64,000 bases of DNA from Spirochaetales bacterium. GTDB lineage: Bacteria > Spirochaetota > Spirochaetia > DSM-2461. The notes under the pieces are model-generated. The model was given only the letters and a program-made list of their open reading frames with translations. It had not been told where the DNA came from and did no database searches. This document shows positions 1 to 64,000 of this stretch, one piece after another. How positions within the stretch are numbered: the stretch's first letter is position 1; each line of letters starts with the position of its first letter. The DNA lies in assembly GCA_016936555.1 (NCBI GenBank), contig JAFGXR010000108.1, positions 62,001 through 126,000 of the forward strand. The letters run 5' to 3'. Position numbers and translations under genes: made by a program.

Positions 1-1806
1 CGGATTATCGACAGTTTCACCAATAAGGGAGTCCGGGATAATTTCAACCGGCCCGAAGGACTCTTCGTCGACAGCCGGGGAATTCTCTATGTGGCCGATA
101 CGCTGAACCGGAGAGTCGTGGCTCTCAATGCCGATTTCGAGTCGCTGAACATTATCACCCGTCCCGATTCGGATATTCTGAGAGAGGAATACGAGTTTTT
201 CCCTTCCAAAGTCGGCGTCGACAAGGCGGGGAGGCTTTATGTCCTCGGCCCCGGGATGTACGAGGGGATGATGGAGTTCGACCGGAGCGGGCGATTTCAC
301 GGCTTTATCGGCAGCAACCGGGTTACTTTCAATCTCTGGAAATATCTTATGCGGACTATTGCCACAAAAGAGCAGAGGGAGAAAATGCAGATTTTCATCC
401 CCCAGGAGTACAGAAACCTCGACATCGACGGCAGAGGGTTTCTCTATACGACCACCCGCGATGAAGATCAGAAGACTCCCATTAAAAAGCACAATGCCGA
501 AGGACTGGATATTCTGACCCGCGAAGGTTTTTTTCCGCCTTCCGGGGATATATCGGTATCCTACAGCGAAACGGCGAGTTACGTGGGGAAATCCTTTTTC
601 GCCGATATCGCCGTTGATGATTCGGGAGATATTTACTACGCTCTCGATTCCAAACGGGGGCGGGTCTTCACCTATAACAGCGAAGGGCAGCTCCTGTTCC
701 TCTTCGGAGGAGCGGGGGAACCGGACGGCTGTTTTACCGATGCCTCGGCTGTCGATCTCTACGGGAATGAGGTATATGTTCTCGATAAAGTCAAAGGCTC
801 CATAACGGTGTTCAGCCCTACGGAGTACGGAAATCTGATCCTTGAGGCGCAGCAGAGCCAGAGCCGGGGCGAATACCGGAGGGCGGAAGAGCTGTGGACG
901 ACAATTCTCCGGCGGAACAGCAATTACGATCCGGCTTATACGGGTATCGGGAAATCGCTCCTCCGGAGCGGCAGCTTCCGTGAAGCTATGGACAATTTCC
1001 GCATGGGATACAATAAGAAGTCCTTCAGCAAGGCCTATAAATACTACCGCCAAGAAGTCATGAAAGACCATTTCAGCCTGATCGTTCTTTTTATCGCAGC
1101 CGCTGCGGTTGGACTGATTCTCATTCTGAGACTGAGAGACAGAAACCGGGAAAAAAGAAAGCGGAAATTTCTGGGGCCCGAACCTTCGCAGGGAGAGAGA
1201 ATCCTCTACGGGTTCCGTATCCTGGCCCATCCCTTTGACGGCCATTACGACTTGAAATTCCGTGCTATCGGGACCTGGGGTTCGGCTGCCGCCTGGACCG
1301 CGCTCATTATTTTCAGCATCACATTCAATATGCAGATGACGTCCTTTCTCTTCAATGAAGTGAATACGGTCACGGTGAAGCTGCAGTTCGAAGTGGCGAA
1401 GGTCCTTATCGCCCTGTTCGTTTTCGTTCTGGCCAACTGGACAGTGACCTCAATAATGGGCGGGGAGGGGAGTTTCAGGAGCATCTTCATCTCTACGGCT
1501 TATTCCGGCATTCCCATCGTCCTGGTGTTTGTTCCCATGGCGCTGCTGAGCAACTTCCTCATCCTCGAGGAAGGGGCATACTACTATGTTATGGAATCGA
1601 TAGCCGTCATGTATTCCCTGTTTCTCCTTATCGCGGGGAATATGACGATTCACAATTACAGTTTATGGAAAACGGTCTCCACACTCGTTCTGACTGTCGT
1701 GACAATCGCCATTATGGCTTTTCTGGCCTTGCTCTTTATAACCTTCATCGGACAGGTCTGGTCCTTTGTTTCCGCCATCTACAAAGAAGTGATATTCAGG
1801 ATATGA
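1..1806 (+). CDS. NHL-repeat / TPR / Yip1-domain membrane protein (5' partial)
   Basis: The reading frame is open from base 1, so the true start lies upstream; the first in-frame start codon (GTG at 91) lies inside an NHL-type strand and is unlikely to be the start. The first ~270 visible residues are beta-propeller repeats with recurring 'DSRGILYVAD' and 'VDDSGDIYYALD' phrases. A TPR-like helical pair follows ('RGEYRRAEELW', 'GSFREAMDNFRMGY'), then one transmembrane helix (bases ~1072-1135). The C-terminal ~200 residues form a multi-helix Yip1-like membrane domain. Its stop overlaps the start of the next gene (ATGA), so the two are translationally coupled. Partner genes are a DUF5696-like protein and a CUT1 transporter, an association I recall from Paenibacillus-type sugar loci. 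The molecular role is unknown; a membrane scaffold or sensor for the transporter is inference. Confidence 0.75.
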   Translation, partial: RIIDSFTNKGVRDNFNRPEGLFVDSRGILYVADTLNRRVVALNADFESLNIITRPDSDILREEYEFFPSKVGVDKAGRLYVLGPGMYEGMMEFDRSGRFHGFIGSNRVTFNLWKYLMRTIATKEQREKMQIFIPQEYRNLDIDGRGFLYTTTRDEDQKTPIKKHNAEGLDILTREGFFPPSGDISVSYSETASYVGKSFFADIAVDDSGDIYYALDSKRGRVFTYNSEGQLLFLFGGAGEPDGCFTDASAVDLYGNEVYVLDKVKGSITVFSPTEYGNLILEAQQSQSRGEYRRAEELWTTILRRNSNYDPAYTGIGKSLLRSGSFREAMDNFRMGYNKKSFSKAYKYYRQEVMKDHFSLIVLFIAAAAVGLILILRLRDRNREKRKRKFLGPEPSQGERILYGFRILAHPFDGHYDLKFRAIGTWGSAAAWTALIIFSITFNMQMTSFLFNEVNTVTVKLQFEVAKVLIALFVFVLANWTVTSIMGGEGSFRSIFISTAYSGIPIVLVFVPMALLSNFLILEEGAYYYVMESIAVMYSLFLLIAGNMTIHNYSLWKTVSTLVLTVVTIAIMAFLALLFITFIGQVWSFVSAIYKEVIFRI

Positions 1807-4313
1807 TTATGATGAAAAGATATATTGCCATTCTGATTATTTTTATACCGCTCTTTTTGCTTTCCGGCGAGATCCCTGAAAATTACGAGCCGGTCCTCAG
1901 GAAAGGGGATCTGGCCCTATATTTCAACAGCGGAAATTTCCGGTTTTTTGTGGAGGATACCTCTTCGGGTAACCGCTACTTCTCAAACCCCGCCGGAGAG
2001 GATCCTCTGGCCAACGATTTCAACCGGGCCCGTCTTCAGTCCCAGCTGGTCGTTACCTGCTATACGCCGGAAGACCAGGCTGTGACCCTCGATTCCCATA
2101 CCTACTCTTTTCTGAAAGAGGGAATAGAAGCCCGGATCACCGAATCGGGAGTCAGGCTCGTCTACAATTTCAATACCTATGAACGGGGGGAAGGGGATAT
2201 TCCTCTTATGATCGATTCCCGAACCTATACACTATTGCAGAACGCCGCTGTCAAACAATCGGTGCAAATCAGTCTTGAAAGGCGATTCAAGTACGTTGAG
2301 GAAGCCGGGGCCTACAGACGCTATGCTATCCCGGATTTTGAAGTGGAAACATATCTCAATCTGTTTGATCAGATCGGGTATACCGGCGGGAACCTCGAGT
2401 CAGACAGGAAACGGTATGCCGCTTTTACAAATATCATCGATGAGAATCAGAGACTCTACGATATGGGGCTCAGGATCAATATCCGGCCGGAGCAGGACCG
2501 CATCCGTTTTTCCGTACCGGTCGAGTACATTCTCGATGAGACAGGATTTTCCGTAGAAATCGATCCGGCGGGAATCGTCAATCATTCGCCGGAATACAAA
2601 ATCAGCACGATACAGGTCCTCGAGTTTTTCGGTGCTTACGATAATTCCCGGGAAGGCGGCATTCTCCTTCCCGACGGATCGGGAGCTCTTATCTCCTTTC
2701 CCTCCAACAGGGTAGAGAGGCTTCCCCAGTATCGGCAGCGGCTTTTCGGCCCCGGTACGGCGGAAGTCATCAGGGAATCTATTTACAGAAACAGCACCTT
2801 ATCCCTTCCTCTTTTTGCCCTGTACAGGGATGGTCAAAGCGGCTTCTGGGCGGAAATCGAAAGCGGAGCCGAAGCGGCATCGGTTTTTGCCGATACGGCG
2901 GGTTTTCTCACTTCCTATAACATCGTCGCGTCCGAAGTCCGGTACAGGGAGCAGGGGCGGGTTGTAATCGGTGAGGGGAATGATCAGTCCCGTAAGCTTC
3001 TTTTTCAGGATACCCCGCTGTCTGTTCCCTACAGGATTGCCTATCACTTCCTGTCGCCGGAAAAGGCGGGATATGCCGGAATCGCATCGGAATATGCCGG
3101 ACTTCTCTTCGACGGACAATCCGTGACAGTTCCGGGAAGGGATCTCCCCCTGGTTCTGGAGATTCCCTGTGTTGTCAAAAAGAAGAAAAATATTCTGGGC
3201 ATGCAGTTTCAGGTGAAGGAAACGCTCACCTCCTTTGCGGCGGTGGAAGAGATGATTGATTCCCTGAAGTCCCGGGGAATCGGCAATATACATATGATTC
3301 TTTCGGGCTGGATGAACGGAGGACTGATTCACAGCTCCCCTGACCGTATTTCCGTTGAAAAAGGACCGGGCGGTCGAAAAGGACTGGAAAAACTGCTGGA
3401 TTATGCTTCGGCGGAAGGGGTTGAGATCTACCCTTCTGCGGATCTGAAAACACTGTATGACAGATACAGCAGAAATCCTTTTAGAACATCCTATTCGAGA
3501 AGTCTGGACCAGTCTGTTTACAGAGACTATGTCTTTAACAGAGCGACATTTCAGATCGATCCGGAACGGCCGTCGACCGGTGTTCTCAAACCGGACCTTC
3601 TGGCCGGTCTGATCAGTCAATTCGCCGCCGAAACGGAAAAGCTGGGTTTTTCCAGCCTCGATCTCGGGGCGGCCCTTTCGGAAATCTGGGGGGATTATTC
3701 TGAAAAAAGAGAATGTCCCCCTACCGAAACATCATCCATGATCAATGAAGCTCTGGCCGGACTTCCCGCTGAAGGCGCCGGCAATCTCGGCGGTGAAGTT
3801 CCCCTGGCTCCGTACCTGGCCCGGACGACACTTATAAGGGCCGTACCTTTTACCTCCGGTGGGAATCCTCTATTTGCCGCGGACATTCCCTTTTACGGTC
3901 TGGTCGTCAGAGGACATCTTAAGGCCGCCGCCGGAGAAAGCCTCAATCTTGTCTCCGATCTGAAAGACTGGAAACTGAGTTCCATCGATTCGGGTGTCCT
4001 TTCTCCCTTCTTTCTGATAACGGAAAAAAGTTCATCCACCCTGAAGGAAACGGAGTTCAACGAGCTCTTTTCGACTGATTTTAAAACGTGGGTGCCGGTC
4101 ATATCCCGGGTATACGGGGAGCTAAATAACCTGTACGGCCTTATTGGAAATGCCGAGCTCCACAATCAGTTCCGTACCGGAGAAGGCCTGGTCGTCAGCC
4201 GGTTCGACGGGGATATAACCGTGGTGACAAACCACAGCGGCAGTCCGCTTTCCTACGGGAATCATAGGGTTTCCGCAAATGACTTTATCGTTCTCCAGGG
4301 GGATACCGAATGA
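1803..4313 (+). CDS. DUF5696-like secreted protein
   Basis: 836 residues from the ATG at 1803, which overlaps the previous stop; further in-frame ATGs at 1809 and 1812 are equally possible. The N-terminus is a signal peptide (MKRYIAILIIFIPLFLLSGE) without a lipobox cysteine, so the bulk is periplasmic or signal-anchored. The segment 'LPDGSGALISFPS' (bases ~2668-2707) is the best landmark for the DUF5696 family, whose members sit beside CUT1 sugar transporters. The second half contains 'GWMNGGLIHSSPD' and alternating helix/strand segments compatible with a TIM-barrel-like domain, but I cannot assign catalytic residues. It ends in ATGA overlap with the permease gene, so it belongs to the same operon. 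Enzymatic activity on a polysaccharide is possible but not shown. Confidence 0.65.
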   Translation: MIMMKRYIAILIIFIPLFLLSGEIPENYEPVLRKGDLALYFNSGNFRFFVEDTSSGNRYFSNPAGEDPLANDFNRARLQSQLVVTCYTPEDQAVTLDSHTYSFLKEGIEARITESGVRLVYNFNTYERGEGDIPLMIDSRTYTLLQNAAVKQSVQISLERRFKYVEEAGAYRRYAIPDFEVETYLNLFDQIGYTGGNLESDRKRYAAFTNIIDENQRLYDMGLRINIRPEQDRIRFSVPVEYILDETGFSVEIDPAGIVNHSPEYKISTIQVLEFFGAYDNSREGGILLPDGSGALISFPSNRVERLPQYRQRLFGPGTAEVIRESIYRNSTLSLPLFALYRDGQSGFWAEIESGAEAASVFADTAGFLTSYNIVASEVRYREQGRVVIGEGNDQSRKLLFQDTPLSVPYRIAYHFLSPEKAGYAGIASEYAGLLFDGQSVTVPGRDLPLVLEIPCVVKKKKNILGMQFQVKETLTSFAAVEEMIDSLKSRGIGNIHMILSGWMNGGLIHSSPDRISVEKGPGGRKGLEKLLDYASAEGVEIYPSADLKTLYDRYSRNPFRTSYSRSLDQSVYRDYVFNRATFQIDPERPSTGVLKPDLLAGLISQFAAETEKLGFSSLDLGAALSEIWGDYSEKRECPPTETSSMINEALAGLPAEGAGNLGGEVPLAPYLARTTLIRAVPFTSGGNPLFAADIPFYGLVVRGHLKAAAGESLNLVSDLKDWKLSSIDSGVLSPFFLITEKSSSTLKETEFNELFSTDFKTWVPVISRVYGELNNLYGLIGNAELHNQFRTGEGLVVSRFDGDITVVTNHSGSPLSYGNHRVSANDFIVLQGDTE

Positions 4314-5215
4314 GAAACAAAATGACCTTAAGTGAAAGAAGGGGACTGGCCGGGTGGATCTTTGTGTTTCCCTGGCTTCTGGGATTCACCTTTCTGCTCA
4401 TTGTTCCCTTCATCCAGTCCATGATGATCAGCATGAGCCGGATACACATCACCCGGGGCGGGTATACTCTGGAGAAAGTCGGTTTCGGCAATTACGTCGA
4501 TATGTTCACATCCGATCCCGAATATGTTCCCTCCCTCATCGAAGCCATGGTCAACATGACGGCCAATGTGCCGGTCATCCTTATTTTCAGCATTTTCGCA
4601 GCGGCGCTTCTGAACAGGAAATTTCCCGGGCGTACGCTGACCAGGGCGGTCTTCTTTCTTCCTGTTATACTCGCATCCGGTGTCGTCCTGAGGATCCAGT
4701 CACAGGATAAAATGCAGGAGATGATGCAGATGGCCCTTTCAGCCTCGGAGCTGAATTCGCAGCAGCTGACAAGCTACAACCTCCAGGCGCTCCTCCGGTC
4801 CTATGAGATCAATGAATTTCTCGTCGAATATATCATCGACGCCGTGTCGCGGATCAAGGAAATCATAAGCGCCTCGGGCGTTCAGATTCTCGTCTTTCTC
4901 GCGGCTCTGGAATCCATTCCCGCGTCCTATTACGAGGCGGCTTCCATGGAGGGAGCGACAGGATGGGAGAGCTTCTGGAAAATCACCTTTCCCATGCTGG
5001 TGCCTATTTTCCTGGCCAATGCCGTCTATACCATAATCGATTCTTTTACGGCTTTTAACAATCCCATTATGGAACTGGTTAAAACAACGGCTTTCGGGCG
5101 GTCGAGCTACGGTCTCGGATCAGCGATGGCCTGGGGGTATTTCGCATCCATCGCTGCCGTTCTCTTTCTACTCTTCCTGCTATGGGGGCGGAAGATCGAG
5201 TATTACGACTATTAA
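4310..5215 (+). CDS. CUT1 sugar ABC transporter permease, MalF type
   Basis: 301 residues with about six hydrophobic helices. It has the cytoplasmic EAA loop for ATPase docking ('SYYEAASMEGATGWESFWKITFP', around bases 4927-4995). The N-terminal 'GWIFVFPWLLGFTFLLIVPF' is typical of MalF/UgpA-type permeases. An unusual charged/helical insert (bases ~4690-4860, 'QSQDKMQEMMQMALSASELN' and following) separates the central membrane segments. It begins inside the stop of the DUF5696-like gene and is followed 13 bp later by the MalG-type permease. No ATPase is encoded nearby, so a shared MsmK/UgpC-type ATPase elsewhere is expected. Confidence 0.9.
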   Translation: MRNKMTLSERRGLAGWIFVFPWLLGFTFLLIVPFIQSMMISMSRIHITRGGYTLEKVGFGNYVDMFTSDPEYVPSLIEAMVNMTANVPVILIFSIFAAALLNRKFPGRTLTRAVFFLPVILASGVVLRIQSQDKMQEMMQMALSASELNSQQLTSYNLQALLRSYEINEFLVEYIIDAVSRIKEIISASGVQILVFLAALESIPASYYEAASMEGATGWESFWKITFPMLVPIFLANAVYTIIDSFTAFNNPIMELVKTTAFGRSSYGLGSAMAWGYFASIAAVLFLLFLLWGRKIEYYDY

Positions 5216-5228
5216 AAGGAGCTTTTCG

Positions 5229-6188
5229 GTGATTTTAAACGACAGAATACAACAGAGACATTTGCGGAATCTCATATTCAAATTCTTTGAAGGGCTCTTC
5301 CGGTTTATGATAATTATTGGTATATCCTACATTATCCTGCAGCCGGTCTTCTCCATGCTGTCCACGGCGTTCATGGACCCTGTGGATATCTACGACATAA
5401 CGGTCCGTTGGGTTCCCAAACACTTCACGCTGACGAATTTCAAACCGGTCATGACTGTTATGGAATACGGCACGACCTTTACGGCATCCCTGGGGCTTTC
5501 TCTGATCGTGGCCGCGGTACAGGTCGCTTCGTGCTCGTTTATCGGTTACGGCCTGGCGAGATTCCGGTTCAAAGGGAAAAATCTCATTTTCGCCCTGGTT
5601 CTGCTCACCCTCGTCATCCCTCCGCAGACCATCATGATCCCCTTGTTTCTCCATTACCGTTTCTTTGATGTCCTGGGAATCATCTCCCTCATAACGGGGA
5701 AAGAGGGAGGGGTGAATCTGCTCGACAGCTTCTGGCCTTTCATCATGCAGGCCGCTACGGGAATGGGCATTAAAAACGGCCTGTACATTTTTATCTTCAG
5801 GCAGTTCTTCGCCGGTATCCCCAGGTCATTCGAGGAAGCGGCCTATGTCGACGGCGCTTCGGCGATTCTCACCTTCCGCAAAGTCATACTGCCCAACGCC
5901 GTGCCGGCCATGATCATCGTTTTTCTCTTTTCCTTCGTGTGGCAGTGGAATGATGAGTTTTACTCGGGGATCTTTCTTCAGGGAGCCCGTCTTCTCCCCA
6001 TGGCGCTTCAGACAATGGCCTCTACCATAGAGACCATGGCCGGAATCGAAGTGAAAATGGATCCCTACTATATCTCGCTTCTCAATAATACGGGCGCTCT
6101 TCTTGTGGTGGGGCCCCCTTTACTCCTGTATATCTTCCTGCAGCGCTATTTCGTCGAAAGCATAGCCCGCGCGGGAATAGTCGGATAA
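5229..6188 (+). CDS. CUT1 sugar ABC transporter permease, MalG type
   Basis: 319 residues starting at GTG 5229, behind an AGGAG motif at ~5217. It has six predicted membrane helices and the EAA loop 'SFEEAAYVDGASAILTFRKVILP' near bases 5828-5896, the signature of the inner-membrane subunit that contacts the ATPase. A longer-than-usual segment ('FFDVLGIISLITGKEGGVNLLDSFWPF') lies before the EAA region. It forms the transmembrane pore with the upstream MalF-type protein, and the binding protein follows directly. The substrate is probably an oligosaccharide released by the neighbouring glycosidases (inference). Confidence 0.9.
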   Translation: MILNDRIQQRHLRNLIFKFFEGLFRFMIIIGISYIILQPVFSMLSTAFMDPVDIYDITVRWVPKHFTLTNFKPVMTVMEYGTTFTASLGLSLIVAAVQVASCSFIGYGLARFRFKGKNLIFALVLLTLVIPPQTIMIPLFLHYRFFDVLGIISLITGKEGGVNLLDSFWPFIMQAATGMGIKNGLYIFIFRQFFAGIPRSFEEAAYVDGASAILTFRKVILPNAVPAMIIVFLFSFVWQWNDEFYSGIFLQGARLLPMALQTMASTIETMAGIEVKMDPYYISLLNNTGALLVVGPPLLLYIFLQRYFVESIARAGIVG

Positions 6189-6217
6189 GCAAAGGCAATT
6201 AAATTGGAGGTAATTAT

Positions 6218-7480
6218 ATGAAAAAAATGATGTTTGCAGCAGCTGTTTTTCTGGTTTCGGTTCTGGCTCTTTCCGCCGAGGGGCAGCCGGATGCGGAAGC
6301 TCCGGGAGATCTGGGCGGCCAGGAAATCAGGATTTCAGCCTGGTGGAAGCTTCCCCAGCCCGGTACGGAACTGGGAGACCGTATGGCCGCCCAGATTCAG
6401 AAAGTCGAGGAAAAATACAATGTGAAGATCTCCTGGGTCGAAGTGGCTTCGGGCGATACGGTGAGCCGGCTCACGGCCAGCGTCATGGCGGGAGATCCTA
6501 TGGCCGATATGGTCCATATCGAAGCCAACAAGGCCATTCCCTCCCTGGCCGAGTCGGGAGTCATCGTTCCCCTGGACAAGTTTTTCAACTTTGAAGATCC
6601 CCGTTGGCCCCATAATATGGATTCGGTCGGAAAATACCGGGACAGGACATTCGGATATTTTTCCATAAACGACTCCTGCCACGGAATCTGGTACAACAAG
6701 ACTCTCTTTCAAAGGGAAGGGCTGCCCGATCTCTATGAGCTTCAGGAAAAAGGGGAATGGACCTGGGACAAGTATCTGGAGATTGCCAGAAAGGCGACCA
6801 GAGATACAGACGGAGACGGCGAGATCGATCAGTACGGAATCGCCATGGGTTATCCCCTGGTGGACCATTTTATCTGGAGCAACGGCGGCGAAATCGTCAC
6901 CTACGAAAAAGGCAAATACCTCTATGCCGCCAACCGGCCCGAATCTCTGGAAGCTATGGATTTCGTCGGAAATCTCTGGAAGCTGGGACTGGTGCAGAGA
7001 AACGGCCAGGGGCTTTTCATTTCCGGAAAAGCGGCGCTCTACGGCGGAGAGGCCTGGGACGGAGAACCCTTCAAGAAAAACATGAAAGATGAAGTGGGAT
7101 TCGTTTTCTACCCCAAAGGTCCCCGACTGGACACCTATACTTCCGTCACCAACAACACGGTCCTCCGGGCTTTTCCCGCCAACGGCAAGATCCCTCCCCG
7201 GGAACTGGCGCAGATTATGATGGATTTTATGGACTGGGACCATATAAACGCCGATAAAATCGCCTACCTGGAAGAGAATATGAGCAGCATGGAGGATATC
7301 GATACGGCCCTGGCCATGATGGAAGTCAATCAGCTGAACAACATGTACGCCTTCCCCGGACTTTCCCGAATTTTCTGGACCGCTCTGGATAAGGTGAAAG
7401 AGGGCACTTCGGCAGCCACAGCTGTCAACGAAAGCAAACAGGCCGCCCAGGCGACCATTGATGCCGTCGTTAAGAACTAA
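6218..7480 (+). CDS. Extracellular sugar-binding protein (CUT1, SBP family 1)
   Basis: 420 residues, with a GGAGG ribosome-binding site at ~6206. The signal peptide is MKKMMFAAAVFLVSVLALSA. No lipobox cysteine follows, so a soluble periplasmic protein is predicted. The body has the two-lobe SBP pattern: 'GDPMADMVHIEANKAIPSLAESG' near the hinge and 'GIWYNKTLFQREGLP'. A calcium-loop-like 'DTDGDGEIDQYG' (bases ~6799-6834) is common in this family. It sits directly downstream of both permeases and upstream of the AraC regulator, and is the receptor that delivers substrate to them. Sugar identity cannot be read from sequence. Confidence 0.9.
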   Translation: MKKMMFAAAVFLVSVLALSAEGQPDAEAPGDLGGQEIRISAWWKLPQPGTELGDRMAAQIQKVEEKYNVKISWVEVASGDTVSRLTASVMAGDPMADMVHIEANKAIPSLAESGVIVPLDKFFNFEDPRWPHNMDSVGKYRDRTFGYFSINDSCHGIWYNKTLFQREGLPDLYELQEKGEWTWDKYLEIARKATRDTDGDGEIDQYGIAMGYPLVDHFIWSNGGEIVTYEKGKYLYAANRPESLEAMDFVGNLWKLGLVQRNGQGLFISGKAALYGGEAWDGEPFKKNMKDEVGFVFYPKGPRLDTYTSVTNNTVLRAFPANGKIPPRELAQIMMDFMDWDHINADKIAYLEENMSSMEDIDTALAMMEVNQLNNMYAFPGLSRIFWTALDKVKEGTSAATAVNESKQAAQATIDAVVKN

Positions 7481-7513
7481 AAAAAAGAAACAGAAATATC
7501 AGAGGTAAAGAGT

Positions 7514-9784
7514 ATGAAGAAGAAAACCGGTGGAAGAAAAAGACATGGCCTTATGCGGCTCGTCTTTATTTGGCTCCTTATCTTCTTCGTGCTCCCTCTG
7601 GTTGTTTTCATCCTATGGTATTCTTTCGCCCGGCAGTCCTCGAATCTGGATATTTACTATAATGCGGAATATCAGGTCTTCAAAAACGCCGTAAGGAATT
7701 ATGATCAGCGCCTCGAATATCTTCTTCTGAGAACCGGCGAGCTGAAAAACGATCCCGACCTTCTACTCCTGTCCGAACCTAACGACCAGATCATTTTTCA
7801 GGAAAAAATCCCCTATACTGTTTCCCTGCAGGATTCCATGAGAACAATCGAACGGCATTTCTCCGATTTCGCCAGCATCAGGGTCGCCCTTCTCAACCGG
7901 GATATCATGATTTCTACCGACGAGATCTTTTCCCTGGACTACTACTCCCGGACCGATCCCGATGTCTATGTCTATCTCAAATCGAAAAAAGATATCAGTG
8001 CCAAATGGATCCCCCAGCATTTGACCGGAGAGTCCGAAGAGAGAAAAGTTTTCACCTGGCTCGTCCCTTTTCCCATGGGCAAAAAAAAGCCCGACGGGGT
8101 CATAATAGCCGATATACTCGTTCCGGAGACAGGCTATCCCGAAAACAATTCCTTTCAGGGAAAATACCGGTCCGCCGTCATTCAAAGCGACGGCACCATT
8201 CTCTTCGGCAATGAATCGAATATCGATCTCCAGAGCTATTTTTCCGGGCTGGATCTTCCGGAGCAGGGGCTGACCTCATTCTCCGATAAGGGAGACAGAT
8301 ACACGCTCATGGTCGATAAATCCTTTTTTTCCGATTTGTCCTATGTCTCGGTCATCTCGGAAAGGGGATATCTGAAGTCTCTGGAGGGGGAAAGGAGGGA
8401 AATCCTTTTTATTTTTCTCCCCCTGCTTATTTCCGTATTTCTCGCCGGAGCTCTCCTTGTCAGCCGGAAGCTGACGGGGCCTCTGGAAAGAATCGTCCAG
8501 GCTATCGAGTCTGAAAGTCTCACCCCCCTGGAACATCTCAATCTTCATACGGCGGAGATGAAAATTCTCTCGCAGCTATCCGAGGGGTTCCGCACGGCCG
8601 AACTCTGGAGCTCCCATGAAAATGCGGTCCGGACATCCCTGATCCGGGGCGTCCTGGAAGGAAACGGGGAGATGCCGGCGGAGGATAAGGAGCTGATCGG
8701 GAAAGAGAATATCTTCAGAATCGTCTACGCCTATTCCCCGTCCCTGCTTCGCGATTTCAATCACCTCCATGTGTTTCAGGATATGCTGAGGGACTCTTCC
8801 CGGGGAATGATGGAAATCAGCCATCTTCAGTTCAGCGACGGTTATTTCGTCCTGCTTCTCAAGGAAGGGGAAACCGCCCTGCCGCGGGAACAGCTCATTT
8901 CCATATTTTCAGATGCTTTCAGGAGGCTAGCCCCGGGCGAACGGGATTATCAGGCGAAGTTCCTCTTCGGCAACCCGGTCAGTTCTGTGGCGGATATCAG
9001 CCTCTCCTTCGCCGACTGCCGGGCCCTACTGGACCATATCCACTGTTTCGGTCCGGAAATGTGTATTTTCCCTGTTTCTGACGAACCCTCTTTTCAGGAT
9101 ATGGATATTGAATATCCCTTTGCTGCGGCCGGAAAATGCCTGTCCCATATCAAGCAGAGCCGGAGACAGAAAGCCCTGGACAGTTATGAGACACTGACAG
9201 CTGATCTGGAAGCCCAGTCTTCAATGGTCACCTGGCGGGCCATGTATGAAGCCTACAGATTCTGGGGCAATGAGCTGATGGCTTTCTGCAGCGAACTGCC
9301 GATTGATATCAAAGATGAGCTGAAAGAGCATTTCGATGACTTCTTCCACTGGAACAGAAGGTTCTCAGGTTTCTCCGATTTGAAACTGGCCGGAAGAAAG
9401 CTCCTGGAATCAGTTCTCGACGAAGAGGAAAAAAAACACACCCGTAACGATGCCATTCCTGCGGCCCTTGACTATATATCTGAGAATTTCCGCCAGGACC
9501 TTTCTCTCGATTTTCTTTCCGATTTCTGCGGAGTCACACCCCAGTACTTCAGCACGATCTTCAAAAGGCATACGGGACTGAATTTTACATCATACCTGGC
9601 CGTACTGAGAATGAAGGAGGCGGAACGGTACCTGAAAGAGACGGATATGCAGATTCAGGATATCGCATCGGCGGTGGGGTACAGCCATTCCCAGTATTTT
9701 ATCAGGGTTTTTAAAAAGCACTTCGGCGAATCCCCCTTCAATTTCAGGAAAAAGCTGCGGAAAGAGCAGCTTCAGGAGAAATAA
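7514..9784 (+). CDS. Membrane-anchored AraC-family regulator
   Basis: 756 residues. One transmembrane helix lies near residues 15-37, then an extracytoplasmic sensor region (~40-290, cache-like), a second helix (~297-316, 'FIFLPLLISVFLAGALLV'), a cytoplasmic linker, and a C-terminal AraC double helix-turn-helix (~650-750, with 'LSLDFLSDFCGVTPQYFSTI' and 'DIASAVGYSHSQYFIRVFKK'). This architecture is typical of regulators of CUT1 loci that sense extracellular ligand or the binding protein. It lies 34 bp after the SBP gene and 2 bp before the glycosidase, so it is probably co-transcribed with both and regulates its own locus. Confidence 0.9.
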   Translation: MKKKTGGRKRHGLMRLVFIWLLIFFVLPLVVFILWYSFARQSSNLDIYYNAEYQVFKNAVRNYDQRLEYLLLRTGELKNDPDLLLLSEPNDQIIFQEKIPYTVSLQDSMRTIERHFSDFASIRVALLNRDIMISTDEIFSLDYYSRTDPDVYVYLKSKKDISAKWIPQHLTGESEERKVFTWLVPFPMGKKKPDGVIIADILVPETGYPENNSFQGKYRSAVIQSDGTILFGNESNIDLQSYFSGLDLPEQGLTSFSDKGDRYTLMVDKSFFSDLSYVSVISERGYLKSLEGERREILFIFLPLLISVFLAGALLVSRKLTGPLERIVQAIESESLTPLEHLNLHTAEMKILSQLSEGFRTAELWSSHENAVRTSLIRGVLEGNGEMPAEDKELIGKENIFRIVYAYSPSLLRDFNHLHVFQDMLRDSSRGMMEISHLQFSDGYFVLLLKEGETALPREQLISIFSDAFRRLAPGERDYQAKFLFGNPVSSVADISLSFADCRALLDHIHCFGPEMCIFPVSDEPSFQDMDIEYPFAAAGKCLSHIKQSRRQKALDSYETLTADLEAQSSMVTWRAMYEAYRFWGNELMAFCSELPIDIKDELKEHFDDFFHWNRRFSGFSDLKLAGRKLLESVLDEEEKKHTRNDAIPAALDYISENFRQDLSLDFLSDFCGVTPQYFSTIFKRHTGLNFTSYLAVLRMKEAERYLKETDMQIQDIASAVGYSHSQYFIRVFKKHFGESPFNFRKKLRKEQLQEK

Positions 9785-9786
9785 AA

Positions 9787-12700
9787 ATGGACAGGTTATA
9801 CAACAGATTCTCATCATTCCGCAACCCCGGCGCCGAATACCGGGGACTCCCTTTCTGGGCATGGAATGACGAAATGGACAATGAAGAGATTGCTCGACAG
9901 ATTGAACTTTTCAGGGAAATGGGCTTCGGAGGCTATTTTATGCATTCCCGTGTCGGTCTGAAAACGCCTTATCTCTCGCCTACCTGGTTTACCGCCATTA
10001 AAGCGGGCATTGAAGCGGGCCGTAAAAGGGGAATGCACCCCTGGCTTTACGACGAGGACCGGTGGCCTTCGGGGAGCGCCGGCGGGCTGGCAACGGCGGA
10101 GGAGCAGTACCGCCGCATGTCTCTCCGGGTCGTTGAGAATCCGTCGGAAGAGCACTGGAATGAAGTCCGGAAGAGTTGCGGCTTTTCCCGTCTTTTCCTC
10201 TGTTCCGTTGAAAAGGGGGTTCTCGGAGATTACGAAGCGGTGAGTTCTGTCTCTGCAGGCGGCCAGTCACGTAATCTGCTGATGTTTTTCACGGAAAGAG
10301 ACAAACCGGAACCGGTTTATAACGGGGCGACCTATCTCGATACTCTGAACAGGGAAGCGGTCGGGCACTTTATCAAAATAAATTATCAGTCCTATGCCGA
10401 CAATATCGAAGGCTCCCTGGCCGGGCAGGTGAAGGGGATTTTTACCGATGAACCCCACTACGGCGATTCGTTGGGGGATCCCCGGTGCTGGAAACTCCCC
10501 TGGACGGTAAAACTTCCCGCAGAATTTGAAGAGGCCTTCGGTTATGATCTTCTCCCTTATCTTCCCGAACTGTTCTATTCAATCGGCGTTTACAGAGTCT
10601 CCCGTCATCGATATCTCTATTACGAACTGCTGACCAGGCTATTCGTCTCTTCCTTCGCCGGACAGATAGAGGAGTGGTGTACGAACGAAGGGATATCTTT
10701 TACCGGTCATGTCCTCAATGAGGGAAGCCTTGTGGCCCAGGCGGGATCCGTCGGCAGCTGTATGCGTTTTTACGAACACATGCATATTCCCGGCATGGAT
10801 CTTCTCACCGAATTCTGGAGGGAGTACGATACGGCTAAACAGGTGGCGTCGGCGGCACGGCAGACGGGAAAAAAAGAGCGGATCAGCGAACTCTACGGCT
10901 GCACCGGCTGGGATTTTCCCCTGTCCGGTCACAGGGCCATAGGCGACTGGCATGCCGTTATGGGGATCAATCTCCGCTGTCCCCATCTGTCGCTTTACTC
11001 TCTGGCCGGCGAGAGAAAAAGGGATTTCCCCGCCAGTATTTCCTTTCAGTCTCCCTGGTATGATCAGTACCATCTGGTGGAGGATCATTTCGCCAGGCTT
11101 CATTCGGTCTTCGCCGGAAGCCGGGAGATCCGTCAGACCCTCGTTATTCATCCCATAGAAAGCATGTGGACCATGATAGAAAAGGACTGGAAAAACAATT
11201 GGCTTCCGGCTCCCCATATCCTCGAGTTCGAACACCGCTGGGCCGAACTCCGGAACAGTATGATTCACAATCATGAAGATTTCGATCTGGCTGACGAGGA
11301 GATGCTTTCCCGCCTGGGGCAGGTTATTGCGGATAAGCAATCAGATCCGGTTTTCAAAGTGGGGGAAGGGGGGTACAACAGAATCATTGTTCCCTCACTG
11401 CTGACCATACGATCATCAACTCTCCGGCTGCTCGAAACATGGCTTGAGGCGGGAGGCGAACTGGTTTTTACCGGCCGGATTCCCGAATATGTCGACGCTG
11501 AGGCTTCGGGAGCCTGCAGAAAGCTCGCTTTGAAAGCTCTATCATCCTATCTTCCGAAACCGGGCATTTCCATAAAGGTTCCGGGCGACCGGGAGGAAAA
11601 CTCCCTCCTCTATCACCTCAGGGAAAATGATGATTTTTATATTCTATTTGTGGTGAACAGCGGATACATTCCAGACCATGGTATGGATAAAAAAGTTCTG
11701 GAAAGGATTGGAGAATACAGCGAGGTGACGATTTCACTTCCCGGTTACATGGCGGGGAAGCTCTATGAAGGAGATACGGACAGCGGTGAAATCATCCCTG
11801 TTCCGGTTATAGCCGGGACAGGGGAAAATATGATCAGAACGGCCTTCGCCCCTCTCCAGTCCAGGCTCTACTTTATTGAGAAGGGGGCTTCTCCCGCCAT
11901 CGATCCGGTTGAAAATGAAAGCTCTCATTTTGTTCGTGAAGTGATTGATTGTGAGGAATGGACAGGTCGGACAGACAGTGAAAACAGTCTTGTTCTCGAC
12001 CGCGTTGATCTTCAGTTCGAGGGAAATGCCTACCGCGGCATTGATGTTCTCGATGCTGACAGCCTTCTGAGAAAACACCTGGGGCTCGAATTGCGGGGTG
12101 AACAGATGTTTCAGCCCTGGGCTGTCCGGGATACAGGACGATCTGTCCCCTATTCTCTGGTCTACCTTTTTTATCTGAGGGACAAAGAGGCTGCGGCGCT
12201 TGTGGAAAAACTGGTTATGGAGCAACCCGAAGCGGTCGAATTGTTCCTGAACGGAAAAGCTCTGAAGTGGACAGATGAAGGCTGGTGGATAGATCCCTCT
12301 TTCAGAACGACATCGGTCCCCCGCGGTTGTATGAAAAAGGGCCTGAACAGAATTGAAGTCCGTGGTGTGTACCGCGAAACTTCCGACGGCCTTGAAGCGG
12401 CTTATCTGACCGGACAGTTCGGAGTTTCGATTGTTAAGGGCGAAAAGCCCGAAATTATCAGAAAGCCCGCAAGTCTGTCCATCGGGGACTGGTGTCTGCA
12501 GGGGTATCCCTTCTACTCCGGATCTGTCACATATAAAAGCCTGGTGAGAAAGCCGGAAGCCGGAAAGGGATTACGAGCTTATCTTTCTGTGCCGGATTTC
12601 GGGGGATCACTGATTCGCGTCAGTTTTAATGATGAATCGGCACAGATTGTTTATATGCCTCCCTACGAAATCGCTCTTCCCGACGGTGATGAAGGCGGGG

Positions 12701-12903
12701 AGTTTGAAATTTCCATCACCGTCGTCTCCCACCGCAGAAATCTTCTCGGTCCCCATCATTTTCTGGAAAAAAATCCCGTCTGGACCGGACCTCAGGTCTT
12801 CCGTCCGGCACCGCAGCACCGTGTCGAATCTTATCAGATCGTACCCTGCGGACTACTCAAAAAGCCCATCTGGGTTATCAGAAGAGAGCACAAAATTCAT
12901 TAA
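9787..12903 (+). CDS. Large glycosidase, GH106-like
   Basis: 1038 residues, no signal peptide, so cytoplasmic. It begins 2 bp after the AraC stop with an AGGAG inside the end of that gene, indicating translational coupling. The N-terminal 'RGLPFWAWNDEMDNEEIARQ' and 'WLYDEDRWPSGSAGG' motifs belong to a TIM-barrel group I place near the GH106 alpha-L-rhamnosidases. E222 in 'GIFTDEPHYGDS' is a plausible catalytic acid (inference). Residues ~330-560 look like the rest of the barrel and a Rossmann-like beta/alpha domain; ~740-1000 look like beta-sandwich (galactose-binding-like) modules. It would cleave oligosaccharides after import. The linkage is uncertain; GH106 membership needs a profile search. 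Confidence 0.75.
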   Translation: MDRLYNRFSSFRNPGAEYRGLPFWAWNDEMDNEEIARQIELFREMGFGGYFMHSRVGLKTPYLSPTWFTAIKAGIEAGRKRGMHPWLYDEDRWPSGSAGGLATAEEQYRRMSLRVVENPSEEHWNEVRKSCGFSRLFLCSVEKGVLGDYEAVSSVSAGGQSRNLLMFFTERDKPEPVYNGATYLDTLNREAVGHFIKINYQSYADNIEGSLAGQVKGIFTDEPHYGDSLGDPRCWKLPWTVKLPAEFEEAFGYDLLPYLPELFYSIGVYRVSRHRYLYYELLTRLFVSSFAGQIEEWCTNEGISFTGHVLNEGSLVAQAGSVGSCMRFYEHMHIPGMDLLTEFWREYDTAKQVASAARQTGKKERISELYGCTGWDFPLSGHRAIGDWHAVMGINLRCPHLSLYSLAGERKRDFPASISFQSPWYDQYHLVEDHFARLHSVFAGSREIRQTLVIHPIESMWTMIEKDWKNNWLPAPHILEFEHRWAELRNSMIHNHEDFDLADEEMLSRLGQVIADKQSDPVFKVGEGGYNRIIVPSLLTIRSSTLRLLETWLEAGGELVFTGRIPEYVDAEASGACRKLALKALSSYLPKPGISIKVPGDREENSLLYHLRENDDFYILFVVNSGYIPDHGMDKKVLERIGEYSEVTISLPGYMAGKLYEGDTDSGEIIPVPVIAGTGENMIRTAFAPLQSRLYFIEKGASPAIDPVENESSHFVREVIDCEEWTGRTDSENSLVLDRVDLQFEGNAYRGIDVLDADSLLRKHLGLELRGEQMFQPWAVRDTGRSVPYSLVYLFYLRDKEAAALVEKLVMEQPEAVELFLNGKALKWTDEGWWIDPSFRTTSVPRGCMKKGLNRIEVRGVYRETSDGLEAAYLTGQFGVSIVKGEKPEIIRKPASLSIGDWCLQGYPFYSGSVTYKSLVRKPEAGKGLRAYLSVPDFGGSLIRVSFNDESAQIVYMPPYEIALPDGDEGGEFEISITVVSHRRNLLGPHHFLEKNPVWTGPQVFRPAPQHRVESYQIVPCGLLKKPIWVIRREHKIH

Positions 12904-12947
12904 TGACAATTTTTTAAGATTTCCAGTGGGAAAATAACCATTAAAAA

Positions 12948-12983
12948 AATGATATTGCGGAATGGTCATCATCTGATATCATT
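12948..12983. promoter_or_regulatory. Inverted repeat upstream of lipoprotein genes
   Basis: Perfect 8-bp arms AATGATAT (12948-12955) and ATATCATT (12976-12983), 20 bp apart, sit in the 119-bp gap before the first lipoprotein gene. This is a candidate operator for the AraC protein or another regulator; it could also be a chance dyad in AT-rich DNA. Confidence 0.3.
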
Positions 12984-13022
12984 GTGAACATATGAGAACA
13001 AAAGAGGACAAAGGAGAAGTTA

Positions 13023-13667
13023 ATGTATCGTAATATTAGTAAAATATCAGTTTTTGTGCTGGTTTTGTTTGGCTTGGCATCCTGTCTGACCAGCAATTCG
13101 GCGACAACTGAAACTGCAGCAAGGGAAATCATTCCCATGAGAGAGCCGGATATTCTTATTAATACAGCGGAATCCTGGGGCGGCAAGGATCTGGCGGGTC
13201 TGGAATACGATTTCGACTTTGAGAATGTCAAAGCCCTGAAGATGTCTCAGGATTACGGCGCTACCATGCTTGTCTATCATTTTACCGGTTTCGAACCGGG
13301 ACAGAAGCTGGATATCAATCTGGATGTGAATATCTATCTGACGGAATCGAGCGGATGGGTTGAGCTCTTCTGGGAAAAAGGTCTCTTTCAATCCTCAACG
13401 GATGCCTGGAACAAAAGAGGAGACGATGAGAAGTGGGGATATTTCGGTGTGGATGGCTATAAAAGGAAATGGGAATCCGGTGGAAAAGATCCGGAAAAGA
13501 GGATTCTCGGAACATCATCCCGCGGCTGGGTACATATTGCCGACAGTTCACAAGCCGATGAAAATGGTGATTTTACCTTTGCCATCCAGGCCGGTCACTG
13601 GGAGGAATCTCCCGCATTTATTGAAGAATATTTTGCAAATTTAAAAGTTTCCCCCTCTGTTGAGTAA
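13023..13667 (+). CDS. Secreted lipoprotein, paralogue of the next gene
   Basis: 214 residues. The signal peptide ends in a lipobox, LASC with Cys at residue 20, predicting a lipid-anchored protein. GGAG lies at ~13013. The remainder looks all-beta: 'GATMLVYHFTGFEPGQKLDI' then 'GWVELFWEKG' and a terminal 'FANLKVSPS'. The same order of motifs recurs in the downstream lipoprotein, so the two are tandem paralogues. No family was recognised; a carbohydrate-binding beta-sandwich is inference from fold pattern and location. Confidence 0.7.
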   Translation: MYRNISKISVFVLVLFGLASCLTSNSATTETAAREIIPMREPDILINTAESWGGKDLAGLEYDFDFENVKALKMSQDYGATMLVYHFTGFEPGQKLDINLDVNIYLTESSGWVELFWEKGLFQSSTDAWNKRGDDEKWGYFGVDGYKRKWESGGKDPEKRILGTSSRGWVHIADSSQADENGDFTFAIQAGHWEESPAFIEEYFANLKVSPSVE

Positions 13668-13684
13668 GGGAATGTGGAGGATAT

Positions 13685-14569
13685 ATGAAAAAAGCTTTGT
13701 TGGCTATGGCATTTGCGGCTCTGATGATGGCGGGTTGTGATGACGGAGGTGTTATTACAGATATCCCCGATGAGGAGTCTCTTCCCTTTGTGGGCCCTGC
13801 GACAAAAGACTGGAATATGGATAATCCCAACGCGGCGGTATGGCAGAATTATACACCCTATTCGGATATTTATCTAACTCAGGATGAAATAGATGAAGGT
13901 CCCTTTTTCTTCCTTTCGGAGGAGGAATACGGACCGGATTTGTATGAATCCAATAAGTATGAAAAATTTATGAATATCGGAGCGACATTCGGCACCGGTT
14001 ATATGGTCTGGCGTTTCCCCGTATCCGAAGCGGAAGAGGACGACCAGAGAGTTGTTACATCATTTTCAACCAATCATGTCAACGTCCAGCTCGATATCAA
14101 ACTCGACTGGAACGATATGGTTGAATATGCAGCCTGGTTTGAGGTTTTCTGGAAGGAAGGAGAAGTTCTGGCGGATCCTGTTGTATTTGAGGATGCGGAA
14201 GCCGGCGGCTTCGGAGATCCTTCAGATCCGGTGAAGCCCTGGAAGCTCAAGTTCGTCTCTCCCGGACATGACAGCTTCAGTGTTTTCGGTCCAAGCCCTT
14301 ATCCCAAATCGACAGACGACCTCCTGGCCCTTGTGTCGGCCACAGACAGTGTCTATAACACGAGCGCCAATGCCGACTCGGATATTATCGTACTCGATAG
14401 AGGTGACGGATGGATTACTATCCGGGAGGAAAATGTTCCTGTTGACAGTGCCTACACTCTTACCGTGGGTGTCAAGCTCGGAGGTCTCGATACTTCCTGG
14501 CAGTACGGTTTCACCTATTATCCGGAAGTCTCTATCGATAATCTCATAATCGAGCCCGTTGCGGACTGA
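13685..14569 (+). CDS. Secreted lipoprotein, paralogue of the previous gene
   Basis: 294 residues; lipobox MAGC with Cys at residue 19. GGAGG lies 6 bp before the ATG. It shares with the upstream lipoprotein a 'GATF...MVWRF' strand, 'WFEVFWKEG', 'GDGWITI', and the C-terminal 'VSIDNLIIEP' strand, with an acidic insert between. It starts 18 bp after the previous stop and is followed by a strong terminator, so the two form a small operon. Function unknown; probably a surface glycan-binding or structural protein. Confidence 0.7.
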   Translation: MKKALLAMAFAALMMAGCDDGGVITDIPDEESLPFVGPATKDWNMDNPNAAVWQNYTPYSDIYLTQDEIDEGPFFFLSEEEYGPDLYESNKYEKFMNIGATFGTGYMVWRFPVSEAEEDDQRVVTSFSTNHVNVQLDIKLDWNDMVEYAAWFEVFWKEGEVLADPVVFEDAEAGGFGDPSDPVKPWKLKFVSPGHDSFSVFGPSPYPKSTDDLLALVSATDSVYNTSANADSDIIVLDRGDGWITIREENVPVDSAYTLTVGVKLGGLDTSWQYGFTYYPEVSIDNLIIEPVAD

Positions 14570-14605
14570 TGACTCTGATTCCGATTTAATGACTTTCTGA
14601 CGGGA

Positions 14606-14640
14606 AAAGCCGGATTTTTCAAACAGATCCGGCTTTTTTA
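14606..14640 (+). terminator. Rho-independent terminator
   Basis: Perfect 10-bp stem AAAGCCGGAT / ATCCGGCTTT with an 11-nt loop, followed by a T-run. It ends the two-lipoprotein operon. Confidence 0.9.
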
Positions 14641-14664
14641 TTACTGAACTTATATGAGGTGTTT

Positions 14665-15351
14665 ATGAAACTGAAAAGCATGATGCTGGCCCCGCTTTTT
14701 GCAATCGCAGGGGGGATGTTTTTCTCCTGTGCCTTTTCAGGTCCCGATATCCTGCTGGACTCTGAAGTGGTGGAAGGAAAAAAACTGAGCAAATATGTGG
14801 AGAAATACTGGGTCTCCTCAACTCTTGAAGCCAGTGATGACGGCGACATGGCGGCCTATGCCATGTGGATGGGATGGAAGATCGCCAATCTGTTCGATGG
14901 GGTCATCAGCGCTGTCACCCCCAATGTCAGCGACAGCCCGAGCTGCGGCTGGAGCAGCGCCGATAAGGATCTGCCCCAGTGGGTCATCATTGATTTCGGC
15001 GTTCCCGTCGTTCCCAAAAAAGTGATTCTCTATGCCAGGACTGACGACTGGGGATCCTATGGAAACCCGGGAGCCAATTTCCCCCAGGCGTTTGAGATTT
15101 ATCTGAGCAATGACGGACAGATTCCCGATGCGGCGGAAACGGGGGATCCCTCCGATACGGCATCCTATTGGGATTCTTCGTCGGTTTCAATCGATTCCTC
15201 CACTTTGCTGAAACCGCCCAAAAGCGATCCCGGCTTATCCTATGAGCTGGACAATACGGATTTGAAGCGCTATCTCATGCTGAAGGTGACAAGGGCTACC
15301 GGAGATTTCGTTCAGCTTTCGGAACTGGAAGTCTACGGGGAATTCGAATAG
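14665..15351 (+). CDS. Lipoprotein with F5/8 type C (discoidin) domain
   Basis: 228 residues from ATG 14665, chosen over GTG 14659 because the GAGG at 14655 is correctly spaced only for the ATG. The lipobox is FFSC. Nearly all of the mature protein is one F5/8C-like module: 'NLFDGVISAVTPNVSDSPSCG' and 'WVIIDFGVPVVPKKVILYAR' are typical, as are 'FPQAFEIYLSNDGQ' and the terminal 'LSELEVYGEFE'. There is no catalytic domain, so it is probably a surface glycan-binding protein. It is 13-22 bp from the porin-like gene and likely co-transcribed with it. Confidence 0.8.
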   Translation: MKLKSMMLAPLFAIAGGMFFSCAFSGPDILLDSEVVEGKKLSKYVEKYWVSSTLEASDDGDMAAYAMWMGWKIANLFDGVISAVTPNVSDSPSCGWSSADKDLPQWVIIDFGVPVVPKKVILYARTDDWGSYGNPGANFPQAFEIYLSNDGQIPDAAETGDPSDTASYWDSSSVSIDSSTLLKPPKSDPGLSYELDNTDLKRYLMLKVTRATGDFVQLSELEVYGEFE

Positions 15352-15373
15352 GGGAACAGGAAGGATGAGTGTT

Positions 15374-16708
15374 ATGAACAGAAAAGTATTTTTATTGACA
15401 GCCATGATCTTCAGTCTCCTCTTTGCGCTACCCGCCCAGGACCGGGAGGAAGACAATGGGAATCAGGCTCTGCAGGAGCAGATTGATGCTTTAGAGAAAG
15501 AGCTGAAAGATCTGAAAGCGGAGGTTGCGGGGAAGCAGCCGAAAATCAGAGCCCAGGTGGGCGGAAATGTTGAAATGATCTGGCAGTACAATCTCCGGAC
15601 GGGGAGAAGCGGATTTGAAAACCTCTATACGACTGATGTGGAAGTTGTCATCGTCCCGGAAGAAACGACAAGTGAATCTGTGGGGAACGGGACTCCCTAC
15701 GGTTATATCAAGCTGGAGGACTATGCCCTTTCCCTCACTCCCGATTCCATCGATGGATCATTCGGAACATTTGACAGCCGGATCTACTGGGATATCTTCT
15801 GGATCCGGCTGTTTTATTTACCTGATTTCCTCCTCAATCTGGCAACAGCGATTGATACATTCGGGCCTGATGTCAGAACAGATGGAAATAATGTCCCTGT
15901 GCAGGGAGGTCTTGCATTCGGAGCCAACGGGGAACTCTTCGATCTTGAACTGAAAGTCGCGTCACCGGAAACCCAGGAGCTGAACTATACAAACCAGTAC
16001 GGAATCGGCGTCGACGGTAAACTGAAGCTGGCTGACGGGCGTATTGTTCTTGTCGGTGGTTTGAGTTTTGCCATGGATCTGGGAAACAACAAGGAAAATA
16101 TCGATTTCAAAACAAAGGATCTCGGTTTATCTCTCGGAACGACATTTGATCTGGTGGACTTGTGGAAGGGGATGGAATTTACCGTTGCCGGAGATCTTCT
16201 CAACAGGTTTGATGAAAGGTACAGCGAATATGAAGGGTTTGATTTCGACCTGATGGCAAGAGGGGCTGTGAACCTTTCCGATAAAGCGGTCATTGATGAT
16301 GCCGATGCCTGGAGCCATTTTGCCGTCGCCGCTTATTTCAATCCCTCGGGGGATGACAAAAAACTGGATCTCACGGCATCTCTCGTAGAGCTCGAGGGGA
16401 ATTACGGTCTTATACCCGTTCTGGGATTCTCTCTTGGCGGGAGCCTCTACAATCTGATCGAAGGCGATCCCGGCTGGGGAATCAGCGGAGACCTGAATGC
16501 TACTTTCAATTGGCTGAAAGCATACGCGGGTATGACTTACGGCGATTCCGACATTCTGACTCTTGATGCGGGAGTTACCGTTACCGTCATTGATAAAGTC
16601 GAATTTGATGTAAACTATTCCTCTTTCAATCTCAATAACAGCTCGACGACAAACGGTGTGATTCCCGATAAAGGTATGATTTCACTTTCGGCGAAAATTG
16701 AATTTTAA
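15374..16708 (+). CDS. Porin-like outer-membrane beta-barrel protein
   Basis: 444 residues from ATG 15374 (MNRKVFLL). The ATG at 15365 abuts the AAGG ribosome-binding site and is too close. It has a signal peptide ending at LPAQ, then a short coiled coil ('NQALQEQIDALEKELKDLKA'). About 380 residues of alternating polar/hydrophobic strands follow, ending in a C-terminal phenylalanine ('ISLSAKIEF'), the usual outer-membrane-barrel signature. The coiled coil could anchor to peptidoglycan or trimerise. In this locus it is a candidate channel for oligosaccharides released outside the cell (inference from context). Confidence 0.75.
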   Translation: MNRKVFLLTAMIFSLLFALPAQDREEDNGNQALQEQIDALEKELKDLKAEVAGKQPKIRAQVGGNVEMIWQYNLRTGRSGFENLYTTDVEVVIVPEETTSESVGNGTPYGYIKLEDYALSLTPDSIDGSFGTFDSRIYWDIFWIRLFYLPDFLLNLATAIDTFGPDVRTDGNNVPVQGGLAFGANGELFDLELKVASPETQELNYTNQYGIGVDGKLKLADGRIVLVGGLSFAMDLGNNKENIDFKTKDLGLSLGTTFDLVDLWKGMEFTVAGDLLNRFDERYSEYEGFDFDLMARGAVNLSDKAVIDDADAWSHFAVAAYFNPSGDDKKLDLTASLVELEGNYGLIPVLGFSLGGSLYNLIEGDPGWGISGDLNATFNWLKAYAGMTYGDSDILTLDAGVTVTVIDKVEFDVNYSSFNLNNSSTTNGVIPDKGMISLSAKIEF

Positions 16709-16719
16709 AGGAAAACAGT

Positions 16720-19107
16720 ATGAAAAAACTCAATATAATACTGTCGGGGTTATTATTTCTGATAATTTCCATGGCGGTTTCCTGTGAAAATGGGATCACC
16801 TCGCCTCCGCCCACCGGAGAGGACGAGGTTCCTCAGAAAGTACTGGGGCTGCGGATCTCTGAAGCGGGTGAAACTTATGTGAAACTGGTATGGAATGCCG
16901 TATCAGGGGTTGACGGGTATAATATCTACCGGAAAGGCATTTATGATGCCGAATATGTGGAAACCGGATCATCTCAGGTCAATTCTTTCCGTGATGATGT
17001 ATCCTCCGGAGAGTATTATTACAAAGTCGCCGCTTATAATGAAGCCGGCGAAGGCGACTGGTCTCTCCTGGTCAAGGGCGGGCCGATAATCGACCTTAGC
17101 GATATCGGGGGGCCCCGGCCTTCCGCCTCCGATCTCTGGGCCCGTGCCGTAAGGCTCGCCTGGGCACCGGTCGAAGGCGCTTCGGAATATGATGTCTACC
17201 GCTCCGGCTCTGAAACCGGAACTTTTACCTACCGGAAAACGATAAAAACGGCCGGTACGGTCGATACGGGCCTGGCTCCCGAAACGGTTTATTACTATAA
17301 AATCGTGCCCCGGAACAGCGGCAGCGAAGGGATTCCCGGGCCGGCTGGATCGGCTGAAACAGAAGCGGAAACAGTTGTCAGGACAAAAAACTTCTTCGGG
17401 ATTCATACCATGACGGAGTCGGCGGACAATCTCGATGAACAGCTTGACTGGGCCCATGAGATGGTCGGTGACGGCGGATATATCAAACAGATGTTCTATA
17501 ATATCTCAAAAACAACCGACAGTCCCACATCGTTCTGGATCAATTTTATAAACGGTGTATATGAACGCAACATGATTCCCGTTATCCGTTTGTCCGGTGT
17601 GTTCGGCGATGGCTTCCAGTATAAACCGGCTACCGATGACGGGCTCGCGCCGACAGGTCCCGAATCCTATTCGCAAATTGCGGAAGCTTATAGAAAAATT
17701 GTGTCCAAGCTGCCGCTGGTGCCGGGCATTCCCCTAATCATTGAGATCTGGAATGAACCGAATCTCGATAACGAATGGAGTCTTGATGCGGACCATAGGG
17801 AAGCCGATCCCACTGAGTATGCCTATTTTCTGAAAGCATCCTACGATGCCGTAAAATCGATCGGTGACGTGAGAATCAAGGTCATCAACGGAGCCTGTTC
17901 ACCCGGGGGGAATTATAACGACAGAGATTTTGTGCACGATATGTTTGCGACAGTTCCCGAATCACGGGATGCCTTTGATTACTGGTCTGTTCATCCCTAT
18001 CCCGGCGACACGGCTCCCTGGATCAATAACCATGACATGGGGACAGAGAGCCAGTGGGATATTATCGACAGCTACATCCCTCAGAAGATGGAAATTGAAG
18101 CGGCCGGACGGTCCGGAGTGAAATTCATTATCACCGAAACCGGATATGTGTCTGATCTCGATGATCCCCGGTATATGGGAAGCGCTCCCCATATTTCTCC
18201 GCAAATGGCCGGTGATTATACGGCTCTGGCTTTTTCGGATTTCTGGTCTCAGTGGGAAGAGATTCTCGCTGTCTGTCCTTTCCATATGTACGATCCCTAT
18301 CTTCGGGGCTGGGAGGACCGGGCCTTTATCTCTCAGGACAAGGTGAAACAACCGGTGTACTACAGTGTTAAAGAGTCGCGTGAATCCTTTGCCTTTACAT
18401 ACAGCCCCGACCCTCTGTATGCCGGGCTGCCGGCGGTCAATCTCTATGGAAGCGACCCCGATAATCTGGCTCTGGGAGATGATGTTACGGTCTTCACCTC
18501 GTCGTCGATCGATAACTGGGGCTGGTCTCAGGCTTATATCAATGACGGGATCGATTTCGGGATAGGCTGGACCTCGGACGGTGAGAATCTCGATTCGGAA
18601 GAGGACAGTTCGCACTTCTCTCTACTGCCCGAATGGATCGCCTATGATTTCGGGGGGACAAGCCTGATCTCTTCGGTTCAGCTGGCTCCCCGGACGGGAG
18701 ATGAGGAAGCCTGCCTGCACTTTCCCCAGTCTGTTCAGATAGAGGTTACCGATGATGTCATACCGCCCAGGCTTCCCAAAGGCTCCATGACTGATGAGCA
18801 GTATAATGCTTATAAACTGGAGTACACGGCGGAGGTCGATGCTCTGAACTGGACGACAGTCGTAACGTCGGCGGAAGCCGATGCTGTTTTCGCCCCCTAT
18901 TCTGTTACCGATGGAACCGCGCCGAGAAAAATCGATGATGAGTGGACTGAAGTTCAGCAGGACGGGGAGATTATTCCCGATGGGGTCATCACACTGGATT
19001 TCGGCACACCGGTCACAGCCGGTGCCGTCAGGATTCATATTCTGAAGAAAACCAATCACGGATACGGCGGTTATCACGCTCAGTTGTCCGAGATCAAAGT
19101 TTACTGA
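16720..19107 (+). CDS. Lipoprotein glycosidase: FnIII-FnIII-GH-A-like barrel-F5/8C
   Basis: 795 residues. Lipobox VSC with Cys22. Two fibronectin type III repeats (~residues 40-215; both contain the 'YYYK' strand) precede a TIM-barrel domain (~225-560). E346 in 'EIWNEPN' is the expected acid/base and E473 in 'FIITETGY' the expected nucleophile of clan GH-A enzymes. A C-terminal discoidin-like domain (~580-795) ends 'AQLSEIKVY'. The barrel is closely paralogous to that of the gene at 20360, sharing 'FFGIHTM' and 'PVIRLSG'. It probably acts on an extracellular polysaccharide at the cell surface. The GH family (39, 5 or an unclassified group) is not certain. Confidence 0.85.
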   Translation: MKKLNIILSGLLFLIISMAVSCENGITSPPPTGEDEVPQKVLGLRISEAGETYVKLVWNAVSGVDGYNIYRKGIYDAEYVETGSSQVNSFRDDVSSGEYYYKVAAYNEAGEGDWSLLVKGGPIIDLSDIGGPRPSASDLWARAVRLAWAPVEGASEYDVYRSGSETGTFTYRKTIKTAGTVDTGLAPETVYYYKIVPRNSGSEGIPGPAGSAETEAETVVRTKNFFGIHTMTESADNLDEQLDWAHEMVGDGGYIKQMFYNISKTTDSPTSFWINFINGVYERNMIPVIRLSGVFGDGFQYKPATDDGLAPTGPESYSQIAEAYRKIVSKLPLVPGIPLIIEIWNEPNLDNEWSLDADHREADPTEYAYFLKASYDAVKSIGDVRIKVINGACSPGGNYNDRDFVHDMFATVPESRDAFDYWSVHPYPGDTAPWINNHDMGTESQWDIIDSYIPQKMEIEAAGRSGVKFIITETGYVSDLDDPRYMGSAPHISPQMAGDYTALAFSDFWSQWEEILAVCPFHMYDPYLRGWEDRAFISQDKVKQPVYYSVKESRESFAFTYSPDPLYAGLPAVNLYGSDPDNLALGDDVTVFTSSSIDNWGWSQAYINDGIDFGIGWTSDGENLDSEEDSSHFSLLPEWIAYDFGGTSLISSVQLAPRTGDEEACLHFPQSVQIEVTDDVIPPRLPKGSMTDEQYNAYKLEYTAEVDALNWTTVVTSAEADAVFAPYSVTDGTAPRKIDDEWTEVQQDGEIIPDGVITLDFGTPVTAGAVRIHILKKTNHGYGGYHAQLSEIKVY

Positions 19108-19126
19108 CCACTTGCTGAAACTGTAT

Positions 19127-19154
19127 AAGGCCCTGAATTTTCAGGGCTTTATTT
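19127..19154 (+). terminator. Rho-independent terminator
   Basis: A GCCCTGA / TCAGGGC stem with a 4-nt loop and a T-rich tail begins 20 bp after the glycosidase stop. It ends the discoidin-porin-glycosidase transcript. Confidence 0.85.
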
Positions 19155-19284
19155 ATTATACAAAATTAAGCAAATGTTCAATTATCTTAAAAAAAGACTA
19201 TAAATGTATATTTTAAAATTGTCATATTGTCGAAATGTTTTCTCATGGTAGCATTATGTATAATGTAATTTCAAGGAGGAGTTG

Positions 19285-20193
19285 ATGAAATTATCAACAG
19301 GTCTAAAAGGTTTTATTAGTGTTCTGGTGCTAAGCACTATGACTCTGATCGGGTGCGATACGGGAACGGCTACTGTCTCGGTTACCGGTGTCTCGCTGGG
19401 AACATCAGCCGTATCGATGAAAGTCGGCGATACCCTTCAGCTGGCGGCTACAGTGGCTCCCACTGATGCAACTGTTCCAGACGTAGAGTGGAGCTCCGGC
19501 GATTCTGCTGTCGCAACAGTGGCGGACGGGTTGATTACGGCAGTCAGCACAGGGAGCGCAGTCATTACAGTGTCAACAACCGATGGAGCTTTTTCAGCTG
19601 CATGTACTGTTTCAGTTGGAGAAATTCTCTCAACTGCTGATGACGTTGCCGTGTCTGTTTCCTCTTATCTCGGACACGATCCAGTGGACGGAGTCAATCA
19701 GCCGGATTTCGCCTGGGGCGGATGGACAACCGTGGCTCTCAATAACGGATATGCTCTCTCGACTGAAGCGCTTCCTGCTGAAGATCAGGCCGATGCCGGA
19801 ACCATCGATGTCTGGGGAAATGCAAGACCTGTCAATGCCTATACTTCCGATAACAGCGATGCCGCAGGCGAAGAATGGATCCAGTATGATTTCGGAGCCG
19901 TCAGGAATATAATCGAGGTGGTTCTCTATCCCCGTAACAATGATAATGTAGGAGTCAACTTCCCTCAGGATTACATCATTCAGGTTTCCGACGACGGAAC
20001 AACATGGACTGATGCTCTTTCCGTCTCAGCGCCTGAAGCAGATTACAATCCCGGAGCTGATGCGGTTAGCCATTATGTTGTTGCTGCAGGACGATATTTC
20101 CGCCTTTACATAACAAAGAAAACAAATAACGAAACTAACAGCGATACAGAATACAGAGCACAGCTCATGGAGCTGGAAGTATACGGATACTGA
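19285..20193 (+). CDS. Lipoprotein with BIG2 and F5/8 type C domains
   Basis: 302 residues from ATG 19285, with AAGGAGGA 4 bp upstream; the TTG at 19282 is too close to that site. The lipobox is LIGC. Residues ~32-110 match a bacterial Ig-like (BIG2) domain: 'VTGVSLGTSAVSMKVGDTLQ', then 'VEWSSGDSAVATVADGLITA'. Residues ~115-302 are an F5/8C-like domain ending 'AQLMELEVYGY'. No enzymatic module is present. It is probably a surface glycan-binding protein. It stands alone between a terminator and a repeat element. A TATAAT at 19259-19264 is a plausible -10, but no good -35 was seen. Confidence 0.85.
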   Translation: MKLSTGLKGFISVLVLSTMTLIGCDTGTATVSVTGVSLGTSAVSMKVGDTLQLAATVAPTDATVPDVEWSSGDSAVATVADGLITAVSTGSAVITVSTTDGAFSAACTVSVGEILSTADDVAVSVSSYLGHDPVDGVNQPDFAWGGWTTVALNNGYALSTEALPAEDQADAGTIDVWGNARPVNAYTSDNSDAAGEEWIQYDFGAVRNIIEVVLYPRNNDNVGVNFPQDYIIQVSDDGTTWTDALSVSAPEADYNPGADAVSHYVVAAGRYFRLYITKKTNNETNSDTEYRAQLMELEVYGY

Positions 20194-20250
20194 TTTAACA
20201 GTTTCTGAATATAAATCGGGATGTTGCATCAGTCTGAGTCTTTATTACAT

Positions 20251-20309
20251 CCCCCATCCCCGCCCCTAATCCTTCGGCTGCGAAGCCGGAGGAGTGGCCG
20301 GGTGAGGGT
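20251..20309. repeat. REP-like imperfect palindrome, copy 1
   Basis: Imperfect inverted repeat in the gap between two + strand genes. The outer arms CCCCATCCCCG and CGGGTGAGGG surround an inner arm pair around CCTTCGGCT / AGCCGGAGG. Its ends resemble the element at 54685-54726 read on the opposite strand, but the centre differs. It could act as a dispersed REP-type element or an mRNA-stabilising hairpin. Confidence 0.6.
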
Positions 20310-20359
20310 ATTAACAAAGGACTTCTGCTGCATCTCTATTTCAATCATAGAGGACCCTT

Positions 20360-22078
20360 ATGAAAATTTCATTTAAAAGATTTAAACTCACTCTCACATC
20401 GCTCAGCGGTATTTTTCTTCTGTTTATACTGGGATGCGATCTAAGCGGAGGAGAAACTCCCGAAGATCAGACCTCTGGTGATCAGACTTCCATTTATGAT
20501 GATGGCAGAGTGAATTTTTTCGGCATCCACACCATGGTTTTTTCAGGCGATGACCTGGATAAACACCTCGACTGGGCCGAATCTCTCGTCGGTCCCGGAG
20601 GTTATGTAAAACAGACGTTCAGCCCTGTGGTAAACTCGACAACAGCTCCGCAGAAAATGTGGCGGGATTATATAAAAAAAGCCTATGAAAGGGATCTTGT
20701 TCCCGTCATCCGCCTGTCCGGTGAGTTTACCGGGAGTTACTGGATTAAGCCTCAGACCGATGACGGAGGAGCTCCGACAGGTCCCGGAAGCTACAGTCAG
20801 ATCGCACAGGCTTATAAGGAAGTCGTTCAGGACCTGCCTCTTAAAGCCGGGCTGCCCCTTTATATCGAAGTGGGGAACGAACCGAACCTCTCTTTCGAGT
20901 GGAGCGGAGAGACACCTGATCCCCGGGCTTTCGGGTATTTTCTGACAGCTGTTTACGATGCTCTGAAATCAATCGGAGACGATAGAATTCAGGTCCTAAA
21001 CGGAGCGTTATCTCCGGGAAGAAGCGCTTCGGGTAAAACCGGAGCCGCCGATTTTGTGCGGACCATGTTTCAGCAGGCTCCCGGCAGTATCAATTCGTTT
21101 GATGCCTGGGCCTCCCACTGTTATCCCGGATGGTATGCGCCGAATTACAACAATCACGACGGCACGGCTGTGGACCGCGACATGGCAATCGATTCCTATA
21201 TAGTCGAAACGGAAATCCTGGAAGAGTTCGGACGGTCCGGTGTCGATGTCTTCATAACGGAAACGGCTTATTCCCTGGGCCATCCCGATATTAACGGTCA
21301 TGACCGGGTGACCGACGATAATCAGGCTGAGTGGACGGCATCGGCTTTCTCCGACTACTGGGGTTCCTGGGATGAGGTTAAAGCGGTCACACCTTATATT
21401 CTCCTCAATGAACACAACTCCGATTGGGTGGCGTTCGAATGGCTGGAATCAGGCTCCGATGTCGATTCCTCCGGATATCCCACGAAACCGAGACCTGTCT
21501 ATACAGATGTGGCCGGCCTGGAAAAACCGCCGGCCGCCGATTTTCCCGCTTTTAACGGAACTGAAAATACCAACTGGGATCTCTCTTCCTCCAGTGTTCT
21601 CTTCGGATCCGCTGTTACCGCATCTTCCTCAATCGAATTATACGGATGGAGTCTGGATCAGGTAACCGATACGGTGACAGAAGGGCAGGGGTGGCATTCC
21701 GAGGGCCGCGCAAGAGTGGTTGGAGAACCTCTGGTCATCGATGATTTTCAGGAATGGCTCGAATTCGATCTGGGAACTTCCGGGAGCTTCGGTGAACTCT
21801 ATCTTTATCCCCGTTCAGACAATGATACCGAAGCCGGCCGTTATTTCCCCCAGGCTTTTACCGTCTCAGTTTCGGAGGACGGAAGCAGTTGGACCGAAGT
21901 CTTTTCATGGGACTATGATGATACCAATGCCTCGATTCTGACACCTCTGGGAGGTCAGTCCTATCTGCTCGATGCGCCGGCATCGGGACGGTTTGTAAAA
22001 ATCCTTTTCACCGAACTGACGTACAATGTTGAAGGCAACAACTACCATGTCGCTCTGGCTGAAGTTGAAGCGTACTGA
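20360..22078 (+). CDS. Lipoprotein glycosidase with F5/8C domain
   Basis: 572 residues. Lipobox LGC with Cys26. Catalytic TIM barrel ~55-395: E174 in 'EVGNEPN' (acid/base) and E301 in 'FITETAY' (nucleophile). A C-terminal discoidin-like domain (~405-572) ends 'HVALAEVEAY'. The barrel aligns along its length with that of the gene at 16720 but lacks the FnIII repeats, so this is a duplicated glycosidase with different accessory modules. The next gene starts within its last ~32 bp. Predicted to act on the same class of polysaccharide at the cell surface; exact family uncertain. Confidence 0.85.
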   Translation: MKISFKRFKLTLTSLSGIFLLFILGCDLSGGETPEDQTSGDQTSIYDDGRVNFFGIHTMVFSGDDLDKHLDWAESLVGPGGYVKQTFSPVVNSTTAPQKMWRDYIKKAYERDLVPVIRLSGEFTGSYWIKPQTDDGGAPTGPGSYSQIAQAYKEVVQDLPLKAGLPLYIEVGNEPNLSFEWSGETPDPRAFGYFLTAVYDALKSIGDDRIQVLNGALSPGRSASGKTGAADFVRTMFQQAPGSINSFDAWASHCYPGWYAPNYNNHDGTAVDRDMAIDSYIVETEILEEFGRSGVDVFITETAYSLGHPDINGHDRVTDDNQAEWTASAFSDYWGSWDEVKAVTPYILLNEHNSDWVAFEWLESGSDVDSSGYPTKPRPVYTDVAGLEKPPAADFPAFNGTENTNWDLSSSSVLFGSAVTASSSIELYGWSLDQVTDTVTEGQGWHSEGRARVVGEPLVIDDFQEWLEFDLGTSGSFGELYLYPRSDNDTEAGRYFPQAFTVSVSEDGSSWTEVFSWDYDDTNASILTPLGGQSYLLDAPASGRFVKILFTELTYNVEGNNYHVALAEVEAY

Positions 22079-23765
22079 CGCCGCTTTTTTCTTGAAGGCC
22101 GGTATTCATGCGGGAGCTCTGATCTTTTTTCTGCTGCTTCCGGCCGGATGCCGGTCTTCCCTGACTCCTCCCGATCAACCGGAGATGGAAACCATGAACA
22201 AAATTACAACCATTATCGCTTTTGTGAGAGGTTCGGAACCCCGGGACCCCCGATTGGATCTGGTTCTGCCTGTGAAAAATCAGCTCGCTCTTCTGGAGGA
22301 GTACGATCTGCCCGGTACCTTTCTCCTTATGCACAATGCTCTGGAAAGAGAGGATATTCTCGGTCTTTTTCAGGATATACCCGATTCCCTAGAGCTGGGA
22401 ATCTGGCTGGAGATGGATAAGGGGCTGATCGAAAAGACCGGGCTACCCTGGAGAGGGCGGCCGGGTTTCGACTGGGACTGGTACGCTCAGGTGGGGTTTC
22501 TGATAGGCTATACTCCTGCAGAGCGGGAAAAGATCATCGATGTCTTCATGAATGATTTCAAAGCGGAAACAGGTGAATATCCCTCATCGGCCGGGTCCTG
22601 GATTCTCGACAGCCACAGCCTCTCCTATATGAAGGACAAATACGGCATCAGGGCGGCCGCTATCTGCCGGGACCAGTGGGGCACCGACGGTTATTCCCTC
22701 TGGGGCGGCTACTACAACGGCGGTTATTTTCCCAGCCGTGAAAACATCTTCATGCCCGCTCAGAATGCTGATTTTCAGATTGATGTCCCCGTATTCAGAA
22801 TGCTCGGAAGCGATCCCGTTTCGCAGTACGATGCGGGGCAGGATCCCGATACCTTTGAACCGTCTTCCCATCAGCCTGTTTACACCCTCGAACCGGTCTG
22901 GGAGCTCGGTCAGAGCCGGAGCTGGGTCCAGTGGTATTTTGAAAACAATTTCAATGAGCATGTCCTCAGTCACGGGTTTACCCAGACGGGACAGGAGAAC
23001 AGCTTCGGATGGCCTCAGATGTCCTGCGGGATCAACCTTCAATTCTCTCTGATCGCCCGGCTCCGCGATGAAAAAAAGATCGATGTCCTCACCTTAAAGG
23101 AATCGGGGGAATTGTTTCTCAGTGAGTTTGCCCTTACACCTCCGGCAGCCCAGGTCTTTCTGGAGGACTGGAAGGAGCGGGATAAAGGTTCGGTCTGGTT
23201 CAACAGCCGGTATTACCGGATTAATCTCTACCGGGAGGGGGATCGTATCCGTATACGCGACCTTTATATTTTTAATGAGTCGTTTCCCGAATCCTACGGG
23301 AAAGAACCCTGCCGGACTGACTGGATGGAATACAGAAATATTCCCCTGGTAGACGGGGGGCAGTGGAGCGGATCGGGAGTCCTCGGTGCGGGATATTTCC
23401 TGAATTCAGAAACAGGGGAGGAGGTTCTATTAACCTCTGATCCTACCGTTGAATCGGATGATGATTTTCTGACGATCCGATACACTGTGGAAAGTTCTCC
23501 CGGCGTGGAGGGGGAAATCCTTCTGGTGCTGGAGTCTGAGAATATTCATATTGAAGCGTCATTTCCTCTTTACGTGAGAATTTCCGCTGCTCCCGATAAG
23601 GAAATACCCTTCATCCAGAACTCCGGCTTTGATATCCGCGGAACATGGCGCAATTTCGATTTTTTCCTGTTTCTTTCGGGAGGTTCCTGGAGAAATGAGT
23701 TGCAGGGGTATGGTTTTGCATTTCAGGAAAACAGCCGGGAAATGACTCTGGATTTCAATCCCTGA
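22047..23765 (+). CDS. Lipoprotein with polysaccharide-deacetylase-like fold
   Basis: 572 residues from ATG 22047, overlapping the previous gene by 32 bp. That start gives a basic N-terminus, a hydrophobic core and the lipobox PAGC. The overlap implies coupling. Residues ~60-360 look like the beta/alpha barrel of polysaccharide deacetylases and GH57/GH38-like proteins: 'LLEEYDLPGTFLLM' (the usual age-the-flow strand), 'SAGSWILDSHSL' and 'YGIRAAAICRDQWGTDGY'. The ~200 C-terminal residues are beta-rich. I do not see a clear canonical metal-binding HxxxH pair, so activity is unproven. It resembles the gene at 25337, which alternates with glycosidases in the same way. Confidence 0.55.
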   Translation: MSLWLKLKRTDAAFFLKAGIHAGALIFFLLLPAGCRSSLTPPDQPEMETMNKITTIIAFVRGSEPRDPRLDLVLPVKNQLALLEEYDLPGTFLLMHNALEREDILGLFQDIPDSLELGIWLEMDKGLIEKTGLPWRGRPGFDWDWYAQVGFLIGYTPAEREKIIDVFMNDFKAETGEYPSSAGSWILDSHSLSYMKDKYGIRAAAICRDQWGTDGYSLWGGYYNGGYFPSRENIFMPAQNADFQIDVPVFRMLGSDPVSQYDAGQDPDTFEPSSHQPVYTLEPVWELGQSRSWVQWYFENNFNEHVLSHGFTQTGQENSFGWPQMSCGINLQFSLIARLRDEKKIDVLTLKESGELFLSEFALTPPAAQVFLEDWKERDKGSVWFNSRYYRINLYREGDRIRIRDLYIFNESFPESYGKEPCRTDWMEYRNIPLVDGGQWSGSGVLGAGYFLNSETGEEVLLTSDPTVESDDDFLTIRYTVESSPGVEGEILLVLESENIHIEASFPLYVRISAAPDKEIPFIQNSGFDIRGTWRNFDFFLFLSGGSWRNELQGYGFAFQENSREMTLDFNP

Positions 23766-23840
23766 GAGTAATGTCTGCCTTATTTTTAAATGTATAGACA
23801 TAGGTGAATCAATGAGGTACAATGTTCTTGGAGGTCTTCT

Positions 23841-25325
23841 ATGTTCCTGAAAAAAACCTTGTTTTTTTTATTCTTCTCTGCGTCCCTGATGTATTTTACC
23901 GGATGTGATTTTACTCCTGCCGTAAATGATGATACAGAGGATCCCGGTGATGATGATACGGATAATCCCGACGATAATCTCATCGATGAATGGGGTAATG
24001 AATACGATTACAGTGATTTTGAATATTTAACACCCCTGTCTCCTGTCGACTTTGATGCCGGAGGCTTTCAGCAGGGGCTGGTAACCGGACGGTACTATAA
24101 GGATATGACCGATGATCCGAATCGCTTCTGGCCGTACTGGAACAGCATGGAGCTGGGCTGGATCCGGATCGAGTTTGAAGAGTTCATGTACGTCCTGAAG
24201 ACCGACATCGATTTATATGATCCTTCAACCTGGGTTTCCGTTATGGAAGAGAGAGTCAGCCGGTATAAATTCCTTATAAATGAAGCTCACAGACGGGGTA
24301 TCCGCGTTCTGGCCGTTATGGGGACAAACGGCATGCCCGGAGGCCTGGAGTGGGAATGGACCCTTGAAGATAAATCGGATATCAAAATAACTCAGGAGAC
24401 CCTGGACCGCTATACCGGAGCCTTGCGATGGCATATTGAAACTTACGGAATCGATGCGGTTGAAATCTGGAATGAGCCCTGGGGGTATGGTTTCGGTGCT
24501 TCTGACGGCAATATCTGGAAGCTGCCCGGATATTCGGAACTTCTGATCGCCTCCTATGAAACCGTGCAGAGTCTCGATAATCCCATTCCCGTTGTCGGAC
24601 CGGTTACCGCCAATGCCGAAACAGGGGAGTGGATCGGCACGCACTGGATTAATGGCATTCCGACGGACATTCCCGGAGCCAGCATTTTCAATTCGGATGT
24701 TATGCAGGCCTACCGGGATAATCATAATGGCGACCTCCCCCTGGATTGGATCTCCTGGCATCCCTACGGGACGGTAAGCAATCCCCTCCCCGATCAGAAC
24801 TTTTATTACGGACAGGATTTAGAGACATTCATCAATTCTGTTCTCGCATACGAAGATATCGCCGGTCGCCCGATCATAACGGATCAGCCTGTCATTTTCT
24901 CTGAATTCGGCTGGGATTCCAGAGTTGTATCCGCAGCGACTGCGGAAACTTACTATCAGTCATTCTACAATCAAACCGAGGATATGCCTCAGGTCAAAGC
25001 GATTATGTACTATACCTTTCTGGATGATGAAGATGTGGCGGGAACGGAACACAAGCAGTTCGGCCTTATTAAAAACTCCGAATATGATTTTGTAAGGAAA
25101 AATATCTATTACCGCTTCTACGCCAATTCTTCGGGAATCGGCAAAACCGCTGCGGGTACCTATTATCCGGATTTTGTAAAGGAACATGAAAAGCGGGGAG
25201 GAAAAAGCTTCAGCGGCGCGGTTCTCGGTCCGGTCTACACGTCCGGGCAGAATCTGATACAGCCTTTTGAAAAATACGATTTTATTTACAACGGCTCGAT
25301 TTTTTACACTGAATTAAAGGATTAA
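23841..25325 (+). CDS. Lipoprotein glycosidase (clan GH-A-like)
   Basis: 494 residues. Lipobox FTGC with Cys22, followed by an Asp-rich linker (residues ~30-55) that would lift the enzyme off the membrane. A TIM barrel follows: E212 in 'EIWNEPW' is the expected acid/base and E355 in 'IFSEFGWDS' the expected nucleophile. It has no F5/8C module, unlike the two larger glycosidases. GGAGG lies at ~23831. It is followed 11 bp later by a deacetylase-like gene. The sequence differs enough from its neighbours to suggest a distinct linkage within the same glycan (inference). Confidence 0.8.
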   Translation: MFLKKTLFFLFFSASLMYFTGCDFTPAVNDDTEDPGDDDTDNPDDNLIDEWGNEYDYSDFEYLTPLSPVDFDAGGFQQGLVTGRYYKDMTDDPNRFWPYWNSMELGWIRIEFEEFMYVLKTDIDLYDPSTWVSVMEERVSRYKFLINEAHRRGIRVLAVMGTNGMPGGLEWEWTLEDKSDIKITQETLDRYTGALRWHIETYGIDAVEIWNEPWGYGFGASDGNIWKLPGYSELLIASYETVQSLDNPIPVVGPVTANAETGEWIGTHWINGIPTDIPGASIFNSDVMQAYRDNHNGDLPLDWISWHPYGTVSNPLPDQNFYYGQDLETFINSVLAYEDIAGRPIITDQPVIFSEFGWDSRVVSAATAETYYQSFYNQTEDMPQVKAIMYYTFLDDEDVAGTEHKQFGLIKNSEYDFVRKNIYYRFYANSSGIGKTAAGTYYPDFVKEHEKRGGKSFSGAVLGPVYTSGQNLIQPFEKYDFIYNGSIFYTELKD

Positions 25326-25336
25326 GAGACTCTTCT

Positions 25337-26974
25337 ATGAAATTGGCTAAAATTGTCGGAATCACCGGTTCCGCAGTTACTTATTCTCTCGGTCTCCCTT
25401 TTGAGGCTGTGGGGATCAATGCCGTTCTGCCGGAAGAGACCGGCTATGCCCTTTTTTCCCTGAAATACGATGAAAAAGGGAAAGCTGTTCTCTGTCTTGA
25501 AGGGCAAACCCCCGGCAGGGGAATCCTTTCCCTCTCTCTCGAAGAGGGAACCATAAGTATCCCCTATGTCGTTTTCCGCGAGAGGGAAACCTTTCTGGCT
25601 CTGGTTATCAGTTCAAACTTCCACGATGGCTTTGACCCCGAAAGCTATACCTTCGGCTCGGAAGACAATCCCGTTTCCGGTCACGGTTATTTCAAGGCGA
25701 AACGCACTCTCGGGGAACTCTATCACAGCCGGAATTACCCCGTAACCTGGCTGATCGATCCGGTTGTGGCACGGCAGGCCAGTGAGGATATTTCAGACTG
25801 GCACTTCCGGTATTTTGATGACTACGGCATAATGCCGTCAAGTTTTTTTAATCATAATGCGGTGAATTACAATCTGGAAAAGAGCCCCGAAGAGACGAAA
25901 GCTTTTCTGGCTGAACAACGGAGGGAAACGGAAAAGTTTTTTGATTTTCCGACGAAGATCTGCGGAATCGATCAGTGGGTCGGCAGTGTGGGGAACCGCT
26001 TTGCCCGGGCTGCCTCGGAGCTGGGATTTGAGGGAATCTGGGGAATGGGCTACGATCATTTTACCTGCGATACTTCCATGTTTCACCGCGGCTGTCCCTG
26101 GGATATGTATAAACCGGATCCCGATAATGTCAGACTTCCCTCGGCTTCTCCATCGCGGCTCTGGGCTTTTCAGTGGACAAGCCGCGATCTGATCAACACG
26201 GTCCATACGCCGACGGGGAGCAGCGGTTCGGTGGTTTTTTCCACCGATCCCGACGATATCCGGCAGACCAATATCATGGCATCCCAGGCTGATTATTACA
26301 ACAGAATGCTCGCTCAGTATCACCGCAACCGAAGCCGGAATAAGTCGGTTGTTTTTCTCATCCACCAGGAAGACCACGATATGCATTTCGAGGAAGACAA
26401 CCGCTATCTGGTAAACTTCCTCGATCACATCTCCGAAGAGGTCACGCCGGCGACACTCGAGGAGATCGCGGTTTACATGAATCTCCGGCACAAAGCTGAT
26501 GAATCTTCAGCACAGTTTATGGAGATGGAAGATCCGCTGACCTGCCAGAAGGATGTTCACTGGGGATACGGAGGGGTGCTTAAACCGGCGGACTGGACCG
26601 AATCGGGCTACGGCACCCATGTGTTTTATCACGACCGGGACTGGCAGGCTGTTTTTCAGTATCCGGGAATTTTCCCCTGGCGGCTATTTGATTACAGAGC
26701 CAGGAGAGGCCGGGATGAGCAGGATGAGATGGAAGCTCTTTCCCTGTCCGGACTGACTGTTCCTGTCGTTTTCCTTGACCGGGAGATGTCGATACTCTCT
26801 CTTTCATTCTCTTCTTCCCTGGAGCGGGACAGTTTTCCTCTCTGCTTCTGGAAAGAACGGAGTGAGAATCTGAAAATTTCCCCATCTGTACCCCACATAG
26901 CGGGAGAAAAGAGTTTTCTTCTCTTCCTGGATATAAAAAAAGGAAAAAATCATTTTGAAATACCTCTTCTATAG
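25337..26974 (+). CDS. Cytoplasmic deacetylase-fold protein
   Basis: 545 residues, no signal peptide. A beta-sandwich-like N-terminus (~1-120) precedes a putative beta/alpha barrel (~120-400) with 'YPVTWLIDPVVARQ', 'CGIDQWVGSVGNRFARAASE' and 'VVFLIHQEDHDMHFEEDNRY'. The HQEDHDMH cluster is a candidate metal site. It has the general look of the polysaccharide-deacetylase/GH57 superfamily and resembles the secreted protein at 22047, but no precise family was recognised. Its last 20 bp overlap the next gene's start. Probably acts on imported oligosaccharides (inference). Confidence 0.5.
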   Translation: MKLAKIVGITGSAVTYSLGLPFEAVGINAVLPEETGYALFSLKYDEKGKAVLCLEGQTPGRGILSLSLEEGTISIPYVVFRERETFLALVISSNFHDGFDPESYTFGSEDNPVSGHGYFKAKRTLGELYHSRNYPVTWLIDPVVARQASEDISDWHFRYFDDYGIMPSSFFNHNAVNYNLEKSPEETKAFLAEQRRETEKFFDFPTKICGIDQWVGSVGNRFARAASELGFEGIWGMGYDHFTCDTSMFHRGCPWDMYKPDPDNVRLPSASPSRLWAFQWTSRDLINTVHTPTGSSGSVVFSTDPDDIRQTNIMASQADYYNRMLAQYHRNRSRNKSVVFLIHQEDHDMHFEEDNRYLVNFLDHISEEVTPATLEEIAVYMNLRHKADESSAQFMEMEDPLTCQKDVHWGYGGVLKPADWTESGYGTHVFYHDRDWQAVFQYPGIFPWRLFDYRARRGRDEQDEMEALSLSGLTVPVVFLDREMSILSLSFSSSLERDSFPLCFWKERSENLKISPSVPHIAGEKSFLLFLDIKKGKNHFEIPLL

Positions 26975-28391
26975 AACCGCCTTGATTCTGTCTTCTCTTC
27001 TTTTTGTAACTGCGGCCATCGGTGCGGAATCCAACCGGATTTCCGTTGATTTTACTGTGAACGAAGGTGATATAAATCCGGCTCTGTTCAGCCTTGTCAA
27101 TTATCCCCGTTTTTACGGGGAGGCCGATGACGAGTCGAGGAAACTCCTGGAGAATCTCAATATCGGGGGGACCCAGGCCAGAATCGAAACCATGATTCAT
27201 CTTCTGGAGCCTGAAAATGATAATGACGATCCCTTTGTTTTTGATCATGAACGCTTCCGCTATGAAAAAATGATCCGCTTTATCGACCACGATCCCGGTT
27301 TATTCATCAAAGATGTTGAAAATCAGGGGATGGAACCTCTTATGCTTCTGACCTACAATGTCCCCTGGCTTTCGGCGGACGGCCGGAATAACGGTGTACC
27401 GACGGATAATGAGGAGTGGGCGGAATTTGCCTCTGCTGTCGTCGAATACTTCAACGGAAATCCGGAGGGTCCTGAATATGATCCGGTTGTTCAATGGCTT
27501 GAAATCCTCAATGAACCCTGCGGAAACGGTCAGTTTTTCAACGGGACGCAGGAACAGTACATCAATCTGTTTTCCGATGTAGCGGAGAGAATCCACAGTT
27601 ATTATCCCGGCGTTAAGGTCGGAGGCCCCAGTGTTCTTTCGGGACAGATGGCATTTATGATCAGGTTTATTAAAGAGACCGCAGGCACTGCCGATTTCTA
27701 CACCTTTCATATCTACAATGAGGATCCTGTTCTGATGGTCAGAAAACTGGAAACACTGGCTGCTTATATCAGGAAAACTGCGGGGGAGGGCATTCCCCTT
27801 TTCGTTACCGAAAGCGACGACTGGAATTTACAGGGTGATGACAAATGGGATTTTCTGATTATCCGTCAGATGGAATTGCTCTTGTCGGAAAATCCTGTTG
27901 AGTCTTTTCACCAGTTTTCACTGCCCTTATACAGGGAAAGTGCGGAACGGGTCTTCGGGCTGCTCGGTCCCGGCGGTGAAGTCGTTCATAAGAATTACTG
28001 GCCTTATTACTGGCTGAGAAAAGCCAGAGGGGAAATCGTTGAAGTCAATTTTGACGGCGACAGTGCTTTAGGGGCGTCTTCTTCGAGCCGGGTAAAACGA
28101 CCTCTTTATGCGCTGGCGGTAAATGACGGGGGAAATGAGGCTATTTATGTCTATAACACGACCGGAGACCCTGTTCCTCTCAGCGTGGAAATCACAACGG
28201 ACGGTCCGTCATGGGATCAGGGGGCTTTCGCCGAGTTGATAGGCGGCGGAGAGTATGTTTCCCTTTATCCGGAATGGAACGGACCGGGGGAGCTCAACCT
28301 GGAAATACCGGCCCGCTCGGGAATGCTGATCTATCCCCGGGATCTGGAGGAGAAACTGCCCGCCGGTAGTCAGAATATCAGCTTTCAGTAA
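26955..28391 (+). CDS. Secreted glycosidase, GH39-like
   Basis: 478 residues from a TTG start at 26955, with AGGAAAA just upstream. It overlaps the preceding gene by 20 bp. The signal peptide ends at AIGAES, with no lipobox, so this is the one soluble periplasmic or secreted glycosidase of the locus. TIM barrel: E187 in 'EILNEPCG' and E286 in 'LFVTESDDW' are the expected acid/base and nucleophile. The C-terminal ~100 residues form a beta-sandwich, as in GH39 and related enzymes. The regulator gene starts 27 bp downstream. Confidence 0.8.
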   Translation: MKYLFYRTALILSSLLFVTAAIGAESNRISVDFTVNEGDINPALFSLVNYPRFYGEADDESRKLLENLNIGGTQARIETMIHLLEPENDNDDPFVFDHERFRYEKMIRFIDHDPGLFIKDVENQGMEPLMLLTYNVPWLSADGRNNGVPTDNEEWAEFASAVVEYFNGNPEGPEYDPVVQWLEILNEPCGNGQFFNGTQEQYINLFSDVAERIHSYYPGVKVGGPSVLSGQMAFMIRFIKETAGTADFYTFHIYNEDPVLMVRKLETLAAYIRKTAGEGIPLFVTESDDWNLQGDDKWDFLIIRQMELLLSENPVESFHQFSLPLYRESAERVFGLLGPGGEVVHKNYWPYYWLRKARGEIVEVNFDGDSALGASSSSRVKRPLYALAVNDGGNEAIYVYNTTGDPVPLSVEITTDGPSWDQGAFAELIGGGEYVSLYPEWNGPGELNLEIPARSGMLIYPRDLEEKLPAGSQNISFQ

Positions 28392-28417
28392 AGTTTAAAT
28401 ACTGACTGTTTCGGAGG

Positions 28418-29752
28418 ATGAACATGGAGAAGGAATACGAAGATATTCTGGTCACAGACCGGAACGGTCATGTCATGTTCTGCGATATGAGTAACGCCGC
28501 TCTGTTCGATCTCCGTTATGAAGATATTCTCAATCGGAATGTGCTTGATTTATATGAAAATCTGACAGAGGAAGACAGTACGGTCTATCAGGTTCTGCGA
28601 ACCGGAAAATCCGTAGTCGACCATGAGCAGATTCTTTTGACTCTCAAAGGCAATAGAATCCGTCAGATCGGGTCGACTTACCCTATTATCGATAACGGAA
28701 CCGTAACCGGAGCCATTGAATTTTCAAAATACATGTACTCGGAAGATTCCCTGAAGGACTTGGAATCCTATGCCGGACACCGCGGTTACAGGCAGAACAA
28801 TACAATTTATTGTATCGAAGATCTGATCTCGGGGACCGCTTCTATGGATAAACTCAAATACCAAATGCGGAAGATTGCGGAAACGGAATCGACGGTTCTC
28901 ATAAGCGGAGAAACCGGATCGGGCAAGGAAATCGTTGCCCAGAGCCTTCATAATCTGGGGCGGCGCTTCGAAGGGCCCTTTGTTTCCCAGAATTGTGCGG
29001 CTATTCCAGAGTCACTTCTGGAATCCCTTCTCTTCGGTACGGTCAAAGGGAGTTATACCGGAGCCCTCGATAAACCGGGCCTTTTTGAAGCGGCAGCCGG
29101 GGGGACTCTATTTCTCGATGAAATCAACAGTCTTTCGGCGGAATCCCAGATCAAACTTCTGAAGGTTATTGAAGAGAAGCGGCTCCGGCGTCTCGGTGAT
29201 GTGAAAAATATCGATATCGATGTGAGGATTATCGTCGCCATGAATGAAAATCCTCTGACAAGCATGAGAGAGGGGCAATTGCGGAAAGATCTCTATTACC
29301 GGATAAGCATGGTTCAACTGAATATTCCCCCTCTGAGGGAAAGAGCCGGGGATATTCCGCTTCTTCTTTCCTACTTTGTCGATTTCTACAATAGCAATAT
29401 GCCCCGTAAGATAAAAGGCTTCAGCAGAGAATCTCTTTCCATTCTCAAGGAGTACCGCTGGCCCGGCAATGTACGGGAGCTGCGCAATCTCGTCGAGGGG
29501 CTCTTTAATCTGGCAGAGGGTAGAACCTTTACGCCAGCAGATCTGCCTCCTCTCTACAGGTCCGGAGGAACCTTATCTGATCTTTCCGACCCATCGCTTT
29601 CCCTGAATGAACGGCTGGAAGAGTTCGAAAAGAAGATTCTCATGGATACCCTGAAAGTCTATGGCGGCAACAGTTCCAGAGCTGCCGGTAAACTTGGAAT
29701 TTCCAAGCAGAATATGTATCACAAACTGAACAAGTACGGACTCAGAAAGTAA
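28418..29752 (+). CDS. Sigma-54-dependent activator, RocR-like (PAS-AAA+-Fis)
   Basis: 444 residues. An N-terminal PAS domain (~5-115) is followed by the AAA+ enhancer-binding domain: Walker A 164-170 (GETGSGK), 'GGTLFLDEINSL' Walker B, and R-finger region near 'RKDLYYRISM'. A Fis-type helix-turn-helix lies at the C-terminus ('NSSRAAGKLGISKQNMYHKL'). The sigma-54 contact loop reads GSYTGA (211-216) instead of the usual GAFTGA. The phrase 'DKPGLFEAAAGGTLFLDEINSL' resembles Bacillus RocR. It stands immediately before a palindrome and a -24/-12 promoter that precede a RocB-like peptidase, so it probably activates that operon, perhaps in response to an amino acid bound by the PAS domain. Confidence 0.9.
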   Translation: MNMEKEYEDILVTDRNGHVMFCDMSNAALFDLRYEDILNRNVLDLYENLTEEDSTVYQVLRTGKSVVDHEQILLTLKGNRIRQIGSTYPIIDNGTVTGAIEFSKYMYSEDSLKDLESYAGHRGYRQNNTIYCIEDLISGTASMDKLKYQMRKIAETESTVLISGETGSGKEIVAQSLHNLGRRFEGPFVSQNCAAIPESLLESLLFGTVKGSYTGALDKPGLFEAAAGGTLFLDEINSLSAESQIKLLKVIEEKRLRRLGDVKNIDIDVRIIVAMNENPLTSMREGQLRKDLYYRISMVQLNIPPLRERAGDIPLLLSYFVDFYNSNMPRKIKGFSRESLSILKEYRWPGNVRELRNLVEGLFNLAEGRTFTPADLPPLYRSGGTLSDLSDPSLSLNERLEEFEKKILMDTLKVYGGNSSRAAGKLGISKQNMYHKLNKYGLRK

Positions 29753-29768
29753 AAATAAAGGCACCGGA

Positions 29769-29787
29769 AGTAAAATAATATTTTACT
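29769..29787. promoter_or_regulatory. 19-nt palindrome, probable upstream activator site
   Basis: AGTAAAATAATATTTTACT is a perfect dyad with 9-bp arms around a single central base. It lies 17 bp after the activator stop and 58 bp before the -24/-12 promoter. An activator-binding site for the RocR-like protein is the natural reading; the AT content makes a terminator role unlikely. Confidence 0.7.
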
Positions 29788-29845
29788 CCACAGACCCTCC
29801 CTGATTTGAAATACTGTTAAATGTTCTTTCCGGCTCTCTATTTTC

Positions 29846-29861
29846 TGGCACGGTTTTTGTA
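29846..29861 (+). promoter_or_regulatory. Sigma-54 (-24/-12) promoter
   Basis: TGGCACGGTTTTTGTA matches the consensus TGGCACG-N4-TTGCW at every fixed position except C to T in the -12 element. It lies 61 bp before the M20 peptidase start and directly follows the gene for a sigma-54 activator. Confidence 0.75.
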
Positions 29862-29922
29862 TAGGTATTATCAGGTTCCGATATCCGGGACCGAATAACC
29901 TAAAAAGTAGAGCGAGACCTAA

Positions 29923-31476
29923 ATGTTTCAGGAAAAAGTACTCAACCGCTTCAAAACTTTGCAACAGGCAAGAGGGTTCTCCGGAACAGATGGAGAACGG
30001 GAGATAGCAGATCTCCTTTTCCGTTGTTTCGAAGAGCATCCCTATTTTAAAGAAAACCGGGAAAATCTTGTCAGGGATTATATCCCCGATGATCCCTTCG
30101 GAAGATTCAATATCAGTGCCTTTTACAGAAGCCTGTCTCCATCGGGGAAAACTATTATTTTTTCCGGACATATGGATGTTGTCGAGCTCGAAGGCTTCGG
30201 ACATCTGGAGTCTTTGGCTTTTGACTACGAAGCCTATACGGAAAGAGTCGGTGAGCTGAATCTTTCTGAAGAGGCCCTCTGTGATCTCGAGTCGGGAGAG
30301 TGGATCTTCGGGCGCGGTACCGCGGATATGCGTATGGGACTCGCCATGGCGCTCGAGCTGATGTTCGAGTACATGGAAAAGGGAGATTTTCAGGGAAATA
30401 TCCTCTTTCTCGCCGTTGCGGGAGAGGAGAGCAATTCCGAAGGGATGCGCCATAGCCTGCATTTACTAAATTTTTTGAAAAACCGGTACGGTCTCAGTTA
30501 CAGAGGACTGTTTCTCTTTGAAAGTTTTCTTGAGGATCGGGACGAACCGGACAGTAAATTCATACATATCGGGGCCTGCGGCAAAATTATGCCTTTTTTT
30601 CTTGTTTCTGTGGAAAACGGCCATGCGGGCGTCGACGGGAATCCGGTCGACTGCGCTTCCACTCTGTCCCGGATCATACTGGAAATGTATTCCCGTGAGG
30701 ACCTTATCACAACGTCCCGGGGTAAAACCGCACCGGTGCCTGTCTGTCTGAAATTCGGAGATCTGAAGCAGAACTACAGCGCCAGTATTCCGGCTGAGGC
30801 TGTTGCCTATTTTAATCTGATTTATCTGGAAAATAATACAGACGCTCTTCTCGAATCGCTTGTGCAGATTGGAAAGAGTGTACTGGAGAATGTTTATCTG
30901 TATGAGGAGGTTTATGAACTAGCGAAAAAAAACGCAGGTGATGATCCGGAAAAAATCACCTTGGAAATTCTCGAAGAAATGAAGAACAGTGATCTGTCGA
31001 TCCAGGATGCCGGAATTTCTCTGGCCGCCAGGATGCTGGAGCTGGCGCAACTGGAAAAACCTGCGGTTCTTATCGGATTTCTTCCGCCCAGTTATCTGCC
31101 CGGATATCCCGAAGGGAGGAATGGACGGGGTGAGGATCTGCGGGAGATCATGGAAGAAGTGTCCCGTTTTGCCCGGGAATCCTTTTCGGAGAAAGTCATA
31201 CCGGAAGATTATTACATGGGTGTGTCGGATCTCAGTTTTCTGGCCGGTTCGGCTGCTGATAGAGTGATTCCCGTTGAGAGGAATACACCGGCCGGCAGCC
31301 GGCTATATCCGGTTCCCTATGAAATACTTGAGGAATTAAATATTCCCGGTGTGGTAATCGGTCTGCGCGGCAGGGATTTTCACACTTCAACTGAGCGCCT
31401 TCATCTTGGATATTCTCTTGGAGTTGTTCCGGAACTTCACCGTTATGCAATCGGTTTATTAATAAACAAGGAGTAA
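29923..31476 (+). CDS. rocB: M20-family metallopeptidase, RocB-like
   Basis: 517 residues, cytoplasmic. 'IIFSGHMDVVELEGFGHLES' carries the first metal-ligand motif (HxD), 'GRGTADMRMGLAMALELM' the bridging Asp, and 'AVAGEESNSEGMRHS' the catalytic glutamate pair. The spacing and the phrase after the HxD motif resemble RocB, which sits in arginine-utilisation regions of Firmicutes, rather than ArgE/DapE. It is expressed from the predicted sigma-54 promoter and lies 3 bp before an NhaC-type antiporter gene. It probably hydrolyses an amino-acid derivative or peptide; the natural substrate of RocB is not well defined. Confidence 0.8.
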   Translation: MFQEKVLNRFKTLQQARGFSGTDGEREIADLLFRCFEEHPYFKENRENLVRDYIPDDPFGRFNISAFYRSLSPSGKTIIFSGHMDVVELEGFGHLESLAFDYEAYTERVGELNLSEEALCDLESGEWIFGRGTADMRMGLAMALELMFEYMEKGDFQGNILFLAVAGEESNSEGMRHSLHLLNFLKNRYGLSYRGLFLFESFLEDRDEPDSKFIHIGACGKIMPFFLVSVENGHAGVDGNPVDCASTLSRIILEMYSREDLITTSRGKTAPVPVCLKFGDLKQNYSASIPAEAVAYFNLIYLENNTDALLESLVQIGKSVLENVYLYEEVYELAKKNAGDDPEKITLEILEEMKNSDLSIQDAGISLAARMLELAQLEKPAVLIGFLPPSYLPGYPEGRNGRGEDLREIMEEVSRFARESFSEKVIPEDYYMGVSDLSFLAGSAADRVIPVERNTPAGSRLYPVPYEILEELNIPGVVIGLRGRDFHTSTERLHLGYSLGVVPELHRYAIGLLINKE

Positions 31477-31479
31477 AAA

Positions 31480-33072
31480 GTGGAAAATTATGGATTATTA
31501 TCGATTATACCGACAATTGTGATTATCGTTCTGGCCTGGCGTACCAAACAGGTTATGCCTTCTATTATTTTCGGGATTTTTCTCGGAGCCACCTTCATCA
31601 ATCAGTACAATCCCTTTACGGGGCTGCTCAGAACCTTCGACCACTATATCGTCGATTCTGTTGCGGACAGCTGGAATATCAGCATTCTCTTTCTGAACTT
31701 CGCCTTCGGGGGAATGATAGCCATACTGGCGAAATCCGGCGGAATGAGCGCCCTGGGGAAAAGTATCGCTTCAAAGGCGAAAAATGTGACAAACACACAG
31801 CTGGCTGTCTGGTTTTCCGGAATCGTCATCTACTTCGATGAGATCTTTAATATTCTGATTATCGGGAACACCATGAAAAGCGTGACCGACCGGTTCAGGA
31901 TTTCAAGAGAAAAGCTGGCTTACTTTATCGACACGACAGGATCCGCCATAGCCAGTCTGATCCCTCTTTCCACCTGGGTGGCTTTCGAAGTCGGTCTGGT
32001 TCACGATTCCTTTGAGGCCGCAGGGGTTGAAAAGAATGCATTTCAGGCTCTCCTCGGATCTATCCCTTACAGGTTTTACAGCATATTCGTTGTTTTGATT
32101 CCCCTGGTCATCATCCTTACAAAAAGGGAATTCGGTCCCATGCACAAAGCGGAACTCCGCGCCAGAAAGACTGGAAAAGTGCTTTCCGATACAGCCATAG
32201 CCATGTCTACCCAGGAAATCGAGATGGAAGAGGAAGAGGGCGGGAAAAAACTGTCGGCCCCTGATGCGGTCATACTCATTCTCTTTATGATTTTCGCCAC
32301 TGTGGCGGGACTTTTCTTTTCGGGCGGCGGTTTCGGCGCCGGATCTGTAGCCGACGCATTCGGAAATGCCGATGCGGCCAAAGCTCTGGTGTGGGCTTCT
32401 GTCAGCGGAAGCCTCCTCGCGGGAGCTTTCGTTCTCGCGAAGGGAGTCATGAAATTCAGCAAAGTTATGGATACCTGGGTAAACGGGGCAAAATCCATTC
32501 TCTTCGCCAATATGATCATTGTTCTGGCCTGGGCGCTCGGCTCTCTTACCGGCGATCTGGGAACAGCTGATTACATAATCGGAGTGACGGACGGACTTCT
32601 GACGGCCCAGCTGATTCCCCTTCTCATATTCCTGATAGCCACTGTAACATCTTTTGCTACAGGAACTTCGTGGGGAACTATGGCCATTCTTATGCCTATC
32701 GCCATTCCTCTCGGATTGACACTGGGAAGTCCCATGTCTCCGGTCATTGCTTCGGTTCTGACGGGAAGCATTTTCGGCGATCATTGTTCCCCCATCTCCG
32801 ATACGACAATATTGTCATCCATGGCTTCGGGCTGCGACCACATAGATCATGTAAAAACTCAAATTCCCTATGCTCTTCTGGGTGCTGTCGTCGCGGGCCT
32901 TGTCGGTTTTCTTCCCGCGGGATTCGGTGTAAGCAGCTTTGTGACAATACCTGCAGGCATCGTTCTGATCATTGCCGTCTTCTTAATCATAGGAAAGAAG
33001 GTGGACGATGTTTATGAACCCGAAAAGAAGGACGGGCCCGCCGCCCGGCCCGTCTATTCGGTTCTCGATTGA
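31480..33072 (+). CDS. nhaC: NhaC-family Na+/H+ antiporter-type transporter
   Basis: 530 residues starting at GTG 31480 (AAGGAG at ~31469). It has about 11-12 hydrophobic helices and NhaC-family motifs: 'GTSWGTMAILMPIAIPLG' and 'GDHCSPISDTTILSSMASGC'. A charged cytoplasmic loop is present ('EIEMEEEEGGKKL'). It is coupled to the RocB-like gene by a 3-bp gap. Some NhaC relatives exchange amino acids or organic acids rather than Na+/H+. In this context amino-acid uptake or exchange is as likely as pH homeostasis (inference). Confidence 0.85.
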   Translation: MENYGLLSIIPTIVIIVLAWRTKQVMPSIIFGIFLGATFINQYNPFTGLLRTFDHYIVDSVADSWNISILFLNFAFGGMIAILAKSGGMSALGKSIASKAKNVTNTQLAVWFSGIVIYFDEIFNILIIGNTMKSVTDRFRISREKLAYFIDTTGSAIASLIPLSTWVAFEVGLVHDSFEAAGVEKNAFQALLGSIPYRFYSIFVVLIPLVIILTKREFGPMHKAELRARKTGKVLSDTAIAMSTQEIEMEEEEGGKKLSAPDAVILILFMIFATVAGLFFSGGGFGAGSVADAFGNADAAKALVWASVSGSLLAGAFVLAKGVMKFSKVMDTWVNGAKSILFANMIIVLAWALGSLTGDLGTADYIIGVTDGLLTAQLIPLLIFLIATVTSFATGTSWGTMAILMPIAIPLGLTLGSPMSPVIASVLTGSIFGDHCSPISDTTILSSMASGCDHIDHVKTQIPYALLGAVVAGLVGFLPAGFGVSSFVTIPAGIVLIIAVFLIIGKKVDDVYEPEKKDGPAARPVYSVLD

Positions 33073-33094
33073 TTCCTGCCGATAAAATGAATTA

Positions 33095-33124
33095 GGGGCT
33101 GTATTCCGCAGCCCCTTTTCTTTT
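33095..33124 (+). terminator. Rho-independent terminator
   Basis: GGGGCTG / CAGCCCC stem followed by TTTTCTTTT. It ends the RocB-NhaC operon just before the convergent permease gene. Confidence 0.85.
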
Positions 33125-33132
33125 GTCCGGAT

Positions 33133-34056
33133 CTATCCTTTAAGTCCTGTCAGCGTTATGCCTCTTATAATCTGTTTCTGGAATATGAAGAAGAGTATCA
33201 GGGGCGGCGTCGCCGTAATGGCCATTCCCGCCAGCTGGATATTCAGGGGCTGGGGATAGCTGAGGGCTATGGTCATTCTGTAAAGAGCCACCATGATGGG
33301 ATGGAGTTCGGGACGACCCGAAAGAACCAGATAGGGCCAGAAAAAATCTTTCCATGTTCCTATGACTGTGAAGATGGTTATCACCGAGAGGACCGGTTTC
33401 GACAAAGGGAGAATTATCGCTTTCAGAGATTGAAAAGATGAAGCCCCGTCTATTCTGGCGGCATCGGTCAGGTCCCGCGGGATATCATCAAAAAAGCTTT
33501 TCAGCAGAAAGATGTTGAAGGCGTTGGCCGCCTGGGGAAGCAGCACCCCCATCCAGGAATCGAGCAGTGTGAAGTGGAAGAGGGGAACTCTCACAATCGT
33601 CAGGTACTGGGGAATCAGGTAAGCCATAGCCGGGACCATCAGAGTGCTGAGAAACAGAAAAAAGACGATATTTCCGAATAGCGGTCTGAGCTTGGAAAGC
33701 GAATAGGCGGCTGTCGAGGAAATGACGATCTGAAGCGCCCAGGCGCCGAATGCCAGAATCAACGTGTTGGAAAAGTAACGTGCGTACTGAAGTTCCTTCC
33801 AGGCCCTCAGGTAGTTTTTCCAGTTCGGCTCCGGCGGAATGAGATCGGGAGGAAACTTGACAATCTGAAGAGACGACTTAAGGCCGCTGCTGTACATCCA
33901 GTAAAGAGGAAATACCCAAGTAAGAGCCAGAGCGGTCAGAAGGAAAAAGAAGATAATATAATAAAATCTTCCCGAAGGTTTATTCATTTCAAGAGGGGAC
34001 AGAATGCCCCTGTCGGTAAAGCTGAATTTGCGGTTGAATATCATAGTCGTCCTCAT
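33133..34056 (-). CDS. CUT1 sugar ABC transporter permease, MalG type (second cassette)
   Basis: 307 residues with six predicted helices. EAA loop 'DLTDAARIDGASSFQSLKAIILP' with the conserved G/I spacing. It overlaps the upstream permease gene by 4 bp and is the last gene of an SBP-MalF-MalG operon read leftward. No ATPase is encoded. The cassette lies next to the GPH symporter and sulfatase, which suggests import of a related sugar. Confidence 0.9.
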   Translation of the reverse strand: MRTTMIFNRKFSFTDRGILSPLEMNKPSGRFYYIIFFFLLTALALTWVFPLYWMYSSGLKSSLQIVKFPPDLIPPEPNWKNYLRAWKELQYARYFSNTLILAFGAWALQIVISSTAAYSLSKLRPLFGNIVFFLFLSTLMVPAMAYLIPQYLTIVRVPLFHFTLLDSWMGVLLPQAANAFNIFLLKSFFDDIPRDLTDAARIDGASSFQSLKAIILPLSKPVLSVITIFTVIGTWKDFFWPYLVLSGRPELHPIMVALYRMTIALSYPQPLNIQLAGMAITATPPLILFFIFQKQIIRGITLTGLKG

Positions 34057-34964
34057 TTGCTGTTCTGTCTTGTGATGCGTAGATAGATCAGGGAGAAAAC
34101 AAGGAGAACCAGGAACATCAGAACGCCCAGCGCACCGGCGACACCGAAATTCCTGAATTCGAAACCGTAGCGGTAGACCAGCATGATAACCGTGAGAGTC
34201 GAATTGGCCGGTCCGCCTTTGGTCATGACGAAAGGCTCCATGAAAACCTGCATGGTTCCGATTATCTGAAGAACCAGGAGAATAACCATGACCCCTTTGA
34301 TTTCCGGCAGTGTAATTTTAAAAAGCCGGGTCCTCAAAGAAGCACCGTCAATTTCGGCGGCTTCGTAAAGACTGACCGGGACTCCCTGCAGTGCCGCCAG
34401 GTAGATTAGCATGGTTCCTCCCGAATAGGCCCATGTTGACATGATGACCAGTGAGAGCATTGACAGATCCGGTGAATTAAGCCAGAGCAGTGGTTCCAGA
34501 TGAAAAAACCCCAGAAATGAGTTAGCCAGACCTCTGCGGGGATCAAAAATCCATTTCCAGAGGAGCATAACCGCCATAGGCGGCACAATTGTGGGCGTGT
34601 AGAAAACCAGCCGGAAAAAGCCTTTCCCATTTCTCACTTCGTTGATAAAAAGGGCGAGGATCAGGGGAATAACATATCCGAAGAGGATTCCCAGGAGAGA
34701 GTAATAGAGAGTGTTTATCCAGGCCGCCGGCATATCCCTGTCCTTGAAAAGCAGGATGAAATTTTTTAATCCGACGAACCGCGGCGGATTTACCAGGTCT
34801 ATCTGCTGGAAACTGATAATAAATCCTCTGACTATGGGGTACCAGGAGAACGTGAAGAAGATGATGACAGCCGGCAGAAGAAAAAGCCATCCTGATAAAT
34901 TGGATTTTATGATATGCAGAGGTTTATGGAGAAGGTTATCAGCCGTTTTCAATGCGGCCTCCAA
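34053..34964 (-). CDS. CUT1 sugar ABC transporter permease, MalF type (second cassette)
   Basis: 303 residues. 'GWLFLLPAVIIFFTFSWYPIVRGF' forms the first helix, and the EAA loop is 'SLYEAAEIDGASLRTRLFKITLP'. It lies downstream of the SBP gene across a 57-bp gap that holds a strong hairpin, an arrangement that usually gives the binding protein higher expression than the pore. GGAGG lies just before the start. It pairs with the MalG-type gene at 33133. Confidence 0.9.
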   Translation of the reverse strand: MEAALKTADNLLHKPLHIIKSNLSGWLFLLPAVIIFFTFSWYPIVRGFIISFQQIDLVNPPRFVGLKNFILLFKDRDMPAAWINTLYYSLLGILFGYVIPLILALFINEVRNGKGFFRLVFYTPTIVPPMAVMLLWKWIFDPRRGLANSFLGFFHLEPLLWLNSPDLSMLSLVIMSTWAYSGGTMLIYLAALQGVPVSLYEAAEIDGASLRTRLFKITLPEIKGVMVILLVLQIIGTMQVFMEPFVMTKGGPANSTLTVIMLVYRYGFEFRNFGVAGALGVLMFLVLLVFSLIYLRITRQNSK

Positions 34965-34980
34965 AGTTTATAAAATTTGA

Positions 34981-35018
34981 ACAGCACCCGGCACTTCCTG
35001 AGGAAGGACGGGTGCTGT
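34981..35018 (-). terminator. Intercistronic hairpin between SBP and permease genes
   Basis: Perfect 10-bp arms ACAGCACCCG / CGGGTGCTGT enclose a second stem CTTCC-TGA-GGAAG. It starts 3 bp after the SBP stop (leftward). The following sequence is AT-rich (CAAATTTTAT) rather than a pure T-run, so partial termination or 3'-end stabilisation of the SBP message is likely. Confidence 0.75.
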
Positions 35019-35021
35019 TTG

Positions 35022-36398
35022 TTATTGCTGAATCTGATCGAGAACCTGTGACTGAAATTTTTCTACGGATTTGTCGAGGATGGACGGAATGTCCGGAGTA
35101 TCCTGACTCATGACAGTCTGGTAGACCAGTCCGAGTTCCGTATAGAGAGCCTGAGCTTCCATAGGAGGCTCGCCGCGTATGATAATGTCCGCTTCGTTGA
35201 AGTTTTTATAGTTTTCCACGGGAGCGTTGGCATACTTCTTAATGATTTCATCGCGCTGTCGGCCCATTTCCCCGGTAAAGATGTTGACCTGGGGAAATCC
35301 GATTAAATCGCCTCTTTCAGCCTGGGCTTTGATATCGTTTTCAAAGGATAGGATGTCGAAGTCCCGCCATACATTGTATTTCACGGCAGCTTCCAGAGCT
35401 TCGGGAGCCGATTTCGGGTTGTAGAGCCATACGTTTCCGCCGCCGAGAGTCGCATTGGCTCCTCCGTCGGGCATTCGGCCGAATCCGGCGACTTTGAAAT
35501 CAAAGTCCTCCATATTTCCGACCATCCATTTCAGAGTATCACCGGCGGCAATCGTCATGGCGACTTTACCCGCTGCGAAATCCAGAACCTGGGGGAAATT
35601 TCCCCAGCCTGTGATATCCGGTGTCGTGGTCTTGTCGATGAAGAGCATATCGTGAAGAAGCTGCAGGGCTTTAACCATGCCGGGATTGTTGTAGGATGCG
35701 GACCAGCGGCCCTCTTTTTCCACCATGGCATCTCCGCCGAAAGTGTACATGAGAGTCGTGAGCATCCATCCGCCGAGTCCCCCTTCGTTGCGGATGTTGA
35801 ATCCGTCTACACCGGGTAGTTTATCGCTGATGATTTTTGCGTATTCCCGGACTTCCTCCCAGGTCTGCGGGGGTTGGTCGGGATCCAGTCCCGCCTGAGC
35901 AAAGAGCTCTCTGTTGTACATGAGCCCCAGGCCGTAGGCATCGTGAGGAAGACCGTATATTCCCCCGTTTTCATCTTTTGCGACCTTGAGGATTTCAGCA
36001 TTGAATTCGGAGAGATAGGGAAGATCCGCTACATATTCCGATATGTCCGCCGCATAGCCGTCGGCAATGAGTCCCTGCGGTTCCGTAAAGAAAACAGCAT
36101 AGCTGTCTTCGAGCTGATCTCCGGCGAACCGGGCGACGAAAGTCTGAGGATCATATCTGTAGGGGTTATAGTTGACAACCGTATCAGGTTCCACCCTCCG
36201 GTAGTTTTCGAGCAGCCATTTCTGCCTCTGGATAGCCATTACATCATTTTCGAGAGCGGCGTTTGTCAGGTTGACCATAATAATGGCTTCATCCGGTTCA
36301 TGGCCGTTCCCCTTTTCCTGTGTCCCTGCGGCATACGTGGGTGATGACAGAATACCCAGCAGAACCAGCGCGGGAAACACCTGTTTCAGAATCTTCAT
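35022..36398 (-). CDS. Extracellular sugar-binding protein (second cassette)
   Basis: 458 residues. The signal peptide ends near 'SSPTYAAGTQEKG'; the mature start resembles other spirochaetal SBPs, with no lipobox cysteine. SBP family 1 body: 'GIYGLPHDAYGLGLMYNREL' and 'LDPDQPPQTWEEVREYAKII' are the typical hinge and helix. AAAGGAG lies 5-10 bp before the ATG. It is the first gene of the leftward operon with the permeases at 34053 and 33133. Its ~130-bp upstream region is AT-rich. It contains TTGTGCAA (36411-36418), also present upstream of the transketolase gene (40238-40245), a weak hint of shared control. Confidence 0.9.
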   Translation of the reverse strand: MKILKQVFPALVLLGILSSPTYAAGTQEKGNGHEPDEAIIMVNLTNAALENDVMAIQRQKWLLENYRRVEPDTVVNYNPYRYDPQTFVARFAGDQLEDSYAVFFTEPQGLIADGYAADISEYVADLPYLSEFNAEILKVAKDENGGIYGLPHDAYGLGLMYNRELFAQAGLDPDQPPQTWEEVREYAKIISDKLPGVDGFNIRNEGGLGGWMLTTLMYTFGGDAMVEKEGRWSASYNNPGMVKALQLLHDMLFIDKTTTPDITGWGNFPQVLDFAAGKVAMTIAAGDTLKWMVGNMEDFDFKVAGFGRMPDGGANATLGGGNVWLYNPKSAPEALEAAVKYNVWRDFDILSFENDIKAQAERGDLIGFPQVNIFTGEMGRQRDEIIKKYANAPVENYKNFNEADIIIRGEPPMEAQALYTELGLVYQTVMSQDTPDIPSILDKSVEKFQSQVLDQIQQ

Positions 36399-36528
36399 AG
36401 AAATCTCCTTTTGTGCAATTTAAGACTAAAGATGTCTATTTTTAATAATATATGTACAAACAAAATAATGCAAAATATTTATTATAAATCTATAATTTAT
36501 AATATGTGTATAAATGTACATTGAATGT

Positions 36529-37908
36529 TTATTTAGTGTTCAGGCCTATTTTCTCCAGAATCTCCTTGTGAAGTCCGGCATCGATAGGGTACTTTCTGAT
36601 AATCAAGAGGCCGGCGGCGATGAAGACTGTCGGAACAAGGCAGGTCAGCAGCCTGATTCCCAAAAGGGTTTCGGGACTCTGTGTAAAGGAAGATAGGCTG
36701 TCCGATATTGACTCGGGTTGTATATAGCGGGATAGAGAAAGCCCCAACCCTGTAATAAATCCGCTTATGGCTGCAGCCAGTTTCTGACTGAAATAGAAGA
36801 AACCGTAGAGAATCCCCTCTCTTCTTAAACCTGTTTTCCATTGGGAATATTCCACTGTGTCCGGAATCATGGCCCAGGGGCTGAAGTAAAGTGTCGAAAT
36901 GCCTGTTCCCGCCAGAATCAGCAGAGGTATCAGTATGATCTGATTGAACTCTCCCATAAAGAAAAGAGAGATGAGAGAAAGGGCTACAATGATCATGCCG
37001 GTATTGAATGACCGGGCTTTCCCCAGTATTCCTGTTATCCTGACCCAGAGGGGAATAGCCAGTGCCGAGGTTCCGAACATTATGAGCAGGGCAACAGGTA
37101 TGAAGGCTTCCCTGTTATAGTTGTATTTAAAGAAATAGTTGATCATGGCGCCAAGTACGCCTATGGCTATCATGTGCATGGTCATTCCCGAAGCCAGGAT
37201 CAGAAAGGGGCGGTTTGCCAGAATGACTTTTCCGATGTCGGAAATCTTATAGTCTGCAAGAGGGCCCGACCGTGTATTTTCACGGACCGAAGCAAAGGTA
37301 ATCAGGGTCAGGACGGCCACCAGAGCTCCGTACAGGAGTCCAGTATAACGCCACCCCGTCTGTTCGCTGGAAAAAAGAGATACAATCGGCCTGGTGGCAC
37401 CTGCGACGAATACTGTAGCCAGTATGGCGAAAAAGGTTCGGTAGCCGGTTATGGATGAACGCTCATGGGTATCGGTCGTAAGAGAGGCCGTGAGGGCTCC
37501 ATAAGGAATATTGACGACTGTGTAAGCTGTACATAGAAGCAGGAAAGCCGATAACCCGTAAATAAATCTTCCATTGCCGCTCAGGTCGGGGCTGTAAAAG
37601 AGAAAAAACATGGACAACCCCAGGGGAATGGCTCCGAAGAGCAGATAGGGACGCTTCGAGCCCCAGCGGCTTTTGGTTTTATCGGAAGAGTAGCCGATGA
37701 GGGGATCGCTGACGGCATCCCAGATCTTTGATGTCAGAATGATCGTCCCGGCCAATCCGGCTGGTAGGAGAAAGACATCGGTAAAATAGAACATGAGAAA
37801 AAGCATGATTGTCTGGTAAACGAGATTGGCTCCGAAATCGCCCAGGCCGTAACCGATTTTCGTTCCCAGGGAGACATGAGGTCCTGTGTTATAATTGTTT
37901 TCTTTCAT
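36529..37908 (-). CDS. GPH-family sugar:cation symporter (MelB-like)
   Basis: 459 residues with about 12 membrane helices. The N-terminal 'GTKIGYGLGDFGANLVYQTI' and 'LTSKIWDAVSDPLIGYSSDK' motifs, with the cation-site Asp residues, define the glycoside-pentoside-hexuronide symporter family. The ATG (complement of 37906-37908) is preceded by no ribosome-binding site. A TACAAT element sits exactly 7 bp upstream, the same layout as in the transketolase gene, so a leaderless mRNA is predicted. It probably brings in the product of the divergent sulfatase for the catabolic operon at 40291-47665 (inference from the shared operator). Confidence 0.9.
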   Translation of the reverse strand: MKENNYNTGPHVSLGTKIGYGLGDFGANLVYQTIMLFLMFYFTDVFLLPAGLAGTIILTSKIWDAVSDPLIGYSSDKTKSRWGSKRPYLLFGAIPLGLSMFFLFYSPDLSGNGRFIYGLSAFLLLCTAYTVVNIPYGALTASLTTDTHERSSITGYRTFFAILATVFVAGATRPIVSLFSSEQTGWRYTGLLYGALVAVLTLITFASVRENTRSGPLADYKISDIGKVILANRPFLILASGMTMHMIAIGVLGAMINYFFKYNYNREAFIPVALLIMFGTSALAIPLWVRITGILGKARSFNTGMIIVALSLISLFFMGEFNQIILIPLLILAGTGISTLYFSPWAMIPDTVEYSQWKTGLRREGILYGFFYFSQKLAAAISGFITGLGLSLSRYIQPESISDSLSSFTQSPETLLGIRLLTCLVPTVFIAAGLLIIRKYPIDAGLHKEILEKIGLNTK

Positions 37909-37940
37909 AATGCGTATTGTACAACGGTATTGCGTAATAG
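37907..37940. promoter_or_regulatory. Putative IclR operator in the symporter/sulfatase intergenic region
   Basis: Contains AATGCGTATTGTAC (37909-37922) and GTATTGCGTAATA (37927-37939). The first is, in reverse complement, 13 of 14 identical to the element abutting the transketolase ATG. The second differs by one base from the perfect dyad at 40252. It covers the predicted -10 (TACAAT) and spacer of the symporter promoter. Confidence 0.7.
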
Positions 37941-37994
37941 TAAAAATGAATTTACAATAATCCTGATATTTGATAAAAGCGTGAAGGAGTTGCT

Positions 37995-39449
37995 ATGGTA
38001 AACCGGGTATTAAAGTATACAGCCCTGATGTTGATACTGCTGCTTGTCCTGTCTCTGGCAAGCTGCGGCAGGACCGGGGCCGAAGAAAAAAATCTGAAGA
38101 ATATCATTGTTATTACAGCTGACGATCTGGGCTGGCGGGATCTTTCCTCCTACGGGTCACCCGACGTGCCCACGCCGAATATAGACAGTCTGGCCGATGA
38201 GGGATTCCTGTTCGACCAGTGCTACGCCGTTTCACCGAGCTGTGCACCGAGCCGGGCGTCTCTGATAACCGGGCAGTATCCCCACACCCACGGCGTAGAC
38301 GGACTGGTCCACATACATCCGGAGAAAACCCTTTCTCCTTTTCATTTTACTCTGCCCCGTATTCTCAGGCGGGCCGGTTATGAAACAGCGATTCACGGGA
38401 AATGGCATGTGGCTCCTTTTTTCCCGAAAAGCTGGTACGGGTATAAAACATCGCTCAATCCCATCAATCCTTTCGCCATGCATATCGAAAGTTCCGATCC
38501 GGCGGTCGATTATATTAACAATCATGCCGATGAACCTTTCTATCTGGAACTCAATTATATGAATAATCACCGCCGGGATGACGGTACCTTCGAAAACATT
38601 GCTGAGTATGCTCCCGATCCCGGAGCCATTTCCGTTCCCTCCTATTACGCCCTTCCTGATATGCCGGAAATCCTGTCGGACCTGGCGGATTATCACAGTC
38701 AGACAATGAAAATGGATAAGATGATCGGTGACGTTCTCGGAGCGCTCAAACGGAACGGGCTTACGGATAATACGATTATTGTTTTTTTCAGTGATAACGG
38801 CGCCCCTTATCCCGGTATGAAAATGACCCTTTATGAGAGGGGGACAAAGGTTCCGATGATTGTGAAAATTCCCGGAACGGAGTCTGCCGGCTCTGTTGTC
38901 GACGAACCTGTGAATTCCATCGATATCATGCCGACTATACTCGATGCCCTGTCACTGGATATTCCCCGGGAAGTTCAGGGGGAAAGTCTTATGCCGCTTC
39001 TGGAGGGGAACCGACCGGAGAATCCCGATAAAGCAGTTTTTACGGAAATGACATATCATGTCGGGTATATCCCCGGCAGGGCTGTCCGGCAGGGGTCGTG
39101 GAAGTACATCAGAAACTATTCAAGCGGGAATATCGGCCTGGATCAGCTCAATTACTTCGAGTGGGCCCACCGTCTCTGTGACTCTTCCGGTCAACCCTGG
39201 AAATCTCCGCGGATTCCTGAAGAACTGTACGACCTGGATTCGGACCCCGATGAACAGAATAATGTCATTAATCTTTATCCGGAAAAAGCCGCCGGTCTCA
39301 GCGGGCTTCTCGACGAACATATGGCGGCAACCGGTGATGCCTATCTGGAGAAATCCTTTGAAGATGATTATGATGCCGGAGATTATGTCATGACTGAATA
39401 TAAACCCTCATGGTGGAGCAGAAAAGATAGTGTCTCTCAGGAAGAATAG
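37995..39449 (+). CDS. Lipoprotein sulfatase (Cys-type)
   Basis: 484 residues. Lipobox LASC with Cys24, so it is envelope-anchored. The sulfatase signature is C83-A-P-S-R followed by A-S-L-I-T-G, where C83 would become formylglycine. Metal ligands D43/D44 ('TADDLGW') and the 'FFSDNGAPYPG' Asp-Asn pair are present, as is 'IHGKWHVA'. No formylglycine-generating enzyme or anSME is in the window, so maturation relies on a gene elsewhere. AAGGAG lies 7 bp before the ATG. It is divergent from the symporter and shares its operator region. It probably removes sulfate from a sugar or cyclitol before uptake (inference). Confidence 0.9.
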   Translation: MVNRVLKYTALMLILLLVLSLASCGRTGAEEKNLKNIIVITADDLGWRDLSSYGSPDVPTPNIDSLADEGFLFDQCYAVSPSCAPSRASLITGQYPHTHGVDGLVHIHPEKTLSPFHFTLPRILRRAGYETAIHGKWHVAPFFPKSWYGYKTSLNPINPFAMHIESSDPAVDYINNHADEPFYLELNYMNNHRRDDGTFENIAEYAPDPGAISVPSYYALPDMPEILSDLADYHSQTMKMDKMIGDVLGALKRNGLTDNTIIVFFSDNGAPYPGMKMTLYERGTKVPMIVKIPGTESAGSVVDEPVNSIDIMPTILDALSLDIPREVQGESLMPLLEGNRPENPDKAVFTEMTYHVGYIPGRAVRQGSWKYIRNYSSGNIGLDQLNYFEWAHRLCDSSGQPWKSPRIPEELYDLDSDPDEQNNVINLYPEKAAGLSGLLDEHMAATGDAYLEKSFEDDYDAGDYVMTEYKPSWWSRKDSVSQEE

Positions 39450-40210
39450 CCGAGCCGGGAACTGATCTGAGCAGCCGTTTCCGCCAGTTCCCGGCCCAGT
39501 TCTTCCAGGGCTGGTTCAATTCTCAATTTCGGGCCGGAAATGCCGATGGCGGCTTCGATTTCACTCTTGTAATTCCGGATGGGGGCGGCCAGACAGACAA
39601 CATTGGGTTCGAATTCTTCTCTGTCAACGGTGTAACCCTTTTCCCGGCAGCTGTTCAGTTCCTTTACCAGCTCATCAAGAGATGTAATGGTATTCTCTGT
39701 AAAGGGCTGAAGTGATTCTGACGGGATGAGTCTTCTCATTTCCCCTGCGGTCATATCCATTATAAGGCTTTTCCCGACGGCAGTGCAGTAAAGCTCTTCC
39801 GTGTCGCCGATATTGGTGTTGGCCGTCAGTGCCCGGCTGCCCAGTTCCCTGTCTATGAAAACGCAGCGGTTCCCGCTCCGGACGGCCAGATGGGTGTTCT
39901 CTCCCCATTTGTACTTCATCTGTTTCAGGAAAGGGGAGACAATTTCGGTTATTTTCAGACTGTTTCTCAGAATCGAAGCCAGTTTGAAAACGCCGAAACC
40001 GAGGTGGTAATTTCTCTCTCCAGTATCCTGACGGATAAGTCCGTATTTGGCCAGCGTATTAATGGATCTCGACACGGAACTTTTGTCAATTCCAATCTCT
40101 GAAGATAATTCCTGGAGCCCCCAGTTGGACTGAGGGTTTTCCGCAATAAGTGAAACGATTTGTAATGCTCTGTCTACGGACTGTACGACTGTTTTCTCTT
40201 CTTTTGCCAT
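39437..40210 (-). CDS. IclR-family transcriptional regulator
   Basis: 257 residues. An N-terminal winged helix-turn-helix ('WGLQELSSEIGIDKSSVSRSINTLAKYGLI', ~residues 29-60) is followed by the IclR effector-binding GAF-like domain ('AVGKSLIMDM', 'CREKGYTVDREEFEPNVVCLAAPI'). The gene is convergent with the sulfatase (13-bp overlap of the 3' ends) and divergent from the transketolase operon. Its promoter region contains the dyad GTATTGCGCAATAC. It is the obvious repressor or activator of both the catabolic operon and the symporter. Confidence 0.9.
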   Translation of the reverse strand: MAKEEKTVVQSVDRALQIVSLIAENPQSNWGLQELSSEIGIDKSSVSRSINTLAKYGLIRQDTGERNYHLGFGVFKLASILRNSLKITEIVSPFLKQMKYKWGENTHLAVRSGNRCVFIDRELGSRALTANTNIGDTEELYCTAVGKSLIMDMTAGEMRRLIPSESLQPFTENTITSLDELVKELNSCREKGYTVDREEFEPNVVCLAAPIRNYKSEIEAAIGISGPKLRIEPALEELGRELAETAAQISSRLGYSS

Positions 40211-40251
40211 AAGGAGATCATAGCACCGGTTTAATATTTGTGCAAATTATT

Positions 40252-40290
40252 GTATTGCGCAATACGAAATTAGAATGTACAATACGCAAT
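40252..40290. promoter_or_regulatory. Putative IclR operator and leaderless promoter of the catabolic operon
   Basis: The perfect 14-bp dyad GTATTGCGCAATAC (40252-40265) and GTACAATACGCAAT (40277-40290) abut the transketolase ATG. TTGCGC (40255-40260), a 17-bp spacer and TACAAT (40278-40283) form a plausible promoter whose transcript would start at or next to the A of the ATG. The same pair of elements is found at 37907-37940. Confidence 0.7.
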
Positions 40291-41142
40291 ATGAAGATTA
40301 AGATCAGTATAGATGAAATCCAGGCGGTTAAAGAGAAAGCGGGCCGTATCCGGCGGCTGTCTCTTAAGACCTGCCATCATGCGGGCTGCGGACATCTGGG
40401 AGGAAGCTTCTCCGAAGCGGATATTCTGGCCTGCCTTTATTTTTCCCAATTGCATATCGACCCCTCCCGTCCGGCCCTGGCGGAGAGAGACCGCTTTATC
40501 CTCTCAAAAGGCCATTCGACGCCGGGGTATTACGCGGCTCTTGCCGCTGCAGGATATTTTGACGAGTCGGTCCTGGAGACATTTGATGAAGCGGGTTCCC
40601 CTCTCCAGGGGCATCCCGACCGAATGAAAACTCCCGGTGTGGATATGTCCACCGGGTCTCTCGGACAGGGGCTTTCGGTCGGGGCGGGCATGGCCCTGGC
40701 CGGGCAGATGAAAGTGCTCGATTATTATGTGTACGTTCTGATGGGCGACGGTGAGATCCAGGAGGGTCAGGTCTGGGAAGCTGTGAATTTTGCCGGTTTC
40801 CGGCAGATACGCCGTTTGATCGGTATTGTGGACTGCAATAATCTGCAGCTTTCCGCGAAGACTCTGTCCCCTGCCGGGGAAAGAACTCTCGAGAGAAGAT
40901 TTGAAGCTTTCGGTTGGAAGACTCTCCGGTGCAGCGGACATGAAATCGGCGAACTTCTTTCAACTCTGCGGGAAGCCCGGAATCTGGCAGCCGATGGCCC
41001 GGTTATGGTTCTGGCCGATACGGTCAAGGGCAAAGGCGTCTCCTTTATGGAGAATCAGATTGAATGGCACAGCAAAATAGTCAGCGATAGAGATTACGAA
41101 AAAGCCAGAGCCGAACTGGAGGAGGTTTACGGTGCACAGTAA
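40291..41142 (+). CDS. Transketolase, N-terminal (ThDP-binding) subunit
   Basis: 283 residues from ATG 40291; GTG 40240 would run the coding region through the operator and adds no conserved residues. It has the ThDP motif 'GDGEIQEGQVWEAVNFAGF...VDCNN' and the transketolase phrases 'GGSFSEADILACLYF', 'LSKGHSTPGYYAALA' and 'GSLGQGLSVGAGMALAGQ'. It is a half-length enzyme that needs the C-terminal subunit encoded by the next gene, which overlaps it by 11 bp. No ribosome-binding site precedes the ATG; a leaderless mRNA is predicted. First gene of a six-gene operon. It transfers two-carbon units; the sugar may be unusual given the partners. Confidence 0.9.
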   Translation: MKIKISIDEIQAVKEKAGRIRRLSLKTCHHAGCGHLGGSFSEADILACLYFSQLHIDPSRPALAERDRFILSKGHSTPGYYAALAAAGYFDESVLETFDEAGSPLQGHPDRMKTPGVDMSTGSLGQGLSVGAGMALAGQMKVLDYYVYVLMGDGEIQEGQVWEAVNFAGFRQIRRLIGIVDCNNLQLSAKTLSPAGERTLERRFEAFGWKTLRCSGHEIGELLSTLREARNLAADGPVMVLADTVKGKGVSFMENQIEWHSKIVSDRDYEKARAELEEVYGAQ

Positions 41143-42097
41143 AATTGAAATTCCCGCCATAGCTCCCCGTCAGGCCTTCGGAGAGGTTCTTTTGGAACTG
41201 GGAGAAAACAGACAGGACCTGATTGTTCTGGATGGAGATGTCTGTACATCGACCAGAACCGATATGTTCAGGGATCGTTACCCCGAACGGTTTATACAGG
41301 CCGGTATAGCCGAGGCGAATATGGCGGGAATGGCCGCGGGGCTGGCATCCTGCGGTTTCAAACCGGTCGTCAGCACTTTCGCTGTTTTTCTGGCTAAAAG
41401 GGCTCTCGATCAGATCCGGGTTTCCATCGCCCATGCGGAATTGCCGGTCATCCTCAACGGGGCCTATGCGGGGCTGCCTACGGGAAACAGCGGCGCAACC
41501 CATTCTTCCGTCTCCGATATGGCGGTCATGCGCTCCATGCCCCATATGACGGTTCTCGATCCCGCCGATGCGGAGGATACCAAAGCGGCGGTACGGCTGG
41601 CTATGAACCACGACGGGCCGGTGTACATCCGAACGGTGCGCTGTCCGGTTCCGCAGATCTTCTCCGAAGGGCACACCATGGAGTTCGGCCGCTCGGAGCG
41701 GCTTCTGGAAGGCGATGATGTCGCCATTATTTCCAGTGGGATGATGACTCCCAAAGCACTGGAAGCGGGGCTGGCTCTGAAAAAACAGGGCATCGGAGCG
41801 CGGGTTATTCATATGGGCAGCGTAAAACCGATCGACAGAGAAGCGGTTCTCGCCGCGGCCCGGGAGTGCGGAGCCATTGTCACTGTGGAAAATCACAGTG
41901 TCATAGGCGGTCTGGGGGGAGCTGTTTCGGAGGTTGTAACATCACAATCCCCCTGTCCGGTAAGGCGGCTGGGATTTGATGACCGGTTTCTCGAATCGGG
42001 AAATGATGAAATCCTCTTCAGCCGTTACGGAATGAATACGGAAAATATCATAGAGGCAGCAAAGGAGATGTATCGTGAATATAGCAGTAGTAAGTGA
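41132..42097 (+). CDS. Transketolase, C-terminal subunit
   Basis: 321 residues from GTG 41132, with GGAGG about 10 bp upstream in the preceding gene. It carries the pyrimidine-binding domain ('VLDGDVCTSTRTDMFRDRYP', then 'RFIQAGIAEANMAGMAAGLA' with the catalytic Glu) and the C-terminal domain ('SVKPIDREAVLAAARECGAI', 'TVENHSVIGGLGGAVSEV'). It completes the active site with the subunit encoded upstream. It overlaps the isomerase gene by 23 bp, so the three are tightly coupled. Confidence 0.9.
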   Translation: MHSKIEIPAIAPRQAFGEVLLELGENRQDLIVLDGDVCTSTRTDMFRDRYPERFIQAGIAEANMAGMAAGLASCGFKPVVSTFAVFLAKRALDQIRVSIAHAELPVILNGAYAGLPTGNSGATHSSVSDMAVMRSMPHMTVLDPADAEDTKAAVRLAMNHDGPVYIRTVRCPVPQIFSEGHTMEFGRSERLLEGDDVAIISSGMMTPKALEAGLALKKQGIGARVIHMGSVKPIDREAVLAAARECGAIVTVENHSVIGGLGGAVSEVVTSQSPCPVRRLGFDDRFLESGNDEILFSRYGMNTENIIEAAKEMYREYSSSK

Positions 42098-42716
42098 GAC
42101 GAGCGCGGGCGACCGCAATGAAGATATTGTCAGAGCTCTGTCGGAACGGGGGCACAATATCATCAATCTGGGTATGACCGGAAAAGGGGGCGATTACGAA
42201 CTCAGTTATATTCATACGGGTTTCCTATCGGCTCTGGCTGTACACAGCGGAACGGCGGATTTCGTCGTCGGGGGCTGCGGCACCGGGCAGGGGTATCTCA
42301 CTTCGGTCATGCAGTACCCGGGAATGTTCTGCGGACACATTCTGAGTCCGCTTGATGCCTGGCTTTTCGCTCAGATCAACGGCGGGAACTGTCTGTCTCT
42401 GGCTCTGAATCAGGGGTACGGATGGGCCTCCGGGGAGAACCTCGGTTTCATTTTCGACAGGCTTTTCAGCGTGGAATTCGGGGCAGGATATCCCGGGCAC
42501 AGAAGGGAACCCCAGAGAGTTTCCCGTCAGATCCTGACCGATATCTCGGCGGCTACCCACCTGTCCATGAAGGAGATCATAGGCCGTCTACCCGGAGAGA
42601 TTCTCCGACATGCTGTTCTCTTTCCCGGAGCCGCGGAGAAAATGAACCTCTCTCTGTCCTTTTCCGATTCGGATGAAAAAATACGGGACATTCTCGTATC
42701 CGCAGTGGAGAAATAA
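42075..42716 (+). CDS. RpiB/LacAB-family sugar isomerase
   Basis: 213 residues from GTG 42075. 'VVGGCGTGQGYLTSVMQYPG' carries the active-site cysteine C68 and the GTG loop of the RpiB/LacA/LacB aldose-ketose isomerase family. The C-terminal third is longer than in ribose-5-phosphate isomerase B (about 150 residues) and ends in helices. The pairing with a split transketolase recalls SqwGH-SqwI of the sulfoquinovose transketolase pathway, but other genes of that pathway are absent. It probably interconverts an aldose and a ketose on which the transketolase acts; the phosphorylation state is unknown. Confidence 0.8.
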   Translation: MNIAVVSETSAGDRNEDIVRALSERGHNIINLGMTGKGGDYELSYIHTGFLSALAVHSGTADFVVGGCGTGQGYLTSVMQYPGMFCGHILSPLDAWLFAQINGGNCLSLALNQGYGWASGENLGFIFDRLFSVEFGAGYPGHRREPQRVSRQILTDISAATHLSMKEIIGRLPGEILRHAVLFPGAAEKMNLSLSFSDSDEKIRDILVSAVEK

Positions 42717-42717
42717 T

Positions 42718-44625
42718 ATGGAAAGTGCAATCATTTCAACAGTAAACCGGGAACGCCTGGAACGGGCGGAGAAAGTCAGCCGGGGGCTGGCCGCCGCTCT
42801 TGACAGCGGCGAACTGGAAGAAAGACAGAAACTGACGGTCAGTGAAGCCCTGATTCTTGGGCTTTGCGGACTGGGAGTCAGGACATATATTGGAATTTTC
42901 GGTCATGGAAGCACCGATCTGGGAGATGTCCTGCGTGTCTATGAAGAAGCCGGAGCCCTGACGGTTATCAATGTCAGGAATGAAGTGGAGGCTTCCCATG
43001 CTGCGACTGCTCTGTCCTGGCAGTACAGAGAACGGGCCGCCGTCGTTACGTCGATCGGTCCCGGTGCCCTTCAGGCTCTTGCGGGATCCCTTGTCCCCCA
43101 GTCCAACGGATTGGGCGTCATTTATATTTTCGGGGATGAAACAACAGAGGATGAAGGTCCCAATATGCAGCAGATTCCCAAGAGGGAACAGTCTCTTTTT
43201 CTGAAAATGGCCGATGTCATGGGGCGGGGATATTCTCTTCATACACCCATGGCCCTGCCGACAGCTTTGAAAAGGGCCAATTCCGTGACATCGGATCCCG
43301 ATGGAGCAAAGCCTTTTTATTTTCTGCTCCCCATGAATGTTCAGCCTCAGGAAATTTCCGCATTCAACCTCAGGGAACTTCCCGTTAAGACAGGCTTTCC
43401 CGGCCGCGTACCGGCTGATGAGGGAATTCTTGACCGGGCTGCGGAAATGCTGATGGCCTCGAAGAGGCTGGTTATTAAAACAGGGGGCGGGGCGAAAAAT
43501 GTCGATCCGGATCTGATGACGGAACTTCTGGAAAGAACCGGCGCGCTCTATGTTCACGGTCCCCAGGTTCCGGGTCTTGTTCCCTTTTCCCATAAGCAGA
43601 ATATGGGAGTGGGAGGTTCCAAGGGGTCGATCTGCGGGAATTTCGCTATGGATAATGCCGATACCGTGCTTATTATCGGCGCTCGAGGAGTCTGCCAGTG
43701 GGACTGCTCCGGAACAGCCTTTGCAGGCGCCCGGAGAATCATCAACATCAATACTCAAATCGAGGATCTCTCCCAGTACAACAACAGCATTTCAATTCCC
43801 GGTGATGCTTCGTCGGTCATATCAATAATCTGTGATAAGATCGGAAAGATAAGAGACATCAAGGGAACAGAGACGGAACTCTGGCTTGAAGAAGGCGGAG
43901 AAAAAAAGAGGGAATGGCTCGATTTGATTCTCAGAAGAAGAAGAGAGCCGGTGCTTCATGATCCGAAATGGGGCCGGCCGGTTCTGACTCAGCCCGCAGC
44001 TATCGATCTGGCTGTCGATTTCGCCGACTCCCGGGGGGCCGTCAAGGTATTCGACGCAGGAGATGTCCAGGCCAATGGATTTCAGCTGTGCCGGGATGAA
44101 CACCCCTTCCGGACTTATACCGATACGGGATCCAGCTATATGGGGTATGCGGTCAGCTCGCTTCTCGCTTCGGCCATTGCCCCTTTGAGAGGAAAAAAAA
44201 CCGAGTACACTATTGCTTTTACAGGAGACGGAAGCTTTATGATGAATCCCCAGATTCTCATTGATGCCGTAAACTTTAAGCTGAGAGGTATGATAATCCT
44301 GTTCGACAATAGAAGGATGGCGGCCATTTCCAGTCTGCAGAGGGACCAGTACGGAGTCGATTACGCTACCGACGATAATGTGGACGTGGATTACTGCGCC
44401 ATGGCCCGCTCGGTCAGGGGTGTGCAGGCCTTTTTTGCCGGTTACGATTCACTGTCTTTTTCAAGGACTCTTGAAAAAGCCTATTCCTGTAACGGTTTAT
44501 CGGTCGTTCATGTTCCGGTCTACTGGGGAGATCATGAACTGGGCGGTCTCGGCGCTTACGGCCGCTGGAACGTAGGGCCATGGTGTTCCAGCGTTCAGCC
44601 GCTCAGACATCAAAATGCTTTATAG
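42718..44625 (+). CDS. ThDP-dependent enzyme, IolD-like
   Basis: 635 residues from ATG 42718, one base after the isomerase stop; the open frame upstream of that ATG is not needed. Three ThDP-enzyme domains: a pyrimidine-binding domain ('FGHGSTDLGDVLRVYEEAGA', 'VRNEVEASHAATALS' with the catalytic Glu), a central domain, and a PP-binding domain ('GDGSFMMNPQILIDAVNFKL' then 'DNRR'). Length and phrases fit IolD, the C-C hydrolase that opens trihydroxycyclohexanedione in inositol breakdown. IolE, IolB, IolC and IolJ are absent here, so the substrate is probably a different cyclic or branched dicarbonyl. It lies 9 bp before the dehydrogenase gene. Confidence 0.8.
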   Translation: MESAIISTVNRERLERAEKVSRGLAAALDSGELEERQKLTVSEALILGLCGLGVRTYIGIFGHGSTDLGDVLRVYEEAGALTVINVRNEVEASHAATALSWQYRERAAVVTSIGPGALQALAGSLVPQSNGLGVIYIFGDETTEDEGPNMQQIPKREQSLFLKMADVMGRGYSLHTPMALPTALKRANSVTSDPDGAKPFYFLLPMNVQPQEISAFNLRELPVKTGFPGRVPADEGILDRAAEMLMASKRLVIKTGGGAKNVDPDLMTELLERTGALYVHGPQVPGLVPFSHKQNMGVGGSKGSICGNFAMDNADTVLIIGARGVCQWDCSGTAFAGARRIININTQIEDLSQYNNSISIPGDASSVISIICDKIGKIRDIKGTETELWLEEGGEKKREWLDLILRRRREPVLHDPKWGRPVLTQPAAIDLAVDFADSRGAVKVFDAGDVQANGFQLCRDEHPFRTYTDTGSSYMGYAVSSLLASAIAPLRGKKTEYTIAFTGDGSFMMNPQILIDAVNFKLRGMIILFDNRRMAAISSLQRDQYGVDYATDDNVDVDYCAMARSVRGVQAFFAGYDSLSFSRTLEKAYSCNGLSVVHVPVYWGDHELGGLGAYGRWNVGPWCSSVQPLRHQNAL

Positions 44626-44634
44626 GGGAATAAA

Positions 44635-46146
44635 ATGGTAAAAACAGGTTTTATCGGATGCGGACGTATTTCCGATCTCCACTATCAGGCTTACCGGCAG
44701 CTGGATGAGGCGGAAATTGCCATGATCTGCGATCCCGATGAACAGGTCGTCAGAAAAAAAGCGGAATTGTGGGGTGTCGGGAACTATTGTACAGATTTCA
44801 GGGATATTCTGAAAAATCCTCACATCGATGCCGTGGAGATTCTCACGCCGCAGCTTTTCCATGAGCAGCTTGTAATAGAAGCTCTGGAAGCGGGAAAGCA
44901 TGTGGCTGTTCAGAAGCCGATGACAGTAAGTCTCAAGAGTGCCGACAGGATGATCAGGGCTGCTGAGAAAAACAACAGGATCCTGAAGGTGACGGAAAAC
45001 TATATCTTTTATCCGCCGATTCTCGAAGCGCGGAAAAGAATACTCGAAGGACAGATCGGAGAGCCTTCCACTATCAGAATCAAACTGAGCGCAACCAATT
45101 CGGGGGGGTGGTTTGTTCCTCCCGGATCGTGGCAGTGGAGAATGGAGGAATTCGCACAGGGGCGCGGGTCCCAGACTTTCGATCACGGGCATCATCTCTG
45201 GGCTGTCGCCTGGTTTCTCATGGGGGAGTTCGAAAGAGTCAGCGCCTGGATCGATGTGACCGATGATTCTATTGATTCTCCCGCGGTTATAATGTGGAAA
45301 CACCGCGGGGAAAGACGGTACGGCAGCTGTGAGTATTCCTATTCCAATGAGATGGAAATGCCTTCGGATTACTATTCCAATGATGAATGGATCGACATTA
45401 CGGGAAGCCGGGGTATCCTCAGGATCAACCGCTGTACGGGACATCTGAGCGACCGTCCCGTACTGGGGGTTTACCGCGACGGAAAATGGGAATATCCCGA
45501 AGAGTCGGATTCGGACTGGAGTTCCGGCTTTACCGGCGCTGCCAGGAACTTCATCAATGCCGTTCAGGGCAGAGAAGAGCCGGTTCTGAGCCTGGGCGAC
45601 GCCAGACATATACTGGCTATGGATATTGCTGTCCAGAAAGCCGCCAGAAAGTTCCGTCCCGTCTTTGTCGATGAGCTTGATGCGCCTCTTCCGGGATTCT
45701 ATGCCTGGAAGGAGCGCAACAGGATGAAGTCCCGGTCACCTCTTAATGTTAAGGTCCCGAAGGACAGCGGTAATCCGGTGCGTTTGGAAAAAATCAGAAG
45801 AAAATTCTCCTCCTATGCTTCAGTGGCGGGAAATCTGACTCTCTCTATGGGAGAATCTCTTGCCGGAAAGGAGAATCTCAATCTGAGAGGTGTCTTTCTG
45901 ATAGAACTGACAGGAGTAAATCAGACAACAGACACCTACCGGCTCGATATTGCGGATAGAAATATTTCCATGGATTCCGCGACGGAGACCGGGGGATGGG
46001 ATGTTAAAATCTCTTCGGACTCCGGAGTCTGGGGGGCGGTCCTCTCCGGGAAAAAATCTATGATGACAGCCTATCTGCAGGGATTGATTACGATTCAGGG
46101 CGACAGCGGCAAGGCTTTATCACTGAAAAAAGTTCTGGAACTTTAA
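44635..46146 (+). CDS. Gfo/Idh/MocA-family dehydrogenase fused to an SCP2 domain
   Basis: 503 residues. Residues 1-120 form the NAD(P)-binding Rossmann domain ('GFIGCGRISDLH'), with 'HVAVQKPMTV' supplying the catalytic lysine (Gln in place of the usual Glu of EKP). Residues ~125-365 form the alpha/beta domain with 'QTFDHGHHLWAVAWFLMG', the usual D/H motif. Unusually, residues ~395-503 match the sterol-carrier-protein-2 fold: 'GVFLIELTGV', 'WDVKISSDSGVWGAVLSGKK' and 'YLQGLITIQGDSGKALSLKKV' follow the SCP2 consensus in order. The fusion could give the dehydrogenase a hydrophobic-ligand pocket or an oligomerisation role. It oxidises a sugar or cyclitol in the operon's pathway (inference). Confidence 0.85.
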   Translation: MVKTGFIGCGRISDLHYQAYRQLDEAEIAMICDPDEQVVRKKAELWGVGNYCTDFRDILKNPHIDAVEILTPQLFHEQLVIEALEAGKHVAVQKPMTVSLKSADRMIRAAEKNNRILKVTENYIFYPPILEARKRILEGQIGEPSTIRIKLSATNSGGWFVPPGSWQWRMEEFAQGRGSQTFDHGHHLWAVAWFLMGEFERVSAWIDVTDDSIDSPAVIMWKHRGERRYGSCEYSYSNEMEMPSDYYSNDEWIDITGSRGILRINRCTGHLSDRPVLGVYRDGKWEYPEESDSDWSSGFTGAARNFINAVQGREEPVLSLGDARHILAMDIAVQKAARKFRPVFVDELDAPLPGFYAWKERNRMKSRSPLNVKVPKDSGNPVRLEKIRRKFSSYASVAGNLTLSMGESLAGKENLNLRGVFLIELTGVNQTTDTYRLDIADRNISMDSATETGGWDVKISSDSGVWGAVLSGKKSMMTAYLQGLITIQGDSGKALSLKKVLEL

Positions 46147-46171
46147 ATAGAGAATAATCAGGGAGATATAT

Positions 46172-47665
46172 ATGAGTTACAAAGTATACGGTCAATTTTT
46201 CGATGGTGCGGAACAGCCTGTCTATAAAGGAACCTCTCCGGTTTTCAATCCGGCAACCGGGAAAGTCATAGCTGAAACCGGCCATGCCGGGAAAGAAACG
46301 ACCGAGTCGGTTATTGAAAAAGCCGCAAAAGCGGGCGAAGCCTGGGCGGCGATGATACCGGCGAAAAGAGCATCGGTTTTCTACCGGTTCCGGGAGCTTC
46401 TCATGGAACATCAGGACGAGATATGCCGGATTATTACGGAGGAGCACGGCAAGACGATAGCCGATGCCAGAGGGGAGCTGCAGAGAGGTATCGAAAATGT
46501 CGAGTTCGCCTGCGGAATTCCCGCCCTTCTCAAGGGAGAATATTCCTCCCGCGCCGGTTCGGGAATCAGCACGAGAACGGAACTCTTTCCCCTGGGGGTC
46601 GTCGCGGGGATCACCCCTTTCAATTTTCCCGCCATGGTCCCTCTCTGGATGTATCCGGCGGCCATTGCCTGCGGAAACAGCTTTATTCTGAAGCCTTCGG
46701 AGAAAGATCCCGGTGTGAGTCTTTATATGGCGGGATTGTTCAGCCAAGCGGGATTGCCGGACAATGTCTTCACGGTTCTGAACGGTAATGAGGAGGTCGT
46801 TACCGCTCTAATCGATGATTTAAGGGTGCAGGCTTTCAGCTTCGTCGGGTCAACAGCTGTCGCCCGGAAAATTTATGAGCGCTGCGGAGCCCGGGGTAAA
46901 AGGGTTCAGGCACTGGGCGGTGCCAAAAATCACGCTGTCGTCACTTCTGATGCGGATCTGGAAATGGTCGGCAACGGATTGATGGGGGCTGTTTTCGGTT
47001 CGGCGGGAGAGCGTTGCATGGCTATCTCTGTAGCGGTTTGTATCGGCGATGAGACCGCTGACAGACTTGTTGCCTCTATGGTGGATAAAATCAGAGCCCT
47101 TAAGGTCGGTAACGGCATGGATGAAACATCGGATATGGGCCCTCTTATTTCCCTGGAGCATAGGGAAAGAGTCCGTTCCTATATCGATAAAGGTGTCGAA
47201 GAAGGCGCGGAGCTGATTGTCGACGGAAGAGAGCTGGAATTCAGGGACGGTTTTTTTATCGGCCCCAGCCTGTTTGACCGGGTGAAGCCGGGCATGTCTA
47301 TATACCGGGATGAAATTTTCGGTCCGGTCCTTTCGGTCGTTCGGGTGAAAACTCTGGAAGAGGCTGTTCAGCTCATCAACAGCCACCAGTACGGGAACGG
47401 AAGCTGTCTTTATACCAAGGACGGCGGCAGCGCCGATTTCTATACCCGGAATGTCTCGGCGGGGATGGTCGGGGTCAATGTACCGCTTCCTGTTCCCGTG
47501 GCTTATCATAGCTTTGGAGGATGGAAAGACTCTCTGATGGGAGACCATTATGCCTACGGGCCCGATTCCATTAACTTCTATACAAGGAAAAAGACAATTT
47601 CTGAACGGTGGGACAGCGGTACCGGAAAGAGTATCAGTTACAGTTTTCCTTCACACGGTAGCTGA
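46172..47665 (+). CDS. CoA-acylating aldehyde dehydrogenase, MmsA/IolA-like
   Basis: 497 residues. The nucleophile C282 lies in 'GSAGERCMAIS', and 'QALGGAKNHAVV' and 'FNFPAMVPLWMYPAAIACGN' are typical of methylmalonate-semialdehyde dehydrogenases, which make acyl-CoA from a semialdehyde. In inositol breakdown the same enzyme (IolA) turns malonate semialdehyde into acetyl-CoA. GGGAGA lies about 8 bp before the ATG. It is the last gene of the operon and probably handles the short aldehyde produced by the transketolase or by cleavage of the IolD-like product. Confidence 0.9.
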   Translation: MSYKVYGQFFDGAEQPVYKGTSPVFNPATGKVIAETGHAGKETTESVIEKAAKAGEAWAAMIPAKRASVFYRFRELLMEHQDEICRIITEEHGKTIADARGELQRGIENVEFACGIPALLKGEYSSRAGSGISTRTELFPLGVVAGITPFNFPAMVPLWMYPAAIACGNSFILKPSEKDPGVSLYMAGLFSQAGLPDNVFTVLNGNEEVVTALIDDLRVQAFSFVGSTAVARKIYERCGARGKRVQALGGAKNHAVVTSDADLEMVGNGLMGAVFGSAGERCMAISVAVCIGDETADRLVASMVDKIRALKVGNGMDETSDMGPLISLEHRERVRSYIDKGVEEGAELIVDGRELEFRDGFFIGPSLFDRVKPGMSIYRDEIFGPVLSVVRVKTLEEAVQLINSHQYGNGSCLYTKDGGSADFYTRNVSAGMVGVNVPLPVPVAYHSFGGWKDSLMGDHYAYGPDSINFYTRKKTISERWDSGTGKSISYSFPSHGS

Positions 47666-47952
47666 GTGATCTCTCTTTGGTTGGTGCATAATGATAATAA
47701 ATCATGAGGAAAAATAAACATCGGATTTTATTCAAAATTACATACTGTGCAGATATGTAACTAGATTTCCTATAAATATAAGGAAGGTTAATGCGGGGGT
47801 TATTTTTTCTCATCCTCAGGCTCTTGTTGATTCAGATAGATCTCAGGTCCTTAATCCCTTCAAAGCGACTGATCTGATTCTCAATATCTCCATCGGTAAT
47901 TTTCAGAACATAATCATTATTGACATGATATATATGCTCGTTATTTACACTC
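47666..47952. other. Intergenic region between convergent genes
   Basis: 287 bp with no convincing gene or terminator. A + strand 28-codon frame (47791-47877) has an AAGGAAGG upstream but no recognisable content. On the - strand a 46-codon open frame without a standard start codon (47832-47972) runs on from the 3' end of the sugar dehydrogenase gene in another frame; see findings. Confidence 0.5.
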
Positions 47953-49098
47953 TCAATCTGCAGAAAGGGGAGTCAGTTTTCTCAGCCTCGCATTTTTCCC
48001 ATCTTCCAATACCCAGAGGGCGCCTTCAGGACCCTGTTCCACTTCCCGGATCCGGCTTCCCATCGGGAATCTTTCGATTTCAGAGGTTTCCGGACCGGCC
48101 GTTTCAACCCGTATAAGGGATTGAGAAACCAGGCCTCCCATAATCGCATTATCCTGCCAGGAATTGAAAAGGTCTCCGCTGTAAATGACAAGGCCCGATG
48201 GCGCGATGCTCGGTACCCAGTAAGCCTCGGGCTGTTGAAACTCCGGCCGTGTATCGTGATCCGGAATGTCGGCTCCGGAATACTGATTGCCCCATGAAAC
48301 CAGAGGCCAGCCGTAGTTTTCCCCTTTGACAATGAGATTCAGTTCATCGCCATGGCGGGGGCCCATTTCGTGCACCCACAGGCGGCCTCTCCTGTCCAAT
48401 GCTATTCCGAGCATGTTGCGGTGCCCCAGGGTCCAGAACGTTTTTGCCAGCTCTCCTCTGTCCTGAAAGGGGTTGTCGGCGGGAACCGTGCCGTCGTCAT
48501 GCAGGCGTATAATTTTTCCGAGGTTTACTGTCCAGTCCTGCGCGGGAGTCTGCTGCTGTCTTTCTCCCGATGTGATATAGAGGTAACCGGAGGAATCAAA
48601 AGCCAGCCGGTGGGAGTAGTGGCCCGATCCCGTCGCTTTGGGATCCTGTCTCCAGATAACCTTCAGGTTTTTCAGTTCAGCCCCCATATCGTTTATTCCC
48701 AGTTCCGCCATTGCAACGGCCGCGCCTCTTCTTCCTGCTGATCCGGCTTCCGCGTATGAAAGATATACAATATGATTATTTCTATAATCGGGGTGCAGAA
48801 TAATATCTCCCAGACCCCCCTGGCCTCCGTAGGCTACCGCAGGTACTCCCGACACTTTTATCCTGTTCCGGGTTTCGATATTGTATTTATAGAGATTCCC
48901 CGGTTTTTCAGTGATCAGAAGTTCTCCATCCGGAAGAAATGTCATTGCCCAGGGTTCGTAAAAAACACCGAAATCTTCCGCATTAATCAAAGTTCCGCCG
49001 TTCCCCCGGATTAATTGGGAATCTCTGTCCGATAGCGCGTTCAGAGAATAAACGGATATTATGCTTAATGCGATTATTATGAATAATCTGCTTTTCAT
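47953..49098 (-). CDS. PQQ-dependent sugar dehydrogenase-type protein
   Basis: 381 residues; signal peptide ending near SLNALS, so periplasmic. A six-bladed beta-propeller of the soluble glucose/sorbosone dehydrogenase family: '[20 protein letters not shown]', '[15 protein letters not shown]', '[21 protein letters not shown]' and '[23 protein letters not shown]' are the canonical strands and His/Arg ligand segments. Such proteins oxidise sugars with PQQ, but several members (YliI/Asd-like) have no firmly known substrate, and PQQ supply in this organism is unknown. It stands alone after a 90-bp gap from the regulator gene. Confidence 0.85.
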
Positions 49099-49188
49099 AA
49101 AGTGCTTCCTTTCGTCATTTTCTCTGAATAAGATACTAACTGATGTCAGAAAAAGGCGAGGAGAAAAGCGAATGGAATCGATCTCTCT

Positions 49189-50256
49189 TTAAAGTATCAA
49201 ATCAATCACCGATGAAAGAAAATACGACAGATAGTCTTTGGAAAAGTCCGAGGGATTATCCTCGATGTATTGCCTTTCCGGCTCACTCAGTTCTTTCACT
49301 TTTCTTTTTACAATCAGATATACGGCCTGACTCAATTTTGAAGGAATCGCATTGAATCTTTTTACATACTCGTAGGCATCGGAAATCTGATTGTTTTTTA
49401 TGGAAATAACAATGTTCACTAAAAACCAATAGGGGGGATGCTGATTGTAGGTTTTCTGTAATTCATAATAACTGTCAATTACATCCTCTTTAAAAAAGCC
49501 GCTTAAAATATGAAATACCATAGCTGAACCTTTACTCCGCTGATCATTGGCAAGAATAAAGGCTTTCTGCGAAAGAATGGAAGCCTCTCTGTAATCTCTG
49601 CGGTAGAAACAGTAATAAGTCTGGAGGATGAGGGCTAATACATCATCGCGATTGTTTTTGAAAATATTAGTAGCCATCTCTTCCAGACTGTTCTCTTCAA
49701 CAGTCAGCCTTTTGTTGAGAATCAGGGGATCGTGGAGAAAACTGAAAACAGTGCTGTAATAATGGTATTTTCTGAAATTCTCTTTAAGACAGTCAGCATT
49801 GGTCCGGATTACAAAGTTATACAGTTCCACAGAGTGGTCCGTAAGAGTGTATTCTATTTGAAAAATGGCGGCTTTAAGCATTTTTATGCAGTAATCTGCA
49901 GAGTCGGATTTTTTGGTTTCTTTGTAGAAGAAAGGATTGTAATCGCCGATGGGTATATGAATTTTAATTACATCATCTTTACCGTTTTTGGCGTAATACT
50001 TCATTAGAAGATTCCTCAATCTGTGCATGGCTACGCGTACCGAGGAATCATAATAGGGGTTGAATTCGAGATCTTTGTCCAATGCATCCAGAGCTATGGA
50101 AGTTTCGGAAAAGTATGTATCGCTATTGTTGTGGAGGTTTTCCTTGTAATAGCAGAGAATCTTTCTATAGGTTGAATCGCTTTTAAAAGCTTTGGATTTG
50201 ATAATGGTTTCTAAACAATGAATTTTTTCTTCAGTTGTAATCTGGGAATGTGACAT
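49189..50256 (-). CDS. Winged-helix regulator with TPR-like C-terminus
   Basis: 355 residues. Residues ~10-115 match the winged-helix domain found at the N-terminus of many 'adenylate cyclase/TPR' regulators: 'SKAFKSDSTYRKILCYY', 'DKDLEFNPYYDSSVRVAMHR' and 'IKIHIPIGDYNPFFY' correspond to helix, DPxVRV-like and wing segments. Residues ~150-330 are helical and TPR-like. It starts 15 bp after the stop of a lone receiver-domain gene, so the two are co-transcribed and possibly act together. Lower GC than its neighbours. Target genes unknown. Confidence 0.65.
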   Translation of the reverse strand: MSHSQITTEEKIHCLETIIKSKAFKSDSTYRKILCYYKENLHNNSDTYFSETSIALDALDKDLEFNPYYDSSVRVAMHRLRNLLMKYYAKNGKDDVIKIHIPIGDYNPFFYKETKKSDSADYCIKMLKAAIFQIEYTLTDHSVELYNFVIRTNADCLKENFRKYHYYSTVFSFLHDPLILNKRLTVEENSLEEMATNIFKNNRDDVLALILQTYYCFYRRDYREASILSQKAFILANDQRSKGSAMVFHILSGFFKEDVIDSYYELQKTYNQHPPYWFLVNIVISIKNNQISDAYEYVKRFNAIPSKLSQAVYLIVKRKVKELSEPERQYIEDNPSDFSKDYLSYFLSSVIDLIL

Positions 50257-50271
50257 GAATCCTGCTTGTTT

Positions 50272-50649
50272 TTATTGTAAATTGTATAATATATTTTTTA
50301 TTTTTTCGAATTTCACGGGTTTTTCCAGAACGTATTCCAGACCTTTTGCTCTCATTGCATCTATTTTTTTACTGGAAATATCACCGGTGGCTAGAAGAAC
50401 GGGGACCGATTCATTCATCTCTTTCAATTTCAGAAAAGTCTCATGACCATTCAGCCCCGGCATATTAAGATCGAGAATAATGAGTTTTATAGTATCTCCA
50501 TGGGAGGAAAAAACCTCAAGAGCTTCAATTCCGTCAGAAGCTGTCATGGATGGGATGTCATGCATCTCAAGCATATCCTGTAATGACATTCTGATTATTT
50601 CATCATCATCAACGATCAGAACCTTGCCTTTCTTTGCCGGATCATACAT
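50272..50649 (-). CDS. Single-domain response regulator (CheY-like receiver)
   Basis: 126 residues from the ATG at 50649, which has a good AGGAGG; the longer frame up to 50808 has no such site and adds unconserved sequence. Acidic pocket D14-D16, phospho-acceptor D60 in 'LIILDLNMPGLNG', and K in 'EKPVKF'. No output domain. It probably relays phosphate to, or docks with, the adjacent winged-helix/TPR protein. Confidence 0.85.
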   Translation of the reverse strand: MYDPAKKGKVLIVDDDEIIRMSLQDMLEMHDIPSMTASDGIEALEVFSSHGDTIKLIILDLNMPGLNGHETFLKLKEMNESVPVLLATGDISSKKIDAMRAKGLEYVLEKPVKFEKIKNILYNLQ

Positions 50650-50881
50650 GAAGTTCCTCCTGTGACAGGTTTCTCTGTCATGGAAATTGAATAATTCATT
50701 GTATGTTATATTTATGGAAAATAGAATTATACTGTTATGTGTAACAGTTACAAGCTTTAGCTGCTCATTTTCTGTCCTGGCTTTTCTCCGGGGGGCCTCC
50801 TCCGGCATGTGAGTTTGTACTCCCCCGGTACCTTCAATTTTTACGGGGAGTTATATGGGGCCTGAGGATTTTTCTCTCAAT
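50650..50881. other. Intergenic region with imperfect hairpins
   Basis: Holds the AGGAGG of the receiver gene, an AT-rich stretch that should contain its promoter, and an imperfect dyad ACTCCCCGTA / TACCGGGGGAGT (~50811-50853) just after the end of the diguanylate cyclase gene. No T-run follows that dyad, so termination is uncertain. Confidence 0.4.
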
Positions 50882-52789
50882 TCATGCATCCTCCTCATCT
50901 TCTTCGGTGTAAACGGCATAGCGGTTCTTGCCTTCGGCTTTCGCTCTCAGCAATGCCTTATCCGCCCGGGACGGGAGCGTGTGAAGGGAATCGATACCCG
51001 GCGTTCCGGTGGAGCTGATTCCAATGGACAGGGACAGGCTTTTTCTCTTCGGAATATTGACCGGGTATCCGAGGAATTCTTCCAGCTCTTCCCTGAAGCC
51101 CATCCATTTCGCCGTTTCTTCGAGGATTCTGGCGGCAAGGGTTATTCCCTCTTCAATCGTAGGGATACCGGTCATCAGTATGAAAAACTCATCGCCGCCC
51201 AGCCTGAAAAGGTAATCGGATTCGCGGACAATAGCTTTCAGTATTTGTCCGAAGTGCTTGAGTATCAGATCTCCGGCGGGATGACCGAACGTATCATTAA
51301 TGTATTTAAAATTATCCAGATCAAGATAGAGGGCGGCATAGTGGCTGCCGGTTCTTTTAAAACGGGCTTCTTCTGTTTTCATTACATTGGCGAACTTATG
51401 ACGGTTGCTGACCCCCGTCAAAAGATCGGTAACGGCCTGTTCCGAAAGTTTCAGGTTGGCGGTTTCCAGTTCCCCGGTTCTCTTTCTGACCAGTTCTTCC
51501 AGGTTGTTTGTCAGTCTCTGAAGCTGCATGGTAATCCGTGCCGCCTGCCTGATCAGGATGAAGGAGTTCGACAGGATGAGAATGATCAGGCCGTAGGATG
51601 TGTTGATTTTAAAGGGAAGAAACATGAGTTTGTTGTGGGAAATGAGTATATCGAGTATGACCATAAGGAGCAGCAGGGTAATCCCGGCAATGAGAATTGT
51701 ATTTTCCTCTTTCATCTCATGGCTGGATTTCGCGAAGAGGTAAAAGACATTGATGATTCCCGCCACCATTATCAGTTGCACAACCAATACCTGGCCGGTA
51801 AAAATATAGACCGGAGCAAGGAGTATGAAAATTGAGAAAAGACCGGCAAGAGAGTTCAATACGGCGAATATTCCCCTCTTGTAAAATCGGCTGTATATAT
51901 TGTAGAAATAGGCATTTATAAATATAAATCCGACCGACATGGACAGATATTCCAGACGGATCATCAGGCTCCAGTTGAAGTCGGGATAAAAGAAGGTTAA
52001 GGGAATTTCTCCGACTATCAGGGTTCGTATCCCCATAATAAGGCAGAAGATACCCAGATTGGCGTAACTGAGAAATTCCCGGCGGACGATGAATAGAGTC
52101 AGCAGTATGATTCCCACCAGCATGACGCCGCCGGCGATAAGGGTTTCTGTGAAAATCCTGTTGCGGAAGTAGCCCGTCACCGCCTTCTGCGGACCGAGAA
52201 GCGGTGCTGTCCACATTCCACCTTTTGCATAATCGAAATTGGAGACGTGAATCAGGATATTCGTCTCTCCGCAGTTTTTCCCGAGGGGGATGACTTCATA
52301 TTTGTATTGTGAAACCGCCCCGCTGCGGGTCGTCGAAGCTTTTCCGTTCGAGCCGAGCTGCACTCCGTCAATATAAAGACTGTAGGCTGTTGAGAGGCTG
52401 GGCATCAGCAGCGCCAGAGGCCCGCATTCATCGGGTAGCTGTACTTTCAGCCTGTAGGTGGCAAATCCTCTGGGGTCTGATCTGTCATCCCAGGTCCCGG
52501 GGACTTCCTGGATTAATCCGGGACCGGGAAATGGTGTCTCTGTCTCCGGGTCGAGAAAGCGGCTTGGATACAGGAGCCAGTCTCCTCCCAGTTTATAGAT
52601 CTTTTTGCCCTCAAAGGTATGACTCTGCAGGTTGATCACCCCTTCGGACGCTGCTATGCCTTTTCCGGATATCCTGAAGAAAAAGATCATGACAAAACTG
52701 AATAATAGGCAGGCCAGGAGGATTAAAAGGGGCTTTCTGCGGATGTGTTTTAATCTGCCGGGCCGTGGACCTGCTTTCTCTGTTTTCAC
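50882..52789 (-). CDS. Diguanylate cyclase with 7TMR-DISM sensor
   Basis: 635 residues from GTG 52789; no clear ribosome-binding site, so the start is uncertain by a few codons. An N-terminal anchor helix is followed by an extracytoplasmic jelly-roll (DISMED2-like, ~residues 45-200: 'GDWLLYPSRFLDPETETPFP', 'RGFATYRLKVQL'), seven membrane helices (~205-400) and a short coiled coil. The C-terminal GGDEF domain (~440-625) has an intact 'RLGGDEFFILM' active site. It makes cyclic di-GMP from two GTP when the sensor domain is engaged. The jelly-roll fold of this sensor often binds carbohydrates, which would fit the region (inference). Confidence 0.9.
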   Translation of the reverse strand: MKTEKAGPRPGRLKHIRRKPLLILLACLLFSFVMIFFFRISGKGIAASEGVINLQSHTFEGKKIYKLGGDWLLYPSRFLDPETETPFPGPGLIQEVPGTWDDRSDPRGFATYRLKVQLPDECGPLALLMPSLSTAYSLYIDGVQLGSNGKASTTRSGAVSQYKYEVIPLGKNCGETNILIHVSNFDYAKGGMWTAPLLGPQKAVTGYFRNRIFTETLIAGGVMLVGIILLTLFIVRREFLSYANLGIFCLIMGIRTLIVGEIPLTFFYPDFNWSLMIRLEYLSMSVGFIFINAYFYNIYSRFYKRGIFAVLNSLAGLFSIFILLAPVYIFTGQVLVVQLIMVAGIINVFYLFAKSSHEMKEENTILIAGITLLLLMVILDILISHNKLMFLPFKINTSYGLIILILSNSFILIRQAARITMQLQRLTNNLEELVRKRTGELETANLKLSEQAVTDLLTGVSNRHKFANVMKTEEARFKRTGSHYAALYLDLDNFKYINDTFGHPAGDLILKHFGQILKAIVRESDYLFRLGGDEFFILMTGIPTIEEGITLAARILEETAKWMGFREELEEFLGYPVNIPKRKSLSLSIGISSTGTPGIDSLHTLPSRADKALLRAKAEGKNRYAVYTEEDEEDA

Positions 52790-52835
52790 TCAATTATATT
52801 GTTATCCGGATTTTTCAGTGAGTAAATCAGTTTTA

Positions 52836-52859
52836 TAAAAAAGGCTGCCGAAGCAGCCC
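52836..52859 (-). terminator. Rho-independent terminator of the third ABC cassette
   Basis: Read leftward: GGGCTGC-TTCG-GCAGCC followed by TTTTTT, beginning 24 bp after the permease stop. Confidence 0.9.
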
Positions 52860-52882
52860 TAGGATATAAAGGAAAGGAGAGC

Positions 52883-53716
52883 TTATCCTTTAACTGCACC
52901 GGCCGACAATCCTTTGACAAAGTAATTGGACAGGAGCAGATAGATGATGATAACAGGCACGGAAGCCAGAGACAGGACGGCAAATACCAGGTTCAGCTTT
53001 GTATCGAACTGGCCGAAGAGCTGACCTGTCGCCAGGGGGATGGTAAAGTGCTCCCGCGATTTGATAAGGACGAGGGGGAACCAGAATTCATTCCAGTTCG
53101 GAATGAAGCTGATGATCCCCGCCGCCGCCAGGCCGGGTTTGACAAGGGGGACGATGATCCGGCCGAATATTCCGGGCTCGCTGCATCCGTCTATCCGGGC
53201 GGCGCTGCTCAGTTCGTCGGGAATCATTCTGATATAGTCGTAGAGAATGAAGACGCTCAGGGGAATGGCCATGGCGATGTAAACAATGATCAGAGCCCAG
53301 AGCGTATCGAATATCTTCAGGTTCAGCATGGTCAGCATGATATCGACGGTTCCCAGTTTTATGGGGATGAACAGACCCAGTACGAAAAAGACATAGATGG
53401 CTTTGTTGTACTTGAACTGGTACTTCGATATGGCATAGGAGGCCAGTGCCGAAACGGTCACCGCTACGGCCAGGGAGATAACCGTGACCCCGATGCTGTT
53501 GAGAAAGTATCTTCCGTAGTTGGAAATGACGAAGAGGGACGTATAGGCGTCGAAGTTGAATTTCTCCGGCAGGCCGAAGGGGTTGTTGAAAATTTCCGCA
53601 TTGCTCTTGAAAGAGGTGGACAGCATGATAATGAGCGGCATGATTATGGTCAGGGCGTAGAATACCATGATGCCGTAGAGAAGTGCTCTCGCCGCGGCTT
53701 TCGTCGGTTTCATCAT
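52883..53716 (-). CDS. CUT1 sugar ABC transporter permease, MalG type (third cassette)
   Basis: 277 residues starting at ATG 53716 (MMKPTKAAARALL), overlapping the preceding gene's stop as ATGA; the open frame further upstream reads as non-membrane, His/Arg-rich sequence and is rejected. Six helices. EAA loop 'ELSSAARIDGCSEPGIFGRIIVP' (EAA variant SAA). Last gene of the leftward SBP-MalF-MalG operon and followed by a terminator. Confidence 0.9.
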   Translation of the reverse strand: MMKPTKAAARALLYGIMVFYALTIIMPLIIMLSTSFKSNAEIFNNPFGLPEKFNFDAYTSLFVISNYGRYFLNSIGVTVISLAVAVTVSALASYAISKYQFKYNKAIYVFFVLGLFIPIKLGTVDIMLTMLNLKIFDTLWALIIVYIAMAIPLSVFILYDYIRMIPDELSSAARIDGCSEPGIFGRIIVPLVKPGLAAAGIISFIPNWNEFWFPLVLIKSREHFTIPLATGQLFGQFDTKLNLVFAVLSLASVPVIIIYLLLSNYFVKGLSAGAVKG

Positions 53717-54636
53717 TTCAACATCTCCTCTTTCTTCCTGTTGAAAAATGCCAGGAGGATGCCGACGCCGACTGTCACGATGATAAACATCATGGTCGCC
53801 ACGGTGGCTCCCATTCCCGTGCCCCATCCGCCCCGTTCCGTTGTGGCGAAAGCGGTCCTGTAGAAGAGGGAGCCCATCAGGTCGGTACTGTATCCCGGGT
53901 CTCCGCGATAGCCGGTCATGGCGTAGACGATATCGAACTGGGTGAAGTCCCCGATAAAAATCAGAATCGTCACGATCCCCACTATGGGAAGAACCGAGGG
54001 AAGGATGATATGGATGATCTCATGCCAGATGTTCGCGCCGTCGATCCGCGCCGCTTCCAGTATGGAATCGTCTATGCCGTCTATTCCCGAAGAGTAGAAC
54101 AGGACCGATTCGCCGAAGAACTGCCAGCTCACCGCTATGGAGACGATGATCAGGGCTGAACGGGGATCTCCCAGCCAGGGGATGATGTATTTTCCCAGTC
54201 CCAGGGCTTCCAGAACTTTGTCGAAAACGCCGTAGTAGGGGTTCAGTATCAGTTTGAAAATAAAACCGACGACCAGCACCGACAGAGTCGTGGGCAGGAA
54301 GCTCAGTTTACGCATGAATTTATTGCCTTTAAAGGATCTTGTGACGAAAACCGCCATAAAGAATCCCAGAATATTCTGAATAAAAGTAACGATGAGAAAG
54401 AACTTTATATTATTTGAGAAAGCGTTCCAGAATTTGGAGTAATACCTCTCCTCCGTAAACAGCTTCACATAGTTATCGAGCCCCACGAAGTTTTCGGGTA
54501 TGAGCCCGTCGCCCGAGTAAAGGCTGTATTTCATCGAGTTCAATATGGGCAGCAGCATAAAAACCGTGTAAATGATGAATGCCGGAAAAATAAACATGAA
54601 AAGAAACCGGGCATGCTTTTTCTGGGCCTGCAGCAT
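53713..54636 (-). CDS. CUT1 sugar ABC transporter permease, MalF type (third cassette)
   Basis: 307 residues with six predicted helices and the EAA loop 'SILEAARIDGANIWHEIIHIILP'. GGAGG lies ~8 bp before the start. It is separated from the SBP gene by about 100 bp containing a REP-like palindrome, which probably dampens expression relative to the SBP. Pairs with the MalG-type protein downstream. Confidence 0.9.
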   Translation of the reverse strand: MLQAQKKHARFLFMFIFPAFIIYTVFMLLPILNSMKYSLYSGDGLIPENFVGLDNYVKLFTEERYYSKFWNAFSNNIKFFLIVTFIQNILGFFMAVFVTRSFKGNKFMRKLSFLPTTLSVLVVGFIFKLILNPYYGVFDKVLEALGLGKYIIPWLGDPRSALIIVSIAVSWQFFGESVLFYSSGIDGIDDSILEAARIDGANIWHEIIHIILPSVLPIVGIVTILIFIGDFTQFDIVYAMTGYRGDPGYSTDLMGSLFYRTAFATTERGGWGTGMGATVATMMFIIVTVGVGILLAFFNRKKEEMLK

Positions 54637-54684
54637 ATGACTCCTCCTATCTTATTATTCGGGGTTTTTGAAATGGTTTTTTAT

Positions 54685-54726
54685 CCCTCACCCGGCTTCT
54701 CCCTTGGGAGAAGGTCGGGATGAGGG
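54685..54726. repeat. REP-like palindrome, copy 2
   Basis: CCCTCACCCGGC-TTCTCCC-TT-GGGAGAA-GGTCGGGA-TGAGGG folds into a long imperfect hairpin between the SBP and permease genes. Its reverse complement shares both ends with the element at 20251-20309, but not the centre. Confidence 0.7.
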
Positions 54727-54737
54727 GGAAAATCAGC

Positions 54738-56015
54738 TTATTCGTAGTACCAGGACAATCCGTCATCCACGAGGGCACAAGCCTGCTCGGGCGTTGCTTT
54801 GTCGGCGTACATCAGCTGGATGGCTTCGCCTACGAGCTCGTTTCCGCTGGGAGCCTGGGCTGAGAGTTTTTCCCAAACGGTTCTGACTGTGGGAACCGAT
54901 TTCGCCACGTAGCTCTGCATCTGTTTAGCCAGATCGTTGGTCAATGTGTAGCTTCCGGGAGTGTAGCTGAAGAATCCCGGTAGCTCATTCATATAGAGCT
55001 GGGCATATTCCGATGAAGCCAACCATTTCATGTAAACTTTCAGCTCTTCGGGGTATTTTGTATTTTTGTTGAACCCGATACCGGCGTCAACATGGAAACA
55101 GTACTGGAGAGTGTCTCCTTTGTTTGCCAGAGGAGGTGCGAAATAGCCCACGTCATCCAGGCCGCCGAGGTCTTCGAATATACCGATTTCCCAGCTTCCG
55201 CCCATGAACATGGCCGCATTTCCCGTTCCGAAAATCTGCTGCATGGTCACGTAGTCGATCCCTTCGAATCTTTCGGGGAAGTATGGCTGGAGCTCTTTCA
55301 TTTTTTCCATGGCCAGAACGAAGTTGGCGTCGGTAAACCGGGCTTCTTTGCTCATAAGGGCCTGTCTGGCTTCCTCTCCGCCGTAGAAATTGGCTCCGAG
55401 TCCTGAATACATAACTTCGTAAAGCATCCAGTTGTCTTTTGTTCCCTGTGCGAATACGGTTTCTCCGCCGGTTTTGAGCGTTTCGCAAACCTTCATGAAT
55501 TCATCCCAGGTTGCGGGAACTTTCAGTCCGTATTTGTCGAAAATGCTCTTTCTGTAATAAACTCCGTGGACGACGCCGGCTGCGGGAATCGCATAGCTGA
55601 CCTTATCGGGAGTCGCCCATGCCGCAACGGCCGCCGAAGGGAAATCCTTCAGCTCGGGGAGCATGGAATTGAGCTCCATAAGAGAGTCTGTTTTGTAAAT
55701 CTGATATCCCGAGTCGTAGGATCTGAGGAAGATAATATCGGCACCGACACCGGCCGCGAGTGACTGTTTCAGCTGCGCATCGTATTCCGTATCTTTTACA
55801 GGCTGGAAATCAATGACGATATCGGGGTGCTGTTTTGTGAATTCGGCATTGATCCGGTTCATTCTGTCGATATCCTCTGTTCTCCAGCTGGTGAATACCA
55901 GTTTCACTTTTTCACCAGCGCCATCTGATGATCCCTGCTGTCCCCCTGCGAAGGCCATTGTTCCGGCCAGAAGCAGAATCAGCATGGTCAGGATAGTCTT
56001 TTTTACAAGTTCCAT
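54738..56015 (-). CDS. Extracellular sugar-binding protein (third cassette)
   Basis: 425 residues. The signal peptide ends near 'TMAFAGGQQGSSDG', with no lipobox. SBP family 1 body: 'VKLVFTSWRTEDIDRMNRIN', 'GVHGVYYRKSIFDKYGLKVP' and 'TWDEFMKVCETLKTGG'. AAGGAG lies before the ATG. First gene of the third cassette and immediately downstream of the two-component genes, which are likely to control it. Confidence 0.9.
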   Translation of the reverse strand: MELVKKTILTMLILLLAGTMAFAGGQQGSSDGAGEKVKLVFTSWRTEDIDRMNRINAEFTKQHPDIVIDFQPVKDTEYDAQLKQSLAAGVGADIIFLRSYDSGYQIYKTDSLMELNSMLPELKDFPSAAVAAWATPDKVSYAIPAAGVVHGVYYRKSIFDKYGLKVPATWDEFMKVCETLKTGGETVFAQGTKDNWMLYEVMYSGLGANFYGGEEARQALMSKEARFTDANFVLAMEKMKELQPYFPERFEGIDYVTMQQIFGTGNAAMFMGGSWEIGIFEDLGGLDDVGYFAPPLANKGDTLQYCFHVDAGIGFNKNTKYPEELKVYMKWLASSEYAQLYMNELPGFFSYTPGSYTLTNDLAKQMQSYVAKSVPTVRTVWEKLSAQAPSGNELVGEAIQLMYADKATPEQACALVDDGLSWYYE

Positions 56016-56080
56016 AGTAACTCCTTTTACATTTTTTAATGTTCTTGAGTCATTATCAGGCTGTTTCTGTGGTAAAAGAA

Positions 56081-56105
56081 GGTACGGAAGTACCGGTTTC
56101 GGTAC
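56081..56105. promoter_or_regulatory. Overlapping dyads between response regulator and SBP genes
   Basis: GGTAC-TTCC-GTACC (leftward, 56081-56094) overlaps a perfect 6-bp-arm dyad GTACCG-GTTT-CGGTAC (56090-56105), 7 bp after the response regulator stop and ~65 bp before the SBP start. This could be the operator for the response regulator upstream of the transporter, or a weak terminator of the two-component genes. Confidence 0.4.
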
Positions 56106-56111
56106 TGTTTT

Positions 56112-56756
56112 TCAGATTAAGTCCTTTGCGATGCGGATAACCTGCATTCTGTCATGGGCTCCGATTTTGGAATAGATAAGGCTGACGTGGTTTTTTACGG
56201 TTTGCTCGGCGATAAAAAGCTCATCGGCGATTTCCCGGTTGTTCATACCTCCGGTGATGAGCTTCAGGACCTGTTTTTCACGGTTGCTCAATTCGGCCAT
56301 CCAGGAAGGCATTTCTCTCGGTGAATCGGGAATGGGGGAGTCCTGGGTCAGATGTTCGATGATGGAAGGCGAAACGAGTACGAGGCCGCTTTCCGCCGCC
56401 CTGATGGAGGAGATGAGTTTTTCAGGCGGCGTATTTTTCAGCAGGTATCCCGTCGCTCCGTATTTGAGCGCGTTGTGAATATAGCTGTCGTCGTCGAAGG
56501 TTGTCAGCATGATGACTATTATGGACGGGTATTTCTCCTTGATGATTTTAACCGCTTCCACGCCGTTCATTTCGGGCATGCGAATATCCATGAGTATGAT
56601 CCGGGGGTTGTAAATCTCCGCCATATGGATGGCTTCCTTGCCGTTGGCGGCTATATTGACGACTTTCAGATCGTCGCTTCTGGTTTCCAGCACGGTCTTG
56701 AGGCTCTCGGCGAAGAGAAGCTGATCGTCCACTATGAGCAATTTCGTTTTATTCAT
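56112..56756 (-). CDS. NarL/FixJ-family response regulator
   Basis: 214 residues. Receiver domain with D10/D11 and phospho-acceptor D57 ('ILMDIRMPEMNG'). C-terminal LuxR-type helix-turn-helix ('LSNREKQVLKLITGGMNNRE', then 'IAEQTVKNHVSLIYSKIG'). It overlaps the kinase gene by 8 bp, so the pair is coupled. It is read into the sugar ABC cassette that follows, which is its likely target. Confidence 0.95.
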   Translation of the reverse strand: MNKTKLLIVDDQLLFAESLKTVLETRSDDLKVVNIAANGKEAIHMAEIYNPRIILMDIRMPEMNGVEAVKIIKEKYPSIIVIMLTTFDDDSYIHNALKYGATGYLLKNTPPEKLISSIRAAESGLVLVSPSIIEHLTQDSPIPDSPREMPSWMAELSNREKQVLKLITGGMNNREIADELFIAEQTVKNHVSLIYSKIGAHDRMQVIRIAKDLI

Positions 56757-57984
56757 CGTTCTCCCAGGGTATTCTGGCGCTGAGGGAGAAGCCGAGGAAG
56801 GTATTGCCGTAATCGAGAGAGCCGCCCACTTCGGACAGCCGTTCGGACATCCCTTTCAGGCCGATGCCCTGTTCGATATTGAGGCTTCCCTTTCCGTCGT
56901 CTTCCACGTTGATATGGATTATATTCCCGTTGAGCCAGAAATGTATATCGATATTTTTCGCGTCGCCGTGGGTCAGGGCGTTGGTCATTCCCTCCTGGAG
57001 AAAGCGGTAGATCGTATGGTCTACATTCCGGCCCAGAACCCGGGGCAGGTTTCCGTATTCAACCCGCACTTCCACGCCGGTCGATTCGCGGAAGATATCG
57101 GTCAGGTTTTTGATCGCTTCGATACTGCCCGCTTTTTTCATCTTCGTGTTTCTCAGAACTCTCAGGGCCTGGCGGATATCCTCGTGTCCCGTCTTGATGA
57201 TCCCCAGAGCCTGATGGAGCAGTTTTTCCAGCTTGACCGGATCGGTTTTGATCAGGTCCGTGCTGGCCTCGAGCATCATCAGCAGATTGGTCAGGGTATA
57301 GCCCACCGTATCGTGAATCTCCCGGGTCATTTTCAGCCTCTCATTGATAATGCTTTTTTCCTCCGCCAGATTGGCGTACTGCTGAAGTCCCTGATTGGCT
57401 GTAGTCAGCTTCCGTATTATAAGTTTCTGATTGTTGATCATCTCCTTGTGAGTTAAGAGAAGATTATAGGCGGTTTTTATGATAATGCTGAGTCCGGCGA
57501 TAAGGATGATGAGAATGAAGAGAGACAGTTTCAGCTCCCAGGTCCGGGGCACCGGTTCCATACCCCACAATGTGTCGTTGTGATCGGTCAGCAGGGAGGT
57601 TGCCATCAGGATAAGGGAGAGAAAGGTCAGCTCGGCTGTCGACAGCAGATGAATCCCCTCGAGCATCATTATCAGCAGCAGGAAAAACTCGAACCAGATA
57701 TTCTGGCTGAATGGTTTTGTCATAAGGTATTTGCAGCCGAGCTGGAAGATATAGATAAAAGCCAGATGCGTCCCTTTTACGGGTATGATGAAAATGACAA
57801 GCGATGAGATGAGGTTGGCGCCTAAAATGGCCAGGAACTGAATATGCCAGCTCTCGGGGAGATCGAATTTCCCCCTTCCCAGCAGAAAGAGAAAGAGAAT
57901 GGCGAAGTCGCAGAGGAGAATCATGGAGAAGAGAACCCATTTCCTCACGTTTCTGTTGAAAATCAGTATGCCGCTTTCCATCAT
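56749..57984 (-). CDS. Sensor histidine kinase, HisKA_3 type with multi-TM sensor
   Basis: 411 residues from ATG 57984. ATG 57981 and TTG 58014 are alternatives; none has a strong ribosome-binding site. About six to seven hydrophobic helices make up the first ~185 residues, followed by a coiled coil and the dimerisation domain with phospho-acceptor His in 'TREIHDTVGYTLTNLLMMLE'. The ATPase domain has 'QEGMTNALTHG' (N box) and 'EDDGKGSLNIEQGIGLKGM' (G boxes). Partner of the NarL-type regulator. With no large extracellular domain it probably senses a membrane signal or the transporter. Confidence 0.9.
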   Translation of the reverse strand: MMESGILIFNRNVRKWVLFSMILLCDFAILFLFLLGRGKFDLPESWHIQFLAILGANLISSLVIFIIPVKGTHLAFIYIFQLGCKYLMTKPFSQNIWFEFFLLLIMMLEGIHLLSTAELTFLSLILMATSLLTDHNDTLWGMEPVPRTWELKLSLFILIILIAGLSIIIKTAYNLLLTHKEMINNQKLIIRKLTTANQGLQQYANLAEEKSIINERLKMTREIHDTVGYTLTNLLMMLEASTDLIKTDPVKLEKLLHQALGIIKTGHEDIRQALRVLRNTKMKKAGSIEAIKNLTDIFRESTGVEVRVEYGNLPRVLGRNVDHTIYRFLQEGMTNALTHGDAKNIDIHFWLNGNIIHINVEDDGKGSLNIEQGIGLKGMSERLSEVGGSLDYGNTFLGFSLSARIPWENDE

Positions 57985-58086
57985 TCTTGTATTTAAACCG
58001 CTAAAAGCGGACAAGTCAAATGGAGTCGTGCTTTAAAAACAGCTTCCAGTAGCCGAAAATATAAAATGTCAGTATAAGGAGTATCA

Positions 58087-60492
58087 TTGAGGTTCGGAAA
58101 ATACATCGTTACTCTATTCTCAGCCTTTCTCTTAAGCATGCCCTTATGGGGAGAAGAGCCCTTCCGCGTTCTGCTTTTGAATTCCTATCATAAAGGCTAT
58201 CAATGGACAGATGAAATCACCAGGGGGATAGAAGATACATTCCGCGGTGAAGATGTGGATCTTCATGTGGAATACCTCGATACGAAACGTTTTTTCGACG
58301 ATCCCTATTTCGACCATCTTTCCGGACTCCTCGCCCTGAAGCACAGCTCCTACTCCTATAACGCAGTCATTGCCTCCGATAATAACGCCTTTAACTTCTT
58401 CCGCGAAAAGGGAGCCGGTATTTTCGGAGAGGTGCTTTTCTTTTTCTGCGGATACAATTATCTGAACAGTGATGATCTGGCGGGAATGGAACATGTTACG
58501 GGTGTCAATGAACGGGCCGATATCGAGCGCAATATCAGTCTGATAGAGTCTATCCATAAAGATGCGGATAAGATCCTTATCATTTCCGACGACACGGCAA
58601 CAGGCTTGAAAATCAACAGCGAAGTTGAGCGGATCATGAGCCGCAGGCAAAGCGGCGATACGCCCCTGGAACTCATACACAGCGTTTCCATGGATGATTT
58701 GAGGGAAAGGCTTTCAAATCTGAAAGAGGGAACAATTGTCATACTCACCGTATTTGCCCGAGATGCAAAGGGTGTTTTTTATGAATATGATGAGAACGTT
58801 CGCCTCATTTCCGAAGCCTCGGCGGTTCCCGTTTACGGAACCTGGACATTTCAAATGGGCAACGGTATCGTCGGCGGCTATCTGGTCGATGGCTACCAGC
58901 AGGGGACGGAAGTCGCGGCCATGGCGCTCAAGTCTCATAAAGGTTTGGACATCGGATCAATACCCGTTGAATATGACACCCCGGTTTCTCTTCAATTTGA
59001 TTTCAGGGAACTGGAGCGACGCGGGATCAGCAGCCACTCGCTTCCCGATGATGCCGCTGTGTTCTATCATCCCGACAGTTTCTACGAGCGTTATAAAAAT
59101 ATTCTTATTATGATTAGCGGAGGATTTGTTCTGTTCCTTATTGCTTTTCTGGGTGTTCTCTACGGCTTTATGCTCTCCCGGAGGGCTGAAAGAAAAGTGA
59201 GAATACACGAGAAGGAATTGCTCAGGGAAAAGAACTATGTCCAGCGTATAATCAATAATGCCCCGAGCCTCATCTGCGGGCTCAACAGAGAGGGAATAGT
59301 CGTTTTTATCAATCCGGTTATCGAGAAAATTACCGGATACAGGGAAGAAGAGATTATCGGGAAGAATTTCTGGAAGCTCTTTTATCCCGGCGACGATTTT
59401 GACCAGGTCCGCCGGCTTCTCAAGGATTCGCTGGAGGGGGTCGTCGTCGATTATGAAATGACCCTTACGGCCATAAACGGGGAAAAGCGAACCATCGTCT
59501 GGAACAGTTTTTCACGGAAAGACAACGATGGCGTAATTACAGGATATCTGGGATTCGGCTATGATATTACCCGACTGAAGGAAGCGGAGAACAGCCTCCA
59601 TGAAGCCAACCGGGAACTGACGGATCACAGGGACCACCTGGAAGATCTGGTCGCCGACAGAACCATGGAGCTTCAGATCTCTCTGGAACATCTTCAGCAT
59701 GCTCAGAAAAAGCTTGTGGAAGCGGAAAAAATGGCGGCTCTCGGGGGCCTGGTGGCCGGGGTGGCCCATGAGATCAACACACCGGTGGGGGTCGGTGTTA
59801 CAGCGGCATCCCATCTGGAAGAGGCAGTAAGGGAATTCGACCAGCTCTTTCTGGAAAACAAAGCGTCCAGGCGGGATTTCGAGCGTTTTCTCAAACTCAG
59901 CCGGGAGAGTTCGGCCATGATTCTTTCCAATATGAAAAGGGCTTCCAACCTTATTCACAGCTTCAAGCAGGTGGCTGTGGACCAGTCGAGCCGGGAGATC
60001 AGAACTTTTACGATAAAACAGTATATTGACGAAGTGCTTATGAGCCTTCACGCTCAGCTGCGGCGGACGCCTTTTGAAATCGAAGTCGTCTGTCCCGAAG
60101 ATTTTCAGGTCACCATTTATCCCGGGGCTCTGTCCCAGATCCTGACGAACCTGATCATGAATTCCATAACCCACGGCTTTGAAGAGCGTGAGAGCGGCAG
60201 TATAAAGATCGATATAAAGAAAATCGACGAAAATGTCCTTATCATTTACAGCGATACGGGGAAGGGAATTCCCGAAGACAATCTGAAAAGAATATTCGAT
60301 CCCTTCTTTACGACCAGGCGGGGTTCAGGGGGAAGCGGCCTGGGGATGAATATCGTCTACAATCTGGTAACACAGTCTCTTAACGGGCAGATCAGCTGTA
60401 CCAGTACTGTCGGCGAGGGGACCTGGTTCGAACTCGAGTTTCCGGCAAAGATCGAAGAAAATAAAAGGGGACCGGAGTCCCCTTCGTCCTAG
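58087..60492 (+). CDS. Orphan sensor histidine kinase with ABC-substrate-binding-like domain and PAS
   Basis: 801 residues from TTG 58087, 5 bp after AAGGAG. A signal/anchor segment is followed by a periplasmic two-lobe domain (~25-330: 'RVLLLNSYHKGYQWTDEITR', 'LHVEYLDTKRFFDDPYF') resembling ABC_sub_bind sensor regions. A transmembrane helix (~340-362) and a PAS domain (~385-500) follow. The HisKA-like domain has H561 in 'GVAHEINTPVGVGVTAASH', and the ATPase domain has 'NLIMNSITHGFEE' and 'GSGGSGLGMNIV'. No response regulator is adjacent. A GGGGAC-CGGA-GTCCCC hairpin (60467-60482) overlaps the last codons but lacks a T-run. Confidence 0.9.
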   Translation: MRFGKYIVTLFSAFLLSMPLWGEEPFRVLLLNSYHKGYQWTDEITRGIEDTFRGEDVDLHVEYLDTKRFFDDPYFDHLSGLLALKHSSYSYNAVIASDNNAFNFFREKGAGIFGEVLFFFCGYNYLNSDDLAGMEHVTGVNERADIERNISLIESIHKDADKILIISDDTATGLKINSEVERIMSRRQSGDTPLELIHSVSMDDLRERLSNLKEGTIVILTVFARDAKGVFYEYDENVRLISEASAVPVYGTWTFQMGNGIVGGYLVDGYQQGTEVAAMALKSHKGLDIGSIPVEYDTPVSLQFDFRELERRGISSHSLPDDAAVFYHPDSFYERYKNILIMISGGFVLFLIAFLGVLYGFMLSRRAERKVRIHEKELLREKNYVQRIINNAPSLICGLNREGIVVFINPVIEKITGYREEEIIGKNFWKLFYPGDDFDQVRRLLKDSLEGVVVDYEMTLTAINGEKRTIVWNSFSRKDNDGVITGYLGFGYDITRLKEAENSLHEANRELTDHRDHLEDLVADRTMELQISLEHLQHAQKKLVEAEKMAALGGLVAGVAHEINTPVGVGVTAASHLEEAVREFDQLFLENKASRRDFERFLKLSRESSAMILSNMKRASNLIHSFKQVAVDQSSREIRTFTIKQYIDEVLMSLHAQLRRTPFEIEVVCPEDFQVTIYPGALSQILTNLIMNSITHGFEERESGSIKIDIKKIDENVLIIYSDTGKGIPEDNLKRIFDPFFTTRRGSGGSGLGMNIVYNLVTQSLNGQISCTSTVGEGTWFELEFPAKIEENKRGPESPSS

Positions 60493-60743
60493 GCGGTTTT
60501 ACCCGCCGCATTAATGTCAATCATCAATCACCTCCCCGCCGGTCCTGCACCGGATGCAAAACGGCTTCCTGTTCTTTTCCGGTATCCTAACCATAGCCCC
60601 CCGGAAGGGTTCGGCGAAAGGGAAAGTTTAATTTTATTAGATTTTTATTGGTAAAGTTTGTTATAATCGATCTTTCTCTTTTACAAATCTTTTTCAATGC
60701 ACTATAGTAGTTAGTAATCTATTCACTAATGGAGGTTTATTAA
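60493..60743. promoter_or_regulatory. Non-coding upstream region with promoter and dyad
   Basis: Nothing coding was recognised. Near the 3' end, TTACAA (60681-60686), a 16-bp spacer and TATAGT (60703-60708) form a plausible promoter. The dyad TTAGTAATCTATTCACTAA (60711-60729) covers the expected transcription start, as a repressor site would. A second TATAAT lies at 60662-60667. GGAGG at ~60731 precedes a short leader frame. Confidence 0.5.
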
Positions 60744-60800
60744 ATGATCATTACTCGAATAAAAGTAGCTACTGCGCAGGTATGGATCTGCCTGTCCTGA
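60744..60800 (+). CDS. Putative 18-residue leader peptide
   Basis: ATG with GGAGG 8 bp upstream encodes MIITRIKVATAQVWICLS and stops inside the 5' arm of a long hairpin. It lies between a predicted promoter and the CD3324-like gene. The good ribosome-binding site and the stop position within the hairpin suggest translation-dependent folding, but no run of one regulatory codon is evident. It could also be a chance frame. Confidence 0.45.
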   Translation: MIITRIKVATAQVWICLS

Positions 60801-60853
60801 AAAGGAAAGGTTAATAGTAAACTTTTCACCTATCCTCATTCAGGTCAAGGCAG
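60788..60853 (+). promoter_or_regulatory. Long leader hairpin upstream of the CD3324-like gene
   Basis: The outer stem pairs CTGCCT (60788-60793) with AGGCAG (60848-60853) and CCTGAA (60796-60801) with TTCAGG (60839-60844). The inner stem pairs AGGAAAGGT (60803-60811) with ACCTATCCT (60828-60836), with one mismatch. It ends ~20 bp before the ribosome-binding site of the next gene. There is no T-run, so it is not a simple terminator. Confidence 0.6.
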
Positions 60854-60885
60854 TCGCTTTTGTGATTAAAAATGAGGAAAACAAA

Positions 60886-61170
60886 ATGTCATACATAAAA
60901 GCGGAAGAACATCTTCCGGCTGAACTAATCCGAGAGATACAGAAGTATGTCCAGGGTGCGCAAATTTATATTCCCGGCGTGGCGGATCAGCGTCTGTCCT
61001 GGGGGGAAAAGAACGGCACCAGGGAGAAACTCGAGCACCGGAACAACTCCATTCGCGAAATGAAGAGCTCCGGATGGAAAATCGACGATCTCGCCGACCA
61101 CTTCAATCTTTCGTCCGACAGCATCAGGAAAATTCTCTACAAGCGATCCGGTGAGCGGAAAGCTTCATAG
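60886..61170 (+). CDS. CD3324-family small DNA-binding protein (Mor-like)
   Basis: 94 residues from ATG 60886 (TGAGGAAAAC upstream); the GTG at 60862 is less well placed. 'LIREIQKYVQGAQIYIP', 'WGEKNGTREKLEHRN' and the C-terminal helix-turn-helix 'IDDLADHFNLSSDSIRKILY' match the CD3324-like/Mor activator-like family of Firmicutes and spirochaetes, whose targets are largely unknown. It is preceded by the leader peptide and hairpin described separately, which implies post-transcriptional control. Confidence 0.8.
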   Translation: MSYIKAEEHLPAELIREIQKYVQGAQIYIPGVADQRLSWGEKNGTREKLEHRNNSIREMKSSGWKIDDLADHFNLSSDSIRKILYKRSGERKAS

Positions 61171-61186
61171 AAGAAACGGAGTTCAT

Positions 61187-61203
61187 TTACATTTGGTTCA
61201 CAT
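61187..61203 (+). promoter_or_regulatory. Direct repeat upstream of the Met/Gly-rich protein gene
   Basis: TTACAT (61187-61192) and TCACAT (61198-61203) lie 11 bp apart, one helical turn, as expected for OmpR/PhoB-type half-sites. An OmpR-type regulator is encoded 0.7 kb downstream. Short motifs, so only suggestive. Confidence 0.3.
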
Positions 61204-61250
61204 TTTCCGGTTAATTTCTGAATCAGAGATTAACCATGAAGGAGTTTCAA

Positions 61251-61823
61251 ATGAAAAAAGAGCTACTTGTATTACTGATGTTGGCAAGCTCGGTTGTTTT
61301 TATAGCAGCTGAAGGGAAACAGGATGATGATGACGTTCAGTTCTATGGCAGGGGCCCCGGAATGATGGGCGGATACCGATACAGCAATGAAGATTCTGAA
61401 AAGTGGATTGAGGAAAGAGACGCCGCCAGGCAGGAATACCTCGATTCGCAGGAAATGGTATCGGTCTCCGGGGCTCTATCACTTATCAACGGAGAACTCC
61501 CTTTCATCGAAAGTGAAGGGATAAAATACACCATAATGGCCCCCTGGGCTTACCTTGACGATCTGGAACTGACTGACGGATTGGTAGTTTCTGTCGAAGG
61601 GTATCTTATGCCGGGACCTCCCATGCAGTGGGATAATTCGGAGAAAGGACTTATGGTAACCAAAGCCCTTATCAACGGAGAAGAAATCGAAATCGATCAC
61701 CCTGTGGACGGATACGCCTATGGCGGCCCTATGGGCGGAAGAGGCGGTTTTGATCCTATGGGCGGACGGGGCGGACGCGGTTCAAGAGGCGGCGCCATGA
61801 TGGGCGGTCCCCGGTTTCAGTAA
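61251..61823 (+). CDS. Met/Gly-rich secreted protein
   Basis: 190 residues from ATG 61251 (AAGGAG 7 bp upstream; the ATG at 61236 overlaps that site). The signal peptide ends at IAAEG. Near the mature N-terminus lies 'GRGPGMMGGYRY', and the C-terminal ~35 residues are Gly/Arg/Met-rich ('GGPMGGRGGFDPMGGRGGRG'). Between them lies a small beta-rich domain (~residues 60-150, 'VSVSGALSLINGELPFIESE'). No family was recognised. It is followed by a terminator and an OmpR-type two-component system whose kinase has a similar Met/Gly-rich loop in its sensor domain. Metal binding is a possibility, not a finding. Confidence 0.75.
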   Translation: MKKELLVLLMLASSVVFIAAEGKQDDDDVQFYGRGPGMMGGYRYSNEDSEKWIEERDAARQEYLDSQEMVSVSGALSLINGELPFIESEGIKYTIMAPWAYLDDLELTDGLVVSVEGYLMPGPPMQWDNSEKGLMVTKALINGEEIEIDHPVDGYAYGGPMGGRGGFDPMGGRGGRGSRGGAMMGGPRFQ

Positions 61824-61840
61824 TCTGCATATATAAAAAA

Positions 61841-61886
61841 CGGGGCTGTTTCGTAAGCTTCCTTTGCGACAGCCCCGGGCTTTTAT
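61841..61886 (+). terminator. Rho-independent terminator
   Basis: CGGGGCTGT / ACAGCCCCG (9 bp) followed by GGGCTTTTAT. A-rich DNA on the other side would let it work in both directions. Confidence 0.8.
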
Positions 61887-61903
61887 AGTACAATTGAGTT
61901 GAT

Positions 61904-62608
61904 ATGAAAAAAATTCTTGTTGCCGATGACGAAGAAAAAATCAGAAAGATGATATGCGATTATCTCGAAGCGGTCGGTTATGAAACCGTAACCGCTGCGG
62001 ATGGAATCGATGCCATTACACAGACCGTTGCGGAAAAACCCGACCTGATCGTTCTGGATATCATGATGCCGGGACTTGACGGTTTTGACAGCACGAGGCG
62101 GATCCGGGAAAAAACCGATGTCCCCATTATAATGGTGACGGCCCGGGCCGAGGAGGCTGACAAGCTTATGGGGCTCGATGTGGGAGCTGATGACTATATC
62201 GTCAAACCTTTCAGTCTGAAGGAACTGGCCGCCAGAATCCGGGCTGTTCTCAGAAGGACCGACAAGGCCGCGGCCGGTGATGAAGAGGATAAAACTCCCA
62301 ATATCATTACCGTAAAGGACATCCGACTGGACAGCGAAAAAATGTCTGTCTACCGCGATGGCGAGAGGCTGGACCTCACATCGGTACAATTCGAGATTTT
62401 CAAACTTCTCATTTCCCATCCCGGAAGGGTTTTTACGCGAATGCAGCTTCTCAACGCTTTTCAGGAGGATGCCTTCGAAGGCTATGAGAGAACCATAGAC
62501 GTACACATCAAAAATATCAGGAAAGCGGTCGAGAGAACGCCTTCCAGACCGGAATACATCGAGACAGTCTGGGGAACGGGCTACCGTTTTGCCGAGGAGC
62601 AGGGCTGA
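61904..62608 (+). CDS. OmpR/PhoB-family response regulator
   Basis: 234 residues. Receiver domain with phospho-acceptor D52 ('VLDIMMPGLDGF') and K in 'DDYIVKPFS'. C-terminal winged helix ('SVQFEIFKLLISHPGRVFTR', then 'RTIDVHIKNIRKAVE'). Its stop is followed one base later by the kinase start. Likely targets include the Met/Gly-rich protein gene just upstream, where a direct repeat is present. Confidence 0.95.
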   Translation: MKKILVADDEEKIRKMICDYLEAVGYETVTAADGIDAITQTVAEKPDLIVLDIMMPGLDGFDSTRRIREKTDVPIIMVTARAEEADKLMGLDVGADDYIVKPFSLKELAARIRAVLRRTDKAAAGDEEDKTPNIITVKDIRLDSEKMSVYRDGERLDLTSVQFEIFKLLISHPGRVFTRMQLLNAFQEDAFEGYERTIDVHIKNIRKAVERTPSRPEYIETVWGTGYRFAEEQG

Positions 62609-62609
62609 T

Positions 62610-64000
62610 ATGTTCAGGCTCCGGTCCCGTATCATGCTATCCTTTTCTCTGATAATTATCGCCGGGACCATACTCATGGTTTCCTTCATCAATATCACGA
62701 CCAGAACGGGCTACCGCTCTTTTGCCGAGCAGAACGATGTCGATATCGCCGAATCGATACGGATTCCCCTGGAGGAATACTACAGAGGCACGGGAAGCTG
62801 GGACGGCGTGGAGACCATCCTCCTGTTCCCCCTTTCCCGCACCTCCCAGATGCGCGGTATGATGGGGCGGAATCCCGGGCAGGGAGCCAGGCCCGGCGGA
62901 ATGCTGCCCCACATCATTCTGACCGACGGTTCGGGGCAGGTCATTCTGAATACGGATCCCCAGATTTCCCAGGACAAAGAGCGCTACAGCCGCGACGAAC
63001 TGGAGAAAGCCGGAAAGATAGTTGTCAACAACCGGACCGTGGGATACCTTCTCGTCGGTACGATGATCCACCGGGGACTGACGGAAAACGAACAGATCTT
63101 TCTGAATAAGACCATGGTGGTCATTCTGGCCGTTTCGCTTCTGATTCTGTCGGCATCCATCATTGCCTCATGGCTGATCGCTTCAAGGCTTTCGGGGCCT
63201 GTCTCCCGGATGGCCGGTGCAGCCCAGCAGGTCCGCAAGGGCGATCTCTCCACAAGGGTTGCTGTAACGGGTCGGGACGAGTTGTCGGAACTTGCCGATT
63301 CTTTCAACGAAATGGTCCTGTCGCTGGAAAAAAACGATCAGTGGCGAAAGCGGATTATCGCCGATTCGGCCCACGAACTGCGAACCCCTGTCAGTCTGAT
63401 CCAGGGAAATCTGGAGATGATTCTCGACGGACTGTACAAAGCTGACGAAGAGCGTCTTCGCGGCATTTACGATGAAACGCTGGTCCTTACCAGACTGATC
63501 GAGGAGCTTCAGCAGCTATCAAGTGCCGAATTGGGAACCATGAATCTCAATATTGAAGAGATCGATCCTCTGGCTCTGCTCGACAATGTTCTGAATGTCT
63601 TTACCGCCGGGGCGGAAAAATCCCGGATTGAATTGAGGAACAGGATGGAGGGACGTCTGCCTTCCTTTCAGGGAGACTATCAGAAACTCAAGCAGGTATT
63701 CGCCAACATGCTGGCCAATGCTTTCCGGCATACGCCCGAAGGCGGCTTTATCGAGATCAGAAGCCGTATCGAGGGGAATCATCTGATCCTGGAAATTGAA
63801 GACAGCGGTCCCGGGATCCCGCCGGAAGACCTGGAGAAGATATTTGAGCGGTTCTACCGCACCGACACCGGCAGAAACAGGAACCACGGCGGATCGGGAC
63901 TCGGACTGGCCATCAGCCGGGAGATCCTCAGGCTGCACAATGGGACAATTTCCGCTCTTTCACCGGAAGGGAAAGGGGCGATTTTTTTAATTTCTCTGCC
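62610..64000 (+). CDS. Sensor histidine kinase of the OmpR-type pair (3' partial)
   Basis: The frame starts at ATG 62610 and is still open at the window end, 463 codons in, probably within a few residues of the stop. Two transmembrane helices (~residues 8-28 and ~167-190) flank a periplasmic sensor region with the Met/Gly-rich segment 'QMRGMMGRNPGQGARPGGML' (~85-105). HAMP (~190-240) and HisKA with H255 in 'SAHELRTPVSLIQGN' follow, then an ATPase domain with 'NMLANAFRHTPEGG', 'EDSGPGIPPEDLEKIFERFY' and 'GGSGLGLAISREIL'. It is the cognate kinase of the regulator at 61904. Confidence 0.95.
   Translation, partial: MFRLRSRIMLSFSLIIIAGTILMVSFINITTRTGYRSFAEQNDVDIAESIRIPLEEYYRGTGSWDGVETILLFPLSRTSQMRGMMGRNPGQGARPGGMLPHIILTDGSGQVILNTDPQISQDKERYSRDELEKAGKIVVNNRTVGYLLVGTMIHRGLTENEQIFLNKTMVVILAVSLLILSASIIASWLIASRLSGPVSRMAGAAQQVRKGDLSTRVAVTGRDELSELADSFNEMVLSLEKNDQWRKRIIADSAHELRTPVSLIQGNLEMILDGLYKADEERLRGIYDETLVLTRLIEELQQLSSAELGTMNLNIEEIDPLALLDNVLNVFTAGAEKSRIELRNRMEGRLPSFQGDYQKLKQVFANMLANAFRHTPEGGFIEIRSRIEGNHLILEIEDSGPGIPPEDLEKIFERFYRTDTGRNRNHGGSGLGLAISREILRLHNGTISALSPEGKGAIFLISL

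Follow-up and report, generated by a model that had tools for sequence, protein, structure and literature searches.

A Gfo/Idh/MocA-family dehydrogenase fused to a C-terminal SCP2 domain in a probable polyol- or sugar-type operon of a Spirochaetales bacterium

Gene content of the locus

The window, i.e., the whole 64,000-nucleotide stretch of Spirochaetales DNA analysed here, carries a run of six genes on the plus strand. The run begins with the N-terminal half (40240..41142; PF00456) and the C-terminal half (41132..42097; PF02779, PF02780) of a transketolase and continues with an RpiB/LacAB-like isomerase (42075..42716; NF006753, PRK09273; 179 bits against a cut-off of 137). An IolD-like ThDP enzyme with TPP_enzyme domains follows (42673..44625, with the true start probably near 42718), then a 503-aa fusion protein (44635..46146), supported by its open reading frame and translation, by Pfam and by homologues, and finally an aldehyde dehydrogenase of the methylmalonate-semialdehyde dehydrogenase (MMSDH) type (46172..47665; TIGR01722, 586 bits against a cut-off of 448.5). 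Spacing is tight, the fusion gene starting 9 bases past the IolD-like gene and the MMSDH-type gene lying 25 bases after the fusion. A divergent IclR-family regulator precedes the run (39437..40210, minus strand; PF01614, PF09339), and IclR homologues recur at the loci of other fused proteins. The transketolase, encoded by two overlapping genes in the window (40240-42097), is a single gene at loci L024 (5439-7541) and L126 (4621-6582). Beyond the IclR gene, the operon is adjoined by genes for a lipoprotein-type sulfatase (37995-39449) and an MFS_2-type sugar transporter (36529-37908); these neighbours suggest that a sulfated or glycosidic compound is taken up.

Among NCBIfam models, IolG and IolD matched the dehydrogenase and its ThDP neighbour best, yet both matches fell far under the curated equivalog cut-offs: 103.7 bits against 355 for IolG inositol 2-dehydrogenase (TIGR04380) and 145.4 bits against 715 for the IolD hydrolase (TIGR04377), of which the neighbouring gene is a divergent relative. 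No IolE scored above cut-off in the window genome, and KduI/IolB-type matches were located on other contigs. The locus was therefore not assigned to the classical inositol pathway. The window operon also contains no recognisable dehydratase, which sets its route apart from classical inositol breakdown.

Architecture of the fusion protein

The dehydrogenase part of the protein spans residues 1-345 (44635..45669, plus strand). Its N-terminal Rossmann NAD-binding domain (residues 3-119) matched PF01408 (GFO_IDH_MocA) with 90 bits against a cut-off of 24, and its C-terminal alpha/beta substrate domain (residues 130-343) matched PF22725 (GFO_IDH_MocA_C3; residues 130-262) with 42.3 bits against 27 and PF02894 with 36.9 bits against 22.9. 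A linker of ~45 residues (346-391; 45670..45807, plus strand) leads to the SCP2 domain, residues 392-503 (45808..46143, plus strand). In the 503-aa protein, SCP2 (PF02036) scored 39.6 bits (E 6.9e-10; cut-off 21.3) over residues 416-502, covering positions 18-101 of the 101-position profile; when the C-terminal tail was searched alone, the score was 43.7 bits. Moreover, a profile built from 18 homologous tails matched PDB entries for rabbit and human SCP2 (1qnd, 2c0l; E 2e-7), as well as the SCP2 domain of MFE-2 (1ikt). Models predicted from two-row alignments were too poor to use (pLDDT 42.7 and 38.7), and support for the SCP2 fold comes from the sequence profiles only.

The initial annotation had read this gene as a dehydrogenase with a C-terminal SCP2 domain. 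That reading, including the domain borders, held up in the HMM search it called for, since both parts lie above their Pfam cut-offs. SCP2 was also found in 18 of 18 complete fused homologues of our alignment and in none of three alphaproteobacterial relatives. An assembly error or frameshift could in principle have joined two genes; however, the identical join and a similar linker are seen in independent assemblies, nothing was found in favour of such an artefact, and we consider its probability negligible. These results confirm that the Gfo/Idh/MocA-SCP2 fusion is genuine, being neither a chance match nor a sequencing join.

The dehydrogenase part is similar to DgpA, LgdA, and glucose-fructose oxidoreductase. 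As the initial annotation had correctly observed, a Gln replaces the Glu of the usual EKP motif, giving QKP (residues 93-95; 44911..44919, plus strand), and among the matches listed the closest PDB relatives have EKP. The substitution, with Lys and Pro kept, is invariant in all 21 aligned proteins, including three that lack SCP2. Because the SCP2-less relatives share it, the motif is uninformative on the fusion, and the alignment indicates that the Gln is a trait of the subfamily unconnected with SCP2. The putative catalytic motif D183-x3-H187 (DHGHH; 45181..45195, plus strand) is likewise conserved, both D183 and H187 being invariant across the aligned fused proteins and SCP2-less relatives.

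Distribution, neighbourhoods and origin

To follow the homologue survey that the initial annotation had also proposed, we searched 393 genomes of the phylum and found full-length relatives (E <= 1e-60) in 19 genomes representing 11 genera. Eighteen of these proteins are complete and all have SCP2, while the nineteenth ends at a contig edge. A further survey covered 395 genomes from the window's class and yielded one more fused protein (locus L120) together with several SCP2-less relatives. In total, the fused protein occurs in 20 genomes of one phylum, probably Spirochaetota, and SCP2 is kept in 19 of the 19 with an intact C-terminus. Both surveys scored the top three candidates per genome only, so absences are soft. 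In the class survey, three other genomes of the window's genus gave no match, and the distribution of the operon is therefore patchy. Three scans of viral collections returned no relative; plasmid records contained SCP2-less relatives only, and the SCP2 tail used alone as a query matched nothing there. A contig search gave one relative (L004), which has identical best matches to L024 and represents the same place. Our literature search found no published description of a Gfo/Idh/MocA-SCP2 fusion or of the operon. The fusion thus apparently represents an undescribed domain architecture, in a small protein family under selection, and adds a new class of host enzyme to the known SCP2 fusions.

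An IolD-like gene was present in 15 of 19 fusion genomes compared with 1 of 35 genomes without the fusion, though the genomes are related and these counts are not independent. The four fusion genomes lacking it are three members of one family (f49) and G198, where the fusion lies beside MFS-type transporters. Many fused genes adjoin an MFS_2 or MFS_1 transporter. In another class, BKACE, ADP-forming acyl-CoA synthetase, and cupin genes near the fusion replace transketolase. Gfo/Idh/MocA dehydrogenase and IolD-like ThDP enzyme genes recur together as an operon type (L123-L128; window 40240-47665; L030-L037; L042-L044), accompanied by RpiB-like and transketolase genes, by BKACE and acyl-CoA synthetase genes or, in Alphaproteobacteria, by an IlvD-type dehydratase. 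This operon type, which the fusion marks, is conserved and apparently uncharacterised so far. At L065, in a genome whose assembly is 80% complete, an IolD-like gene is present and neither the fusion nor an SCP2-less counterpart was detected.

Seven genomes of the window's class, one of which belongs to the window's own family, encode 388-390-aa counterparts (L122-L128) whose dehydrogenase is 47-52% identical. In place of SCP2 these proteins have a short conserved tail, and no separate SCP2 gene was found near any of the seven in the stretches read. All seven adjoin an IolD-like gene, and in five (L124-L128) transketolase and RpiB-like genes are present as well. They differ from the fused loci in their flanks, where read: the flanks of six operons (L123-L128) contain genes from clusters represented at L127 by a LacI-type regulator, a solute-binding protein, and an ABC permease, the ABC importer being of the sugar type. 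SCP2-less relatives also occur in Sinorhizobium and Labrenzia, where IolD-like genes adjoin them together with genes for an aldehyde dehydrogenase and an IlvD-type dehydratase. Since close relatives without SCP2 occupy equivalent operons, SCP2 is dispensable for the core of the pathway, which marks it as a useful accessory and not as part of the core reaction. The natural pairs, equivalent operons with and without SCP2, are the most useful result of this analysis, as they provide a control with which the role of the fused domain is directly testable.

In a tree that included 23 further SCP2 domains drawn from the phylum, the fused domains formed one clade (99/98), which favours a single event; the fusion probably arose once. 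On the dehydrogenase tree, the best solution requires two changes in SCP2 state, and an arrangement with all fused proteins as one clade was not rejected (AU test, p 0.245). The SCP2-less forms may be ancestral or derived.

Role of the SCP2 domain

To assess constraint on the domain, we compared seven close pairs of fused proteins. Values of dN/dS were 0.05-0.15 for SCP2 and 0.07-0.12 for the dehydrogenase, while the linker exceeded both domains in most pairs (0.16-0.26). At such low dN/dS, the SCP2 domain is functional in those lineages. The window sequence is more divergent. Its SCP2 domain is 23-28% identical to the other fused SCP2 domains, which average 48% among themselves, whereas its dehydrogenase part is 46-52% identical to other fused proteins. 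SCP2 branches in the window, L024, and L120 are 2.7-4.6 changes/site long (poorly estimated) compared with 0.5-0.7 for their dehydrogenases, and the SCP2 domain of this group appears to be under weaker or different constraint. One might conclude that the domain is here a decaying relic heading for loss, the more so as SCP2-less forms are common in the window's class. However, the window domain is still recognised by Pfam at 39.6-43.7 bits, contains no stop codons, and keeps most of its predicted cavity lining (see below), and the SCP2-less forms need not be derived, the AU test not having rejected all fused proteins as one clade; we regard decay as improbable.

Cavity-lining positions have been named for a moth SCP2 structure (PMC4674756). 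We transferred the moth residue numbers through an alignment to rabbit SCP2 and scored 15 cavity and strand positions in 19 fused domains. Thirteen of the 15 are hydrophobic in 19 of 19 domains, five of these lying on the first strands. Of the other two, one is hydrophobic in 17 of 19 (Ser in the window) and one is always basic; the window domain is accordingly hydrophobic at 13 of 15. By this inferred mapping, the fused domains have the hydrophobic cavity lining of SCP2, and the mean hydrophobic fraction across aligned columns is 0.51. The conserved lining supports a ligand cavity but does not prove it, as core residues are commonly hydrophobic in folds of this kind. The initial annotation had suggested that the domain may bind a substrate or product of acyl or lipid-like nature, or link the enzyme to its partners. 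In favour of this suggestion, nearly all fused domains have hydrophobic residues at the cavity positions, and the domain is under purifying selection; the SCP2-less relatives in equivalent operons speak against an essential role in catalysis.

Known enzymes offer partial parallels. MFE-2 and SCPx enzymes, which act on acyl-CoA in beta-oxidation, also carry SCP2 appended to a metabolic enzyme, and the MFE-2 domain is among those matched by the fused-tail profile; the fusion's operon, in contrast, looks like polyol or sugar catabolism. HSDL2, a short-chain dehydrogenase (SDR), likewise combines an oxidoreductase with an SCP2 domain at its C-terminus, but it is eukaryotic and organellar whereas the fusion is bacterial. 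The fusion belongs to neither type, since its catalytic domain is Gfo/Idh/MocA and not an SDR or beta-oxidation domain. HSDL2 has a proposed role in fatty acid metabolism, with its substrate unidentified (PMC3583843). Alkyl sulfatases also end in an SCP2-like domain (Alkyl_sulf_C, PF14864), and a weak PF14864 match occurs in seven of our aligned proteins; however, their catalytic domain has a metallo-beta-lactamase fold, and the window tail matched PF14864 with an E-value of only 0.19. For the remainder of the operon, the closest parallel is the sulfo-transketolase pathway (SqwGH and SqwI), which handles a non-phosphorylated sugar acid by the successive action of a two-gene transketolase and an isomerase (PMC13219744). 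The likeness is an analogy of logic only, and no sulfonate genes were recognised in the fusion operon.

We hold, with about even confidence, that the protein is a cyclitol- or sugar-type dehydrogenase of a catabolic operon whose accessory SCP2 domain binds a ligand, was fused once, and has been kept in part of the phylum. By analogy with IolG, the NAD(P)-dependent dehydrogenase would oxidise a ring hydroxyl of a cyclic polyol or sugar-like substrate; the IolD-like ThDP enzyme, by analogy with IolD, would then open the ring; and the RpiB-like isomerase and transketolase would, by analogy with the sulfo-transketolase route, isomerise the product and remove two-carbon units. The SCP2 cavity would hold an amphipathic compound, either a substrate variant bearing a hydrophobic group or a lipid that modulates or positions the enzyme, and would not be required for hydride transfer. 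What the data establish directly is the domain architecture and its recurrence, purifying selection in lineages other than the window's, the gene neighbourhood, and the existence of natural counterparts without SCP2; counting against the reading as a whole are the divergence of the window's SCP2, the four fusion genomes without an IolD-like gene, the lack of a recognised dehydratase, and the low-pLDDT models. A bolder proposal is that dehydrogenase, IolD-like enzyme, RpiB-like isomerase, and transketolase or BKACE form an undescribed pathway of cyclic-polyol catabolism, whose SCP2 version handles amphipathic substrates with the hydrophobic group held in the fused domain; this would be a long shot.

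Two other roles for the domain were weighed against ligand binding by an accessory domain. SCP2 might be purely structural, stabilising the oligomer or docking the enzyme on operon partners with no ligand bound. The counterparts, which occupy equivalent operons and have a short conserved tail (KGLTIEELKEKGRIL type) instead, fit this idea, and the core pathway genes appear hydrophilic; on the other hand, a conserved hydrophobic lining, an invariant Trp, and a basic residue would be unneeded, and no tested partner gene exactly tracks the presence of SCP2. We judge this tentative explanation somewhat unlikely. A substrate that is itself lipid-linked or bulky and hydrophobic (a glycolipid, sterol glycoside, or acylated cyclitol), delivered to the active site by SCP2, seems doubtful to a greater degree: the same core enzymes occur without SCP2, implying a similar small substrate, and the operon contains no recognisable lipase or glycolipid hydrolase. 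Such delivery nevertheless has precedent in SCP2-bearing enzymes (MFE-2 and, as suggested, HSDL2) and agrees with the dehydrogenase's likeness to DgpA, LgdA, and glucose-fructose oxidoreductase, with the MFS_2/MFS_1 transporters beside many fused genes, with the LacI-type regulator and sugar-type ABC importer beside six SCP2-less operons, and with the abundance of SCP2 proteins in the class of genome G143.

The surveys also brought up other SCP2 proteins. Loci L082 (1402-2973), L073 (283-1902), and L068 (988-2175), as well as L071, L075, and L092, encode proteins in which two or three SCP2 domains in tandem precede a CPxCG zinc-ribbon-type region; at the first three loci the gene directly adjoins a thiolase-like gene. 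These proteins are reminiscent of SCPx and steroid side-chain systems. The class they come from has an enlarged set of SCP2 proteins, with up to 10 matches per genome. A 577-aa protein (L067, 37-1770), possibly another oxidoreductase-SCP2 fusion, starts with a membrane-type stretch, continues with a flavoprotein-like part, and ends in an SCP2 domain. Finally, the best SCP2 match in the window genome (58.6 bits) is the C-terminus of a 507-aa protein encoded on contig C52 (L001, 250-1773).

Follow-up and report, generated by a model that had tools for sequence, protein, structure and literature searches.

A 142-nt leader precedes the CD3324-family gene of a Spirochaetales bacterium and is probably a translation attenuator of the ermC/fusB type, controlling the synthesis of a small helix-turn-helix (HTH) regulator. 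The locus lies in a genome of 4.73 Mb, within the window (the whole stretch of 64,000 nucleotides that was analyzed), and the leader and hairpin first noticed upstream of the gene by inspection of the sequence are confirmed as real. The in silico support covers the leader open reading frame (ORF), the hairpin, the complementarity between an anti-Shine–Dalgarno (anti-SD) element and the SD of the gene, the mutual exclusion of the two structures, the extent to which they are conserved, and the way in which the switch works according to folding. Conservation was assessed in 26 genomes of the window's taxonomic family, 8 of which, spread over three genera, carry the CD3324 gene (hereafter family loci).

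The CD3324-family gene and its genomic context

The gene (60886–61170, plus strand) encodes a 94-residue protein that scores 97.2 bits against the CD3324 model NF040785, for which the curated cut-off is 65 bits. Its start was placed at ATG 60886 because the N-terminal MSY... is conserved in 8/8 family loci, which also rules out the mechanically assigned start at GTG 60862. Similarity to Mor, the activator of phage Mu (PF08765), is weak (22.2 bits, below the gathering cut-off of 24.9). A phage origin of the gene was rejected, with 0 matches in 50,697 phage records; the 5 plasmid records with a CD3324 match are all from Bacillota. The AlphaFold model of the protein (mean pLDDT 74.2, pTM 0.45) contains three C-terminal helices (residues 46–61, 66–73, and 77–85; local pLDDT near 90), which, as modeled, are consistent with an HTH. 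Foldseek yielded no fold match at E ≤ 0.001, and a sequence search against solved structures returned one match to the HTH part, a chain named CAP REPEAT (E 7.1e-10), which we do not trust. DNA binding by this protein is therefore putative. Among the matches listed in a literature search, in which subscription journals and preprints were mostly outside coverage, none concerned the CD3324 family by title or abstract; the papers containing the name “CD3324” have titles on nematode diagnostics.

The genes around CD3324 differ between the genera of the window's family, one genus having chorismate mutase-like and trehalase-like genes downstream, so what is conserved as a unit appears to be the gene together with its leader. 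In the window's genus, CD3324 has as a conserved neighbor a gene (61236–61823 in the window) for a secreted-looking protein with a C-terminus rich in glycine, methionine, and arginine, to which Pfam and NCBIfam gave no match.

Promoter region and leader ORF

Three boxes on the plus strand, GGGAAAGTTTA (60620–60630), GGTAAAGTTTG (60650–60660), and CTTTCTCTTTTAC (60672–60684), are conserved in the upstream regions of the 8 family loci. They consist of repeated GGGAAAG/GGTAAAG and inverted CTTTCTC/CTTTACC motifs lying upstream of and overlapping the −35 hexamer and, judging from the sequence, form a candidate operator that perhaps mediates autoregulation. The sigma-70-like promoter itself, TTTACA-17-TATAGT (60680–60708, plus strand), scored 10/12 in a pattern scan that is weak (1 found versus 1.9 expected by shuffling), and family relatives carry similar hexamers at the same place. 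A repressor-like dyad (TTAGT...ACTAA, approximately 60712–60730), to which the sequence-only reading had drawn attention, proved not to be conserved, being weakened in locus L003 and lost in L004.

Downstream of the promoter, on the same strand, a GGAGG SD (60731–60735; duplex energy −10.5 kcal/mol) precedes an 18-codon ORF, MIITRIKVATAQVWICLS (60744–60800), which starts at ATG 60744, ends with UGA at 60798–60800, and is presumably translated. A translation attenuator is expected to have a short leader ORF preceded by a strong SD, and 8/8 family loci have one upstream of the gene; these leaders are 18–23 codons long, and the duplex energies of their SDs lie between −9.3 and −10.7 kcal/mol. When leader ORFs were counted as those with a strong SD and an end 45–215 nt upstream of the gene, all 8 family loci qualified, compared with 5% of 80 shuffles and 22/323 control upstream regions, the latter taken from other ORFs of at least 150 residues in the same loci. 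The peptide sequence drifts between the genera, and no specific arrest motif is visible because the sequence is not conserved among them. The leader region is single-copy in the genome, and an origin from a repeat family was discarded on this ground.

A stable hairpin around the leader stop codon

The end of the leader ORF is embedded in a 66-nt hairpin (60788–60853, plus strand) composed of the stems P1 (CUGCC/GGCAG), P2 (CCUGAA/UUCAGG), and P3 (AGGA/UCCU), followed by a short stem, AGGU/ACCU. Its 5′ arm, which we call segment 2 (60788–60806), comprises P1 (60788–60792), P2 (60796–60801), and P3 (60803–60806) and holds the leader stop codon in the P2 arm; its 3′ arm, segment 3 (60833–60853), comprises P3′ (60833–60836), P2′ (60839–60844), and P1′ (60849–60853). 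With 6 nt added per side, the minimum free energy is −30.0 kcal/mol versus −15.1 (sd 2.9) for dinucleotide shuffles, with 0/300 as stable (z −5.1); the longer stretch 60709–60890 is less extreme (z −2.14, 4/200 shuffles). These results bear out the sequence-only reading of an 18-codon frame with GGAGG that terminates within the 5′ arm of a hairpin of about 66 nt; the three stems of 6, 6, and 8 bp that it proposed come close to the computed fold.

All 8 family loci retain the leader ORF with its strong SD as well as a hairpin around the leader end, the stems of which differ in sequence between genera. The hairpin z-scores range from −3.4 to −6.2 in the 7 family loci folded, L005 having been left out owing to a loop insertion, and the whole-leader z-scores in all 8 range from −1.2 to −3.8. 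The insertion in the L005 hairpin loop measures approximately 110 nt, and both arms are intact. Two genera share a P1 of CUGC(C)/(G)GCAG. For P2, the window's genus has CCUGAA/UUCAGG, L006 has CCUGAUUA/UAAUCAGG, and L007–L009 have GGACCGC/GCAGUCC with one C-A mismatch, and P3 takes the forms AGGA/UCCU, GGGG/CCCU, and GAGGAG/CUCCUC across the three genera. Arms were compared by pattern in six loci and by eye from the sequence in L005 and L006, the latter also from its fold. RNAalifold recovered only 4 pairs from each of two MAFFT alignments and missed the hairpin because MAFFT misaligns the arms of different genera; covariation, proposed earlier as a check on the hairpin, is therefore seen in the arm-by-arm comparison by hand rather than in a formal test.

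A predicted anti-SD element that may couple the hairpin to the start of the gene

Segment 3 begins with an anti-SD, UCCUCAUU (60833–60840, plus strand), complementary to segment 4, as we call the stretch AAUGAGGA (60871–60878, plus strand) that forms the CD3324 gene's SD region; the duplex has an energy of −12.5 kcal/mol, matched by 0/200 shuffles. In 8/8 family loci, the strongest duplex that the hairpin region forms with the gene's SD region involves this same element (−10.0 to −12.7 kcal/mol), and the two partners change in step between genera: the window's genus has UCCUCAUU/AAUGAGGA, where L004 shows a G-U pair and L005 a 6-bp core; L007–L009 have UCCUCAUA/UAUGAGGA; and L006 pairs CCUCAUAUAA with UUAUAUCGAGG, with one bulge. 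Shuffles giving a duplex as strong numbered 0, 2, 32, 28, 24, 3, 14, and 6 of 200 in the 8 loci (window first); taken singly, the duplexes of L004, L005, and L006 (32, 28, and 24) are thus not rare. As the anti-SD shares nucleotides with P3′ and the beginning of P2′, the hairpin and the SD pairing are mutually exclusive, and folding thus yields the two alternative structures of an attenuator, one of which sequesters the gene SD. This anti-SD/SD helix, which the sequence-only reading had not named, gives attenuation an explicit mechanism and, together with the conservation, supports the attenuation geometry which that reading had put forward.

To assess the effect of ribosome position, we folded the RNA that stays unoccupied when a ribosome sits at approximately codon 5 or at the leader stop. 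Predicted SD accessibility in the window is 0.77 with the ribosome early in the leader and 0.18 with the ribosome at the stop, and the corresponding values in the other seven loci are 0.78/0.18, 0.74/0.04, 0.36/0.15, 0.69/0.27, 0.59/0.18, 0.44/0.18, and 0.61/0.18, the SD being more open upon early stalling in 8/8 loci. Differences as large were found in 0, 0, 0, 7, 0, 0, 2, and 3 of 150 shuffled leaders (window first), tests that are not independent because the loci are related. When the ribosome is stalled early, the hairpin state of the free RNA is preferred to forced SD pairing by 3.8–8.1 kcal/mol in 7/8 loci, and the preference is gone in L005 (ddG 0.0). An additional 7-bp pairing emerges when the 5′ part is folded alone: segment 1, GCAGGUA (60776–60782, plus strand), would pair in the nascent RNA with UGCCUGU (60789–60795), which is part of segment 2. 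It is found in 4/4 loci of the window's genus and 0/4 other family loci, and in the window's genus it completes the ermC topology, in which 1:2 and 3:4 compete with 2:3.

In the mechanism that we propose, segment 2, in which the leader ORF ends with its stop codon, would be able to pair with segment 3, the anti-SD of which could alternatively pair with segment 4. Ribosomes reaching the leader stop would cover segment 2, leaving segment 3 to pair with the SD and keeping the regulator off, and ribosomes that stall or move slowly upstream of the hairpin, or are not loaded, would permit the 2:3 hairpin, which frees the SD and turns the regulator on. The signal would presumably be stalling on the leader, brought about by a ribosome-targeting antibiotic, amino acid shortage, or a general slow-down of translation, and the CD3324 product may, by analogy with WhiB7 in actinobacteria, activate a translation-stress response.

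Alternative readings of the leader

Transcription attenuation of the WhiB7 or trp type, with leader translation choosing between a terminator and an antiterminator, has a precedent in whiB7/wblC (PMC11550727), where completing the upstream ORF (uORF) likewise means off and the product is a regulator. We consider it unlikely here, as the plus strand of 60000–61600 contains no intrinsic terminator-like site of the kind used in WhiB7-type control, no U run follows the hairpin, and the conserved element is an anti-SD in place of a terminator. Terminator-based attenuation was rejected given the first of these results, which concerns terminators of the intrinsic kind and with which Rho-dependent termination stays compatible. 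The repeated codons for one amino acid that characterize trp/his attenuators are absent from the leader peptides of the 8 family loci.

Leader ORFs upstream of genes can also act by simple translational coupling, whereby ribosomes terminating on the leader would open or feed the gene start and leader translation would mean on. The SD openness predicted for RNA free of any ribosome, 0.77 in the window and 0.18–0.63 in the other seven family loci, varies such that the ground state may differ among them, and the partly free SD of L004, L005, L006, and L009 (0.18–0.40) would suit coupling. The reading is nonetheless improbable: the gene starts 73–202 nt from the leader stop across the loci, which is far for reinitiation, and a ribosome at the leader stop is predicted to leave the SD more closed, not more open.

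A stable, conserved hairpin in the 5′ untranslated region might equally belong to a riboswitch, a T-box, or a protein-binding element, the leader ORF being incidental. Rfam gave 0 matches at gathering in the window, and the weak matches of a local search are of other kinds (microRNA and mitochondrial rRNA); in 20 related loci it gave 3 matches (T-box, tRNA, and PreQ1), none of them inside a CD3324 leader. A riboswitch or T-box identity was accordingly rejected, the earlier statement that no RNA element is described for this family agrees with the absence of Rfam matches in the leaders, and the strong-SD leader ORF kept in every family locus speaks against an incidental frame, all of which makes this reading quite improbable. 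That the leader arose by chance and the structure affects only mRNA stability, a notion to which the drift of the peptide sequence lends itself, is highly implausible, given that the family loci retain the frame, SD, and hairpin and that leaders occur in several other lineages.

CD3324 leaders in other Spirochaetota and in Bacillota

We collected 165 loci, 162 of which have a CD3324 hit, representing 129 distinct upstream regions; the counts exclude one locus with a partial hit (L044). A leader ORF with a strong SD is present at 13/26 CD3324 loci from other Spirochaetota and at 65/94 from Bacillota, and the corresponding shuffle rates are 7.7% and 9.3% (5.0% for the window's family). Some of the misses are threshold effects, as L012, L072, and L120 have visible leaders, and some of the passes, namely the short GTG/TTG frames of L020, L022, and L023, are possible chance matches. 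Within one spirochaete family (f25), L013, L015, and L017 have no recognizable strong leader ORF and L010, L011, and L016 have a weak one; such a leader is missing from several Treponema-like CD3324 genes. When the ribosome-position test was applied to 11 other Spirochaetota loci, the accessibility difference was matched by at most 5 of 150 shuffles in L030, L031, L032, L039, and L019 and by more than 5 in L042, L043, L037, L012, L018, and L010.

Leaders of Bacilli, Paenibacillus, Clostridium, and some Lachnospiraceae contain AUGCAAAGYC or a close form of it, with the potential to pair with a GRCUUUGC-like sequence that lies downstream beside an anti-SD. The frame in which the motif is read varies (HAKP or MQS), an indication that selection acts on the RNA rather than on the peptide. 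It is strongly conserved in Bacillota leaders (L052–L165), with no Rfam match in the leaders tested. For the class I element in Bacilli, 95.3% paired was obtained versus 94.9% in shuffles, counts that say little because the element is nearly invariant there. A second form, UGCAUAGCAAAGGCUAUUGCA, is common to Lachnospiraceae and, with small changes, the spirochaete loci L012, L018, and L040. No switch direction is claimed for these two forms because the SD is predicted to be closed in most states of their folds.

A FusB/EF-G-binding-like gene stands beside CD3324 in many Bacilli loci (L138–L165 and L056–L062). Of 93 Bacillota loci examined, 26, all from Bacilli, have such a relative downstream of CD3324; 25 of the 26 genes start 247–626 nt after the CD3324 start, and the two members checked match PF07299 and PF16571. 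Other downstream genes encode chloramphenicol phosphotransferase-like and APH-like proteins (one locus each checked), an RNHCP protein, a DUF1062 protein, an ABC transporter, and an alpha/beta hydrolase. The downstream genes lend partial support to a link between CD3324 and translation stress in Bacilli, a link that we do not extend to the window's family because a FusB homologue was found in 0/26 genomes there.

Tentatively, CD3324 proteins could be widespread, hitherto undescribed translation-stress regulators of Spirochaetota and Bacillota, each with its own leader-peptide attenuator. At least 3 unrelated RNA forms would follow the same logic: that of the window, AUGCAAAGYC in Bacilli, Clostridium, and Lachnospiraceae, and UGCAUAGCAAAGGCUAUUGCA in Lachnospiraceae and one spirochaete family. 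They would constitute a translation-level counterpart of WhiB7, accompanied in Bacilli by a gene for EF-G rescue; we know of no WhiB7 from these phyla. If this holds, the uncharacterized CD3324 family gains a testable role in reporting ribosome stalling, and a simple reporter of translation stress becomes available for spirochaetes and Gram-positive bacteria.

Comparison with known systems

Translation attenuators described so far mostly have resistance enzymes or pumps as their targets; the attenuator considered here appears to switch a regulator. It resembles those of ermC and ermB in having a leader ORF and pairing segments that free or sequester the gene SD depending on the position of the leader ribosome, with stalling as the inducer (related abstract, PMC11264731). 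It differs from them in controlling a small putative HTH regulator instead of a resistance enzyme, in the absence of a conserved arrest peptide, and in having the 1:2 pairing only in the window's genus. In the fusB attenuator (PMC3352095), an alternative mRNA structure forms when ribosomes stall on the leader, a stall dependence proposed here as well, and Bacilli have a FusB-like gene downstream of CD3324; there, however, the resistance gene itself is attenuated, whereas the window's family has no FusB homologue in its 26 genomes.

In whiB7/wblC (PMC11550727), a uORF keeps the gene off when its translation is completed and turns it on when translation is disturbed, the product being a transcription factor. 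The off/on logic and the regulator as output are thus alike, whereas control is exerted there by an intrinsic terminator and here by predicted SD sequestration, in other phyla and with an unrelated protein. The uORFC-6-1 motif upstream of hflX in Bacillales (PMC8632094) is likewise a structured element with a uORF and has been put forward as a sensor of ribosome stalling, but it precedes another gene, has a conserved Arg-Leu-Arg peptide motif, and is suggested to affect transcription. The class of mechanism is already known from ermC and fusB and, as regards its logic with a regulator as output, from whiB7/wblC; the present case stands apart in the gene that is controlled, in the phylum, and in drawing on RNA forms that are unrelated.
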